Origin: Dastarcus helophoroides
Taxonomy: Eukaryota > Arthropoda > Insecta > Coleoptera > Bothrideridae
Assembly: GCA_028583605.1 (NCBI GenBank)
Contig: CM053326.1
Location: 33,636,931-33,700,930, forward strand
Reading direction: 5' to 3'
DNA: 64,000 nucleotides
Below, one piece after another: positions 1 through 64,000 of the stretch. The notes under the pieces are model-generated. The model had not been told where the DNA came from, ran no database searches, and worked only from the letters and a program-made list of their open reading frames with translations. A program made the position numbers and the translations under genes. Position 1 is the stretch's first letter; every line of letters starts with the position of its first letter.

Positions 1-660
1 TTTCAACTTTTACTTAGAAATTTAAAGCTTCTAAAAAAGTGGAAATTGCACTATAAATTTTGAGGAACACTTTTTAAATAAATTTATATTTTTTTTGTAC
101 AGTTTTTACTGTTAATCAAAATTTGGCTTTTTTTCTTAATATTTAGATTTTTTCTCCTAAAGGAGAAAAATTTCAAATTTGAACTTGGGATTTTAAGAAT
201 GTAATAAAATTTAGAAAATAGGCTCGAAATTTATTGAACATTTCAGAATTTTAAAAAAGTTGGAAATTTTGATACAGGTTTGTTAATAGATTTGACTTTA
301 AACAGTTGAAGTAACTTAAAAAGCTTGAAGATTTCTAGTTCAAACTCGACATTTCTGGTCATAGATCTCGTGTGAAAAAAAAAGGTTTATTTTTCAATAT
401 TAATATGTTTAACTCCGAAGCTGTGATCCCTTAAATTCTAGGAAAAATACATCACTGGTTTTATATTAAAAGATGTTCAAGCAGGTTTACCCCTTCAACC
501 TTGATAGAAATTTGAAGAAATCAAAATGTCACAATATTCAGATTGGAGTAAGTATTTTAAGAAAAACCATCGAAATCCCTAGAAAAAGAATCTTTAGTGA
601 AAGGTTCAGGTTTTGGGAAAAAAAGAACTTTTTTCCACAAAACCTCAAGTTTTCACTAAA

Positions 661-750
661 GGTTCTTTTTTAATTCAAATTCAAGCTGGAAAGTTTGAGT
701 AAGAAGAAAGGTTCTTTTTCAATTCAAATTCAAGCTGGAAAGTTTGAGAA
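661..750. repeat. Tandem duplication, about 49-bp unit
   Basis: Two adjacent near-identical copies (about 661-709 and 710-750), each carrying GTTCTTTTT, AATTCAAATTCAAGCTGG and AAAGTTTGAG. A local slippage-type duplication inside AT-rich DNA. Confidence 0.75.
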
Positions 751-1289
751 AGAAATTTTGAGAAAAAAGTTGATATTAGATTTTTGTTCTTTTGAGAAGA
801 ATGCGAAATTTAAAAAAAATAGTTTTAATGCGAAAAATATTGAAAATTTATAATGTAAGTTCGAAATGTGATTCTGAAATTATTTTTTATTTCTTTATTT
901 AGATTTATTGTTGTTGAAAATGTCCACTTATTTTATATTCCTAGTTGACATTTTAGCAAAAATTTCATTTTTCTTCTGTTTTTGAATATTCTGACTTTTT
1001 TGCTTTAATTTATGATTGCAAATCTCAAACTTTTTCAAAATCGAATAACTTTTTTTGAAAATTCTGACCGACTGAAAACCTCAACCTTTTCAAAAATTTT
1101 GACTATACATTTTTTTTTAAAGAATTTTACTCCTTTGAAAATCTTGAATTTAAAATAAGACGATTTTTTAGAAAATTTTCCCGTGTTTGTAGTTTTTTTT
1201 TTTGTTAAAAATTTCGACTTCTTTGAAACTTCGACATTTATCCGTTTCTTTAATGTATACTTTCTTTCAAAATTTCTATTTCTTTTTAA

Positions 1290-1378
1290 TTTTTTTTTAT
1301 GCTCAATCCACTTGAAAAGGATAACCCTATTACGTTTTCAAAGCACCGCGAGTAGGATGCGGAAACAAGGATAGATGG
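1290..1378 (-). mobile_element. 3' tail of a jockey-like LINE, severely 5'-truncated
   Basis: About 85 bases match the 3' end of the LINE at 30688-31960: AATCCACT, AAAGGATAAC, CTATTACG, TTTCAAAGCACCGC, GTAGGATGCGGAAACAAGG, ATAGATGGC. A T-run lies immediately on the left, so on the minus strand the element ends in poly(A). Only the last 80 or so bases of the LINE were copied, which is typical of abortive target-primed reverse transcription. A more diverged copy is at 61268-61336. Confidence 0.65.
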
Positions 1379-2344
1379 CTTATTTTGTGAATTTTTGTAC
1401 TTATTTCAAAGTTTTCACGCTTTTGCAATTTTTTACTTATTTTGAAAATTTTATATTTTTCAATATTTCATATATTTTTTAAAAAATTATACTATACTTA
1501 CTTTGAAAACTTTGACTCAAAATTTTAAATTTTTCTAGAAGTGTTATTTTTAAAAAATTATAGCTATTTTCTAAATTTCATGCTTTGATTTGAAATTTAG
1601 ACTTCTTTCGTAGCTTTTGAAAACATTTTGAAATTTTTTGTAATGAAAATTTCGACTTTTTTCAAAAGATCACTTTTTTTGTAAATAATTCTGCTTTTTC
1701 TCGTAATGATGACTTTCTGACATTATTTCTATTCTTTTTTGAAGAATTCGATTTTTATGAAAATTACGATTTATTTTTAAAAATTTCGACTTCATAAAAT
1801 ATTTTATTTTTTGAAATTTCGACATTCGAAAATTTCCTTTATTTCTATTTTTTATACAAAATTTTTATTTCAAATTTTCATCTTTTTTTGAAATTTAAAC
1901 ATTTTTATAAATATCGATTTATTACAAAAATCGACTTTTCAAAAATCAATTCAAAGTTCCCATTTTTATCAACATTTCAATTTTTTCTCAAAATTTTGAC
2001 TTCAAATTTTCTATTGTTTCTCGAAATTTTGACTTCAAGGTAAGTTTTAAAAAACTGACATTCATGTTTCGAAGGTTTCATTTTTTTTCCAAATTTTTAG
2101 TTTTTTGAAAAGTTAGCCAGAGGATTTTGATTTATTTTACATTTTGGCTTTCTGGAGATTTACTTTTTGCAATTATTGACTTAAACGAATTATATTTTTT
2201 TCTTCATTTCGACTTTTTTGTATATTAATTTTTTTTTTGGAAATATAGCTTTTTTTTTAAAAAACGTTTAACTTTTTCAGAATTTCAATATTTCCAAATT
2301 TCAACTTTTTCTGAAAATTTTCTGCACTTCAAAATATCTACTTT

Positions 2345-2558
2345 AAAAATTGAAATACAGAACTTGTCCCCTAAAACCAAGAAAGATTAAAAAACACCAT
2401 AAAGGTTGCTCTAACGCATTTCGACAGCCAAGCTGTCATTTTCAGAGAGAAACTGTTACCTTTGTTGTGTTTTTTAATCTTTCTTGGTTTCAGAGGACAA
2501 GTTCTGTATTTCAATTTTTAAAGATAACCAAGGACCAGTCCGTTCCATCAAAAATATA
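2345..2558. mobile_element. PLE1 3'-end element, head-to-head (palindromic) copy
   Basis: The left arm is the reverse complement of the PLE1 3' tail, from AAAATTGAAATACAG to the ribozyme-like segment. The right arm is the same tail in plus orientation and ends GTTCCATCAAAA. The left-arm hammerhead is damaged: on the minus strand the core reads CTGAAAA instead of CTGAAGA and ATGCG instead of ACGCG. The right arm has no ribozyme segment. Parent element: 46740-48598. Confidence 0.8.
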
Positions 2559-3336
2559 CTTTAATTTTCCAAATTTTCCCCGTTTTTCTACTCTTTCTGA
2601 AAATTTTGACTAATTTTAAAAATCTCGATTTTTTCATCAAAATTCTAGCTTTTTTAAAAGTATGATTTAATTGAGGACTTCCGCTTTTTGCGAAATTTTG
2701 ACTTCCTTTAAATAGCATTAATGTTTTTGAAAATTCAAATTTTGAAATTTGTCTTAGAATTTCTCGCTTAAACTCACAGAAATTAAAAATTAAACATAAA
2801 GTATTAATATGAATTGAAATATTGGACTCAAAATGAAAATGTTATAATTCCATGTTTTAAGCTCCTATTTTGCAATTTCCATTTTTTATGGAAATTATGA
2901 GAGAAATGAAGAAATGGTCTAGAAAAAAACCCAACTACAAGTTCTAGTTTCTAAATTTCAAAAAAAAAAATCCCAATTTCTATTAGGTTTAAAAATTTTT
3001 CAACAGTTCCCTAATAGTTTGTAGAAAACCAATGTCAATCAAATTTGATATTGAGAAAAATTCTATCTGAAATTGGTTTTAGGCATAAGACTAGTTTGAC
3101 GAGTTGAGTTGAGTAGAGCAGAAGTTCCAAAAAAAAATTAAACGTTTGTGTTGGAAAACATAAAAAGAAACTGTCATTTTAACTTTAATTAACAAAAAAT
3201 CTGGAAAATAACCTTACGATTTTTAAAGTTAAGATCTTTAGAGAAAAAACGTCGAACTAAAAAAAAATCAAAATTATAGGTTAAGCATTAAAAATTGAAA
3301 TGGGGAATTTTTTGAAAAGCTTTACCATTTCATAAA
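2559..3336. other. AT-rich DNA, nothing recognised
   Basis: Homopolymer-rich sequence with the AAATTTCGAC texture. No coding or RNA feature could be supported. Confidence 0.5.
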
Positions 3337-3402
3337 TTGATATACAAATCTTGTCCCCTGAAATCAAGAAAGGTTAAAAAACACAACAGCTGCTCTTTCA
3401 CG
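3337..3402 (-). mobile_element. PLE1 3'-tail fragment
   Basis: Minus-oriented match to the PLE1 tail (ACAAATCTTGTCCCCTGAAA, then AAGAAAGGTTAAAAAACACA). It breaks off just where the ribozyme segment should begin. Confidence 0.7.
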
Positions 3403-3895
3403 TTTTTAAGCTATAATATTAGAACATTCTGTATTTTTTATTGAAATTTTGACTTTGAAATTTAAAATAGCAAGATTTTAACTGAAATTTGGAGCAAAAG
3501 TCTTTATTTTAACATCGCCATGTAATCGAAAAAGTTTCAGAAAGTACAGAAATTTTAAGAGACACTCAGCATGGAGAAAAAATTCAGTTTTAGGATTGAT
3601 CAAACACGGGATTTCAAGGCAAAGTTTTGAGATTAAATTCGAAATTTTGAGAAAAGAAAATTAAAAAATCCTAGAAAAAAAAGACGAAATTTTGTTTTCT
3701 AACCTCAAAATCTGGTCGACATTTTCAACGGAAAAACGAAGTATTAAAATAGGTAAAAAATCTTTTAGTGTGTTACTAAGGAGAAGTATAAAAAAAATCT
3801 GACCTTGACAAAAAAGTTTGGGAAAGCGCTTAATTTTGTTTATTTGTCCTAATTTCTAAGTAAAACCAAAGGTTCGGGTAAAGTGATAAAATTAC

Positions 3896-3965
3896 CTGAA
3901 GGATATTCCTTTTCTAATTGATCTTTGAATTGTTTTGCGTAAATGTACTTGTAGGTGAAAAATGC
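3896..3965 (-). CDS. Predicted 70-nt internal exon of the lysine-rich gene
   Basis: On the minus strand a pyrimidine-rich acceptor (CTTTTTCTTTCTGAAG) is followed by 70 open bases encoding AFFTYKYIYAKQFKDQLEK plus a few residues. They end at CAG before a GTAATT donor (3895-3894). The upstream exon ends at 4142 in phase 0, and this segment continues in phase 0 across a 176-base intron. Only composition, splice sites and frame support it; no homolog was recognised. Further exons must lie below 3894 but could not be picked out. A spliced RNA read would settle it. Confidence 0.5.
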
Positions 3966-4141
3966 CTTCAGAAAGAAAAAGTGCTCTAATCAAACACCTG
4001 GTTTAGAAAAATCTTGTAATAATAGACTTTTTGTAAAAATTTAAATTATATCAGATAATTTATTGCTCGCCCCGTATTATTAATACACTGTCTCAACGCT
4101 GAATGCGACAATTCAAGTAAAATCAATATTGAAACCCTCAC

Positions 4142-6650
4142 CTCTTTCATGATTTTGTATCCATCGTCACCAGATACGTCAGCGTCTTTGGACTTGTTCT
4201 TCTGCAGTGTCATTTTTAACGAATTTCGCCCTTTTTTCTTCTCACGATTCAACTTGATAACAGTTTTTAAAGTACCAGTATAATCAGACCTAGGAAACGG
4301 TTTCGTTTTTTCCTTCTTCGCTTCTTCCGCAGCTTCCAAACTTTGCAAACCCAGCGCTTTCAGAATACTCTCTTTTCTAGCCTTCTCTTCGGCAGATTCA
4401 GGCGTTTCTATCGTATACGTGTGGGAGTTCAACTCTTCCAGTTCAGTCGCTAACTCGACAATCGATTTAGAATTGTCCGAGGGAATGTTCCCAATAGAAA
4501 CTAAATCTTCCGAATCACATTTGTTTTCAATATTATTGGATAGAGACTTCTCAGGTTCGATGTCCATTTCAAGGTCCCCATTCATTTCGGCACTTAGGTC
4601 CTTGTCCATAGTTTCGACGATTTTCGAAATGATCTCGCTCATTTTTTCTTCTTCGGTGGTTTTACTTTCCTGTTCTTTAGTATCCAGCTCAGTCCACAAT
4701 TTTATCAGTTTCTAGTTCTCGGTTAATATCGTTTTTAGACGCTAAATCAGTCTTATAGGTGGAATTATCTACAATTTCTTTCCGTTCTGCGTTTTCGCAC
4801 GTTTCTTTTTTCTCTTCCTTCTTTTCATTAAATGCTTGCTTCATTATGTCTAATATTAATGATTTCTCTGGTACTTTAGTACTAGGATTCACAGCGATTG
4901 CGTCGGAATTGTCGGGGTCCGATTTAACCGTGTCGGTTACGATCTCGTATAAGTTTGAATTCGTATCGGTGATCGAGGGTTTGGAGGTTGCGCTTTCCGA
5001 AGAAATACTTCTTTTGATTTTGGCGGGACTCATGCTAACCTTCGCGGAATTTATAATCTCTGCGGGACTTGCATCAACCTTCGTGGGTTTCACGTCAATC
5101 TTCGTGGGGTTCACGTCAATCTTCGTGGGGTTCACGTCAATCTTCGTGGGGTTCACGTCAATCTTCGTGGGGTTCACGTCAATCTTCGTGGGGTTCACGT
5201 CAATCTTCGTGGGGTTCACGTCAATCTTCGTAGGGTTCACGTCCATCTTCGTGGGGTTCACGTCAATCTTCGTGGGGTTCACGTCAATCTTCGTGGTACT
5301 TACATCGAAGTCGGAAGGATCATCTTTGGGCTCGACTTTGATGTCTAACTCTTTGGAATCGGAAAAATCAGTGCCGTGAAGAGAGGAAAAATCGGAAAAG
5401 CTACTATCTGACTCGTAACCCGACATTTTCGAAAAGGAGAGCTCGCTCCCGCTCAAGTCTGAACACAGCCTTCTTTGCCTTTTGTAACCTTCTACGCCTG
5501 TTAGTAGATTTAAGTCTTTCAATTTTCGGTGTTTGCCGTTTCTTAGAATTCTAGTAAGCGAATCAGATCTCGTAGTGTAGGGACTACTACGTTTAACTCC
5601 ATCAACGCTTTGCCTGGTTTTTGCACGTTTGGATCGAGGACTAATACTGCGCGGTAGGTTCCTAAACAGTCGAAATTGAGCGATAACATTATCGGCGTTT
5701 TCAAAATGTTCTATCGGAAATTTTTCAATGCTGTGCCTCCTCCGTTGCAAGGGAAAAGCCTTCTTCAATTTACGAACATTCAAATCCAACATATCTATAA
5801 CTTTACGTTCTGAAGGCCCCAATTTATTCAACGTATTTTCTATATCCTCTTTCTTAATTTTCTTCTTTAACATTTCTAATTTTTGCCTTTTAATCAATTT
5901 CTTCGGTTTAAAAGAGTCGCTCTTACTACTCTCTGAGATATTATCCGGTTCAGTTTTGATCTCCTCCTTTTTAATTAGAAACGACAAGTCATTCATAACT
6001 TCTTCTATTGTTTCCGCTGGGGCCGTCAAGGCGTCTGCTCCATCTTCCAATTTAATTTTTTTCACCTGAGGTTTTGGCCTTCTTCTCTGTTTTGTAACAC
6101 TATCAGGCCCACTTACAACTTTGTCAGCGTCTATCTTTGGTTCGCCCTCTGTGATATTGGGGGCTTTTTTAGAAATCCGCTTCCTCCTTTTTTTAGCGGT
6201 TACCTCCAATGGCAGAATGGGTTCCAAAACAGGAGGCCCATCATCCTCATTTTTTTCCTCTTTTGGTTTTCGTTTCCTGGCTCGAACCTGTTTGGTACCG
6301 TTGTTTAGCAGTTTCTTTTTCGCTTCTAAGTTTTTCGCACTGTTTAATAGCGATTTGGCGAGGTTTTGACTTACTTTGATGGGTTTGCTCTTTTTTGGTT
6401 TTAGCTGGATAGCGAGGGATGGCTTTTTCCCGACTTTTTTGTTGGTTTTTGTTTTTTCCAATTTTTTGACTAAAGGGGTTTTGGTGGTTGCTTTCGATTG
6501 GGGGGTCTTGGGGGTCGGTTTGTTTTCTTCAGTCGTCTCTGATTTCATTTTGACGTCGGTCTGGGTGGGCGGAGTTGATTCTTTTGGTGGTATGGGGGAT
6601 GCTGTTTGCTGCTTTCTACCAATAGAGAGCTTCTTTTCTTTAGTTGCCAT
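4142..6650 (-). CDS. Lysine-rich nuclear-type protein, partial, with one apparent frameshift
   Basis: This is the only convincing host protein gene in the window. The start ATG is at 6650 (MATKEKKLSIGRKQQ...), shortly after a good splice acceptor at 6677, so it lies in a downstream exon. The first 653 codons are rich in K, R, S, E and P, with several basic nuclear-localisation-like clusters (for example KKRRKRISKK and KQRRRPKPQVKKIK), a serine-rich stretch near residues 415-435 and a 7-residue tandem repeat near 449-526. The frame then stops (TGA just below 4700), while the overlapping minus frame continues for about 185 codons, acidic then basic, with TLKTVIKLNREKKKGR. It ends at AAAGAG before a GTGAGG donor at 4141. 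A one-base change near the AAAA run at about 4705 would join the two frames. I do not recognise the family; a chromatin or transcription role is inferred from composition alone. Confidence 0.75.
5073..5304 (-). repeat. In-frame 21-bp coding minisatellite (7-aa repeat)
   Basis: About eleven 21-bp units sit in the lysine-rich gene and encode (V/D)NPTKID. Nine units are NPTKI or NPTKM, with degenerate edge units STTKI and KPTKV. The plus-strand unit is TTCGTGGGGTTCACGTCAATC less one base. Most units are nearly identical at DNA level, so the expansion is recent, and each step keeps the reading frame. The repeat carries a lysine and an acidic residue per unit, so it is charge-neutral and likely disordered. 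Confidence 0.92.
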
Positions 6651-6676
6651 ATCATTTGCAAGGAAGATTCAGACCC
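6651..6676 (-). other. 5'-UTR end of the coding exon with splice acceptor
   Basis: On the minus strand CTTCTTTTTCAG ends at 6677 and is followed by 26 bases and the ATG at 6650. An out-of-frame ATG (ATGATATGG) lies five bases upstream of the chosen start and overlaps it. The chosen ATG opens the long frame. The upstream non-coding exon was not found. Confidence 0.5.
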
Positions 6677-6679
6677 CTG

Positions 6680-8289
6680 AAAAAGAAGAAAGGATATTAA
6701 ATATGAGGAATCATTATTAACTGCTAGATACATCAACTGAAAACAGTTCAAAAAAAGCACTACTTTAAGAGGCTACGAGATCTTATCTCTTACAAGACTC
6801 AACTCAATATATATAAAAATAGGTGCAACTCTCCAAAACTCTTTTCATATGTCAAAATCTCTATAAAGCTTTGGGGCATTTCACAATAGTTTACAATTAA
6901 TTTAGTTTACATTAGTTTGTTATTTTAACCACTTCGTCTTTTTCTAAGCTTTTCGATAAACCGAAAGTACGTAAATTTTTTTTTTGAAAATATTCTATAA
7001 GAACATTGAGAACAAATTAAAACTTCGATTTAAAAGTGAAAACGTGGAGAAAATTACGTGGAAATTATTTAAGAAAAGATGTTGAGTTTAAAAATGACAC
7101 GAAACAGTTATCGAAAATAAAATTCGAAAATAAAAAAGTTGCGATTGCAAATTGGGTCAAATTGTAAAAATTTTGTTTTGAATTTGAAGAAATTTCTGAC
7201 TTTTAAATTAGAATTTTCGATTTTTTCTCGACTTCTTATCGAATTTTGCTCATTAAAAAGTCAAAATGTTAGACTGAAACAACATTTTGCTTTGAATTTG
7301 AAGAAATTTTAACTTTCAAATTGATTGTTGATCTTTGATTCGATTTCTTATCGAATTTTGTTAATTAAAAAGTCAAAATGTTAAATTGAAAGAAAATTTT
7401 ACTTTAAATTTGAAAATATTTTAACTTTCACATTGATTCCTTCCTTATACATTTTTTTTTTCATATTTAACTGAAACAAAAGTCTGGCCCTAATCTAGAA
7501 ATTTTGACTTTGTTCTCAAAATTGGAATTTTAAACCGAAAAATTCTAATTTTGTTATCGACTTGTTTTTAGAAATTTCGCTTTTGAACGAAAATTTTGAC
7601 CTCTTTCTTAGAATTCTGAGCTTAAAATTTAAGTTTCAAAATTTTTTTTGGGCTATTATTCGCAGTCGGAATTTTATTCCTAAACTGGAAATTTCATTTT
7701 TTTTCAAATTATGACTTTACTCTTGTAATTCCAACTTGAAATTTTTACTTTTTCTTTAGGCTTGTTCTTAAAATCTTGACTTCAGAAGTCTCGCCACTTT
7801 CACCTCAATTTGGTAAAAAATGTCGAAATTTCGATCTTAAAACACAAAATTTTGGGTAGTTCTATTTTAACCCATCAAATTTTTGCTCCAGGGTAGAATT
7901 GTTCTTTTTTTTAAAGTCTGTTTTAATTTCGATCGTTTTCTTCGTTTTTTCCTAAAGTGTTATTTTGAAAATTAAAACCTTGTCTTTTCTCAGCTGTTCT
8001 CGAAAAAAAGGTCGAAATTTAGAATGTAAATTCGAAATTTGGGTTTGTAAAAATGTTGGATGTAATATGATATTTCTTTCCACCTTAAATAGTCACTTTT
8101 TCGTGATATTTTTATTTTAAATATTGAAGATTAAAGGTTACTAAATTTTTTTCGAGATTTTTCAGCTTTAAATTCGAAATTTTGGTTTTAAAACCAAACT
8201 ATTCACTTTTTTCAAATTATTTTTTGAGGTAAAAGTCAAGATTTCAAATTTAAACTTGGAATTTTCATTTTTATTTCATAAACTTTTTT
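6680..8289. other. AT-rich DNA upstream of the gene
   Basis: No gene found. On the minus strand a TATATATA-like stretch lies near 6808-6818, but there is no way to tell a promoter from background AT-richness. The stretch contains the three-copy tandem repeat at about 7163-7440. Confidence 0.45.
7163..7440. repeat. Tandem repeat, about 115-bp unit, 2.4 copies
   Basis: Each copy contains AATTTGAAGAAATTT, CTTATCGAATTTTG and AAAAAGTCAAAATGTTA in the same order. The third copy is partial. Confidence 0.75.
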
Positions 8290-8557
8290 TTGGTGGAACG
8301 GACTTGGCCTTGGGTATCTTCAAAAATTGAAATACAAAATCTTGTCTCCTGAAACCAAGAAAGATTAAAAACACAACAAAAGTTGCTCTAACGCGTTTCG
8401 ATAGCCAAGCTATCATCTTCAGAGAGATACTAACACCTGATCCTAAAATTAACCCTTATATACTAAGAAAATTCACTTCGGTCGATCATCACTTCGATCG
8501 ATCATGCATGAATCTTTCTTGGTTTCAGGGGACAGGATTTGTAATTCAATAAACTTT
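8290..8557 (-). mobile_element. PLE1 3' end with part of the 3' UTR
   Basis: Minus-oriented, starting at GGTGGAACGGACTTGG (the element's 3' terminus). It continues through the hammerhead into AACCCTTATATACTAAG and AAATTCACTTCG, which match the 3' UTR of the parent PLE1 at 48410-48450 and so tie the short repeats to that element. The right edge carries a partial plus-oriented arm (AATCTTTCTTGGTTTCAG). Confidence 0.85.
8382..8427 (-). ncRNA. Hammerhead ribozyme, PLE1 type
   Basis: On the minus strand: CTCT, then core CTGAAGA, one extra T, stem II GATAGC/GCTATC with TTG loop, GAAA, the palindromic ACGCGT as minimal stem III, T at the cleavage position, and AGAG closing stem I. All core nucleotides are present. 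Confidence 0.7.
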
Positions 8558-9903
8558 TTATTGCAAAATTGAAATCTCGACGTTTTTTACCTAACTGTAA
8601 CTCAAAATTTCCATTTAATTTTGAAATTATGACTTCAATTAAAAAACAGTAGAGAATTGAGTATCCGAACGTCGATTAACCAAAGCGTCTCTTAAATCGA
8701 TTTTTTTCAAATGTTCTCAAAGTTTCGATTTTTTGAAAACTTTAGCCATTTACAATTTCGTCTTTTTCTAGAATTTCGACTCCTTTAAAATTTCGGCATT
8801 TTTCCTAGCGTTTATTTTCAAAATTTCCACTTTTTTGAAAATTTCTACTTTTTGTTCTTTAAGACTTTTCAAAGATGTCGGCTTTTTTAAAATTTTAATT
8901 TTTCCAAAAATACCTGCTTTTAAAATTTGTATTTTCTTTTTGAAATTTCGATTTTTCCAAGATTAGATTTTTTCGTAAATTTAAGGTTTGGCTTTTTTAC
9001 ATTTCGTCATTTTTTTAAATTTCCACTCTCAAAATTTTTACTTTTTTGAAAATGCAGAGTTGAATACTTGAAAAATTTAACTTCAGAGTGTAACTTTTTT
9101 CTATGTTTAGGTTTTATTTAAATGTTGACATTTAATTTCTAAATTTCCGCTCCTTAAAAGTTCCTAGTTTTTTTTTGAAAATATCGAGTTTCTTGCAAGT
9201 TTCTTCTCACAATTTTACCTGTTTTTTTGAAAAAAAATTCAACTCTTAGCATTTTGGTTAGCATTTTAAAAACTTTGACTTAAAAAAAATGTTGATTTTT
9301 TTTCATATTTTAACTAGGGACCTTTTCAAAATTTGGACCCCTTTTGAAAATTTTGACTTTTCTCATTATTTTGGCTTTTCGATGTTTACACTTTTCGAAA
9401 GTATTGGTTTCTTTTGAAAATTTGGCAATATTTTTCAATTTTTGAAATCTTAAGACTATATTTAAAAATTTAAACTTTTTTAGAAATCACAAATTTTTTG
9501 AAAATTTCGTAATATTTTTAATTTTCGATTTTTTAGAAAACGTAGATTTTGGCAATTTGCAAAATTTCCACCTGCATTTTTTTTTTAATTAGTAAACTTA
9601 GTAAACCTTGTTAGAAGCAATCGTTCTCGAGAGAAAAGTATTTTTAACATGCAATGGAAGTTCATTAAAAAATTGAATAAAAATTTTCAATTAGAGGGCT
9701 TTTCCAAAAATATCTACATATTTTTTCTTCCAAATTCCTTCGTAACTTAAAATTTCGACATTTTATCGAAATATCGACTTTTTTAAAAATTTATTTTTCA
9801 CAATATTTGTCTTTTTCTTTTGAAATTGAGAATTTATTTTTAAAATTCCACTTTTTTAATTAAAATTCGACTTTCTCAAAATTTTGAACATGTATCTCAA
9901 AAT
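8558..9903. other. T-rich repeat-derived matrix
   Basis: T-rich on plus, with dense AAATTTCGACTTTT-like words. No gene or RNA found. Confidence 0.5.
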
Positions 9904-10037
9904 TTTGGTGGAACGGGCTGGTCCTTGGAGATCTTCTGAAGATGATAGCTTGGCTATTGAAACGCGTTAGAGCAACCTTTGTTGTGTTTTTTAATCTTTC
10001 TTGGTTTCAGAGGACAAGATTTGTATTTCAATTTTTT
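9904..10037 (+). mobile_element. PLE1 3'-end element
   Basis: A short inverted left end (GGTGGAACGGGCTGGTCCTT) is joined to a plus-oriented ribozyme and tail ending GATTTGTATTTCAATTTTTT. The terminal GAAGATAACCAAGG segment is missing on the right. Confidence 0.8.
9935..9986 (+). ncRNA. Hammerhead ribozyme, PLE1 type
   Basis: Core CTGAAGA, stem II GATAGC/GCTATT closed by a G-T pair, GAAA, ACGCGT and TAGAG are all present. Stem I is weaker than in the parent copy (TCTT facing AGAG). Confidence 0.6.
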
Positions 10038-11654
10038 ATTTTAAAATTAATCGTTTTTTTTTAAATTTTAACCACTTAATCAAAATTCGATTTCTTCTAA
10101 AAATTTCGACTTTTTTTAAATCCGACATTTTGCAATTTTCGATCTGTTTATCTAAATTTGCCTTTTTTTTTCAAGATTTGCTGGGTCTTTCTATATGGAA
10201 GGAAAAATTTTGAAAAATATTTTTCGGACATTTTTAACTTTTGTAAAGGGGGATTTTTTGTCATAATTTAGTTTCCTTTTTAATCAAATTTTCTGGAAAT
10301 TCCTTGCTTCTTTCTTTGGGCCTTAAACTTCTCACATTTTTTTTAAATATTGGACACGGTAAAGAGCTTTTTTTCCCCTGACTTAAGCAGTCAAAATAGT
10401 CAACATTCAGCCGTTCGTCCATTTCTTAAAATTCATCCATTTATCGAAATTTCGACTTTTCTTCGAACTTTTGGTCTTTTTTTCGTAATTTCGCTTTTTT
10501 TATAATTCGTTTCTGATTACGAAAATTTTGTTTTTTTTTCGAAATTAGACATCTTTTGGAAATTTTCTTAAAACGTGTATATTTTTGAAATTTACTCTTT
10601 TTCTCAAAATTCGATCCTTTGTTATACTGGAAAATTTAACTTTTTCACGAAATTTGTCTTTTTCTCAAAATTTATATTTTTTTTCATAATGACTTATGTT
10701 GGGAAAATTTGACTATTTTCTCAACGTTTCCGTGTGAAATTACAATTTTTTCTGGAAATTTCATTTTCTTGAAAATTCGCGTTCTTTTGGACATTTGACT
10801 ATTTTTTTTTCACAATTTGCCTTTTCAATTTTGAATTTATTCGCAAGTTTTTCTGGAAATTTCGTCTTTTTTCAGAAATTCCGTTATTTTTGTTAAAGCT
10901 GGATTTTTTTTTGAAAATTTCTACATTCTAAAATCCGAATTTTCAAAAATTTTAAATGTTTCCCTACGATTTTTTCTCCAAATTTTTATGTTCAAAATTA
11001 GATTACTTTTCTTGCAATTTCATTTCTCAAAATCCGTTTTTTTCGAAATCTCTTTCGAATTTTTCTCCGAAATTCGGCTATTTTTTTCAAAATGAAATTT
11101 TTTTCTTGCAATTTCATTTTTCGTGTGTTCTTTGAGAATTGCGACTATTTTTTTCACAATTTGCTTTTTCAATTTCGAAATTATTCGCAAAATTCGACTT
11201 TTTTCTTTAGATGTGATTTTCTTTGGAAAATATCGAATTTTTTCCTCAATGTTTGGGTTTTTCTGGAAATTCCGTCTTTTTTCAGAAATTCCGTTATTTT
11301 TGTTAAAATTGGTTTTTTTTCTGAAGATTTCTACATTCAAAAATTTAATTTTCAAAAATTCTAAATGTTTCTCTACAATTTTCATTTTTACCTCAAAATC
11401 AGATATTTACTGTAGGTTTTCTGAAAATGACGAATTTTTCTTCAAAATTCGTCCATTTTTTTGAAAATTAGATTATTTCTCTTGCAATTTCATTTCTCAA
11501 AATCCGTTTGTTCTCGAAATCTCTTTCGACTTCATCTCAAAATTCGTCTATTTTTTATTAAAATTTGACTATTTTTCTTGCAATTTCATTTCTCAAGATC
11601 CGTTTTTTGACCATTTTTTTCATATTTCATTTTCCATTTTTAATCTCACAACAT
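10038..11654. repeat. T-rich matrix with segmental tandem duplications
   Basis: The block at about 10795-11040 (TTTTTCACAATTTGCC, TCTGGAAATTTCGTC, CAGAAATTCCGTTATTTTTG, CTTGCAATTTCATTTCTC) recurs at about 11145-11510, and its last part recurs again near 11570-11600. Copies are diverged and carry indels. The F-rich ORFs here are by-products of T-richness. Confidence 0.7.
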
Positions 11655-11802
11655 CTTCAGTATTTCTCTGAAGATGATAGCTTGGCTATCGAAACGCGTT
11701 AGAGCAAGCATTGTTGTGTTTTTTCATCTTTCTTGGTTTTAGAGGACAAGATTTTTATTTCGGTTTTTGAAGATAGCCAAGGACCAATCCGTTTAACCAA
11801 AA
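11655..11802 (+). mobile_element. PLE1 3'-end element
   Basis: Ribozyme and tail in plus orientation, ending GACCAATCCGTTTAACCAAAA. The 5' edge is at TTCTCTGAAGATG, close to the ribozyme's own 5' boundary. Confidence 0.85.
11664..11708 (+). ncRNA. Hammerhead ribozyme, PLE1 type
   Basis: CTGAAGA at 11668-11674, stem II GATAGC/GCTATC, GAAA, ACGCGT, T, AGAG. Stem I is TTCT facing AGAG with one wobble. The core is intact. Confidence 0.68.
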
Positions 11803-12009
11803 TGTTATGTTTGATCAATTGTAATTAAATAAATCCTTGGTAAATTTTTAAGTCAAAATATGTTATGGGTCAATATGTATTTATATATTAAAAATTTTAT
11901 TGTGTATTGTATTTATAAATTTAAAAATTTATATGTATTTATAAATTAGTGTCAAAATTTAACTTTCGATTTCTCAATGACTTTTTTTAGGTTGATTCCA
12001 TTCTGAAAA

Positions 12010-12235
12010 ACGTTGTTCAATTGTTATTCTTTGAGCCTATAGAACCAATGTGAGCTCCAGACATGAGAACAGTACTCTTGAGCTAAGAATGAGATCGCGC
12101 AAAAATACCTAAGATCTAGACGATAAAACCGCGAGCCAAACAAGCGCCAGATTTTTCGAAATGCAGAAGTTCCTTAGTAATCGGTTGCAAACTCTCCAAA
12201 CTTCTTGTTCGTAATACATCTTCTTCTAGCTAGTT
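12010..12235 (-). pseudogene. Non-LTR retrotransposon fragment (RT C-terminal part), minus strand
   Basis: The minus strand reads through interrupted frames with LAQEYCSHVWSSHWF, a pattern typical of the C-terminal region of jockey-like reverse transcriptases. It abuts a plus-oriented fragment of a similar LINE at 12236, so the two halves are inverted relative to each other. Many stops; not functional. Confidence 0.55.
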
Positions 12236-12840
12236 TTCAGACTAACGCATAATCAAAAAAAATTCTTCTCGAGCTCGACGAAGGCTTACTGGCCTTGACG
12301 GTATCCCAGTTATTGTTCTTAAAATATGAGCTTTCTGAACTGACTTTGTCCCAAGCAAGTGATTGATACTTTCTTACAACGAAGTTGTATTCCCTAACAT
12401 CTGGAAATCTGCTAGAGTGCAGTCTGTCTTTTAGAAAGGGAAAAAGGAATCTGGCCAACAACTATCGCCCTATATCTTTGTTGCCCGTTAAGTAATGGAG
12501 AAGTATATTAATGTCGAAGTTCTTAAATATCTGGAAGACTCGGACAGGCAATACGGTTTTAGACATCAGCGTTCAACTAGAGACCTTCTGGCATTATTAT
12601 ATTATGGCAGCTATGGAAAAATACGGTGAGGCTCGGACTGTCGTATTGGATATCTCAAAAGCCTTAGACAGAGTCTGGCACCGATCTCTTTTCGCCAAAT
12701 TAACATCTTATGTATCAGTCTCTGTCATTTGGTACCCAGTTTTGGATGGAGGAGTGTCCCAAGGGTCTGTTCTATCTGCTACCCTGTTAACTGCAACCGC
12801 GTATCCAGCCAGAATGATGATTTTTGCTTTTTACTAGCAA
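12236..12840 (+). pseudogene. Jockey-like non-LTR retrotransposon RT remnant
   Basis: The plus strand encodes fragments of an RT domain: NNYRPISLLP, then VLDISKALDRVWHRSLFAKL (motif A region) and GGVSQGSVLSATLL (the usual GVPQGSVL motif with P changed to S). Several frameshifts and stops separate them. The closest relative in this window is the remnant at 38880-40700, with shared phrases around the motif A segment. It is followed directly by a mariner remnant. Confidence 0.8.
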
Positions 12841-12865
12841 TGAACAAAAAGAAAGTGTTTGTCAT

Positions 12866-13575
12866 ATATTGAATCAAGATTTAGGCATAAGAAAGGAGTC
12901 CGCCCGTTGGGCGCCGCCTTTGCTCACGTTAGACATTAACGTGTTCGGATGAACATTTCCAACGCTTTGTTGGCGCAGCTTAGGCACCATAAATCAGAGT
13001 TTTGGCGCTAACTACTCTAGATGAAACTTGGATACCCCATTATACCCCCGAAACAAAAATACGGTCAAAACCGTGAACTACAAAGGAAAAACCTCTCCAA
13101 AAGAAGCAAACTTTTTCGGTTGGAAAAGTGATGGCGACTGTTTTTTGGGATAGTTATGGAGTTATCTTAATTGATTATCTTTAAACAGGAAAAACCACTC
13201 TAAAAAGCATACTAGGCATACTAAATGCTGAAGGCGGAAATTGCGGAAAAACGGTCACATTTGCAGAAAAAGAAACTCGTATTTCACCAAGACAATGCGC
13301 AGCGATTGCCATGGCGAAAATCCAGGAATTACGGTTTGAACTATTTGACCATCCTTCTTACTCACCAGATCTAGCCCCAATCGACTTCTTTTTGTTCTCT
13401 CATCTAAAAATTGCGCTCGGAGGACAGAGAATTTCGTCAAATGAGGAGGCAATCACCTTCGTGAACAATTATTATTTTGCAGAGACAAACGCCGAGTACA
13501 ATTTGGACGGATTAAAGAGATGGAGCATCGCTGGGAGAAGTGTTTAGAGTTACAAGGAGATTAGGTAGAAAAATA
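12866..13575 (+). pseudogene. Mariner-family transposase remnant
   Basis: Plus strand, in shifted frames: LGIRKESARWAP, then DETWIPHYTPETK (first catalytic Asp), VFHQDNAQR (second Asp), and HPSYSPDLAPIDFFLFSHLK (third Asp, DD34D-type signature). The order and spacing match a mariner transposase missing the N-terminal helix-turn-helix. Several frameshifts and stops make it a relic. No terminal inverted repeats were recognised. Confidence 0.85.
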
Positions 13576-13814
13576 AAAAAAAATTAAAGCAAAAATGTCT
13601 TGTATACTTGTTAGATGGGAAACTTCTTAGACCACCATCGCAATGTTATTACCTTCTGTTTGGGCAGTGGAGTAAGAAATCATTTTTTGTTTTTTGTATT
13701 CTGCTATTTCGGAATTCGACATTTTCAGTTTCTCGAAATTTCGAATATTTTTTCCTCAAAATTTCGACTTTTTTGTTTTATTTTGTGATTGTCAGAATTT
13801 TAATTTAAAAAAAA

Positions 13815-14352
13815 TTGGGCAGTTATGGGGACTGCCGACAGAAGTGAAAACTTTAAACTATGATGTAACAAATTTCAAGATATTTCAAAAAAAATCTTTT
13901 CCCTAAATTTTCAAGCGATTTCTCTCAGTTGAGGAGAAGTACAAATAATTGAGGGCGGCGACTAACATCCACCGCCTCCCCCTATATACCTCCCAAATTT
14001 TCTTTTTTATATATTTTCATCCCTCCCTCCAATTTTTCTTTTTTATGTATTTTCATGTTGCCCCTCATTTTTTCACCCCCCCTATTTTTCTTCTTCATCT
14101 TTTCAGTTTGCCCCCCCCATTTTTGTCATATTTTCATTTTGCACCCCCCCAATTTTTCTTTTTTTTTATTTTCACCAGGATTAGCGGCTGTCGGACTAGC
14201 CAGATGTCGAATTATCAGAGTGTTGGAAAGGTTTTACGAATTGTCATTAAATGTCCGGAGTGGCGCAGTGGTAGAGCAATCGACTATAGTTTAAGTAGTT
14301 CAATTGTCGCCTAGCACGCCTAAAGAAGTTTTCACTTCAAAAAAAAAGAGAA
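13815..14352 (+). mobile_element. SINE-like element with C-rich internal minisatellite and tRNA-like end
   Basis: Three modules occur in the same order as in the inverted copy at 17478-18252. The first is a head with GGGCAGTTATGGGGACTGCC (GGCAGT/ACTGCC can pair), continuing to TTGAGGGCGGCGACTAACATC. The second is a C- and T-rich minisatellite (about 13975-14180). The third is a tail with ATGTCCGGAGTGGCGCAGTG and GTAGAGCAATCGACT, which resembles the D-arm/A-box region of a tRNA, ending in an A-rich AAAAAAAGAGAAAAA run. It has no coding capacity. I know of no named family with this structure. Confidence 0.65.
13975..14180 (+). repeat. C-rich minisatellite inside the SINE-like element
   Basis: Units of about 30-40 bases built from TTTTTCTTTTTTATGTATTT, TCATG and a run of 5-8 C's. 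Unit number differs between this copy and the one at 17690-18065. The short P/F-rich ORFs here are artefacts of the repeat. Confidence 0.8.
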
Positions 14353-15150
14353 AAATCTTTCAGGCAAATATTATTTTTGAAATTTAGAGATAAAGTACTT
14401 CTCGAAAATTTTAATTTTTTTAATCGAACTTCCATGATTATCGAAATTTAAATCAACGAAGTGAAATTTATGAACATATTTTTAAAAAGGTCGACCATTT
14501 TGTTGAAATTCGTCTTCTAAATTGCGACCATTTTCCTCAAAATTCATTTACTTTCTCAAAATTGGACAGAAATGGGAGCAGAAATAACCCCGGGAAAAGT
14601 ATACATTTTTTTTTTGGAAATTTCAAGAGATATATTTCTTGGAAACTGTCAACATTGTCTTGAAATATCAAAAATAACTATTTTACACCAAAATTTAAGT
14701 AAATAAGTTCTGAGAATATTTTTTTTTGGATTTTTCATTTTTACGCAAAATTTGAAGAACGAAATATAATATTCAACCAAAAGATTTTCGGTAAACTGCA
14801 CCTTTTTTTCCATCGATTTTTCAAAACGAATCTGAAGCAAATGCTGCCTACGTTCATTTTGGCGAAATAATTTCTTATTTTTCATTTCGCAGTTTAAATT
14901 CTACTTATATTTTTAAAAAAGGTAATTCAAATTATTGAAATTAGAAATCAATATTCTACAATTTTTCATTACGAACACATCTTTAAGTAACTAAGGGTTA
15001 ACATTTTATTTCATTTGAATTGGTAACCTAAGATTTGCCAACGCCAATTAGGTAGGTGTAGGTATAGCATTAGACGTAATAAATTTTTAAAAAGCGACTA
15101 AATGTAACATTTAAATCACTTTTCTCTTCAACAAGATTAAATTTAAATAA
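14353..15150. other. AT-rich DNA, nothing recognised
   Basis: Homopolymer-rich matrix; no feature could be supported. Confidence 0.45.
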
Positions 15151-16640
15151 TTAAAGTGTTCGTAATGCAGAATGGAGGGTGAATTTCAGTCTCTTCTTGA
15201 ACGTAAGCAACAGTTGCAAACCCAATTAAAAACATTTCGACAATGAAGCGTCAACATCCAAGTTAAAGGGAATACGCGCAGGAAGCAAGCTTTCTAAATA
15301 AAACAGTGACTGAAAATACGCTAAACCACAATTACGTAACCGCACAAAGTCAAAAAGCGGCTCACGATTGTGGAAAATTAAATGGGCGAGCAAGTTCCAG
15401 TATGCATGTATACGAATGATCGCGTCGAGTCGAGAAAACAATTGTGTCGAGAAAGATAAATCCGGCAGAAATCGTAAATCGAGAGCGCCCCCTAAACAAA
15501 TCAGGATGTGGCCCCCCACTTTCTCCGGGGGCTGCGGTAATGAAGCCGCCGGAGCGCTACTTGCCGTCCGTACGCTCGCCGGGTACAATAATCTAGGAAT
15601 GATACCGTTCGCCAAGCCTCTAACCAATTTGACAGTTCTCGCAGCGAATTAACAAATAGAAATTAGGTTATTTCATTGTTTATCGGCCCCATGGCACTGT
15701 ATTCTACCAGAAAAATCGCATGCACAAACTACTTTAACCTATCCATGCAACGCATCCCGACTACAGCTTCAGCAAAGATGAAAAACGACATTGATAAACA
15801 AAGCAAATGACCTGTTCATCAATTTCCTCGTCTCTACTTAATTCTAGGTTCATTTTACCGTTTAGTACGTAACTTGTCGCCCGATAAACGAATGTTCCAC
15901 AATGTACGACATCTAAACGAACGAAACACTTCGAAAAATTCACTGAAAACTGTAGTCGGAGGGGTAAATAATTACGAAAACAATATCGAGGGTTTCTTAC
16001 CTTCCCTGAATTGTGTTTCACAACGCCACCTATACAATATGCGTCGTCGCCGTTTCACCAAAGCACGTACTCAACTACGGAAAGTTACGATTACTCACGA
16101 ACGACAACGGTACACATGTTGTGATATGATATTATACCATTAATTTTATCTGAAATATTACAAAATAAAGTCCAATACAGCCGATTTTCAGGTGGATTCG
16201 TGTTATTTCCAACGCACTGAAACAGAATCCGCAAAAATGTTCGGCAATTTATCTACGGTTGGTTAATTAACGCGATGTTAAACTTCACGATAAACGATAA
16301 CTTTCCGAGGAAACTATTTAGAAACACTAACTTGTCACGCTGATGTTGATAGGAGGTCGGTTCTTTCGCCAGGAATGCAAGACAGTTAGTTCCAATTGTC
16401 GCCGCTAGTTGGCAAAACGCCGTAAATAAATTTTATATTATTCATTTTCCAGGCTTATTTATTATGCCGTGAGTTCAAGGCCTTTCCAATGGTGAATATA
16501 CGTGTATTAATTCCATCAATATCTGCTTTATCGGGCCATATTCGAGCGGATTCCATTAATTATCTCATCAAAAATTTTATGAAACCGCGTCGAGCAAAAT
16601 TTAGCTGCTTTTTAATGAGTTCGCAAATATGGTGGATAGA
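15150..16640. other. Compositionally distinct, GC-richer non-repetitive island
   Basis: Unlike its surroundings, this block lacks T-runs, has CpG-containing words (GCCGCCGGAGCGCTACTTGC near 15545) and shares no repeats with the rest of the window. ORFs of 133 codons (minus, 15226-15627) and 94 codons (plus, 15368-15652) overlap here, but neither shows a recognisable domain and their frames are not obviously selected. It could hold a non-coding exon, a promoter or a conserved regulatory element of a gene outside the window. Confidence 0.4.
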
Positions 16641-17477
16641 AATTTAATTCTTAAAATTTCTGTAAAGATTGCATCATAACATGAAATGATGATTAGTTAA
16701 AAGTAAAATTGGTAAGAAAACGCCATAGATGTAATAAAAATAAATGAAAATTCTAGATTGCACACAACGAGAAATAAATAAAGCGCACATTTTTTTGTTT
16801 TATAGAGTTACTTCATTTGTTATTTATTGCTAGCTGTTGATTGGTTCATTCCTATTTTAAATGAAATATTGTCAAGGGGACGAATTTAATGTTTGTATCG
16901 GGAAATAAAGTGAACAAAATATTCGCATTTATTTCCAGTAATTCCAAACGACATATTAGCAAAAAATATTACCTAAATAAATAACAATTTCACAGTTTCG
17001 TTGTATCCATGTTAAAGTTTAACCCTTTAAACTATCTATTTGAAGTTTTATTTATTAGCGAATGAAAATTGGCAAAGGAAAGGAATTAAAATATTCATTT
17101 TTATGCGGATCCACTAGCTAAGGATGGACAATCTACCTTAAAATTGAAATTTGGCATTTTGATGTTTTTTTCTGAATCTGGGCCTTTCAACGGAAATTAT
17201 TAGATTTTTTCCACAGAGTTGAATTTTTTTTTCATGAAAGTTAAACTTTAATCATTAAATGTCGACTTTTTTGTTAAATTTTAGCATTTTAACTCGAAAT
17301 TAAAGAAAATGAAAATCGCACCTTGTCGATAATAAACGTAAATATTTCGCAATTGTGAAAAATTGTTATTGAAATGAAAATTTCTTTAGGAGCGCTAAGA
17401 GACTAAAGATAAGGAAAAAAATGCACGGAATCGCCATATGTGTAATATACTTCTTAAATTGCGTTACCAAAAGGGGC
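16641..17477. other. AT-rich DNA, nothing recognised
   Basis: No gene, RNA or repeat boundary could be supported. Confidence 0.45.
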
Positions 17478-18252
17478 GATTTGAACTACTGGTTTTTTCT
17501 CTTTTTTTTTAATGAAAACTTCTTTAGGCGCGCCAAGCGACAACTGAACTACCTGAACTACTAGTCGATTGTTCTACCACTGCGCTTCTCCGGACATTTA
17601 ATGACAATTCTTAAGACCTTTCCAACCCTTGGATAATCCGACATCTGGCAATCTGGCACCCGCTAATCCGGGTAAAAATATAAAAAAGAAAAATTGGGAA
17701 GGGGGGCAAAATGAAAATATGAAGAAGAAAAATTAGGGCGGGGGTGAAAAAATGGAGGGCACCATGAAAATACATAAAAAAGCGAAATTGGGGGGGGGGG
17801 GAAATGGGAGGGCACCATGAAAATATCTAAAAAACAAAAATAGGGGGAGTGAAAAAATTGGAGGGGGTAAAATAAAAATATGAAGAAGAAAAATGGGGGC
17901 TGAAAAAATGAGGGGGGGCACCATGAAATACATAACAAAGAGAAATTAGGGGGAATAAAAAATAGGGGACGCTATGAAAATATGTAAAAAAATGGGGGAC
18001 GGGGAGAGGGGTGTGAAAAAATGGGGGGGAGGTCAATATAAAAATATATTAACAAGAAAATTTTGGGGGTTTATGATTGGGGCGAGTGGATGTTAGTCGC
18101 CGCCCTCAATTATTTGTACTTTTCCTGAACTGAGAGAAACCGCCAAAAGTTTGGCAAAAGATTTTTTTTGAAATATCTTGAACTTTGTTATATCATACTT
18201 TTAAGTTTTCATTTCTGTCGGCAGTCCCCATAACTGCCCAATTTTTTAATAA
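17478..18252 (-). mobile_element. Second copy of the SINE-like element with C-rich minisatellite
   Basis: The reverse complement carries the same three modules as 13815-14352: GGGCAGTTATGGGGACTGCC, the GGGCGGCGACTAACATCCAC segment, a longer C-rich minisatellite, and the tRNA-like end (GTCCGGAGAAGCGCAGTGGT, AGAACAATCGACTAG, GGCGCGCCTAAAGAAG). The two copies face each other about 3.1 kb apart and differ mainly in minisatellite length. Confidence 0.65.
17690..18065 (-). repeat. C-rich minisatellite (G-rich on plus)
   Basis: About ten units of AAAATGGGGGG-type sequence with ACCATGAAAATA and TAAAAAA spacers. G-runs of 5-10 on the plus strand could form G-quadruplexes. Confidence 0.8.
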
Positions 18253-19090
18253 ATTCTGTTTTTTCACAGTTTTTACTGACGCAAAAATTTAAACTTTTTC
18301 TAAAAATATAGACTTTCTTTTCGATATTTTCAATTAAAACTCGAAAAATAAAAATAAAGGAAGTTTAAATTCGAAATTTTGAAATTGAAATCAACATTTC
18401 GAAATTGAATTATGGAAGGAGTGAAAATTTCGAGAAAAAGGGTGACAAAGTCCGCAAAAAAATCGCAATTTCGAATTTTACTCAAATTTTCTAAACAAAA
18501 TTTTGGGGTCAAGAAAAATTGCAATTTCCATTTGAAGCCGGAATTTTAGAAAAAAAAAATATAGAAATTTCCAATTTCAGTTAAAATTTTGTAAAAAGAC
18601 AACATTTTAAGAAAAATTGAGTCCTAATACAAAACTCAAAAAAAGTGACATTATTTCAACAACAAAAAATTGAAATTTTTAAACTGAAATCTGCGTTATG
18701 TGAAAATAAAGGGAAATATTTTAGAAAAAACAAAAAATTGACTTTAGAATAACAAAAATTAATAAAAATACGCGGAATTTTGATATTAAAGTCAAAATCT
18801 TGAGGAAGAAAATGGAAATTTTTAGAAAAAAAGATTAAATTTTAGGGTAAACATGTAAACAATTAAAGGTTTCAATTGGTAACAAATTCAGTTTACTTGC
18901 AAAATGTTGGGCACAACTTCAAAATTTCGAATATTATTATCTTTAAATTTCCACTTGAACAATCCAGATTTTTAGAAAAAATTCAAAATGTCCAGGTTTC
19001 TCTCGAAAATGTGAGAACAAATTGAAGAACTCAAAATTTTAAGAAATATAACAATTTTAAATGAACTCGAAGAATTTTGAGAAAAAATCA
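18253..19090. other. A-rich matrix
   Basis: Same texture as the T-rich blocks but in opposite polarity (A-rich on plus, GAAATTTTGAGAAAAA words). No gene found. Confidence 0.5.
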
Positions 19091-19332
19091 AAAATTGAAA
19101 AACAAATCTTGTCCCCTGAAACCAAGACAGATTGAAAAACACAACAAAGGTTGTTCTAACGCGTTTCGATAGGTAAGCTATCATCAGAGAGATCCTGATA
19201 TCTCTCTGAAGATGTGCTATCGAAACGCGTTAGAGCAACCTTTGTTGTGTTTTTTAATCTTTCTTGGATTCAGGGGACAAGATTTGTATTTCACTTTTTG
19301 AAGATAACCAAGGACCAGTTCGTTCCACCAAA
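19091..19332. mobile_element. PLE1 3'-end element, palindromic copy
   Basis: The left arm is minus-oriented (AAAATTGAAAAACAAATC, CCCCTGAAACCAAGACAG). The right arm is plus-oriented and ends CAGTTCGTTCCACCAAAA. Both ribozyme segments are decayed: the minus one has lost bases so that its core reads CTGATGA with a shortened stem II, and the plus one has a collapsed stem II (GATGTGCTATCGAAA). Confidence 0.85.
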
Positions 19333-20087
19333 AAAAAACAATCAAAATTTCGAAGGAAACTCACGCATTGTTAAAAAATCAAGAAGAAAACTCACAAGTA
19401 GGCCAACATTTCTAATTTACACTCGAGAGTTCAAGAAAAAAGGCGAAATCCTAGGGTCAAAGTTGAAATTTTGATAAAATAATTTGAAAAACGAAATTTT
19501 GATTTCTTACGTTAACACTTCTAAAAAAAATCGACATTTTCAATTTATGGTCGAACTTTTGAGAGAAAAATTAAACTTCTAGAAAAGAAGTAATTTTCAA
19601 TTAACTAGGAAGAGAAAGTAGGGAAAAAAGTCTTTTCCAAAAAAACTTGAACTTTACAGAAAAAGTACAACAGATCTTGTGCTTCTCGAACTGTCATGGA
19701 GAACACGCTGCTTCTGTAGTGTAACAACATGTTAGCAAGGTTTTTTCTTTCGTTTCTTGACCCACTTCCAAAAAATTTTACCCACTAGCGTTTAAAACAA
19801 ATATTTTTGCGCTTGTGAGTAAAAAAAGCCAACTCTTATTTTCGAAATTCATCTATTTTGTAAACTTTCAACTTTGTTTTGCGAAAAGTCGACTTATTTC
19901 GAAATTTCGACCGTTTTTCTCTAGACTCGAGATTACGAATGCGCTTTTCAAATTTTTACGTTTGGTTTGATTGTTTTTCTACAGATCGATTGAAATTTCG
20001 GTTTCGGTGTGGTTCGGACAAAAAACTAGTTTTAGTGGGGAATTCAACGGAAAATTCAAACTTCAAAAACCTCGAAACTTTCAGAAA
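19333..20087. other. AT-rich matrix
   Basis: Nothing beyond the usual A-rich/T-rich texture. A short AAAAGTCGACTTATTTCG-type stretch near 19885 is part of it. Confidence 0.45.
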
Positions 20088-20323
20088 TAATTGAAATACT
20101 GAACTTGTTCCCTGAAACCAAGAAAGATTAAAAAACACCACAAACGTTGCTCTAACGCGTTTCGTCAGCCATGCTGCCACCTTCAGAGAGATACTGAGAG
20201 TTTTGCTGTCGAAACGCGCTAGAGCAACGTTTTTTGTGTTTTTTAATCTTTCTTGGTTTCAGAGGACAAGTTCTGTATTTCAATTTTTGAAGATAACCAA
20301 GGACCAGTCCTTTCCACCAAATT
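20088..20323. mobile_element. PLE1 3'-end element, palindromic copy
   Basis: The left arm is minus-oriented (ATTGAAATACTGAACTTG) and the right arm plus-oriented, ending GTCCTTTCCACCAAA. The minus-strand ribozyme core reads CTGAAGG (last A changed) and stem II is mismatched; the plus one is truncated. Likely inactive. Confidence 0.85.
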
Positions 20324-20703
20324 TCAGAAATAATTTAACTTTGAAAACTGACATTTTGGAATGAAGGATCATTTTCAAGTTTAAACTGAGAATTTTCAGA
20401 GAAAAGTAAAAAAGTATAAAAACTAGAATGTAATATTAATATTCTCAAGATTACAAGTCTGAAATTTAAAAATTTTGAAAAAACAACTCAAATAAAAAAA
20501 TTAATGTCATTTTAAAAAACCAAATTTGCAACGAAAATTCGAGAAATAAGCAGACATCTAGAATTTAAATTTGAAATTTCGAGAAAAAAGGCGAATTAAG
20601 GTCAACATTTTGAAAAGGGAAATCAAAATTAAGGGAGAAAACTACATTTACAATTTTGAAATGTCAGAAAAAAATTTTAAATAGCAGTTTCCGACATTTA
20701 TAC

Positions 20704-23700
20704 CAGGGCATCGAACCACTATTTTTTTCTTTCCGATTTTCGGTTTTCATTCCGGTAAAAAAATCATATCGCTTCCGTTCCGGTTTTTGTTCCAACAAAA
20801 ATAGCGGTTTTTTTCGGTTTTCGGTTTAGCCCGGGTGACCCAATTTTTAATTTTTTAAAAGGTTTTTATTTGATTTAAAAATTGATTTTCTGACATAATT
20901 TGGGAAATGTTCTCTGTCTTTTTTAAATATTACAGCATATAACTAATCTGGTAATGCTTAAAATTCAAAGTATATATTTCTCGATTTTTCAAATTTAAAA
21001 ATTTCACGCTGAAACTCTGAATTCTGGGTTCATTTTGAGTTCAAACTTCAAGAAATCTCCGAACCTTATAAAAAAAATTAGCTGATACTTGCGCTTTCGC
21101 CTAAGTGAAAAAAGATAAAGGATCCTTTGGTTATATACTTTTTTTGAAAGTTTCAACTTTTCTGAAGAATTCAATTTTTATTGAAAATTTTGACTTATTT
21201 CGAAAATTTCGACAGTCGATCGAAATTTTAACTTGCTTTTGAAAATTTCGGCTTTTTTCAAAATTTTGATTTTTTTGAATATTCCAAATTCCTCAAAATT
21301 CTGTCTTATTTGCTTGGTTATGATTTTTTTGAACATTTTACTTTTTTTCTTTCTTTTACTTTTGTCCTTGTTAAAGTTTTATTTTTTGAAAACTTCAAAT
21401 TTTTTTGAATATTTTGAATTAATCTCGAAGTTTGAATGTTTGACCTTATTTTTGTAAATATTGACCATTTCTGAAACTTCAGCCTCGAAATTTCATTTTT
21501 TTTTGCAAATCTAACTAGTTTTAAATTCGATTATTTCGAAGCATTTCAATTCTTTTCAAAAATTTGAATTTTTTCAAAGATTTAACTCTTTGCAAATATA
21601 TGGTCTCTCTCGAGGGTTTGTTTTTTTGATTTAAGTTTTTTCAATTTTTACTTTTTCGCAAAATTCAGACTTTCTAAAAATGATTACTTTTGAAAAGTCT
21701 GCCTTCAATCTTGATTGAAAATTCTTAAACATTTTTCCACTTCAGTATTTCGTCTTTATATTTTGAAAACTTTGAAATTCAAATTTTCTTTTTTCTGGCT
21801 TTCACTTTTAAATGTTTATTTATTTTATTAATCGCAAGACTTTTTCAGTTTGATCTTTCTGTAGGATTTTAGTTTATTTTCCAAATTTTGATTTTTTTGA
21901 AAATGTTTACATATAATTTCGATCTTTTCTCAAAATAGTTTTTTTTAAATTTTGATTTTTTCTGTATACTTAATGAAGTTCAAAAATTGACTTTTAAAAA
22001 CTTCTACCCTGTTTTATTGAATGTTCACCTTGTTCCAACTTTTGACAATTTCTCAGTTTTGATCCTTTTTGAAAACTAAGATTTTTTTAAATTTCGACTT
22101 TTCTCGAGGTTTCGGCTTTTATATAGTAAACTGAACTTCTATTTGAAAAATTAGATTTTCCTTTAATTATTATTGTTTTTTTGAAAAATTAAATTTTTCT
22201 CAGAATTTCGACATTTTTAATATTTTTGAACCTTTTTCAGAATTTATAGTTTTTTTGGAAAGTTCGACCTTTGGTCATCAAAATTTCGACTTTTTCTCGA
22301 AGCTGTAACTTTTTCAGAATTAAATTTTTTTGAAATATTTTCTTTTTTTCAAAATTTTGATTTCTTGTAAAAAATTTGACGCAAAGTTTTTTTTTCAAAA
22401 CTTCGATTTTTTTCAAAATGTTGCTGATTATGTTGAAACATTTTTTTTTCTGAAAACGTTTACCTTTTTCTCTTTGAAAATTTCCACTTTAGCTCAAACT
22501 TTTTTACTGTTTCTCAAAGTCATAACTTCCTTTTTTGATAATTCCGACTTTTTCCCGAAAATTTTTACTTTTTTGAAAAATTCTATTTTGTTCAAAATTG
22601 CTACTTTGTGAAATCTTTGAATTTTTTAGGATTTTAATCCTGTTTGAAAATGTTTACCTTTTATCGTCAAAATTGGTACTTTTTCGACATTAAGTACAGC
22701 TTCATACAAAACTTGAAGCTTTTTTCGAAATTGTCATTTTTTCCCAAGTTCGACTTTTTGTAAAATCTTCATTTTTTCGAAATTGGCCCGTTCCGGAAAT
22801 TTTTTTGGAGAATTTAATTTTCCAAATTACGAATTTTTAAATTTTGAACGAATTCTACAAAACGAATTCAAGACTTAACTAAATTCCGATTTTAAAGCTG
22901 CTTAAATTCAAAACAATTGCAGTTTCGAGACTAAAGTCGAAATTTTAAGAAAAAAGTCAAATATAGCGTAAACAAAATCAGATAAAAATTGGAAGTTTAA
23001 ATTAGATATTTTCTAACATGTCATCGTTTCAAGTTTACCCTCAAAACTTCGACTTCAATTCCAAGATCCCGGCTTTAAATTGGAATATAAATGTTGTATT
23101 TTACTCTTGAAATTTTGACTGAAATTCCCAGTTTCTAGGAAAAATTAGAAATGGAGAGATTCTATCGGAAATGTTGAGAAAAAAAGCCAAATCCTAGAAT
23201 TTTGGGAAGTTCTAGGAAGTCGAAATCGTAAAAAAATTATTAGAATTTGAGAAGAGAAAAAATTGCAATTAAAGTGAAATTTGAAGGAACAAATTCAAGA
23301 AAACTCGAAATTTTTATTAATATCGTCAAAAAATTGGGGTATCAGATTATTCAGGTTTAAGAAAAAAAACCAATTGTGAGTGTTTGTTTTGAAGAAAACG
23401 TTGAAATTTTCGGAAAAGTTCGAATTTGCAAATGAAATTCTCAGGAAACTGCTTTAGTCCAAATTTACAATAACACATAAAATTTTTATTTTAAACTTGA
23501 AATTTTAGAAAAAAAAGAAATATTTTGAGAAAAAGATCCAAATTTCCAAAAAGAGCGAAAAATTTTGAAAAAAGAATATTCAGCTTATACAACTTCAAAT
23601 CCAATTTGGCTTGAAATTTTGAGAATAAAATCAACATTTCTTAGAAAGTGTGGAAATTGTAAGTTTCTAATCCTACCTTCAAAAAAATGTTCTTTAAAAT

Positions 23701-23922
23701 AAACTCGTAATTTTGAGATGAAAGTTGCATGAATCGGTGTAAAATTTTGAAAAAGAAATTTCTAAAAAAATCCCTAACTTTAGCGTAAAGTAAAAATTAT
23801 TTTAAGAACATACTAATTCAACGAACCGAAATAAACCGTTATTTTTCCGGTTCTGTTCCGGTTTTCGTTCCGACAAAAATAACGGTTTCGAGTTTTCGGT
23901 TCAGTTCCGGTTCGAAGCCCTG
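20704..23922. mobile_element. Non-autonomous hAT-like DNA transposon, 3.2 kb
   Basis: The element begins CAGGGCATCGAACC and ends GGTTCGAAGCCCTG, a 14-bp terminal inverted repeat with one mismatch. An exact 8-bp duplication ATTTATAC flanks it (20696-20703 and 23923-23930); 8-bp duplications and CAGGG-type ends are hallmarks of the hAT superfamily. Subterminal regions (20710-20830 and 23820-23915) are rich in CGGTTTTCGGTTCCGG-like words in inverted orientation. The interior has no transposase: it is T-rich on plus up to about 22800 and A-rich afterwards, the same AAATTTCGAC texture as the rest of the window. It therefore needs a transposase in trans. Confidence 0.85.
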
Positions 23923-23930
23923 ATTTATAC

Positions 23931-25630
23931 CCAAGGGCGTTCCTAAATGTCCCCTAAATTAATTTTTCCTGGCTAATTATTAAGGCAGGGCTATATCCAG
24001 GAAATTTTCCAAAGAAAAAGTCCAAAATTTATAATAACTACTCGAAATTTCGGTGAAACAGACGATATTTTGAGCTTAGAATTAAATTTTTTAAAAGTAT
24101 CAAAATTTTCAGAAACTATTATTTTAAGTTCAACACTTACAAAACTTAAAATAAGTATAATAAGAGATTAAATTGGAAATTTTGAGAAAAATATCGGCCA
24201 GATTAAAATTATAACAATTAATTTGCACTTATAATCAAAATTAAAAAAAAATATCAGTTTAGTGCCCACTTAACCGAAATTATGTGAAAAAAAATACAAA
24301 TTTCCGAATAATTGCGAGTTTGTAAGAAAATTAGAGTAGATATTTCGAAAATTATAATTTTTCATTCAAAGTTTCGACTCTTTTTTAAAAATTCAATTTT
24401 ATTTTAAACTTCGAGATGTTTTTTCCTTGGACTTAAAATTTTATACGAAATTTTTTATCGACAATGCAAGCTTGAACTTCAAAACATATTCTGTATACTT
24501 AAGAGTTTTTTTATGGAAATGAACAATAGAGTAGTACTTTCGAAGTTTTGAAGAAAATTTAAGAGCAAAGTCATTTTTAATATTTATAATTTCTCGTTTT
24601 TATTTTTCTAAAAATTGTAGGTTTAGATTTTGAATTTAGACTTGTTAAAATGTTTAGAATTAAATCGAAATTTCAATATTAACGTCGAAATTTTTTTGTT
24701 CTTTAAATCTATTTAAAATTCCAGACTAAAACTTAACGTAACGTCCATTGTTTTTGATTATCGAACTTGTTATCACTTGTTCTTGAAAATTGGAAATATT
24801 GAACCAAGAAATTCAAGATTTTATGTAGATATTTCGAAAAATAGCATTTTAAGGTTCTTTTTTTCTATGATTTTGCCGTGTTTTTTATCAAATAATAGCT
24901 TCTTTTAATGTTCAGGTTTAAACAGTATTTATTTTTCTGTTGATTGTTTACATTTTTTTAAATTCCTTATTTAATATTTGAAAGTTCGAGAAAGAAAGTC
25001 AAATAGTTCAATTGAAATTCGAAATTTCGAGTGATTTTGGCCTTTTTTTATAAAAAATATATTTTTTTTCTCGAAATTTGGACATTTCTTTTAAAATTCT
25101 AGTTTCACTCAATATTTGTACTTTTTTTTTTTAAATTTTGAGCTTGTAGTATTTGTTTTATAAATTTGATTTGTAATGTTTAAATATCCTTATAATGTTC
25201 TCGATTTTTCGTGTACAACTTGATTTTTCTAATGGATTTCTACATTCCAAAAAAGTCAAGCTCTAAGCAAAAAATTTTTTAAGCTTCTTTTTTGAAATTA
25301 AGGAAATAAATCTCAACGCAATACTATATACTTTTAAAATGTACTTATTAAAAATTTCTAATTTGTTCTGAAAAACGATCGGAATTTTGAAAACAAATTC
25401 TTCCATTCCACACGAATACGTTTTTTAATGTTTAAGCTTTTCATTTACGATTAAATTCAAAATTTTGAAAGTTTTCCTCAGAATTTTGACAGAGCTAGAA
25501 TTTAAAATGTCTAAAACAAATCAAATTGTGAAAAAAAGCTGAAATTTCCAATTTGAAGTCAAACTTCTAATAAAAAATTTAGAAATTTCAAGAAACACCT
25601 AAAGCCATTTTCCTTAATTTGTTTCTACAG
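23931..25630. other. AT-rich matrix, no gene
   Basis: No coding, RNA or terminal-repeat signals could be supported. Confidence 0.45.
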
Positions 25631-26435
25631 GTTGAACCAAATTTGATTTCCACTACAGGGATCTCGTAAACCATTATAGATACAAGGAAGCTTAAATGGG
25701 AAAAGTAGTGCAGAATTCAATGCCTAATATTATTCTGCTGAGAAAACAATTGAATTCGTCTTAATTTTATTTAGAAAAAATTGAAAATCGCCATTTTTAA
25801 AAATCAGCTGTGACTTGTTTATATGAGGTCCGATTGAAAAAACTCAACAACTGTAAGTGGTTGTTTTTTGAGGACTTTTCATTATGGTACATTATTTTTT
25901 TCTAAATTTAACCGTTTCCGAGAAATTCATGTCAACTCTGTTATTTCTTATAGATGCCAAATTGGATTTTATCATTTTCGAATTTAACATATTCTTCTGA
26001 TTAATTTGATGTATGTCATGTCGTACTTCATATGTGGCAAAGTGAGTTAAATGAAATTAAACTAAAATATGCCAAATTCGAAAATGATAAAATCCAATTT
26101 GTCGTCCATAAGAAATAATGAAGTTGACATAATTTTCTTGGAAACAGTTAAATTTAGAAAAAATTAACTTACACCAATGAAAAAGCTTCAAAAACAAATA
26201 GTTGCAGTTTTTCAATTTTTTCAATCGGACTTCAAATAAACAAGTTACAGCACTGATTTTTAAAAACGGCGATTTTCAGTTTTTTCTAAATAAAATCAAG
26301 ATCAATTGGAATTCTATAGTTTTTTCAGCGGAATAATATTGGGCATTAAATTATGCACTACTTTTTCTATTTAGGCTTCCTCGTATCTCTAATGGTTTAC
26401 AAGATCCCTGTAGTGGAAATCAAATTTGGTTCAAT
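25631..26435. mobile_element. Fold-back element, arms of about 370 bp
   Basis: The left arm starts TTGAACCAAATTTGATTTCC and the right arm ends with its complement (GGAAATCAAATTTGGTTCAA). Both carry GGGATC(T)CGTAAACCATT, GAATAATATT, AATCGCC, TCCGATTGAAAAA and CAAATTGGATTTTATCATTT in mirrored order. The spacer of about 70 bases (25990-26060) is unique. No ORF. A clear target duplication was not found, so the superfamily is open. Confidence 0.85.
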
Positions 26436-27000
26436 ATGTATATTCATTTCGTTTTATATATTTTTTTTTTCAAATTTTGTGATTCTGTATTTAATTTTTC
26501 TTGAAAGTAAAACTATCTTTATTATGAAACTTTGTAGAAATTATAAATCAACCTTTTTAACCCTTAGTGTGTGAAATTCTTCAATATTCATAACCATAAT
26601 TATTAAACGATGCTGAAAAGCGAAACCAGGTCCAGTCAGAGCAAATATTTATATAAACATCATGGAATTTTTGATATCTCTTGTAGTATTTATTGTTAAT
26701 AGAGTTTAATAGTTATAAAAATTGTTATTCGTTTTTTTTGCTTTTTTTCAACTCTAAACCCAAGACTGTGACCCCGATCTGGATATTTTAGCTTTAGTCT
26801 CAAAATTTCGACAATAACCTTTAAACTATCTTGATTATAATCACGAAAAAAGTCTAAATATGGAAAAAAGTTGAAATACATCGATTAAAAAAGAAGGAAA
26901 ATTTGAAACAAAGCATAAAAAAATCTCGAAATTTAGAAAAAAGTCCATCTCAAGAAAAACTTGATAGAGTATTTTAATATTTTAGAAAATTAATATAGAA
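26436..27000. other. AT-rich DNA, nothing recognised
   Basis: No feature supported. Confidence 0.45.
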
Positions 27001-27093
27001 ATTAAAATACAAATCTTGTCCCCTGAAACCAAGAAAGGGGACAAAATTTGTATTTCAATTTTTGAAGATAACCAAGGACCATTCCGTTGCACC
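27001..27093. mobile_element. PLE1 palindrome with deleted centre
   Basis: The left arm (AATACAAATCTTGTCCCCTG, AAACCAAGAAAG) is fused directly to the right arm (GGGGACAAAATTTGTATTTC) ending CCATTCCGTTGCACCA. The ribozyme segments are gone, leaving a short hairpin. Confidence 0.8.
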
Positions 27094-27435
27094 AGAATTA
27101 AAATAGTCTCGAATAAAGTTGGAACTTGTAGAAAAATAGATTTCAACCTAAAAAAAATTATGAGTTCGTTTTTGAAATTTTAGTTGCGATCAAGAATTGC
27201 GATAAAAAATTTCGATTCAAGAATTTTGAACTTACAAGAAGCTGGTTCAATGTAAAGGAAAAAGAACCGAAATTTCGAATTTAAATTGAAAGACAAGGAG
27301 GAACTTCAAATTATAGATGAAAAGTAATTTCGAGGAAAATACCTTAAACAAATTCTGTCGGTTTTTTTTGGCCTCAACTTTTCTCTTTCAGTTTTAAAGT
27401 GAATTTTCAAGTTTATTCGAAAAAGAAAAGGTTGA

Positions 27436-27650
27436 AACTTGAAACTTGAATTTTTTCTCGAAATTTCAACTTTATCTTAAAACTTTTCAATTCTGCATTA
27501 AAAAAAAAATAAGGATACAATTGCAAACAGTGATCGAGATTTAGAAACTTGAATTTAATCTCGAAATTTCAACTTTATCTTAAAACTTTTCAATTCTGCT
27601 TTTAAAAAAAAGAAGGATAAAATTGCAAGAAGTGATCGAGATTTAGATCT
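27436..27650. repeat. Tandem duplication, about 107-bp unit
   Basis: Two copies of ACTTGAATTT...TCTCGAAATTTCAAC, ATCTTAAAACTTTTCAATTC and GTGATCGAGATTTAGA lie head to tail with few differences. Confidence 0.85.
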
Positions 27651-28483
27651 TAAAAATCAAAATTATGAGTTTAAAGTTTATCGTTTCGAATTTAAGATCG
27701 AAATTAAAATTATAAAAGGTTTCAGGAGAAAGTCAGTTTTGAGAGGAACTGAATGAACACTTTCAGAATGTCAAGTTTCCAAATTTTTCGACTTTTTCCT
27801 TCCCTCTTTGGACTTTAGTACTTGAAGTGTTCGCTATTTAACATCAGAAATACGAGAAAAAAATCTCAAATAAATATTGACATTTAAAGCTTTTTTTCGA
27901 TATTTCCTTTTCCACCAAATTCAGAACTTATTTTTTTAAATTCTGAAATCTAACACCTTATTTTCAGATATCAAATTTTCTTTTTTCTAAAATTTCGACT
28001 TTCTTAACATCCCAGTGTTAATTTGACATTCTTATTTCTTCTTTTAATTACGACTTTTATTGAATTTTGTGTCTCGGAATTTTGAGAAAAGTTGAAATCT
28101 CTCTTTGAATATATGTATCTTTTAGTTAGTTAGTTTTTTGCAGGACACTTGTTCTGACGCATGAACGTAGGCAGGACGTGCTTCAGAAGCAGGCAACATT
28201 CATGCTGAAAAATTTATGGAAATAAAGACGTATTTGCAAGGAATCTCCCGCCTGATATGTATCGAAAACTCCTAAAATATTTCTCTCGAGATTTTTCCTT
28301 TTATTTGAATTTTGACATAATCCTCAAATGAAAAAAAGATTTATAAGAAATACTTTTCTTGAATTGTTGCTTGTTTTATTGACTTCATTTAAAGAAAATA
28401 GATGAATTTTGCGAAATGAGTCAAAATTTCTAGCGGTTTTTACATTTTCTTGTAATTTCTGACATGAACTTGAAATTTAGTAA
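27651..28483. other. AT-rich DNA with a short GC-richer patch
   Basis: About 28140-28260 (GACGCATGAACGTAGGCAGG, CTTCAGAAGCAGGC) departs from the matrix texture but has no recognisable identity. Confidence 0.4.
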
Positions 28484-28592
28484 TTGAAATACAAAAATTG
28501 TCCCCTGAAACCAAGAAAGATTAAAAAAACACAACAAAGGTTGCTCTAACGCGTTTCGACAGCCAAGCTATCATCTTCAGAGAGATACTGAA
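28484..28592 (-). mobile_element. PLE1 3'-end fragment
   Basis: Minus-oriented tail and ribozyme only (ATTGAAATACAAAAATTGTC through CTTCAGAGAGATACTG). The terminal GATAACCAAGGACC segment is absent. Confidence 0.8.
28541..28586 (-). ncRNA. Hammerhead ribozyme, PLE1 type
   Basis: Minus strand: CTCT, CTGAAGA, T, stem II GATAGC/GCTGTC (six pairs including one T-G), GAAA, ACGCGT, T, AGAG. The core is intact. Confidence 0.68.
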
Positions 28593-29269
28593 ATGTAGTG
28601 AAAAAAGTTGAAACCCAAAAGTATTTTTTATTACAATTTTAATTTAATTTTGAGACAATAAACCCATTTTAAGAAAAATAAAGACGACATTTTTTAAAAA
28701 AGAAAGAACTTGACGAAGATCCATATTTTCAGAAATATTATTCTCACGATTTTATCTTTAGTTTTTTATCTGTAAATTTTGGCCTAACCTTAAACTTTCG
28801 TGTAAAATGTTGAAATAGGGAGTAAACATTTCTAAAAATATTTTTTTCGGGATTTTTACCCGTTTATTTTTAAATTCTGACCTTGAAACCTTGAAATTTT
28901 ATAAAAGAATGTTAAAATGTCCCAAAAAGTACTTTCTGTTAGAATGCTGACTTCATTTTGAAGAAAAATACGAAAATTTTAAAAAAATATTAATTTGAGG
29001 AAAAGCCCAAATTTCTAGATTAATTTTTTTCATGTTTGTTACTTTTTAATTAAATTTTGATGTAACTAAAATTTCAAGGAAAAAGCTGAATTTTTCCAAA
29101 AAAAAAATGTTTTTATTACAATTTCTGAATAATTTTGAGTAAATAAACAGATTTCCAGAAACATAAAATATCGAAGTGTGAGATAAAAGTTGTAATTTTT
29201 AGAAAAAACACACTTTTGAGAAAAATGAAGTTATCTGTAAAAAATGAAATTATGAAAAAAATAGAACCT
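28593..29269. other. A-rich matrix
   Basis: No feature supported. Confidence 0.45.
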
Positions 29270-29354
29270 TATGATAGCGAAGGCTTCCACGACCAGAGTC
29301 AGTACAGGATATACTTCTTCCGGGATTGGACCTTGTCAATGAATTACTGAAAGT

Positions 29355-29397
29355 GTTCGACGTTTCGCCCACCATCGTAGGGGGCTTCGTCAGGAAC
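29355..29397 (-). ncRNA. Hammerhead ribozyme, PLE2 type
   Basis: Minus strand: stem I TGTTC, core CTGACGA (N7 = C), one extra A, stem II GCCC/GGGC, GAAA, minimal palindromic stem III ACGT, C at the cleavage position, GAACA closing stem I (5 pairs). All invariant positions are present. Confidence 0.68.
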
Positions 29398-29612
29398 AAA
29401 AAAATAATAAATGAAAAATAAAATACAAGGAAATATACAAAAATGAAAAAGCCAATTTCAAAACATCAGAGCACGGTAACTCAGTATGTCCACCATACCA
29501 GAGGCGAAACTCTTCTGAATTAAAAATTGGTACAAAGGATAAGAAAGTTTAGATACAAGAGCACGGTAACTCAGTATGTCCACCATACCAGAGGCGAAAC
29601 TCTTTAGAAGTT

Positions 29613-29655
29613 GTTCCTGAAGAAGCCCCCTTCGTTGGCGGGCGAAACGTCGAAC
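29613..29655 (+). ncRNA. Hammerhead ribozyme, PLE2 type
   Basis: Plus strand: TGTTC, CTGAAGA (29617-29623), A, stem II GCCC...GGGC with a TTCGTT-containing loop, GAAA, ACGT, C, GAACA. The core is intact and is the mirror partner of the copy at 29355-29397. Confidence 0.7.
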
Positions 29656-29722
29656 ACTTTCAGTAGTTCATTGACACGGTTCAATCCCGAAAGAAGTATA
29701 TCCTGTGAAGTAGAACCTACTG

Positions 29723-30179
29723 AAGAAAGTTGAATTTGAATATATTGAAATTTAGAGAACAAAACAGATTTAAAAATTTGATATTTAAAAAATAAAATCA
29801 TAAAATTGAGAAAAAAGAAACAAATTTTAAACATTGAAGCCTTCGAAAAGCTTTCAAAAAAGTTGAACTTCAACAAAAGTCGAAATTTCTTAAGAAGAAA
29901 AAAGCCAAATTTCGATAAAATATCGAAAAAAAAATCCAATTTTCTAACGAAAGACAGGTTTTAAGAATATAGATTGAATTTTGAAGAGAAGAAGCTTGAA
30001 GTTTCAAAAACAAAACTAATTAAAATACCCTCGAAATTTTCAGATAATTGGTAAAAAAATCGGAAGAAAACACGAACTTTAAAAATTAAGACAGTGGTTC
30101 GAATAGAGAGCAAGTCAGCTTTTTAGAACAGCTGTAAATAAAATAATGATAGTCAACATGATTGCTAACATCCGTTAAA
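29723..30179. other. A-rich matrix
   Basis: No feature supported. Confidence 0.45.
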
Positions 30180-30685
30180 CGGATATAGTACGCCAAGAAG
30201 ACGAAGAAGAGATATTCAGATTTACGAACATATGCTTAACACCATTGGCGATCAATGTTCCTTGTATGCGATCGTGCAAAATTAGATTGCAAGCTTTAAA
30301 ACAGGTAAATAGCACAATGGGTCCGAAAAGAGTGTCCTAAGTGCTGGCTTAAACTTTTGGCAACCCACAACGAATCCAGAATTCAGAAAAAAGCTAAAAT
30401 TTCCATTGAATATGAAGAGCAATCGTCCCTCCTTGAAAATATCGAAGCAGTTAATAACACAATTTTATCAGATAGTAAAATTGTACTAAAACGTATATCT
30501 GAGCTTCTGAATATTTCATCCGAAGGGGCCAATAATACTGTTCACGTCGATTTGGATATGAGAACATTTTCTGCAAAATAGGTTACAAAATGTCTGAATG
30601 TTGACTAGAAGCGTGCAAGGGTAGAAGCATTGCGTTTATGTGTGCTCGGTTTGAAAAAGATATAGATTTTTATATCGTGTTGTTA
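30180..30685 (+). pseudogene. Mariner-family transposase remnant, N-terminal half
   Basis: Plus strand, shifted frames: CSLYAIVQN followed by a short W/F-K-TGK segment (DNA-binding region), an intervening KISELLNISSEGANNTVH-type segment, and VTKCLNVD, KRARVEALRL and KKIDFLYRVVT-like pieces that correspond to the part of mariner transposases just before the first catalytic Asp. Stops break every frame. The C-terminal half is absent; a LINE tail begins immediately after. Confidence 0.6.
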
Positions 30686-31378
30686 CTGTTTTTTTTATGT
30701 TTAATCCACTAGCAAAGGATAACACTATTACGCTTTCAAAGCACCGCTGGTAGGATGCGGAAACAAGGATAGATGGCGATGAACTGCCTTCTCAAACGAG
30801 GATATGGTTGTAATTTTTGGGGAAAATTCCGTTTGATAAAGAGTTCCATAGCTTGGAAGTTTTATAGAAAAAAGAGTCTCAGTAGATAGAAGTCCTCACT
30901 GTGTCAAGGTGGACCGCACAGGGCTTTACTGGCTCCGACTGTCTTGTATGCTTCGAAAATCTTGCCCTTGAGGGGATCAATCCTATTAGTCCCATGAGCA
31001 TCTCCCATGAAAGTACTTGTGGAAAAGAGATCAATCACCAATTATCCGCCTGTGCTCTAGTGTTTCGAGAGAATCGGACAAACTCTCGTCATTAATTAGG
31101 CGAATCGCTTTTCTTTGAATTGAACCCAAAAGAGTTTGGGGTTGAACTCCAAACATGTGTTGGCTTAACTTGAGCTTTGTATGGTGGAGTATCTGATGCG
31201 ATTTGAAGTACTTTTAGCTCTAAAAAGAAAGCCTAGCTTCTAAAAGGCTGTTTTGGCAATGGCGCCCACATGATCGTCCCAAGAGAAGTTCGTGCTCGCA
31301 TTCACTCCTAAGATAGATAGATTAAATTCCATTGCGAGGATTTTACCATCCTTGAGTATGTTTGTTGCATTATCCCTT

Positions 31379-31627
31379 AAAAAATTGAAATACAAATCTT
31401 GTCCCTTGAAACCAAGAAAGATTAAAAGACACAACAGAGGTTGCTCTAACGCGTTTCGATAGCCAAGCTAAGCTATCATCTTCAGAGAGATGCTGTATCT
31501 CTCTGCAGATGATACCTTGGCTATCAAAATGCGATGTTTTTTAATCTTTCTTGGTTTCAGGGAACAAGATTTGTATTTCAATTTTTGAAGATAACCAAAG
31601 ACCAGCCCGTTCCACCAAAAAAAAAAT
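31379..31627. mobile_element. PLE1 3'-end element, palindromic, with 11-bp target duplication
   Basis: A 249-bp palindromic element is flanked by exact copies of CATTATCCCTT (31368-31378 and 31628-31638), inside the LINE at 30688-31960. The left arm starts AAAAATTGAAATACAAATC and the right arm ends GTTCCACCAAAA plus an A-run. The duplication shows that the palindromic form moved as one unit. The minus-strand ribozyme is intact; the plus-strand one is not (CTGCAGA, AAAA for GAAA). Confidence 0.92.
31440..31491 (-). ncRNA. Hammerhead ribozyme, PLE1 type, enlarged stem II loop
   Basis: Minus strand: CTCT, CTGAAGA, T, stem II GATAGC/GCTATC with an AGCTT-type duplication enlarging the loop, GAAA, ACGCGT, T, AGAG. 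Confidence 0.65.
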
Positions 31628-32094
31628 CATTATCCCTTGATGTTTTCTTAGAGAAAACCGCGGCCTGAGTTTTTGAGGCATTAAAGTCGACTAGATTTTT
31701 CTAACCCCATTCCAGAATGATTTCGAGGTCCCAATTAATCATCTCTATCTGCTGTTCCCTTAATTGATCTGAAGCAGCGACAGATAATGGTTTGTCGTAG
31801 AAAACCAGGCTACTATCATCTGCGTAACTATATCTCGAATTGGAAGTTGAAGCTAAGAGATCGTTTATGTGTAGATGAAACTTAAGTACACTTATAAGAC
31901 CCAGATACAAAGCAAGAATCGATGAAATGGATCTCCACGCCCTAAAAAGCTTCGTGTTCAAAAGATATGCTGAGAAAGTTCTTGCTTTAATGTTTTGGGA
32001 TTCGCATCATAATTGCTTATCTAGTTAAGGGTATAATAATAACAAAATATTACTATTGGGGGTTACTGACCACTGTAAGAGAAAAAAATTAAGG

Positions 32095-32310
32095 AATAAT
32101 GGCGTGGAAAGATGCCCAAAGCTGTTTCGCTTTTGCAAGACAAATCCTTTACATACATGTTGCATGTTGTCCTGCAACCAATTGTGAATTGGAATTCTAC
32201 TTACAGAGACACTTTCCTTATTTACCAGATCTGGCTCCGTTCGACTATCATCTTTTTATTCTTCATGATGAACTCTGTCTTATTGGTCGGAAATATTATG
32301 TTTATTAATT
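32095..32310 (+). pseudogene. Mariner-like transposase remnant, C-terminal part
   Basis: The frame contains FPYLPDLAPFDYHLFILHDEL, matching the third-Asp region of mariner transposases (consensus PYSPDLAPxDxxLF with S changed to L). Only about 60 codons are recognisable. Confidence 0.55.
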
Positions 32311-32547
32311 TCAACATTTCTGGGATCCAGTTTGGAGATATTTAAATTTTTAATAATATAGTTGACAATATTCTTTTTCCTCAACAACAAAAGCTAAAAC
32401 TTTTTTTTTTGTGAAAAATCCAGCGGCATTGCAGTTTCAGCGTAATAAATGTATTAAATTAAGAGAAGGATATGTTGAATAATTGAATACATTGACTTTC
32501 AAATTGTGTTTGTCTCTATAGTAGTCAAAGAACTTTTCAATAACTTA

Positions 32548-32777
32548 CGGTGTGTTTACACTAGACACTTTATTCCATACATTTCTCTCTGAGATAAGTG
32601 TCAACTATCCTGAGAGAAGCTAAAATGTATCAAGTGTCGACTATCCTGAGAGAAGCTCTCTGAGACTCCCAGCTGTGTAAATAATTCTTGGATAGCTTCT
32701 CTCAGGATAGTTGACACTTAATATATTTTATGTTAGAGAGAAATATACGGGATAAAGTGTCTATTGTAAACGCACCC
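32548..32777. mobile_element. MITE, 230 bp, TTA-flanked
   Basis: The ends are CGGTGTGTTTACACTAGACA and the complement of GGGTGCGTTTACAATAGACA, an imperfect terminal inverted repeat of about 27 bp continuing through CTTTAT(T/C)CC. Flanking TTA occurs on both sides (32545-32547 and 32778-32780). Internal inverted copies of GTGTCAACTATCCTGAGAGA extend the fold-back. A 3-bp TTA duplication suggests the PIF/Harbinger superfamily; that assignment is inference. Confidence 0.75.
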
Positions 32778-32780
32778 TTA

Positions 32781-33828
32781 GAAGTTTTGTTATGGGGTTC
32801 ATATCTAAACAAACCAATCTCTTTGACGTGAAACTTTACATAAACAAACCAAAACGATCTCTTTCAATTTAAATTCTGCAAACTATTTGTAACTAAGATA
32901 GTTGATTAGATAAAGTTGTATTTCTGTTATGTAATTTTTAAGTAGTATTTTAGACCGTTTTGTGTTATTATGTTCTTATAATGCAATCTTCATACTGCGG
33001 AAAATAGCCGAGAAAAGTATTGAACACAACAAATAGGGAATTCGATCCTGATCCTTATTTCTAATCCTGGGATTGCGGGATTATGTTTAGTCAATCCCGA
33101 GATCCTGGGATTATTTCGGTATTGAGAGTTACGAATAAAAGAGAAGAACATTTTAAAGAAGTCAATCAAAATTTAGACATAAATCAATGCATTTTCCTCT
33201 TTTCTAACTAATCAAAGTGTCGGACTAACCAGACTTAAAATCATTCACTCTTTATGTTAAAGATATTCTCTTTTAACAACTCTTTAAACTTTCATAAATT
33301 AAAAAAAAAAGCTTTGTGTATCTAACTATGGAAGTAAACTTTGAAAATTAACAAAATTCCTTCTTAACATAAATCGATGACTTTCATGTAACATCCTAGT
33401 CACTAAAAAGAGGCAAAACGTATTTAAGAATAATATTAACTACCCATATTTCTATTAAAAATAAAAAAAAAAAAATAAAATTAAGTATATAGGAATATTC
33501 TGATTCGAATTACGAAAATATGATCTGAGAAATAAAAACTAAACTTTTTAGTTCAGAATAAAAAAAAATTTTATTTCAAACATACATAGCATCCTCGGTG
33601 GGTTAATTTATGGTACTTGATTGGAATAAAACTGTATTTTATATTAAGAAAAATAAGCAAACAATTTTATTGAGAGCACTGGCACTGAGTTTTCGCTATG
33701 TGCAGTCGATTTTACATTTTTTTTAAATGATGTCAATCCCGAAAATTCTGGGATCAGAGAAATTTAATCTCGCAAATTTTGGGACTGAAAAGTGGTCGAT
33801 ATCCCGGGATCCCGGCATTAAATCCACT
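32781..33828. other. AT-rich DNA with GGGAT-rich patches
   Basis: Two patches, 33035-33125 and 33735-33830, are rich in GGGATT/AATCCC words (CCCGGGATCCCGG at about 33803). They may be ends of another DNA element, but no matching terminal repeat or target duplication was found. The 600 bases between them have no recognisable content. Confidence 0.4.
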
Positions 33829-34862
33829 AATAATAAACCAGCTTTTATGTGCTTTGTGGATTTTACGCAAGCCATTGGCAGAGTAAGACTCACAGATGTC
33901 CTCACGCTACTAAAAAAAGAGAAATAGACAATAAAATAATAGCTATCATCAAATAGCTGAATACGAAGAGCATAACGACAATAAAGGTAGGTAATGAAAT
34001 GACGCATAAAATACCAGTCGCAGATGGAATAAGACAGGGAGACAGCCTTAGCCCAACTCTTTTTAATTTAATTATGGACGCGATAATCCGCGAGATACAA
34101 ACAATCTGTAAAGGATACCGAATGGGTAAGGAAGCTATTAAGGTAGTTAGCTATGCCGACGACGTCGACCTGATATCAGAGGAAGAAGATGACCTACAAA
34201 GAATGTTATATAAAATGGAACAAGTGGCACATGATCATATCTGTGCCGAAGACCTTCTCTAAGGAACCTAGACGCTGCAAACTTGCTATCTATAACTAAA
34301 GTGTAGAACAAGTAATTAAGTTTAAATACTTGTGAGTAAACAACCAGCAACCAGAAATATAAAAGAGGAAGTGAAAGATCAAGTGACGAAAGCAACCTTA
34401 ATATCAGGATTTCTACAAGATATTTGGAGGAACAAATACATCTCCATTAAGGTTAACATTAAAATTTATAAAACATGCGTAAGACCAGTTGCAGCAGAGG
34501 CTAGAGCGGAATCGACCGCTACTAAACGCCTTCTAAGAATATTCGAAATGAGAACTCTTCGAGCAATTGCGGGTCATACACTACAAGATAGGAAACCTAA
34601 CGACGAAATAAGACAGGCATGCCAAATACAGAATGTGATGAGATGGATAAAAAAAAGAGAGTGGAGGGACCACGTCGACAGAATGACAACCGAAAGATTA
34701 CCTAAGATCGCTTAAACCCAAAAACCAAACACTTCAAGACCACCAGCGACCCAAAGCGATGGTATGAGAGCTGGACGTTCGCATCACAGGAACAAGAATA
34801 ACAGACGGAATAACAGAAGCTACGAAAAGAACAGGACATTCGTCCCAACCTAAGAAGAAGAA
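33829..34862 (+). pseudogene. Non-LTR retrotransposon RT remnant, second family
   Basis: Plus strand, shifted frames: AFMCFVDFTQAIGRV (motif A; the usual FxDFxKAFD is decayed), GIRQGDSLSPTLFNLIMDAI, VSYADDVDLISEEEDDLQR (catalytic YADD intact), and C-terminal phrases KIYKTCVRPV, KRLLRIFEMRTLRAIAG and EWRDHVDRMTTERLPKIA. This C-terminal pattern is widespread among insect LINE remnants and differs from the jockey-like families here. Deletions remove the N-terminal and middle parts. Confidence 0.82.
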
Positions 34863-34987
34863 GATAATCCTTATTAAAGAAGATATGTTAGTTGACTACT
34901 GATGAACTAATGCATGATCTGAATTTCTGGACAGCACAGGCAAACGAGCAACGCCTATATCAAAAGTGTTTTCAAAATTGAGTCCTT

Positions 34988-35276
34988 TTTGGTGGAATGG
35001 ACTGGTCCTTGGTTATCTTTAAAGATTGAAATACAGAACTTGTCCCCTGAAACTAATAAAGATTAAAAAACATAACAAAGGTTGCTCTAACGCGTTTCGA
35101 TAGTCAAGCTATCATCTTCAGAGTATCTCTCTGAAGATGATAGCTTGGCTTCGTTGCTCTAACGCGTTTTGATAGCCAAGCTATTATCTTTAGAGAGTGT
35201 TTTTAATCTTTCTTGGTTTCAGGGGACAAGATTCGTATTTCAATTTTTGAAGATAACCAAGGATCAGTCCGTTCCA
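34988..35276. mobile_element. PLE1 3'-end element, complex rearranged copy
   Basis: The minus-oriented arm starts GGTGGAATGGACTGGTCCTT, then come a minus ribozyme, a truncated plus ribozyme, a second decayed minus ribozyme segment, and the plus-oriented tail ending CAGTCCGTTCCACAAAAA. Three ribozyme segments in one element suggest template switching. Confidence 0.85.
35081..35125 (-). ncRNA. Hammerhead ribozyme, PLE1 type
   Basis: Minus strand: core CTGAAGA, T, stem II GATAGC/ACTATC (one C-A mismatch next to the loop), GAAA, ACGCGT, T, AGAG. Confidence 0.62.
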
Positions 35277-35289
35277 CAAAAAAAAAAAA

Positions 35290-37164
35290 TGATTTGGAAA
35301 ATCAAAGCTTGAGGAAGTAAAATTAATATTCACATTCTGCAGAAAAACAATTATCTAATTCCACGTGGACGGAGTTGCGGCTAACAGGTAGTTTAAAATA
35401 AAAAAGTTAATACACTGCTTTCGGGATTATTTAACACAAGTTTGCAATATATGGCTTTAGTTGCACCCGTAACATGAGTATCGTTTCAAATTTGCAAATT
35501 CCTATTTTTTGAGAACTTGATCGAGATGTAGTTCATAACAGGACACAGTGCTGGTAAGTGGACGCTGCTTTATTTACATGGTGTTACTTTATGGCTACAA
35601 AATCATCGTAAAAAGTATTTTACAATGTAGTCGTACATAAAATGGTTCGATAGGCACTTACTTTCAATACATATTAGCACATTTAACTACCTTACATCAG
35701 TTTTAACTACGTATAGCATTGAAGATTTTTTTCTTAGTCGATAAAAGTAAAAGGTTCAGGGCCCTCTTTAGGTTCGGACGACAACAACTTAAGGTTAATT
35801 TCGAAATTTCAAGCTTTTGATTTCAAATTGTAAAAATTAAAATAATTATTAGAAATTTCGAGTTCAAGTACGAAAATTCTAAATCTTTGGGTCAAGTTTA
35901 AACCGCAGTTTCCAGAAATAAGTTGACAATTTTAATCATAAATTTGAAAGTTGAACGAAAAACATTTTCATTGTCATTAAATTTTTTGTTGAGATTTCAT
36001 TACTATTTGTGCTATAAATTTCTTAGTTTAGAGACTCTGTAACATGCTTTCGATTAAAAAAATGACGTTCCTTTTTACTAAGGGTCGCTGAATAGTCCTG
36101 ATTGTTGGAAATATCAGAATAAAAAGTTTTCCGACCTCTGCACTAGCTCGGATCCTTCCGTCTTTTAACGCAGCTTAAAAACTGAAAAAGGTGAACAAAT
36201 AAGTATCACATGAACCAAACTCTGCTCCTCTGCTGGGGATTTAGGGTAACAAAATTAGCGTGCTAGGAATAACTAATTTTGTTTTGTTGATATAAGATTA
36301 TACTTTATCAATTACTGCTTCTGATTCTAAGGCAAATAATGAAATTCCAGGAAATGGTTATGCCGGTCTATGTTTGCCAAATATATTATGTTGTTGTATT
36401 TAACATAAGGGTGTGTTTGAAATGCAAATTTATCAGTTAAATTATACCCAAAAGAACAAAATGCGAATGCTCCTATAGGAATGCAATTTATAGAAAGTGT
36501 GTTATTTTTCATATACTAACAGTAAATCAAACAGTATTTAATGATATCTCCTGCAATTAGAGTTGGAATGCTTTAACTTTCTGTAATTGATTTTGAATGA
36601 CCTAAGTGTCTGAGGCAGGTAGAAAGAAGTTACTAAACAATAGTTCTCAACACAAATCACGCATCCTGTAGGTGCCTTGTGGTTCTTAATCAAATAATTC
36701 TCAGTAGAAAGAATGTTCTACAAATGTCTATGATTACTGACTTTATATTTACCAAAATTAACAAATACATTTAGCAAAATTTTAGGAATGTATCTTCATT
36801 TCAGTGGACCATTTGGATGAGTGATGTTAACAGTCAACGAAATGTGGATCTCAACATCGGTGACTGAACATTCCATGTCAGATTATAATTCAAACTCTAG
36901 GCTTCCCAGTTTCCGGGATCGGGATTTCGAATATGGAATTTCGGGCTTCATGGAAAAAACTTCGGGAATTTGGGACTGGCTTCCAACTCCCGAATTATAA
37001 GTTATTTACTGTTCATTAATTAATAAATTGAAAAAGAGCATCTGAAAATATTTTTATTTACGTATTTTACGCATGTAGTTAATGTTATTAACAAAAAATT
37101 TAAGAATAAACAAATTATAGGTATCATTATATATACCCCCGTCATTATAACATTTTAAACATTG
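35290..37164. other. AT-rich intergenic DNA
   Basis: Less repetitive than the T-rich matrix, but no gene, RNA or element boundary could be supported. A GGGATCGGGATTTCG-type patch (36905-36985) resembles the patches at 33.0 and 33.7 kb. Confidence 0.45.
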
Positions 37165-37429
37165 CTGAGATAATAAGCCTTGTATATACGAATATATACA
37201 AGTTTATTACGATGCAATTGAAATCTAATTTCATTAGAATCTAATGAAAACCAGACTGCAATTGCAAAGTTCACGTAGATGAGGCAAAGCTTGTATCACA
37301 CGGGTTGCATTGCAACATCCATAGATACAAACGTCCTCGGCGTGACTTTACTTTCATCTAGTTTTGACAAATGACCAATTAAATGTTCTGTAATTAAACA
37401 ATTAAACGGGCTCAAAATTGAAAATATGT

Positions 37430-37492
37430 ACAACCGCAACCATAGACTAGTTTCGGCCTCCCTTGGCCTCATCAGCATGGTACGGTGGTTGT
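37430..37492 (-). ncRNA. Hammerhead ribozyme, type I, canonical core (unit 1)
   Basis: Minus strand, 63 nt: outer stem I ACAACC, internal loop, inner stem I ACCATG, core CTGATGA, stem II GGCC/GGCC with AAGGGA loop, GAAA, minimal stem III ACTAGT (self-complementary), C at the cleavage position, then TATGGT and GGTTGT closing both parts of stem I. Twelve stem I pairs and every invariant core base are present, with no extra base before stem II. Predicted cleavage is between 37445 and 37444. Confidence 0.85.
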
Positions 37493-37895
37493 ATAAACTT
37501 CCAACTTAAAGCCGTTAGTCAGTCATATAAGTACCCAAGAGAGTAAACCTCCATTGGATGACTTGTAACTGACTTTTAACTGTTTATTACGCAAACATTT
37601 TCACTACATGCTAATTGAAGCATTCTTCTCCGCTGAGATAATAAGACTTGAATATACGAATATATACAAGTTTATTACGATGCAATTGAAATCTAATTTC
37701 ATTAGAATGTAATGAAAACCAGTCTGCAATTGCAAAGTTCACGTAGATGAGGCAAAGCTTGTATCACGGGTTGCATTGCAACATCCATAGATACAAACGT
37801 CCTCGGCGTGACTTTACTTTCATCTAGTTTTGACAAATGACCAATTAAACTTTCTGTAATTAAACAGTTAAACGTGCTCAAAATTGAAAATATGT

Positions 37896-37958
37896 ACAAC
37901 CGCAACCATAGACTAGTTTCGGCCTTCCTTGGCCTCATCAGCATGGTACGGTGGTTGT
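37896..37958 (-). ncRNA. Hammerhead ribozyme, type I, canonical core (unit 2)
   Basis: Same fold as the unit 1 copy with one loop change (stem II loop AAGGAA). Predicted cleavage falls after position 37911 reading on the minus strand, so a transcript through both units would release a 466-nt RNA. Confidence 0.85.
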
Positions 37959-38008
37959 ATACACTTCCAACTTAAAGCCGTTAGTCAGTCATTATTTAGG
38001 CGAAAAAA

Positions 38009-38182
38009 ATGTTGCTAGCAGCACAAGAACACCTAATGTTGCTATTATCTTCCAAACGAAATTCTACTGCAGTACTAAATGTAATTGTTGATGAGCAGGC
38101 TCTTCTTGATTCCACGTTGGTCGATGAGACAGAAAGTTGTCATAACAATTATGTAAATGCATTTCCCACAAACCTCTAGTTT
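38009..38182 (+). CDS. Short open frame, 57 codons, unrecognised
   Basis: ATG frame reading MLLAAQEHLMLLLSSKRNST and ending VNAFPTNL. Its amino-acid composition is more protein-like than the low-complexity ORFs around it, and the DNA is not T-rich. No family is recognised; it could be an exon remnant or part of a decayed transposon. Low certainty that it is translated. Confidence 0.2.
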
Positions 38183-38717
38183 AAAATAAGGCCATTTCTA
38201 TTTTTACAATTCTTAAATTTTCTTTTGAATTTCCATGCATTTCCAAAGGTTTAAAATCTTTAGCAACCATCATATGGCTTCCTGAAATTTTCTCTTTCAA
38301 AGTTTTTTTTCACTAGTCAGTTTCGCTTTAGAAAAAAGGTATAATTTAACTTCACTGCTCTCACTTTCTTTTATAGTTCTTTTACTTTTAATTAATTTGG
38401 AAAGTTCTTACATATTTTTATAAAGTTTGTGATTATTTTTGAGATCTGATAAATGATACTGTTTTCTATTTTCTTCTATACGATTTCGCAAAGCTGCCTT
38501 CCAAATCTTTAACCAATGCACTATTTAACTTCCCAATTTCTTTAAATAAGAACTTAAAGTTGCATGGGTTTCAATTCGCTTTAACTATTAGTTTGATCGG
38601 TTCAAGAGAGTTGGAATCATTAGATTCCTCAAGTTCTCGATTTGGTCTTTAAATGACTTACTTTCCATTGTGGCATTCATTTTTTGATAGGTGGTAGACT
38701 GCGGCTTTCAGTAGTCC

Positions 38718-38733
38718 GAGGTAGTACTACCTC
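38718..38733. repeat. 16-bp perfect palindrome
   Basis: GAGGTAGTACTACCTC, upstream of the LINE remnant at 38880. Possibly part of its 5' UTR; no function can be read from it. Confidence 0.5.
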
Positions 38734-38879
38734 AGGTATCACTAGGAGGCGGTGAAATGATTCTTACATCATGTTTCCGTCTCACCTACTCACGTGTGTT
38801 CCTGTTATTCTTCTTTCCTCATCCTGTCCTTTTCCTTATTTTCTTTTCTTATCTACTCTGATTTAATTCTTGTAATTAT

Positions 38880-40700
38880 TAAAAACAAAGATCGTGCAAA
38901 AATTCCGGACGTAACCTACTTGCTTTGCCCTAATTACGACTTGCACACAAAGTTTCGACACAAGAGGGGAATTTGTGCTTTTACGCGAAGCGATCTGTCC
39001 TGTCAACGAGAAAAAACACTGGAATCTGCTGATCATGATGTGATTTGGCGAAAAATCTGCTCCAAAAGCAGAGTAATATTCATTAGTTTACTTTATCTGT
39101 CTCCAAACGATCCCTCATACAGACAGATCTTCTCTTATCTCTCCGTAACCTTAGATCATCTACAGACGAATTATTTCAAACGTTGAGGTTATCTTTCTCG
39201 GCAACTTCAACATACACAACATCCCCTGGTTAAGGTTTTCTTCCCGAACCGACGATGCGGGAAGGGTGGCAGAGGTTTTCGCCTTCACTTGTGGACTATC
39301 GCAATTAGTCGAGGAACCCACAAGAATTCTTGATGTAGATCCCCATCAAGCTTAATCTACTCGACCTTTTCCTCACAAATTATCCAAATTTGTATAAAAT
39401 CACTATGACATTGCCGCTTGGAAATTCTGATCAAAAGCTTGTAGCAGCCTCTCGTTCGCTTCATATACCGCCTCCTTCTCAGACACAGTCCCTTAGGATT
39501 TGGCTCTTTAACTCTGCTAACTGGGAAGAATTAAGAGACTTCTTTGCATCTTTTTTATGGCAAGAAGTCTGCTTTAACTCAGACAACCCCTTTTCAGTCG
39601 CCAAATCCATTATTTGAACTCTCCTGATTGGTATGAAATGCACAATTGCCCATTTCCAAAAAAAGTCTGCCTCCAGTAAATCTTGGTTCAGTAAAAAATG
39701 TGCTCGGGCTGCCTCCTGCAAAAATCACGCATATCGTCGTTGGCGAAATAATCTCTTAGTCGAGACTCGGATCACCTTTGCACGAAATTTTTGTAATAAC
39801 AGGTTATTAACGAGGCAAAAAGTGATTTGGATCGTAAAATGCGCCAAAGGCTTATTAACTGTCCAAACGATTTCAGGTTCTTTTGGGGATTTGCAAATTC
39901 GATTGGAAAGAATTTTGCATCTTCAAATTTTCCACCTTTACTCGATGACAACAATAATATTACGACTACTTTCAAGAAGAAGGCAGACCTGCTAGCTTTA
40001 ATGTTTGCTGAAAATTCTAATCTTGATTCTCGAAACGCAAAACCTCCTATTCTTCCCAAGATTGGCACTTCGTTGCCTGAAGTTGTTTTAGACAACGCAC
40101 AGTCAGGAAGATTCTCCTCGAGTTCGACACATCGAAAGCTTCGGCCTTGATGGTATCCCCGCTATTATTCTTAAGAGGTGCGCTCTACAGTGGACTCCTG
40201 TCCTAAGTAAATTGTTCAGACTCTCTTACAACAAAGGTGTAATATCTGGAAATGTGCTAGGGTGTAGCTTGTCCCTAAAAAAAGAAGAAAAAAGAATCTG
40301 GCTAACAACTACCGCCCTATGTCTTTGTTGCCCCTTATATCTAAAGTGATGGAAAATGTTATCAACATCGAGATTCTCAAATATCTGGAAAAGAATAGAA
40401 TCATCTCGGACAGGCAATACGGTTTCGGACAACAACGCTCAACTGGCGATCTATTGGCGTATGTTACTCATATCTGTAACTCAGTTATGGGAAAACATGG
40501 TGAGGCTAGGATTGTGGCATTGGATATTTCAAAGGGCTTCGACAGATCTCTTCTCGCCAAATTAACATCTTATAGTCAGTCTGTCATTTGGTATCCAGTT
40601 TTCTAGCTGACAGATCTCTTCAGGTCGTCGTCGATGGACAACTCATCCGAGACATTTGCTACTAATGCAGAGGTGCCTCAGGGGTCTGAGAATAATACAG
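38880..40700 (+). pseudogene. Jockey-like non-LTR retrotransposon with endonuclease and RT domains
   Basis: The longest copy of this family. An AP-endonuclease-type domain comes first (VIFISLLYLSPNDPSY, then FLGNFNIH and LDLFLTNYPNL-like pieces in shifted frames). Then come a linker (SRNAKPPILPKIG), NNYRPMSLLPLISKVMEN, YGFGQQRSTGDLLAY, IVALDISKGFDRSLLAKL and AEVPQGS. It breaks off right after the PQGS motif, so YADD and the 3' end are missing. Numerous stops and frameshifts. Plus-strand relative of 12236-12840 and probably of 30688-31960. Confidence 0.82.
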
Positions 40701-41659
40701 GGTCAGCGTAGGTGGCGCCCCCTATGATTTACTAGCAATCTGTTAGTAAATTAGAATTTTTCGACTAAAGAAACCCCCTTATGCTAAATTTTGTTGTCTA
40801 TATTGAAATGTGTTCAGTAGATATGAGAAAAAAATCAAAATTTTTTTGTTCAACTTTGGCACCCTGTATCTCCCTGAATATCAACTTTTAGTTTAAGGTA
40901 AATGAAGCTAATTTACGTTATTTTTATACGAAAAATCCAGTCTTGCTCTATGTACCATTACTTATGTTTCATGCTGTATTTTTGAATGTTGTTTTTTTTA
41001 CCTAATATCGACTTGTTCTCGAAATTACCACTTTGACTTTGTCTTTTTTTATTACATTTACACTTTTTCGAAATTTCGACATTTCGAAAGATTTTTTTAA
41101 GTTTGTCTCGTTTTCGAAATTTTGACTTTAATCTGCAAATTTGATCTGCCCAGTTCGTGTAGTTTTTAAGTGAAAATTCACATTACTCAGTCGGAAGGTT
41201 TGTTTGTCCAAGAATTTTTCAGAATGATTGTTGTCTCCCTTGGAAGAAATCCTGCATACCCCCATGTTAACTGTTGAAAATTAACATAATCTTTAAGATT
41301 TTGTGCTTTAAGCTCAAGGTAAGGTATCAAAATCGAGCACGACTGTCTAACAAGAATGTTGAATGACCTGTATATCCCTCGTGCATGTTTCGCATATTTG
41401 AAGGTAAAATTTCGTACATACGGAGTTAAAATTACCGTATTTTCATAAAAATTACCATACGATATTTTATAACCTGTTATTTGTCTTGAAAACTTTAATT
41501 CAGTGACTGAACACGTTAGACACGTATTAATACATTACACTTCAAAATTTTAAAAATGTTTACTTACTTCTTTTGAAGCAAAAAAATACAAAGACGTAGA
41601 AAGGACATCAATAAAAAAAATTAATCACGGAAATTTTGACTTTTTCTTTTCTAAATCCC
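40701..41659. other. AT-rich DNA between LINE and satellite
   Basis: ACAGGGT near 40693 and CACCCTGTATC near 40860 could be the ends of a short DNA element, but the match is only a few bases. Nothing else recognised. Confidence 0.35.
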
Positions 41660-41692
41660 GGGATTAAAGTCATTCATTTTGACTTTAATCCC
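41660..41692. repeat. Perfect 13-bp inverted repeat next to the satellite
   Basis: GGGATTAAAGTCA and TGACTTTAATCCC separated by TTCATTT, ending 18 bases before the array starts. Confidence 0.8.
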
Positions 41693-41710
41693 TTAATTTC
41701 GAAAAAAAAG

Positions 41711-44182
41711 TCGAAATTTCGAGTTTCAAGTCGAAATTTCGAGTTTCAAGTCGAAATTTCGAGTTTCAAGTCGAAATTTCGAGTTTCAAGTCGAAATTTC
41801 GAGTTTCAAGTCGAAATTTCGAGTTTCAAGTCGAAATTTCGAGTTTCAAGTCGAAATTTCGAGTTTCAAGTCGAAATTTCGAGTTTCAAGTCGAAATTTC
41901 GAGTTTCAAGTCGAAATTTCGAGTTTCAAGTCGAAATTTCGAGTTTCAAGTCGAAATTTCGAGTTTCAAGTCGAAATTTCGAGTTTCAAGTCGAAATTTC
42001 GAGTTTCAAGTCGAAATTTCGAGTTTCAAGTCGAAATTTCGAGTTTCAAGTCGAAATTTCGAGTTTCAAGTCGAAATTTCGAGTTTCAAGTCGAAATTTC
42101 GAGTTTCAAGTCGAAATTTCGAGTTTCAAGTCGAAATTTCGAGTTTCAAGTCGAAATTTCGAGTTTCAAGTCGAAATTTCGAGTTTCAAGTCGAAATTTC
42201 GAGTTTCAAGTCGAAATTTCGAGTTTCAAGTCGAAATTTCGAGTTTCAAGTCGAAATTTCGAGTTTCAAGTCGAAATTTCGAGTTTCAAGTCGAAATTTC
42301 GAGTTTCAAGTCGAAATTTCGAGTTTCAAGTCGAAATTTCGAGTTTCAAGTCGAAATTTCGAGTTTCAAGTCGAAATTTCGAGTTTCAAGTCGAAATTTC
42401 GAGTTTCAAGTCGAAATTTCGAGTTTCAAGTCGAAATTTCGAGTTTCAAGTCGAAATTTCGAGTTTCAAGTCGAAATTTCGAGTTTCAAGTCGAAATTTC
42501 GAGTTTCAAGTCGAAATTTCGAGTTTCAAGTCGAAATTTCGAGTTTCAAGTCGAAATTTCGAGTTTCAAGTCGAAATTTCGAGTTTCAAGTCGAAATTTC
42601 GAGTTTCAAGTCGAAATTTCGAGTTTCAAGTCGAAATTTCGAGTTTCAAGTCGAAATTTCGAGTTTCAAGTCGAAATTTCGAGTTTCAAGTCGAAATTTC
42701 GAGTTTCAAGTCGAAATTTCGAGTTTCAAGTCGAAATTTCGAGTTTCAAGTCGAAATTTCGAGTTTCAAGTCGAAATTTCGAGTTTCAAGTCGAAATTTC
42801 GAGTTTCAAGTCGAAATTTCGAGTTTCAAGTCGAAATTTCGAGTTTCAAGTCGAAATTTCGAGTTTCAAGTCGAAATTTCGAGTTTCAAGTCGAAATTTC
42901 GAGTTTCAAGTCGAAATTTCGAGTTTCAAGTCGAAATTTCGAGTTTCAAGTCGAAATTTCGAGTTTCAAGTCGAAATTTCGAGTTTCAAGTCGAAATTTC
43001 GAGTTTCAAGTCGAAATTTCGAGTTTCAAGTCGAAATTTCGAGTTTCAAGTCGAAATTTCGAGTTTCAAGTCGAAATTTCGAGTTTCAAGTCGAAATTTC
43101 GAGTTTCAAGTCGAAATTTCGAGTTTCAAGTCGAAATTTCGAGTTTCAAGTCGAAATTTCGAGTTTCAAGTCGAAATTTCGAGTTTCAAGTCGAAATTTC
43201 GAGTTTCAAGTCGAAATTTCGAGTTTCAAGTCGAAATTTCGAGTTTCAAGTCGAAATTTCGAGTTTCAAGTCGAAATTTCGAGTTTCAAGTCGAAATTTC
43301 GAGTTTCAAGTCGAAATTTCGAGTTTCAAGTCGAAATTTCGAGTTTCAAGTCGAAATTTCGAGTTTCAAGTCGAAATTTCGAGTTTCAAGTCGAAATTTC
43401 GAGTTTCAAGTCGAAATTTCGAGTTTCAAGTCGAAATTTCGAGTTTCAAGTCGAAATTTCGAGTTTCAAGTCGAAATTTCGAGTTTCAAGTCGAAATTTC
43501 GAGTTTCAAGTCGAAATTTCGAGTTTCAAGTCGAAATTTCGAGTTTCAAGTCGAAATTTCGAGTTTCAAGTCGAAATTTCGAGTTTCAAGTCGAAATTTC
43601 GAGTTTCAAGTCGAAATTTCGAGTTTCAAGTCGAAATTTCGAGTTTCAAGTCGAAATTTCGAGTTTCAAGTCGAAATTTCGAGTTTCAAGTCGAAATTTC
43701 GAGTTTCAAGTCGAAATTTCGAGTTTCAAGTCGAAATTTCGAGTTTCAAGTCGAAATTTCGAGTTTCAAGTCGAAATTTCGAGTTTCAAGTCGAAATTTC
43801 GAGTTTCAAGTCGAAATTTCGAGTTTCAAGTCGAAATTTCGAGTTTCAAGTCGAAATTTCGAGTTTCAAGTCGAAATTTCGAGTTTCAAGTCGAAATTTC
43901 GAGTTTCAAGTCGAAATTTCGAGTTTCAAGTCGAAATTTCGAGTTTCAAGTCGAAATTTCGAGTTTCAAGTCGAAATTTCGAGTTTCAAGTCGAAATTTC
44001 GAGTTTCAAGTCGAAATTTCGAGTTTCAAGTCGAAATTTCGAGTTTCAAGTCGAAATTTCGAGTTTCAAGTCGAAATTTCGAGTTTCAAGTCGAAATTTC
44101 GAGTTTCAAGTCGAAATTTCGAGTTTCAAGTCGAAATTTCGAGTTTCAAGTCGAAATTTCGAGTTTCAAGTCGAAATTTCGA
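41711..44182. repeat. 20-bp satellite array, 123 apparently identical units
   Basis: Unit TCGAAATTTCGAGTTTCAAG repeats from 41711 to 44170 with no difference that I can see, followed by a partial unit. The unit contains the perfect palindrome TCGAAATTTCGA. Because the unit has no stop in any plus frame, an 873-codon open frame runs across it with a 20-residue period; this is a by-product, not a gene. Such uniformity means very recent expansion, strong homogenisation or an assembly artefact. Confidence 0.95.
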
Positions 44183-44189
44183 ACATTTT

Positions 44190-45026
44190 CAGGAAATACG
44201 ATACAATCACATTTCTATACTTTTTACTCACTTCGTATAATATTCAGAATAAAATAACAATTGCAGCTCAATATTTGGAATTTTTAGAAAATTATGAAGC
44301 ATGCAGCTTCCTCTTTTAAAAAGAAATGATATGTCCATAAGAGGTATACCTAATATCCACTGATTTTGCTCAACAAAATGCAATTTAGTCTTTGTGGTAT
44401 TTTTTACGATATGGCCTCAAACATCCGGATAAGTTTTTTTAACAAAATATTTTATATGCTTGCTAAAAATAAATAAAAGTATGAACTCGCACTTTATCCT
44501 TTTAATTACATTATCGATCTGGTTGTTAAACTAACATGAAAAGTAATTTGCCCTCATCTAACAATAAGACAATAAAATCTCAAAAAACACGTACAATTAG
44601 TAAGCAATACAGCAGCTGTTTTTAGGCGAAACATCAATACCTTGAAATTACTCATTCATTTCATAGTATTTAGTTAATTATATGCATATAGAATACATAT
44701 TTCTATCAAAAATTATACATGAGATAAACACGTAATCGCTTCATTACGTTAAATAGATAACATTGTGAAAATTCATAGACGTCAGCAAAGCTAAAACTAT
44801 CACATGAAATATTAAGTATTTGTGTGTGGGTTAGTACTACGCCCTACGTTAAATCTCTCGCTCTGCTACTATACTTCTTACACAAAACTAAAGTAACAAA
44901 AATGTAATTATGTAGTAGTAATTTAAATATTTTTACCTTAAAAGATTTTTTATATTTTTATAACTGTAATATTAAATAGTGCTTTTGTAAGGCATGTTTC
45001 TTCATACATTGTTTTATTAAAACACT
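44190..45026. other. AT-rich intergenic DNA
   Basis: No gene or repeat boundary recognised. Confidence 0.45.
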
Positions 45027-45138
45027 ATCTGTTATCCGCGACTTCGTCGGCGAACTTGAAAAAATAGCTGCAAAACAACTGAATGAAAGTTTCAAAACAA
45101 TTTTTACAATTTAAATGAAATGTTAAATTAATTTTTAG

Positions 45139-45352
45139 CTAAGATAACAAGCCTTGTATATACGATTATATACAAGTTTATTACAGTGCAATGGAAATCC
45201 AATTTCATTAGGATCTAATGAAAACTAGATTGCAATTGCAAAGTTCACGTAGATGAGACAAAGCTTGTATCACGGGTTGCATCGCAACATCCATTGATAC
45301 AGACGTCCTCGGCGTGACTTTACTTTTATTTAGTTCGAATTGGTCATTTGTC
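45139..45352 (-). mobile_element. Retrozyme-like element, 5'-truncated and 5'-inverted, 14-bp target duplication
   Basis: Same sequence as the 362-bp units at 37.2-38.0 kb from CTAAGATAACAAGCCTTG to GACGTCCTCGGCGTGACTTT. The hammerhead half is missing (5' truncation on the minus strand). AAATTAATTTTTAG flanks it on both sides (45125-45138 and 45353-45366). The last 15 bases before the right duplication, AATTGGTCATTTGTC, are the inverse complement of a segment that continues the unit elsewhere. A 5' inversion of this kind is a known product of target-primed reverse transcription. Confidence 0.85.
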
Positions 45353-45663
45353 AAATTAATTTTTAGTTCGAATTGTAAGGCGGCAACGTAATATTAATGA
45401 AATCGATAATAGAGATGTCTATATGGTAATAGTTTGAGGAAACAAGAAGAGAGGCCGCTGTTAAAATAAAGATCATAAAGTTGGCTCTCTTACCTTTCTT
45501 TATGATTGTTTAGCATACATTCTATAAAAATATTATAAAAGTTACTAATTAATCTATTTGGATATAATATAATTTTAGGATGAAGAGTAGCCTACTAACT
45601 ATTCCGCAACGCAAGGAATGTCTATACCAATTTTGGTCAAAATTGCTTCAGTAATTGAGCCAT

Positions 45664-45822
45664 AAAATTGAAACACAGAAACTTCTATCTGAAGATGACA
45701 GCTTGGCTGTCGAAACGCGTTAGAGCAACCTATGTTGTGTTTTTAATCTTTCTTGGTTTCAGGGGACAAGTTCTGTGTTTCAATTTTTGAAGATAACCAA
45801 GGACCAGTCCGTTACATCAAAC
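45664..45822 (+). mobile_element. PLE1 3'-end element with 12-bp target duplication
   Basis: A 159-bp insertion flanked by TAATTGAGCCAT (45652-45663 and 45823-45834), splitting the SINE-like element. It starts with a 21-base inverted end (AAAATTGAAACACAGAAACT), then the plus-strand ribozyme and tail ending GTCCGTTACATCAAA. Confidence 0.92.
45683..45728 (+). ncRNA. Hammerhead ribozyme, PLE1 type
   Basis: CTGAAGA (45689-45695), T, stem II GACAGC/GCTGTC with TTG loop, GAAA, ACGCGT, T, AGAG. Stem I carries one mismatch (CTAT facing AGAG). Confidence 0.66.
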
Positions 45823-46079
45823 TAATTGAGCCATGGAAAAACCAACAAACAGGCAAACACACTTTCGCATTTACCCATCAACAAGGATATATGGATTAAA
45901 CGTAAAAATTCTGAGTAATATTTGATATAAATTGGAGTAAAGTTTTGAGTAATAAATAGCAAATATTCTAGTTTAAATTGAAACATTTTATTTTTTTTAT
46001 CAATAATTTGATTTTGAAACGAGTTTTCCAATAGAAGTAAAAATTTTGCAAAAGAAACTTTAGGAAAAATGTTTCTTTA

Positions 46080-46344
46080 CAGAAATTTCTACAGAAAAAT
46101 TGAAATTTCCACATTTTTACTATAATCTTTACCTTTTTTCGCAAAATTTCGCCAAATTTCGACGCCGCATCTCTTTTTAAAAAATAATACAGATATGTTT
46201 CAACAAATATGAACGAAATTTCTACAGAAAAATTGAAATTTCTACATTTTTATTGAAATTTTACTTTTTTTCGCAACATTTCGCCAAATTTCGACGCCGC
46301 ATCTCATTTTAAAAAATAATACAGATATGTTTCAACAAATGTGA
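46080..46344. repeat. Tandem duplication, about 132-bp unit
   Basis: AAATTTCTACAGAAAAATTG, CGCCAAATTTCGACGCCGCA and ATACAGATATGTTTCAACAA occur twice in the same order (46080-46213 and 46214-46344), nearly identical. Confidence 0.88.
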
Positions 46345-46439
46345 AATTTTGATCTTTTAATTTTTTTTAAATGTTACTTTTTAGAAAATTCGATTTTTTT
46401 CTCAAAATTGAATATTTCGCATTTTTATTAAAAATAGCT

Positions 46440-46724
46440 GATATATCACCTGATCTCATTCACTATTTCACAGCCATTACTGTATTTAATTTGTTTAAAT
46501 AAATCGAATTTTTAAATATCCCTTTTTTAGAAATGTCTGCCTTTTTAAATTTATCGTTTTTCAAAGTTTCGACTTTTAAAATTTCGCCTCTTTTCAAACT
46601 TTCGACTTTTTCGAAAATTTCAACTTTTTCGAATATTTCAACTTTTTTCAAAATTTGGCCTGTTCACTTTACTGAAAATTTCGATTTTCTTTACTGACAT
46701 TCAACGTATCGTATAGGTTGTGAT
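46440..46724. repeat. Left half of a segmental duplication (partner 62330-62525)
   Basis: ATTACT, TTTAATTTGTTTAAATAAA, TTTCGCCTCTTTTCAAA and TATTCAAC-like words occur in the same order at 62330-62525. PLE1 is inserted at the right edge of this copy. Confidence 0.65.
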
Positions 46725-46744
46725 TCTAGATAAAAAAACTATTA

Positions 46745-48350
46745 CGAACGAGTTGACACACTCATTAGTAATGGCCCATATCAAAAATTACAGAAGAACC
46801 CTTTGAGTAAAATGTTAAGCGGGCTGAAAAAAGTGCTCGACAAAAGTAACAACCTTATACCTTATTACTCCAATTTTAAAAAGATCCCTTCATGTATCTA
46901 ACCCCACTGTACCTAAATTATATTGTCTGCCAAAAATACATAAACCCGGAAAGGCGGTGAGACCAATTGTGTCAGCTATTGGAGCACCGACCTATAATTT
47001 ATCAAAATGGCTAGTAAAAGAATTCAGCAAATTAGAATTCCAACAACTCAGTTTGTCAGTCAAGAATTCCCAAGAGTTTGTACAGAAAATTCAGAATGAA
47101 GAGTTGTTGGAGGGTGAAATGCTGGTTTCTTTTGATGTTTCTTCCCTCTTTCCCAGTGTACCCATACCTCAAACTTTATTATACCTTCGAGATCTGCTGG
47201 AATCTAATAACCTTTCAGACAAAATTATTGACGAATATATTTCATTAACGAAAATATGTATGGATCAAAATTATTTCCAAATTAATAACGAATTTTATGA
47301 ACAACTTGAGGGAGCAGCCATGGGAAATCCTTTGTCACCTTTCATGGCTGAGCTCTTCATGGGTGTTTTTGAAAGTCGTCTTAAAAATGAATGTAGTTTG
47401 TTTCCTAGGGTATGGATTAGATATGTAGATGATATTTTTGCCTATTTTTGACACAAAAAAAATCAAAATTTAGATAATTTCATTGATGTTTTAAATTCAC
47501 GTTTTCCAACAGTTAAATTCACCGTAGAATTAGAGAAATCAGCAGCTTTACCATTTTTAGACACTTTAGTTATTAGGAATAAAAATAGATTAGAATTTGA
47601 TATATATAGGAAAGATTCCAGTACCTTCCGCTATATAACTTCCGATTCTAACCATTGCATACAGCACAAAATGGCAAGCTTCAACTTCCTTGCCCATTGC
47701 CTTCTGAGTCTTCCTCTTAGTAGGGAAAGATTCAGAAAGGAGTTGAAAACAATGAAACATATAGCTGAAGTTAATGGATTCGATCCAAATATTTTTTATA
47801 AAATTATTAATAAAAAAAATTCAAATGTGAATTGGTGAATACTACAACTTCCCGAGCTGATGAAAACAAAAACTTTAAATTCGTCTCACTTCCATTTGAA
47901 CCCTCGCTCACGCAGTGTTTGGGTGGAATTTTACGAAACCAGGGCTTTTGGGTTATTTATACTTCTAACGGAAAATTAAATTCGCTTTTGGGTAGTTTAA
48001 AGGATAAAGTAGAGTAAACAGATAAGTCTGGTATTTACCAATTTTCATGTAGGGATTGTCCTCAAAAGTATGTCGGGCAAACTAGACGATCTCTTAAAAT
48101 CCGACTGAAAGAACATTTGGCTCATTTGAGGTACGGAAGAACTGAGAAGTCAAGTGAAGCTCGACATGCTTTTGAATTAGATCATAGAATAGATAATAAT
48201 ATTAAATTGTTAAGAGTAGTTAATAAGAATTATATGTTAAATGCATGTGAGAGCTTAGCCATCCATAAGGCTGGAAACAACCTTATGAATGGTTGCGCTG
48301 GACCTTTAGGCCATTCATCTCTGTTAAAAATAGTTAAGGTTGATAGATAA
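46745..48350 (+). pseudogene. PLE1 reverse transcriptase and GIY-YIG endonuclease, few disruptions
   Basis: Penelope-type RT: PKLYCLPKIHKPGK, then RPIVSAIGAPTYNLSK, motif A VSFDVSSLFPSVPI, GAAMGNPLSPFMAELFM and the catalytic WIRYVDDIFAYF with both aspartates intact. It is followed by KFTVELEKSAALPFLDTL and FDIYRKDSSTFRYI, typical PLE spacing. The C-terminal GIY-YIG domain reads GIYQFSCRDC, KYVGQTRRSLKIRLKEH. Disruptions seen: one frameshift before 46945, an in-frame TGA straight after AYF (47450), a frameshift near 47835 and an in-frame TAA before the GIY motif. Acting in trans, an intact relative would copy RNA at a nick made by the endonuclease. Confidence 0.88.
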
Positions 48351-48456
48351 GAAATTGTGACACAACGACGTGATTGGATGCGCGTTCGGGTGCGGCCGAT
48401 CACGCACGAAGTGAATATTCTTAGTATATAAGGGTTAATTTTAAGATTAGATGTTA

Positions 48457-48505
48457 GTTTCTCTCTGAAGATGACAGCTTGGCTGTCGAAACGCGTTAGA
48501 GCAAC
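48457..48505 (+). ncRNA. Hammerhead ribozyme of the parent PLE1
   Basis: Stem I GTT-T-CTCT facing AGAG-C-AAC (seven pairs around a T-C mismatch), core CTGAAGA (48465-48471), one extra T, stem II GACAGC/GCTGTC with TTG loop, GAAA, ACGCGT as palindromic minimal stem III, T at the cleavage position. PLE-associated hammerheads with reduced stem III are known and cleave as dimers; this copy fits that class. Confidence 0.78.
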
Positions 48506-48598
48506 CTTTGTTGTGTTTTTTAATCTTTCTTGGTTTCAGGGGACAAGTTCTGTGTTTCAATTTTTGAAGATAACCAAGGACCAGTCCGTTCCATCAAA

Positions 48599-49652
48599 AA
48601 AAAGATTTTAATTTCTTGAATTTAAAAATTTTTCTATAATTCTGATTTTATTTGCAAATTTTGAATTTTTTTATCAAAATTTCGACTTTTTCAAAACTTT
48701 CACTTGAACATTTTTTTTATACAATTTTTAACTACCCAAAATATCAACTCTTCAAAACTTTACTTTTTTAAAAATTTCTTTTCTTCCCTTTCAAAAATTC
48801 TAGATTTTTTGGAAAGCTGTCACCGAAGATTTTTAAGAATCTCCATTTCTTTGAAAAATTGCGTTTTTTCAAAATTTCGACTTCTTGTCAAAAGTTAAGG
48901 TTTAAAGACTTTCGACATTTCGAACTATTTTAAATCTCTCTCTTTAAAAAAAGATGTTTTTTCGATTTTGGCTTTTAAAAATGTAGCTATTAATTTCGAA
49001 AATTTTTGTTTTTCCAAATTTCCATTTTATTTTTCGAAATTTTAACTCTTTTAAAGATTTTTTTTTGAAAATTTCTTCATTTTATCAAAATTCTTGAATT
49101 TTTTTAAAAGGTCGACTCAACATTATCTTTTCAAAATGTTGACACAATTCTTCAAAAGTTTGATTTTTTTAAATCCTAATTTTTTAAGAAAATTTTGAAA
49201 TGTTTCGAAATTTTGCCATTTTTCAAATTTTGATTTTTAAAAATTTTCACTTTCTTTAAAATTTCTCCTTTATCTAAAAGTTAACGATTTTTTTATTGAA
49301 TCCTATTGAAATTTTGGATTATTTTGCAAATTTTTCGTTGCACTTTAAAGTTTTTCATTTATTTCCAAAATTTGAACTTTTTTCAAAATGTTGATCTTTT
49401 TCAACATTTTGGCTCTTTTGAAAATCATACTTTTTCTGCAAACCTCGAAATTTTGTTTAAATTGATTTTCTTTTTAAGATTCGTGACTTTTTAACTTTTT
49501 TTAAAAATTTTATCTTCATAAATAAAGAAAAAATAAGGGAGTGTACCATGATCCTGTTACACCCGATATAACTCTACATACCTACTAGTGGGACACACTG
49601 TATAATTAAATTTTGATCGTTAATTAACATATGAAGGCTTTCATTTACTAAA
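48599..49652. repeat. T-rich block, paralog of 62630-63530
   Basis: Long stretches align in order with the end of the window: TTTTTCTATAATTC, CACTTGAACATTTTTTTT versus CGCTTAAACATTTTTTTT, TGTCACCGAAGATTTTT, ATTTCGACTTCTTGTCAAAA and TTTAAATCTCTCTCTTTAA. This shows that the T-rich matrix here is duplicated sequence and not random low complexity. Confidence 0.7.
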
Positions 49653-51279
49653 TTTTTGTATAAGGGTTGTTTTGTAGAGCGTTTAATTTTCTACAAAAAT
49701 ATGTATTCTCCATAACTGTCAGTTTATTCGTTTAGAAAGTTAACAGACTATTTCAAAGAACAAAAAAGTTTTCTCGTGTTGTTTTTTATAAGAAACTTCG
49801 ATCACCAAGCGAACTATCTTAGAGTTGAAGCAGAGAGCTCAAATTTTCAGGGATTTTTTTTAAATCAATTTAAAAGCGTTTAAGCCTCTGGGGATATACA
49901 ATTTCAAAAACGACCCTAATAAGGACCAGTCTACTTGAGGACTCCAGAGAAACTTTTTGCTTTTCTGAAAAAAATTAACTGTAAACCATAGAGTCAATTC
50001 TCGTGGTATGCACTTTTGGTTTTACCAACGATTTTATTTATTTTTTCAAAATTTTGTCAACCTAGAAATTTTCCGAAAGAATTTCAGTTGTCGATTTTAA
50101 AGTCAAACTTTTAAAAGAAAAGTTAAAACTTTAAGTTAAAAGAGTATTTGAAAAAAAATCAAAATTTGATCAACAAGCTTGTAACAAATATGTAAAACAA
50201 TTTCTCAAACTGTCGAGCAAAATTTCGAGCAAAGGGTCAACGTTTGGAGTCTAAACTAGGAACTAAAAACATTTTACTTTGGGAATAAAAATGTTGAGAA
50301 CAGTTTTTCAAGACAAGATGATAAAATCTAGGGTTTAAAGATGAAATTTGAGGAAACATGTACTTACAATATGCAAGTTTAAACTTGGAATTTTTAGAAA
50401 AAATCCAAATTTTCAAACTAATATTTGGTACCTGACATGGAGGATAATAACTAACAAATGTTGAGGTTTACAGGATAGTGGTTTGAAGATTAAATTTTTT
50501 TAATTTTTTAATGTTAATACTAATTATGGTAATTATTAAAAAACAGTAGTTTTGTCTTGGGCATGAAAATATAATTTATCTTTTATTAAAGTATACGTCT
50601 TTAATTAAAAATATGAACTTAATCTAACCTACTTTTCTTTGCTTCTAAAAAATGACTTAATATTTTGGTGGTTTAATATCGTAATTTAGCCAAGAATTTT
50701 TGACTTATGGCGCGACTTACTCCCCCGACATGCTTCGAAGTAATCGTTTGGAAGTGGAGCAAAGATTTTATTATTTTATGATGGCAGAGGGAAACCAATT
50801 TGACCATTTAATAAAATAACATTCTTTCATTTATTAAAAACAATACTTAACAAAAAAATATTTTTTGTTTTACGCAAAGATAATTTATCTATCCGAGCTT
50901 ATTTCCGAAAAAAAACTGTCTTTTATTTACTGAATTTATTCCAAGTTGCAGACTAGCATTATACTAATTGTAAGTGTAATTGTCATCCTTGTACCCTCAG
51001 ACCAACCCTTTGTACTTTTTTAAATAGGAGACCCTACATTTTTTAAGAGTTTTGGATTTCTCTTGACAAGCAAATTTCAAAAATGTATAATATTTGGGAT
51101 CTACAGTGAACAATTGGTGAGATGGATAAATGCATTTCAAAATTATGTTAACAAAGGGTGCGTAACATTAACAGTGTAATGACATTTATAAACCATTTAA
51201 CGTTTGTGTTTCACAGATGCAGGATAAATTATCACTATTAAGTAATTATTACATTGTTACAATGTTTTTTAGTATCCAA

Positions 51280-51840
51280 GAGTGGATTGCGGCAAGATCT
51301 GCAGTTGAATTTTTCAATTTGGCTTTCCCCGAGAAAAAAAAGCAGAAAAAGTAGTATGTAACAGAATTGAACAGAATTGATGCCAAAATTTCTGAAAATA
51401 TGGTCTGTGGGTATGTGGCCAATTGCACAAACCAGAAAGAGTCTACAACGAAACTACGGAAGTGGCCATTTTAGGGCTAGTTGCTTTCAAAAACCAGAAC
51501 TATAAGGGTAGAGAATGACGAAAATCTATCCGAAAACTTATTTACGTTTTAAAATGATAAATCACATTTAAGTCGGTCTGAATGTAAATATCTAGAGGAG
51601 AGAGGTAGAAGATATGATTGATAACGGAGTGGCAACCTAGGTCACCTGATTTAACCCCCACGGATTTGTTTCCGTTAGTTCTGTTATATAAAAATAAAAA
51701 TCTAAGTAACACATTCAAAATCTAAAGATAACTTACGAGATGAATGTTGAAAATTGACTCCAGGTGTGTCACCATAAATAATGTTATGGATGCCTTTGAA
51801 GCTAGATTACATCATTGCAGGTAGATCAGCGGAAGTCACT
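51280..51840 (+). pseudogene. Tc1/mariner-superfamily transposase remnant
   Basis: Interrupted frames with VQEWIAARSAVEFFNL, then EWQPRSPDLTPTDLFPL (third catalytic Asp region; usual form WPPRSPDLTPLDFFLW), and near the end NNVMDAFEARLHHC with SGSHFKYL, matching the C-terminus of a transposase family common in insects. Many stops. It lies between the inner inverted segments and may be the original transposase of the inner element. GGGTGGATAGTTTTCATTGA and AACGCACTGTATA at 52178-52211 resemble the ends of such elements. Confidence 0.65.
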
Positions 51841-52799
51841 TTAAATACCTAACACTTTTTATCTTTTTAATTAAATTACTGAAGCTGCTGCTATGTTTCA
51901 TTAATTGGATTAATGCTTACTTAATTTAAATTAAAATAGCTGTAGCTTCAGAAATATTTAATATAGACTTATACATTTTTGAAATGTACTCATCAAGAAG
52001 AATCCAAAACTTTAAGAAAATATAGAGGTTGTGTTTAACAAAATAAAAAGTGTTGGTCTGGGGGCGTAGGGATAATAGTTACACTCGGCATAAATATGAC
52101 AAAATATGTCCCCCTGTGTATAAATATTAACTTGTTTTTTCGTTTTCCCTAAAAATAACTATCAACAAAGTTACTTAGGGTGGATAGTTTTCATTGAAAC
52201 GCACTGTATATGACATATAATTTGGTGATATGAAAGTAGACAAAAAAAAATTCAATATAAATTATCTTTGCGTAAAACAAAAAATAATTTTTTGTTAAGT
52301 ATTGTTGTTAATGAATGAAAGAATGTTATTTTATTAAATGGTCAAATTGGTTTCCCTCTGCCACCATAAAATAATAAAATCTTTGCTCCACTTCCAAACG
52401 ATTACTTCGAAGCATGTCTGGGGAGTAAGTCGCGCAGCGCCATAAGTCAAAAATTCTTGGCTAAATTATGATATTAAACCACCAAAATATTAAGTCATTT
52501 TTTAGAAGCAAAGAAAATTAGGTTAGATTAAGTTCATATTTTTAATTAAACACGTATACTCTAATAAAAGATAAATTATATTTTCATGCACAAAACAAAC
52601 TACTGTTTTTTAATAATTATCATAATTAGCATTAACATTAAAAAAATCAAATCTTCAAACCACTATCCTGTAAACCTCAAAATTTGTAAGTTAATATCCT
52701 CCGTGTCAGGTACAAAATATTAGTTTGAAAATTTGGATTTTTTTCTAAAATTTCCGAGTTTAAACTTGCACATTGTAAGTACATGTTTCCTCAAATGTC

Positions 52800-52899
52800 A
52801 TTTTTTGTTGTTGTGTTTTTTAATCTTTCTTGGTTTCAGGGGGCAAGATTTGTATTTCAATTTTTGAAGATAACCAAGGACCAGTCCGTTCCACCAAAA
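52800..52899 (+). mobile_element. PLE1 tail inserted in the right arm of the fold-back element
   Basis: It begins GTTGTTGTGTTTTTTAATC and ends CAGTCCGTTCCACCAAAA. Flanks TCAAATGTCATTTTT and TCAAATTTCATTTTT are near-identical, a 15-bp target duplication with one difference, and the uninterrupted site is visible in the left arm near 50350. The ribozyme was lost by 5' truncation. Confidence 0.9.
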
Positions 52900-53612
52900 T
52901 CAAATTTCATTTTTAACTCTAGATTTTATCATTTTATCTTGAAAAACTATTCTCAACATTTTTATTTCCAAAGTAAAATATTTTTAGTTCCCAGTTTAGA
53001 CTCCAAACGTTGACCCTCCAAACGTTGACCCTTTGCTCGAAATTTCTCACGACAGTTTGGGAAATTGTTTTACATACTTGTTACAAGCTTGTTAATCCAA
53101 TTTTGATTTTTTTCAAATACCCTTTTAACTTCAAGTTTTAACTTTTCTCTTAAAAGTTCGACTTTTGAATCGACAACTGAAATTTTTTCGGTAAATTTTT
53201 AGGTTGACAGAATTTTGAAAAAAAAAAATCAAAATCGTTGGTAAAACCAAAAGTGCATACAACGAGAATTGACTCTATGGTTTACAGTTAAATTTTTTCA
53301 GAAAAGCAAAAAGTTCCTCTGGAATCCTCAACTAGGGTGGTCCTTATTAGGGTTGTTTTTGAAATGGTATGCGCCCAGAGACTTAAATGCTTACAAATTG
53401 ACTAACAAAAAATCCCTGAAAATTTGAGCTCTCTGTCTCAACTCTAAGATAGTTCACTTGGTGATCGAAATTTCTTATAAAAAACAATACGAGAAAACTT
53501 TTTTGTTCTTTGAAATAGTATGTTAGCTTTCTAAACGAATAAACTGACAGTTATGGAGAATATATCTTTTGTGGAAAATTAAACGCTCTACAAAGCAACC
53601 CTTATGCAAAAA

Positions 53613-53941
53613 TCAAAGCCTTATGATAACGAAGGCTTCCACGGCCATAGTCAGTACAGGATATACTTCTTCCGGGATTGGACCGTGTCAAAGAACTACT
53701 AAAAGTGTTCGACGTTTCGCCCACCATCGTAGGGGGATTCTTCAGGAACAAAGAAAAGAAACAATAAATAAAAAGAGAAACATAAGGGAATATGCAAAAA
53801 CGAAAGAATGAAAATGGCCAATTTCAAAACATCAGAGCACGGTATGTCCACTATACCAGAGGCGAAACTCTTCTGAATTGAAAATTGATACAAAAGGTAA
53901 GAGAGTTTAGACAGATAGAGCACGGTAACTCAGTATGTCCA
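53613..53941 (-). mobile_element. PLE2 terminal repeat
   Basis: CTTATGATAACGAAGGCTTC, AGTACAGGATATACTTCTTC, GTGTTCGACGTTTCGCCCAC and AGGCGAAACTCTTCTGAATT match the inverted copies at 29270-29722 and 58599-58825. It lies downstream of the minus-strand PLE2 ORF, as expected for the 3' end of the element. Confidence 0.82.
53707..53749 (-). ncRNA. Hammerhead ribozyme, PLE2 type
   Basis: Minus strand: TGTTC, CTGAAGA, A, then TCCC facing GGGC (the first stem II pair is weakened by G to T), GAAA, ACGT, C, GAACA. The core is intact but stem II is less stable than in the 29-kb copies. Confidence 0.6.
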
Positions 53942-53959
53942 TCATACCAGGAAAGAAGG

Positions 53960-56119
53960 AAAGGGAAACTTTATATACCATGCGTCTGCGCGATCACTCC
54001 CGAAGATTTCCGATGGTTGCTTTCCAGATGGAGTAAAGCATGTAATCGTCGTCTCTGTTGATGTTTTTGGGGAATTTTTGGATTTCAATGGCCTCGCGTA
54101 TCTTCCTACTATAGTAATTGGGAATATTGAATGTAATTGAAATACTATCAAAGAGAATCTTAGGTCCGGTCTCATGTTGATGTTCCGCAATGACTGACTG
54201 CGAAAATAAACCAGACCCAAGAAATCTTTGGTGCTCGGATATTCGCGTCGCCCCGTTTCTCCAATGTACACTAAACCACAAGTACAAGGAACGCTGTACA
54301 CACCATTAGAACAAAATGATGAAATTTTATCTTTGGGAGAAGGGAGGAGCTGTTGGATCTTTGAGGATGATGAAAAAAATGGGTTTAATGTTGTGTTTTC
54401 TCAATAATTTTCCGATTTGATCTGTTACTCCGTGAACATAAGGAAGACAGGCTTTAGAAGAAATAATTGAATTTTGTGAAGGACGAGGGGTAGGGCGAAG
54501 ATGTCGTTTAATGACAGTTTCCGTGTCGTGCGATTTGTAACCATTATTGCGGAGGTTGAAACGAATTTTGTTCAACTCGTTTGAAATATTTATCGATTGT
54601 GAAATTGCTACAGCTCGTGAAACCACTAAATTTACGCGACAGAACGTTTTTAGGAAGGATGATGATGCAAATAACGATTAGTATGGGTGGGTTTTCGATA
54701 AATGGCATTAGGAACGCGGTAAACGGGTGACTAGTACGTCAAGAAAAGTAAGAGAACCGTTGTTTTCGATTTTCATAGTGAAGCTAATGGAAGAATGTAA
54801 GCTGTTTAGGTGTTCCAAAAATAAATTTAGTGAATCCTTGCCATGTGGCCATACAATAAATGTGTCATATACATAACGAAGCCAAACCTTGGGTTTTAAA
54901 TTTGCAGTTTCCAATGCAGTGTTTTCAAAAGGTTCCATAAACATATTTGCTACGACTGGGGATAAGGGGAAACCCATTGGGGTGCCGGAGACTTGTTTAT
55001 AGAAGCTACCATTGAAAGAAAAATAAGTCGATATGAAGCACATTCCAGTTAAATCAGCTAGACTAGATAATCTGTATTCTCTTTGCCTGGAGGTAATTGA
55101 CGAATTAATGTCATGGAGTCGGAAACTGAAACATTAGTGAATAGTGAGGTGACGTCAAAACTTTCCAGTATGTCGTTGGGGTCTAGGGTTAATTCGGACA
55201 ACAAGTCGACAAAATGTTTACAATTTCGGACCTGTGATGATGTGGACGAATATAGGATCCGTCATTCAATAGAGCGTTTATTTTGGATACATATTCGGAA
55301 TTATCCAAGATGACAGTTGCATTACCTTTATCAGCCGAGAGAATAGTGATTGAAGAATCTGCTTTAGGGTTTTAAGGGCACATCTTTCTTCTCTAGAAAT
55401 GTTGGACTTTAGTGGTTTGGATGTTTTAGTATTTTTGTAGTTTGAAAACGAACAGGATCTGCTGCCTCCTTGGGGAGAGTTCTGATGGAAGACTCTACTG
55501 CATTGATTATTTCCTCAGTTGAAATTTTTCTTGGGGCGACAGCAAAATTCAGTCCTTTAGATAAGATGGTAAGTTCGTTATCTGACAGTGGACAGGAAGA
55601 CAAATTGACTACTGTTTTTGAGACTAAATTATAAGTTTTGACCTTGGGACTTAGGGATTCGAATTTCTTCTTGTGTTTCAGATTTTCTAACTTAAAAGTA
55701 TTTTCAGATTGATTATAGGATATGGTGTCGAAATGACTCCAATGTTTAACCGACAACCTACTCGATAGTTCCAGATGGAGCGCCAGCCATTGTCAGGAGA
55801 TCGAAACCAAATCGCGTTTAATCCTTTTAATCATATGCGAAACAAAAGACAAACCAGCTTTATGAAGAATTTTGAATGAAGGATTGGTTCTAAAGTTATC
55901 TTTAATTCTGAAAGATTTCGGAATTAAATTGTGATCCCTGCAACGCGACAGAAAAGTTAGATTAGAAATACATTTAGAAACTTTACGACGAAGTTTAGAG
56001 AATAGAAGGGTTTTGCGAGAGATTTCCTCCCCGTAGAGGTTCTGAATACGATAACGAAGGCTTTCACGGCCAAAGTCACTACAGGATATACTTCTTCCGG
56101 GATTGGACCAGTCAGCCAT
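53960..56119 (-). pseudogene. PLE2 reverse transcriptase and GIY-YIG endonuclease, inactivated
   Basis: Minus strand, from 56119: MADWSNPGRS (start inside the terminal repeat), an N-terminal domain with KLRRKVSKCISNL and NLIPKSFRIKDNFR, then VAPRKISTEEIINAVESSI, LSADKGNATVILD, FNGSFYKQVSGTPMGFPLSP, and the catalytic box WLRYVYDTFIVWP. Next come the RT thumb (NISNELNKIRFNLRNNGYK) and GIY-YIG (MYSVPCTCGLVYIGETGRR). Three kinds of damage: several frameshifts, loss of the PKLYGLPKIHKP segment between about 55260 and 55240 (sequence jumps from LLNDGSYI to a KHFVDLLSEL-like stretch), and YVDD changed to YVYD, removing a catalytic Asp. Not the same family as PLE1. Confidence 0.87.
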
Positions 56120-56366
56120 TGCGGAACATCAACATCAGACCGGACATAAGATTCTCTTTGATAATATTTCAATTATATCCAATATATCCAATTACTATAA
56201 TAGGAAGATAGGCGAGGCCATTGCAATCCAAAAATTCCCCAAAAACATCAACAGAGGACGACGGTTACATGCTTTCCTCCATCTGGAAACCAACCATCGG
56301 AAATCTTCGGGAGTAATTGCGCAGACGAATGGTATATAAAGTTTCCTTTTCTTTCTTTCCTCTCAG
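56113..56366 (+). pseudogene. PLE2 second copy, plus strand: end of GIY-YIG domain
   Basis: The frame reads SAIAEHQHQTGHKILFDNIS and KIGEAIAIQKFPKNINRG, the same region as 53950-54200 on the minus strand. It begins abruptly at a head-to-head junction with the terminal repeat of the minus-strand copy (about 56110) and is cut at 56366 by the LINE insertion; its terminal repeat continues at 58602. Confidence 0.82.
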
Positions 56367-58601
56367 TCAAACTGGACACAGTTCAGGGAGTATCTGGCAG
56401 CAAACCTGGAAGAGCCTGGAGAGATCAATACAAACGATGACATCAACACAGCGGTGGAAAGACTGGAAATCACCATAACAGATTCAATTCTGACTGCGAG
56501 CAAAACTTTCCGGCGTATAGAAGGAAGGGAACCACTGCCAAATCACTTGGTGGAGCTGATTAGAAGGAAAAATCGTGCCAGGAAGAGAGCAAGACGGACC
56601 AATCTGCAAGCAGATAAGGCGGAAGTCAACAGGCTCATCCACGAGCTCAGGTTTGAACTCAGAGACCACAAAATTTCAAAGTTTCAGGAACACCTAAGAA
56701 GTTGCAACCTCGAAACTTCATCAGATCACTGGCGCACAGCCAAAGCTCTAAGAGGAGTTAGGAAACCTATCCCTCCGATACACGGACCTCAAGGAATGGC
56801 TTACTCAGATCAGGAAAAGGCCGCAGCTTTTGCTGAGACCTTTGAACGACACTGTCAGGCCACACTTGAGGAAGTGGACTTAGACTTCGTAGACGAGGTG
56901 GAAGAAGAGGTACAATTTCTTCAGGAGGAAGTGCCAGAAGAAGACGACGTCATCCAGCCAACTAATGAGGAGGAAATCCAAAGCTTTCTGCGCAAGCTAA
57001 ATGTCAAAAAGTCTCCAGGTCCAGACGGAATTCCAAACCAAGCTTTGAAGTCTCTTCCGGACCAAGCTGTCAAATACTTTGAAGCAATAGTCAATTCCAT
57101 GTTTAAATTCCGGTATTTTCCAACCAGATGGAAGACTGCAAACGTTATCTTCATTCCTAAGCCAGGTAAGGATGGGAAATTCTCCCAAAATTACAGGCCA
57201 ATCAGCCTCTTATCCAACCTGGGTAAGGTGGCGGAAAGGATTTTGAGGAAGCGTCTGCAGAATATCATCAGCGATCGCGACATCATTCCTAAGGAACAAT
57301 TTGGGTTCCAAACTATGCACTCTACCTCAGACCAACTGCTGAGAGTGGTTGAAACAATCACTCAACGCATGAACTGGAACCAGGTAGTTGGAGCTATTTT
57401 CTTCGATATCTCCAAGGCATTTGACACAGTTTGGCATCAAGGATTAGTCTTCAAGATGCACCAGTTTGGAATACCTCTAACAATGGTTCAAATGGTAAGC
57501 TCATTCCTGGACCAGCGCTCTTTCAGAGCAAAGGTGGGACAGGAACTATCAAACCAGTTTAGGTTACAGTATGGGGTGCCTCAAGGTTCTGCCTTGTCAT
57601 CTCTGCTGTATTCTCTGTTCACAGCAGACATTCCGAGAACCAATATAACAACCGACAACACCTTATTGGCAACTTACGCAGATGACACAGCTTTAGTGGC
57701 GTACTCTTTCAGCCCAGAAGTGGTCACCAGACGACTTTAGGAGGCAACAGACAGTCTACTAGATTACTTTGGCCAATGGAGAATCCAAGTCAACTCAGAC
57801 AAGACCCAAGCAGTCTTTTTCACTCGAAGAAGACTCCAACCATATGGACATGTAAATGTTCATGGGCAAAACGTCGACTGGAGACTTCAGGCAAAGTATC
57901 TAGGTATCATTCTAGACAAAAGAATAACATTCCAGGCACACAACGATTATGCACTGTCCAGAGCCAAAATGCTGAAGGGACTGCTGCAAGCGATGATTGG
58001 TAGAAATAGTAACCTGTCCATTGGACTTAAAGTGTTACTATACAAATCAATCATAAGACCAGCGATGACCTACGCATCTGTAGCTTGGTCACAAGCGACG
58101 GATTATCAGATGAAGAAACTCCAGGTGTTCCAGAACGTCTTCCTAAGACAAGCCATGGACGCTCCATGGTTTGCGAGAAACAATCAGCTCCATAGAGAAG
58201 CTAAACTACCTTTGGTAAGAGATTTTCTTAGGGAAATTAATTCCAGGGCGATGGTGAGAGCGGAAACGCATCCCAACGAACTAGTTCGACAGGCAGTGGA
58301 TTACGATCCAGACATCCCAACCAGAATTAGGAGACCAAGGATGGTCCTCTAGGCTAAGACTTTCATCGTGAAAATTTTCTGTTTTGTTTGTTCTTATGTT
58401 TCAGGCAAAACAGCTTACAACAGTGCTCCAGCACTATTGTACTGTTCCGACGGAGGGATTGGGGGCCAAGGGCCCGGCCCGAAGAAGTAGGGGTTTTTAG
58501 TCGGTACCCGTCGTTTGAGCGGAAGTCCGACACTATCTGGGTTATCTTCCCAGATGTGCGTAAAGCATTTTCCCCTACTTTAACAAAAAAAAAAAAAAAT
58601 T
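56367..58601 (+). mobile_element. 5'-truncated jockey-like LINE inserted in PLE2
   Basis: Flanked by CTCTCAG on both sides (56360-56366 and 58602-58608), with a 15-A tail at 58585-58599. It contains the RT part of ORF2 and a GC-rich 3' UTR (GGGGGCCAAGGGCCCGGCCC, AGTCCGACACTATCTGGG). The endonuclease domain and ORF1 are absent. All features fit a single target-primed insertion. Confidence 0.9.
56370..58352 (+). pseudogene. LINE reverse transcriptase, one in-frame TAG away from open
   Basis: One frame runs from NWTQFREYLAANLEEPGE to the terminal IRRPRMVL stop at 58352 and is broken only by TAG at 57738-57740. RT motifs in order: VKKSPGPDGIPNQALK, NVIFIPKPGK, NYRPISLLSNLGKVAE, FFDISKAFDTVWHQGL (motif A), YGVPQGSALSSLLYSLF and TYADDTALVAY (catalytic). 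After the TAG: WRIQVNSDKTQAVFFTRRR, KYLGIILDKRITF and the thumb and C-terminal region. The TAG could come from CAG by one transition. There is no ATG near the start because the 5' part was never copied. Jockey-clade assignment rests on motif style; the low decay indicates the youngest LINE copy in the window. Confidence 0.9.
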
Positions 58602-58825
58602 CTCTCAGAAGAGTTTCGCCTCTGGTATGGAGGATATATTGAGTTACCGTGCTCTGATGTTTTAAAATTGGCCCTCTTTTTCATTTTCCATTTTTGTATA
58701 TTTCCTTGCATTTTATTTCTTTGTTCCTGAAGGAGCCCCCTACGATGGTGGGCGAAACGTCGAACACTTTTAGCAGTTCTTTGACACGGTCCAATCCCGA
58801 AAGAAGTATATCCTGTATTGCAAAT
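58602..58825 (+). mobile_element. PLE2 second copy: 3' terminal repeat
   Basis: Continues the PLE2 copy interrupted by the LINE: AAGAGTTTCGCCTCTGGTAT, GAGTTACCGTGCTCTGATG, then the ribozyme segment and AAAGAAGTATATCCTGT. Confidence 0.85.
58723..58765 (+). ncRNA. Hammerhead ribozyme, PLE2 type, one core change
   Basis: TGTTC, CTGAAGG (last core A changed to G), A, GCCC...GGGC, GAAA, ACGT, C, GAACA. The change at an invariant core position should reduce or abolish cleavage. Confidence 0.6.
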
Positions 58826-59225
58826 TCATACAAAATTAAAAATAATTTAATTCGATCTATTGACGGTTCACTGTAGTAATTCGTATGGAACCCTAATTGT
58901 GCGAGCTCGACTCGCTCTTGGCAGAATTATTTATCGATGCTTCTCAACCATCAACTCCTCGGGCATTCGTTACATGGAACATTTGCTTGATGTGTCCTAT
59001 CTCCAGTGTGAACCTGACGTCCATGTTAGCTTAATTGCTGTTCAATTTTAGTAAACGCAAGTAAGGAAATCTTTCTTAAAATAGGGGAACAGTTTCTTCT
59101 TATCATTTCATTGTGTTCCATTTCCATATCAACTACTTCTAGACTTTTTGTTTCATCCATTTCTGTTAAATAAACCATGTTATTCAATTGCAGTTAGCGA
59201 AACTAACAATAAATCTTTTTTTTTT
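58826..59225. other. Unrecognised, moderately AT-rich
   Basis: It has ORFs of about 60 codons with no recognisable domain (for example GTLIVRARLALGRIIYRC on plus at 58860-59051). No support for a gene. Confidence 0.35.
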
Positions 59226-59492
59226 TGTGGATCGGACTGGTCCTTGATTATCTTCAAAAATTGAAATACAAATCTTATTCCCTGAAACCAAGAATGATTC
59301 AAAAACACAGCAGAGGTTGCTCTAACGCGTTTCAATAGCTAAGCTGTCATCTTCAGAGAGATACTACTACGGTATCTCTCTGAAGATGATAGCTTGGCTA
59401 TCGAAACGCGTTAGAGCAATCTTTAGTGTATTTTTTAATCTTCCTTGGTTTTAGGGGACAAGATTTGTATTTCAATTTTTAACGATAAGTCA
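59226..59492. mobile_element. PLE1 3'-end element, palindromic copy
   Basis: The left arm is minus-oriented from TGGATCGGACTGGTCCTTG; the right arm is plus-oriented and ends TTTGTATTTCAATTTTTAAC. The two ribozyme segments meet at GAGAGATACTACTACGGTAT. The minus one has stem II mismatches (GACAGC facing GCTATT); the plus one is intact. Confidence 0.87.
59373..59420 (+). ncRNA. Hammerhead ribozyme, PLE1 type
   Basis: TATCTCT, CTGAAGA (59380-59386), T, GATAGC/GCTATC, GAAA, ACGCGT, T, AGAGCAA. Core and all stems intact. Confidence 0.7.
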
Positions 59493-59818
59493 ACTGATAT
59501 TCAGTGGCGTACATGGTTTTTGTAATGGGGGTAGATTTGAAACTTTATTTTAAATCCAAATTTTAAATAAATAAATAAGTTTTAAATCTACATAATATAC
59601 TAAAGTTGTTCCATTTGGCTTTTTCACTTTGTATATTTCTTATGTTTTAAAAAAGTGTAATTTTTTTATGATGTATTATATTTTGAATAGTTCGATATGT
59701 ATCAAGTGTATTCATACATTAGGTTGAAATAGCATTTAAATTTATTTTCTGAGACATCGTTGTCTTATCATAACGTTCGACTGTCGCAATTGTTATCATT
59801 AGGTTGCCGATACCCGTT

Positions 59819-59900
59819 GACGAGGTGGCCGAGTGGTTAAGGCGTTGGACTGCTAATCCAATGGGCTCTGCCCGCGTGGGTTCGAATCCCATCTTCGTCG
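59819..59900 (+). tRNA. tRNA-Ser(GCT)
   Basis: An 82-base tRNA cloverleaf without intron. Acceptor GACGAGG pairs with CTTCGTC (one G-T) plus discriminator G. A box TGGCCGAGTGG. The anticodon arm TTGGA-CTGCTAA-TCCAA gives anticodon GCT, reading AGC/AGT serine codons. It has the long variable arm typical of class II tRNAs (GGGCTCTGCCC) and B box GGTTCGAATCC. TTTT follows about 10 bases downstream as an RNA polymerase III terminator. Confidence 0.97.
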
Positions 59901-60214
59901 AACGAAAATGTTTTGTCCTGTGAAGGACAATTAATTGAATAACCATGACTCTTCACATCCGCGTACGAAATCTGATATAATCATGGATAAAAATTAATTG
60001 AATCCCATGAAGCAAGGTGAAATATGTGCCGAGTATATGGTTCTTGTTACAAGTTTTTTTTCTGCAGTTTTATAAAATATTGTACTTTTCATGAATCCAT
60101 GTGTCTCACAACGAACTGCATTGATGTTTTTTTCCAAAAAATAGTATTTACTTTTTAAGGCGTCATAAATGAATGATAACCATCGCAACTGTTATCATAT
60201 TATCGACATACGTT

Positions 60215-60296
60215 GACGAGGTGGCCGAGTGGTTAAGGCGTTGGACTGCTAATCCAATGGGCTCTGCCCGCGTGGGTTCGAATCCCATCCTCGTCG
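60215..60296 (+). tRNA. tRNA-Ser(GCT), second copy
   Basis: Differs from the 59819 copy by one base in the acceptor stem, which here pairs perfectly (GACGAGG/CCTCGTC). Starts 396 bases downstream of the first copy. Flanking bases (TTATCAT before; TGTTTTGTCC after) are partly shared, so a local duplication made the pair. A TTTT terminator follows. Confidence 0.97.
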
Positions 60297-60571
60297 AGCG
60301 AAGTGTTTTGTCCTTGCAAGGATAACTACTTAAATACAGATTCTGCTACATCTGTGTTAAAAAAAAAGCTAATGTATACAAATCAGATTTTGAAAATATA
60401 CCTGAAATATTTGTGAGACTTCGAGACTATAACGTATGTGCATTTATATTTTGGTTACAAATTCTTTATTTTCGTAATTTTATAAAATGTTGCTCTCTTT
60501 ACATAAATCTACATAGGTTAAAATTAATTAATGTATATTCATCAATTCTTTAATGCTATACATACATATAG

Positions 60572-60702
60572 TTTCTCTCTGAAGATGACAGCTTGGCTGA
60601 AGAAATGAGTTAGAGCAACCCTTGTAGTGTTTTTTTAATCAGGGGACAAGTTCTGTATTTCAATTTTTGTAGATAACCAAGGACCAGTCCGTTCCACCAA
60701 AA
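60572..60702 (+). mobile_element. PLE1 3'-end element with 10-bp target duplication
   Basis: Flanked by ATACATATAG (60562-60571 and 60703-60712). The insert starts TTTCTCTCTGAAGATGACAG, exactly at the 5' side of the ribozyme's stem I, and ends GTTCCACCAAAA. The ribozyme is broken: after GGCTG the GTCGAAACGCG segment has become AAGAAATGAG. A deletion also removed the TTTCTTGGTT segment. Confidence 0.92.
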
Positions 60703-60712
60703 ATACATATAG

Positions 60713-61267
60713 TAGCTTAAACGAGCTGAAATTTTGGTATTTCTCTCACAATTGAACTATTTTCTTCCTAAAATTTTAACTTTAAAATTAGAAATTCCAT
60801 TTTCTCTAGTTTTGACTTTCATCCAAAAATTTTGATATTTGTGGTAACATTTTGATTTAAAAGTTTTCCAGAAAATGTTGGAATTTAACTCGAAACCTGA
60901 GCTTTTCTCAAATAATCCGATGTTAAGCTTTTTTGACTGATCTGTTCAGAGTTTCAGATTAAAGTTGAAATATTGCATGATATTCGAAAAGCTGAATATT
61001 TTCAAAAAATGTATCCTTTCAGTTCTTACACCTTTTTCTAAAATTTATATTTCATATCCAAAATTTTGATTTTTTTTTCTAGAGATTTTGGCCATTTGTT
61101 TTAAAAAATGTTGGTTTTAATTTCGAAATGCCCGCCTTTTTTCCACGAAATCTCGAGTATAAACATAAATCTGAAAACTTATTTCTTAGTTAATTTATTT
61201 TTTTAAATCAGAAATTTCGATTACAATTTCTGAATGTCAACCTTTGTTGGTAAATTTCGCCAATATT
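60713..61267. other. AT-rich matrix
   Basis: No feature supported. Confidence 0.45.
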
Positions 61268-61336
61268 TTTTTAAAGTACAATCCAAAAGGTAACCCCAGG
61301 TGACCCTGTTGGAACAGTGCGAGTAGGATGCGGAAA
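61268..61336 (-). mobile_element. Diverged 3' tail of the jockey-like LINE
   Basis: TTTTTTTAAAGTACAATCC, AAAAGGTAAC, GTGCGAGTAGGATGCGGAAA correspond in order to the LINE tail at 30688-30780, with the T-run on the left (poly(A) on minus). Confidence 0.5.
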
Positions 61337-61820
61337 TAAATTTATTTTATAGAAGTAGGTTTTCTTGCTAAATTCCGAATATTTTCTTTAAATACACAGT
61401 TTCAATTTTAGCGTTTTTTGACGACATTAAATTTGAAATTTCGAAAAATTCTAGTGATTTTGAATTCGTTCTCGAGAATTCGAATGTAAAACTCATATTT
61501 TTTGAATCTTCAATTTCGAAATGTCGCTTTTTCTCTAACTTTCGAATATAATTAATCTTATATAGTACATAATGATTTTAATTTTCCCATGTGCCTAAGT
61601 ACATACACATCGTCCCGGCAGAAGCAGACAACAGGAATTACTTTGACCGGAATAGGTGGCAATCGGAGGAAGCATGTCTGGATTTTACACAGGATGTGGC
61701 AAAATATTGCAACTAGAGTCATTAAGGTGTCCCCGAACTGATTAGAAACTGAGGCGTGTCAGGATTAAATTGTGATGATCGACTTCTACAGGACGGATCA
61801 AATTCTTTTTCACCAAAAAT

Positions 61821-61880
61821 GACGTTGGACTTCTAATCCAATGAGGTCTGCTGACGTGGGTTTCAATCTCAACTTCGTCA
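61821..61880 (+). pseudogene. Decayed tRNA-Ser(GCT) copy
   Basis: GACGTTGGACTTCTAATCCA, ATGAGGTCTGCTGACGTGGG and TTTCAATCTCAACTTCGTC align with the anticodon arm to 3' end of the tRNA-Ser genes, but the 5' half is missing, the anticodon is changed (GCT to TCT), and the B box is altered (GGTTTCAATCT). Downstream flank (ATAATCATGGATAAA-like words, TTTTATAAAAT) resembles that of the first tRNA copy, so the whole locus was duplicated and then decayed. Confidence 0.8.
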
Positions 61881-62170
61881 AACGAAATGTTTTCTTTTCC
61901 GAAGGATGATTTTTGACATCTGCATAAAAAATGTAATGAACTAATCATGGATAAATGATTGAAGATATGGAAGCAACGTGGAATTTATGCCGAGCAGAGA
62001 CTTGTGCCGAGTCTGACCACCTATATGCTTCTTGTCACACATCTTTTATTTCTACAATTTTATAAAATAATTCTATAATTCTTGTGAAAAGTGATTTTTC
62101 TATCTTCAGCCTTAGAGCTTTGGCTTTTTTAATGTAGAGATAAGCATTTCTTGAGTAATAAAAATTACTG

Positions 62171-62252
62171 CGACGAGGATGGGATTCGAACCCACGCGGG
62201 CAGAGCCCATTGGATTAGCAGTCCAACGCCTTAACCACTCGGCCACCTCGTC
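62171..62252 (-). tRNA. tRNA-Ser(GCT), third copy, minus strand
   Basis: The minus strand has the same 82-base sequence as the 60215 copy with a perfect acceptor stem (GACGAGG/CCTCGTC). The terminator TTTTT lies downstream on minus (62158-62165 region). It is inverted relative to the other copies, and the flanks are not shared. Confidence 0.97.
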
Positions 62253-62329
62253 ATATATTACACAATTTTTTCGTATCCTTGGCGCTGTCTCCATTAAGAT
62301 TCCTAATTAATTTTATTATAAAACTAGCT

Positions 62330-63755
62330 ATGCCACCCGATCCAATTCGCTATTCACACCCATTACTTTAACTTGTTTAAATAAACCGATTTTTTAAATA
62401 TCGCTTTTTTAGAAAGGTTTGCCTTTTTAAATTTAGTATTTTAACTTAAAATTTCGACTTTTGAAATTTCGCCTCTTTTCAAATTTTCGATTTTTTTACT
62501 GTTATTCAACTTATCGAACAGTTCACCTTTTTGAAAAATTTGACTTTTTAAACATTTCAGTTTTTGTTAATTTCAAATCTCTGAAATTTCAGCTTCTCTG
62601 CAAAAATCAAAATTTCGGGTTTTTTTAATGAATTTTTCTATAATTCAGATTTTATTTCCACATTTTGAATTTTTTATCAAAATTTTGATTTTTTCAAAAC
62701 TTTCGCTTAAACATTTTTTTTCATACAATTTTGAACTATGCAAAATATCAACTCTTTTCAAAATTTTACTTTTTTGAATATTTCGACTTTTGTTAAAATC
62801 TTTCTCTTTCAAAAATTGTAGATTATTTGGAAAACTTGTCACCGAAGATTTTTTAAAATGTACATTTTTTTGAAAAATTGTGTTTTATCAAAATTTCGAC
62901 TTCTTGTCAAAATTTGGGGTTTTAAGACTTTCGACTTTTTTTAATCTCTCTCTTTAAGAAAAAAGTTGTTTTTTTAATTTTGGATTTTAAAAATGTAGAT
63001 ATTATTTTCGAAAATTTTGTCACTTTCATTTTCTGACATTTTTTCCAAATTTCCACTTCATTTTTTAATAGTTTAACTTTTTTAACGCTTTTTAGAAAAT
63101 TTCTTCATTGTATCAAATTTCTTGAACTTTTTGAAAAGGTCGACCTTTAATAGTATCTTTTCAAAAGTTTGATTTTTTTAATCTTAATTTTCTAAGAAAA
63201 TTTTGAAATTTTTCGAAATTTCGTCATTTTTCAAAATCTTGATTTTTAAAAATTTCCACTTCCCTTAAAATTTCGCCCTTATCTGAAAATATAGATTTTT
63301 TTTAATCGACGTTTGTTGAAATTTTGGATTATTTTGCAAAAATTTCGTTGCATTTTAAAGTTTTGGTTTTATTTCCAAAATTTGAACTTTTTTGAAATGT
63401 CGATGTTCTTCAACATTTTGGCCTTTTTGGAAACCATACCTTTTTTTGAACACTTGGAAATTTTTTAAAATTGATTTTCTTTTTGGATTTGCAACTTTTT
63501 AACTTTTTTCTGAAAGTTTTAATCAACAAAAATTTTAATTTTTGATAATTTTGACCTTTTTTCGGAATTTAGGCATCCCAAAACTTTTTTAACATTAAAC
63601 TTTTTTTTCGAAAATTTGGCCATTTTTTAAATATTGGTTTTTTTTGTAATCCTGAACTTTTTTTGGAAGTTTTAACTTTTTATGAAAGCTTCTGACATTT
63701 TTCAAAATTTTGACTTCTTTGGAAATTTTGACTGTTTGGAGAATTTCCACTTTCA
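62330..63755. repeat. T-rich block, paralog of 46440-49530 without the PLE1
   Basis: Aligns in order with 46440-46720 and then 48600-49530; see those entries. No PLE1 sequence is present between the two parts. The sequence is T-rich on plus until about 63755. Confidence 0.7.
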
Positions 63756-64000
63756 TTTAAAAACAACCATGCAATTTAAAAATATCTAAATTTTTAAAAA
63801 ACAAAAAACCGGAAAAATTTTCAACATTTTGAAATATAGATGAATTTCTAAAAAATGTCGCAATTTTTAAGAAAGCCAAATTTTCCAAAAAAGTTAAAAT
63901 TTGAAAAAGAAAAGAAATTTTAAAGAAAAATTTTGAAAAATGTCAAATTTTTATAAAAAATTAAAATTTTCAAAAAAAAATCAGTCGAAATTATGAAGAA
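63756..64000. other. A-rich matrix at the window edge
   Basis: Polarity switches abruptly from T-rich to A-rich on the plus strand at about 63756. No gene. Confidence 0.45.

Follow-up and report, generated by a model that had tools for sequence, protein, structure and literature searches.

How does an element that encodes no protein, and that carries two predicted hammerhead ribozymes in direct repeat, come to be inserted in a beetle genome? The question is raised by a locus within 64,000 nucleotides of Dastarcus helophoroides DNA, the whole of which we refer to as the window, where a first-pass annotation had described a retrozyme-like repeat without an ORF, possibly of a new family. The retrozyme-like reading is supported, since a search of the host genome found further 466-bp tandem copies, and no frame of 100 amino acids or more lies across the window copy. 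By its anatomy, as read from the sequence, the window copy is a non-LTR retrozyme, and we consider it probable that it is an old member of a young family of animal non-LTR retrozymes that has very likely been active in recent times and would spread by the cycle set out below. The parts of the window copy are as follows, q being the position in the monomer and q1 falling at window position 37164.

37164..37992, minus strand: one-armed retrozyme insertion of 1.78 tandem 466-bp monomers; RNA sense is minus, no ORF
37164..37631, minus strand: monomer 1, 468 bp through a 2-bp insertion, most of the family having 466
37632..37992, minus strand: monomer 2, partial, covering q1 to roughly q360, with the RNA-sense 5' end at its right edge
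37159..37168, minus strand: E1, q -4 to 5, where the window copy has its outer 3' end; putative RT start site
37359..37373, minus strand: E2 region, q 194-208, internal in the window copy; putative second RT start site
37422..37494, minus strand: type I hammerhead 1, expected cleavage between 37445 and 37444
37888..37960, minus strand: type I hammerhead 2, expected cleavage between 37911 and 37910
37445..37910, minus strand: 466-nt RNA expected between the cleavage sites from sequence coordinates, circularisation presumed
37179..37202, minus strand: TTCG-capped 10-bp hairpin near E1, from the sequence and the consensus fold

The direct repeat (37164-37526 against 37632-37992, about 97% identity) stands as first annotated, but the 362-bp unit assigned to it is not a natural boundary, the true monomer being 466 bp. 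An LTR reading of the 362-bp repeat was rejected because at other genomic places the sequence runs on as a 466-bp tandem. The window copy ends through 5' truncation, diverges by 4.1% from the family consensus and consists of a single arm with its outer end at E1, having neither a TSD nor a second inverted arm. A plasmid collection searched with the element gave no match. Elsewhere in the window lie a perfect 20-bp minisatellite of 124 copies (41708-44182, 100% matches), open in three frames, and three neighbouring tRNA-Ser(GCT) genes on the minus strand (59818-59901, 60214-60297 and 62170-62252).

Both hammerheads claimed for the minus strand are present, 466 bp apart, each with the core CUGAUGA, a 4-bp stem II (GGCC/GGCC), GAAA, C17, a minimal ACUAGU stem III and a bipartite stem I with an internal loop. 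In the numbering that gives C17, position 7 of the hammerhead core is free. The covariance check that had been proposed agreed in part: the Rfam model Hammerhead_HH9 matches both, with 22.1 bits (E 0.014) at 37422-37494 and 25.5 bits (E 0.0011) at 37888-37960, but both scores fall well under its gathering score of 52, and for that reason neither hammerhead appears in a whole-window scan at the gathering threshold. The coordinates place exactly 466 nt between the two expected cut sites, as had been predicted, and we infer that the hammerheads would cut a transcript into units of this length, each of which would then close into a circle. The TTCG-capped hairpin, also annotated at first pass, is shared by the first unit and the family consensus; the second unit differs from it by one base.

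That the hammerhead is no chance motif follows from a search of the host genome (538.9 Mb in 50 contigs) with a 31-nt pattern leaving two positions free, which gave 1,110 exact matches (560 + 550) against 0 for the reversed pattern. A search with the element itself returned at least 115 matches, the best 40 of 2052 first-look candidates having been scored, and these were grouped into 40 places including the window copy, the 39 others being retrieved and parsed. The 40 places are the best matches to the window copy, with a bias to long copies; four later places, chosen for closely spaced hammerheads on opposite strands, bring the total parsed to 44. Monomers of 466 bp were found at all 40 places, on 12 contigs, and successive full monomers are spaced by 466 bp in 66 of 72 cases and by 460-468 bp in the remainder, with larger deletions in some older monomers (L057, L059, L064). 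The arrays are dispersed, run from 1.6 to 7.4 monomers, and keep the hammerhead core intact in 125 of the 134 monomers that span it, while 19 well-formed monomers chosen to build the consensus differ from it at 0-8 positions each. Arms of monomers at 40/40 places, as far as the arms were examined, leave unsupported the alternative that the unit is the terminal repeat of a coding element. The genomic hammerheads are of two types, CUGACGA, which is the consensus of the young arrays, and CUGAUGA, to which the window copy, itself older, belongs; the two types suggest successive waves.

The anatomy of the insertions points to the way in which they were made. Of the 44 insertions, 32 have two oppositely oriented arms built of tandem monomers, and in the two-armed members of the first 40 (28/40) a plus arm is followed by a minus arm, so oriented that the RNA 3' ends face outward and the 5' ends meet inside. 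The outer ends cluster at two points of the monomer about 199 nt apart along the RNA, E1 at about q -4 to 5 and E2 at about q 194 to 208, and one E1 is paired with one E2 in 30 of the 32 two-armed insertions (26 of the 28 from the first 40), with no E1/E1 or E2/E2 pair among the 32 parsed. The exceptions among the 28 pair E1 with q293 (L042) and E1 with q227 (L063), both without a TSD. The pairing was put to a prediction test on the four later places, all of which have one E1 and one E2, with TSDs of 9-14 bp. The one-armed insertions, 12 of the 40 with the window copy included, end at E1 in seven cases, at E2 in four and at q25 in one. A TSD of at least 9 bp (mode 12) flanks 27 of the 40 places, comprising 24 of the 28 two-armed and 3 of the 12 one-armed insertions, against 3 of 400 mismatched flank pairs; the other 13 places have none of 9 bp. 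Preference for AT-rich targets was considered and is not supported, because the flanks (72% AT) are nearly as AT-rich as the TSDs (74%), the window as a whole having 68%.

Two other routes by which such an element might spread are to be weighed against this anatomy. Amplification as DNA, as a satellite or extrachromosomal repeat in which the hammerhead is incidental, would suit the 466-bp tandem units and has a parallel in the hammerhead satellites of cave crickets (PMC2837043, in its available text), yet where a satellite has long local arrays without insertion signs we find dispersed short arrays with TSDs at 27 of 40 places, inverted arms and two fixed outer ends, and the near-complete retention of the core (125/134) also tells against it, so that we hold this route to be very improbable. 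Mobilisation by a LINE enzyme of Jockey or L1 type with twin priming gains something from a non-LTR RT within the window (56340-58352). Twin priming by L1 leaves inverted 5' pieces, with the RNA 3' end at one side of the insert only and a variable boundary at the opposite side, whereas 30/32 two-armed insertions here are bounded by two fixed outer ends that differ from each other; no poly(A) tail was seen at the inspected insertion ends, and local Penelope-like insertions follow the same plan as the retrozyme. We therefore regard a LINE as a distinctly unlikely mover. The RT at 56340-58352 looks Jockey-like by eye and has one internal stop.

The inner ends and the lengths of the arms bear on the form of the template. 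Arms average 1077 nt when they start at E1 and 711 nt when they start at E2, ranging from 47 to 2077 nt, and the 56 inner ends of the 28 two-armed insertions are spread over the monomer, although not fully uniformly (KS p 0.008), with a mild excess in q280-373 (20/56 against 11.3 expected). At q279, the run-off point set by the ribozyme, no pile-up was seen (1/56 against 1.6 expected), and a linear template of unit length was rejected on this absence of excess at the cleavage point. Snap-back of a single cDNA was likewise rejected as the rule, since just 2 of the 28 have arms whose inner ends are no more than 10 nt apart. The inner junction is identical in L042 and L050 and nearly so in L078 (q352 with q415-420), at unrelated sites, which suggests a hot spot of template switching and may mark a hairpin where copying jumps.

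Private variants indicate that both arms of an insertion derive from one RNA sequence, since they recur in both. The two arms could be compared for 224 substitutions. Every monomer of the two arms carries 78 of these, and 122 are limited to a single monomer; 9 occur in both arms without reaching every monomer, and 15 recur in several monomers but in one arm only. Cross-arm agreement reaches 86/224 (38%), whereas 1000 permutations averaged 7.3% and never exceeded 13.3%, and in the 21 two-armed loci of less than 2% divergence it is 53/113 against 7.5% permuted. For the 92 substitutions confined to a single locus, 9 reach every monomer of the two arms and another 4 occur in both, the rest being in one monomer (70) or in several monomers of one arm (9). 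The single-monomer variants fit later mutation. The longest array, L071, has one shared substitution over 7.4 monomers, and L073 has none over 2.9. Within one arm, the L068 and L074 arrays each show two variant types of monomer, a mosaic look, as if the template had switched between two RNAs or gene conversion had followed later.

A single RNA sequence behind both arms is, on these sequences, best explained by a circle that was copied repeatedly. The same two-sided insertion could also have used a linear, multimeric read-through transcript with no circle at all, which is attractive in that the source loci are themselves tandem arrays and would give multimeric transcripts, and in that the authors who purified a Penelope-like enzyme conclude, in the available text of PMC11167929, that unprocessed, uncleaved RNA is its main substrate in vitro. 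The mosaic arrays L068 and L074 lean the same way, as would the 122 single-monomer variants in so far as some of them could be inherited differences. An aged array, however, would transmit its differences between monomers, whereas 78 of the 224 variants are in all monomers and only 24 lie in classes intermediate between all and single; uniformity extends over arms as long as about 4.5 monomers (L071), and private variants are common to both arms. We judge the linear transcript unlikely, though the least so of the alternatives considered. To the more specific proposal, that the RNA circle is a two-headed template of which a Penelope-like dimer grips two loops and copies from both edges of a staggered cut, for up to several rounds each, we give an even chance. 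Such a template would explain both the presence of one arm per start site and the private variants common to the two arms.

The predicted fold of the circular RNA is compatible with two exposed start sites. The consensus folds as a circle at -169.1 kcal/mol, where 100 dinucleotide shuffles give -100.6 +- 5.4 (z -12.6), and the energy rises by 8.4 kcal/mol when those hammerhead pairs permitted by the model are imposed. Mean unpaired probability is 0.71 at E1 (96th percentile) and 0.84 at E2 (99th), compared with 0.26 overall; the minimum-energy fold places q0-3 (E1) and q196-202 (E2) inside hairpin loops, most outlying positions of the two ranges being paired. E1 and E2 are thus predicted to be loops of a strongly folded RNA. 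A modelled circle so strongly self-paired would also suit a self-replicating, viroid-like RNA that is copied into the genome now and then, and the copying of RNA into RNA has been put forward as a possibility in retrozymes (PMC7229834, accessible text), but the window scan found the hammerhead on one strand only and more than 1000 genomic matches suffice as a source, so this origin appears highly unlikely to us.

Candidate helpers for an inserted retrozyme are present in the same genome. GIY-YIG matches number at least 91 at E below 0.001, the best 150 of 1070 candidates having been scored. Seven Penelope-like loci were examined (L051-L055, L075 and L076, with L075 selected for its opposed GIY-YIG matches), two of which, L054 and L055, have RT and GIY-YIG frames; the L054 frame has 225 relatives, the named ones among the 120 listed being mostly from insects. 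Three loci (L052, L075, L076) are clearly two-armed, their 3' ends facing outward and each arm having its own end point; the two points are 29 nt apart in L052 and 33 nt in L076 (both by BLAST ends) and 39 nt in L075. Their candidate TSDs are of 11 bp in L075, of 9 bp with 18 unassigned bases beside it in L052, and a weak 8 bp with 16 unassigned bases in L076. A distant inverted repeat is present in L053, and no coding second arm was seen in L051, L054 or L055. L075 carries a hammerhead-like motif upstream of its ends. Similarity to E1 or E2 in the examined loci amounts to short weak matches, barring an unrelated, diverged retrozyme fragment in L055, and sequence comparison matched the retrozyme to no particular Penelope-like family, for which reason we can only infer the helper enzyme. 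Within the window, CTCTGAAGATGATAGC...GAAACGCGTTAGAGC-like repeats at 2408-2447 (minus), 8385-8424 (minus), 11666-11705 (plus), 59378-59417 (plus) and 60577-60616 (plus) match the hammerhead-like region of the L075 element and are Penelope-like remnants; some window remnants form inverted pairs (59356 minus with 59380 plus; 35000-35269).

We propose the following cycle as the one that most reasonably fits these observations. Tandem copies would be transcribed on the minus strand, the transcript would be cut by its hammerheads to 466-nt units, and the units would be closed into circles. An enzyme of Penelope-like type would then cut both strands of the target about 12 bp apart, and each free DNA 3' end would serve as a primer from which the RNA is copied, starting at a fixed loop that would be E1 for one edge of the cut and E2 for the opposite edge. 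Copying would proceed from 0.1 to 4.5 times round the RNA, after which the two cDNAs would be joined 5' to 5' at variable points. Both the mover of animal retrozymes and the circle as template have so far been hypotheses, Penelope-like helpers having been proposed in PMC7229834 (accessible text). The many near-identical insertions of this family make start sites, number of rounds and identity of the template readable from the genome. Their footprint supports a mode of copying in living animals that starts internally and proceeds from two sides, and the family predicts two RNA start sites that are open to testing with purified enzyme. The window element thereby offers a direct handle on the spread of ribozyme elements.

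Among known systems, the annotated kinship with plant and animal retrozymes holds for the animal non-LTR kind, but there is no LTR layout and most insertions add an inverted arm. As described in the accessible text of PMC7229834, animal non-LTR retrozymes share with our family a type I hammerhead per unit, tandem non-coding repeats, the lack of an LTR layout, a TSD of more than 4 bp, low GC and a strongly self-paired predicted circle, their repeats being 150-450 bp compared with 466 nt here. Plant LTR retrozymes (PMC4918200, PMC7761336, PMC7229834, each in its available portions) likewise have a hammerhead, no coding capacity and a presumed circular RNA, but their hammerhead is of type III and they carry LTRs of ~350 bp, a PBS, a PPT and a 4-bp TSD, in contrast to the type I hammerhead, tandem monomers and ~12-bp TSD found here. 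The pDo500 repeat of Dolichopoda cave crickets is also an insect tandem repeat of ~500 bp with a hammerhead; the available text of PMC2837043 presents it as satellite DNA and gives no insertion structure. The accessible text of PMC7229834 contains no description of two-armed insertions with a fixed pair of start sites, and the word 'inverted' is absent from its main text; we found no earlier account of such a footprint in the open-licence literature.

The closest likeness in manner of insertion is to EN+ Penelope-like elements. A classical Penelope-like insert has an inverted repeat, a 9-10-bp TSD and a one-sided tail (PMC3846280, available text), and the purified enzyme cuts both strands, extends each of them and begins copying at two internal sites (PMC11167929, available text). 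Judged by the accessible portions of these two papers and by L052, L075 and L076, such elements and the retrozyme have in common direct and inverted arms with outward 3' ends, a short TSD, an extra tail on one arm, a hammerhead upstream of the start and an internal RT start inside a stem loop; direct and inverted copies, two alternative 3' ends and a short TSD are the pattern in 30 of the 32 two-armed retrozyme insertions. The distance from the hammerhead cut to the start is 85-92 nt for the lizard enzyme, as computed from the available text of PMC11167929, and about 72-86 nt for E2, but for the purified enzyme the authors saw no difference between the two strands in start site, whereas one E1 is paired with one E2 here. 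The retrozyme also differs from Penelope-like elements in lacking an ORF (no 100-aa frame in the window copy), in start sites ~199 nt rather than about 29-39 nt apart, in a hammerhead with a canonical 4-bp stem II and in the several rounds made of a small unit. Its insertion works like that of a Penelope-like element, but the retrozyme is not one. The suggestion of a new family is thus upheld for a young non-LTR retrozyme family with a Penelope-like insertion signature: the kind of element was already known, and new here are the two-armed footprint with its two start sites and the private variants that the arms share.
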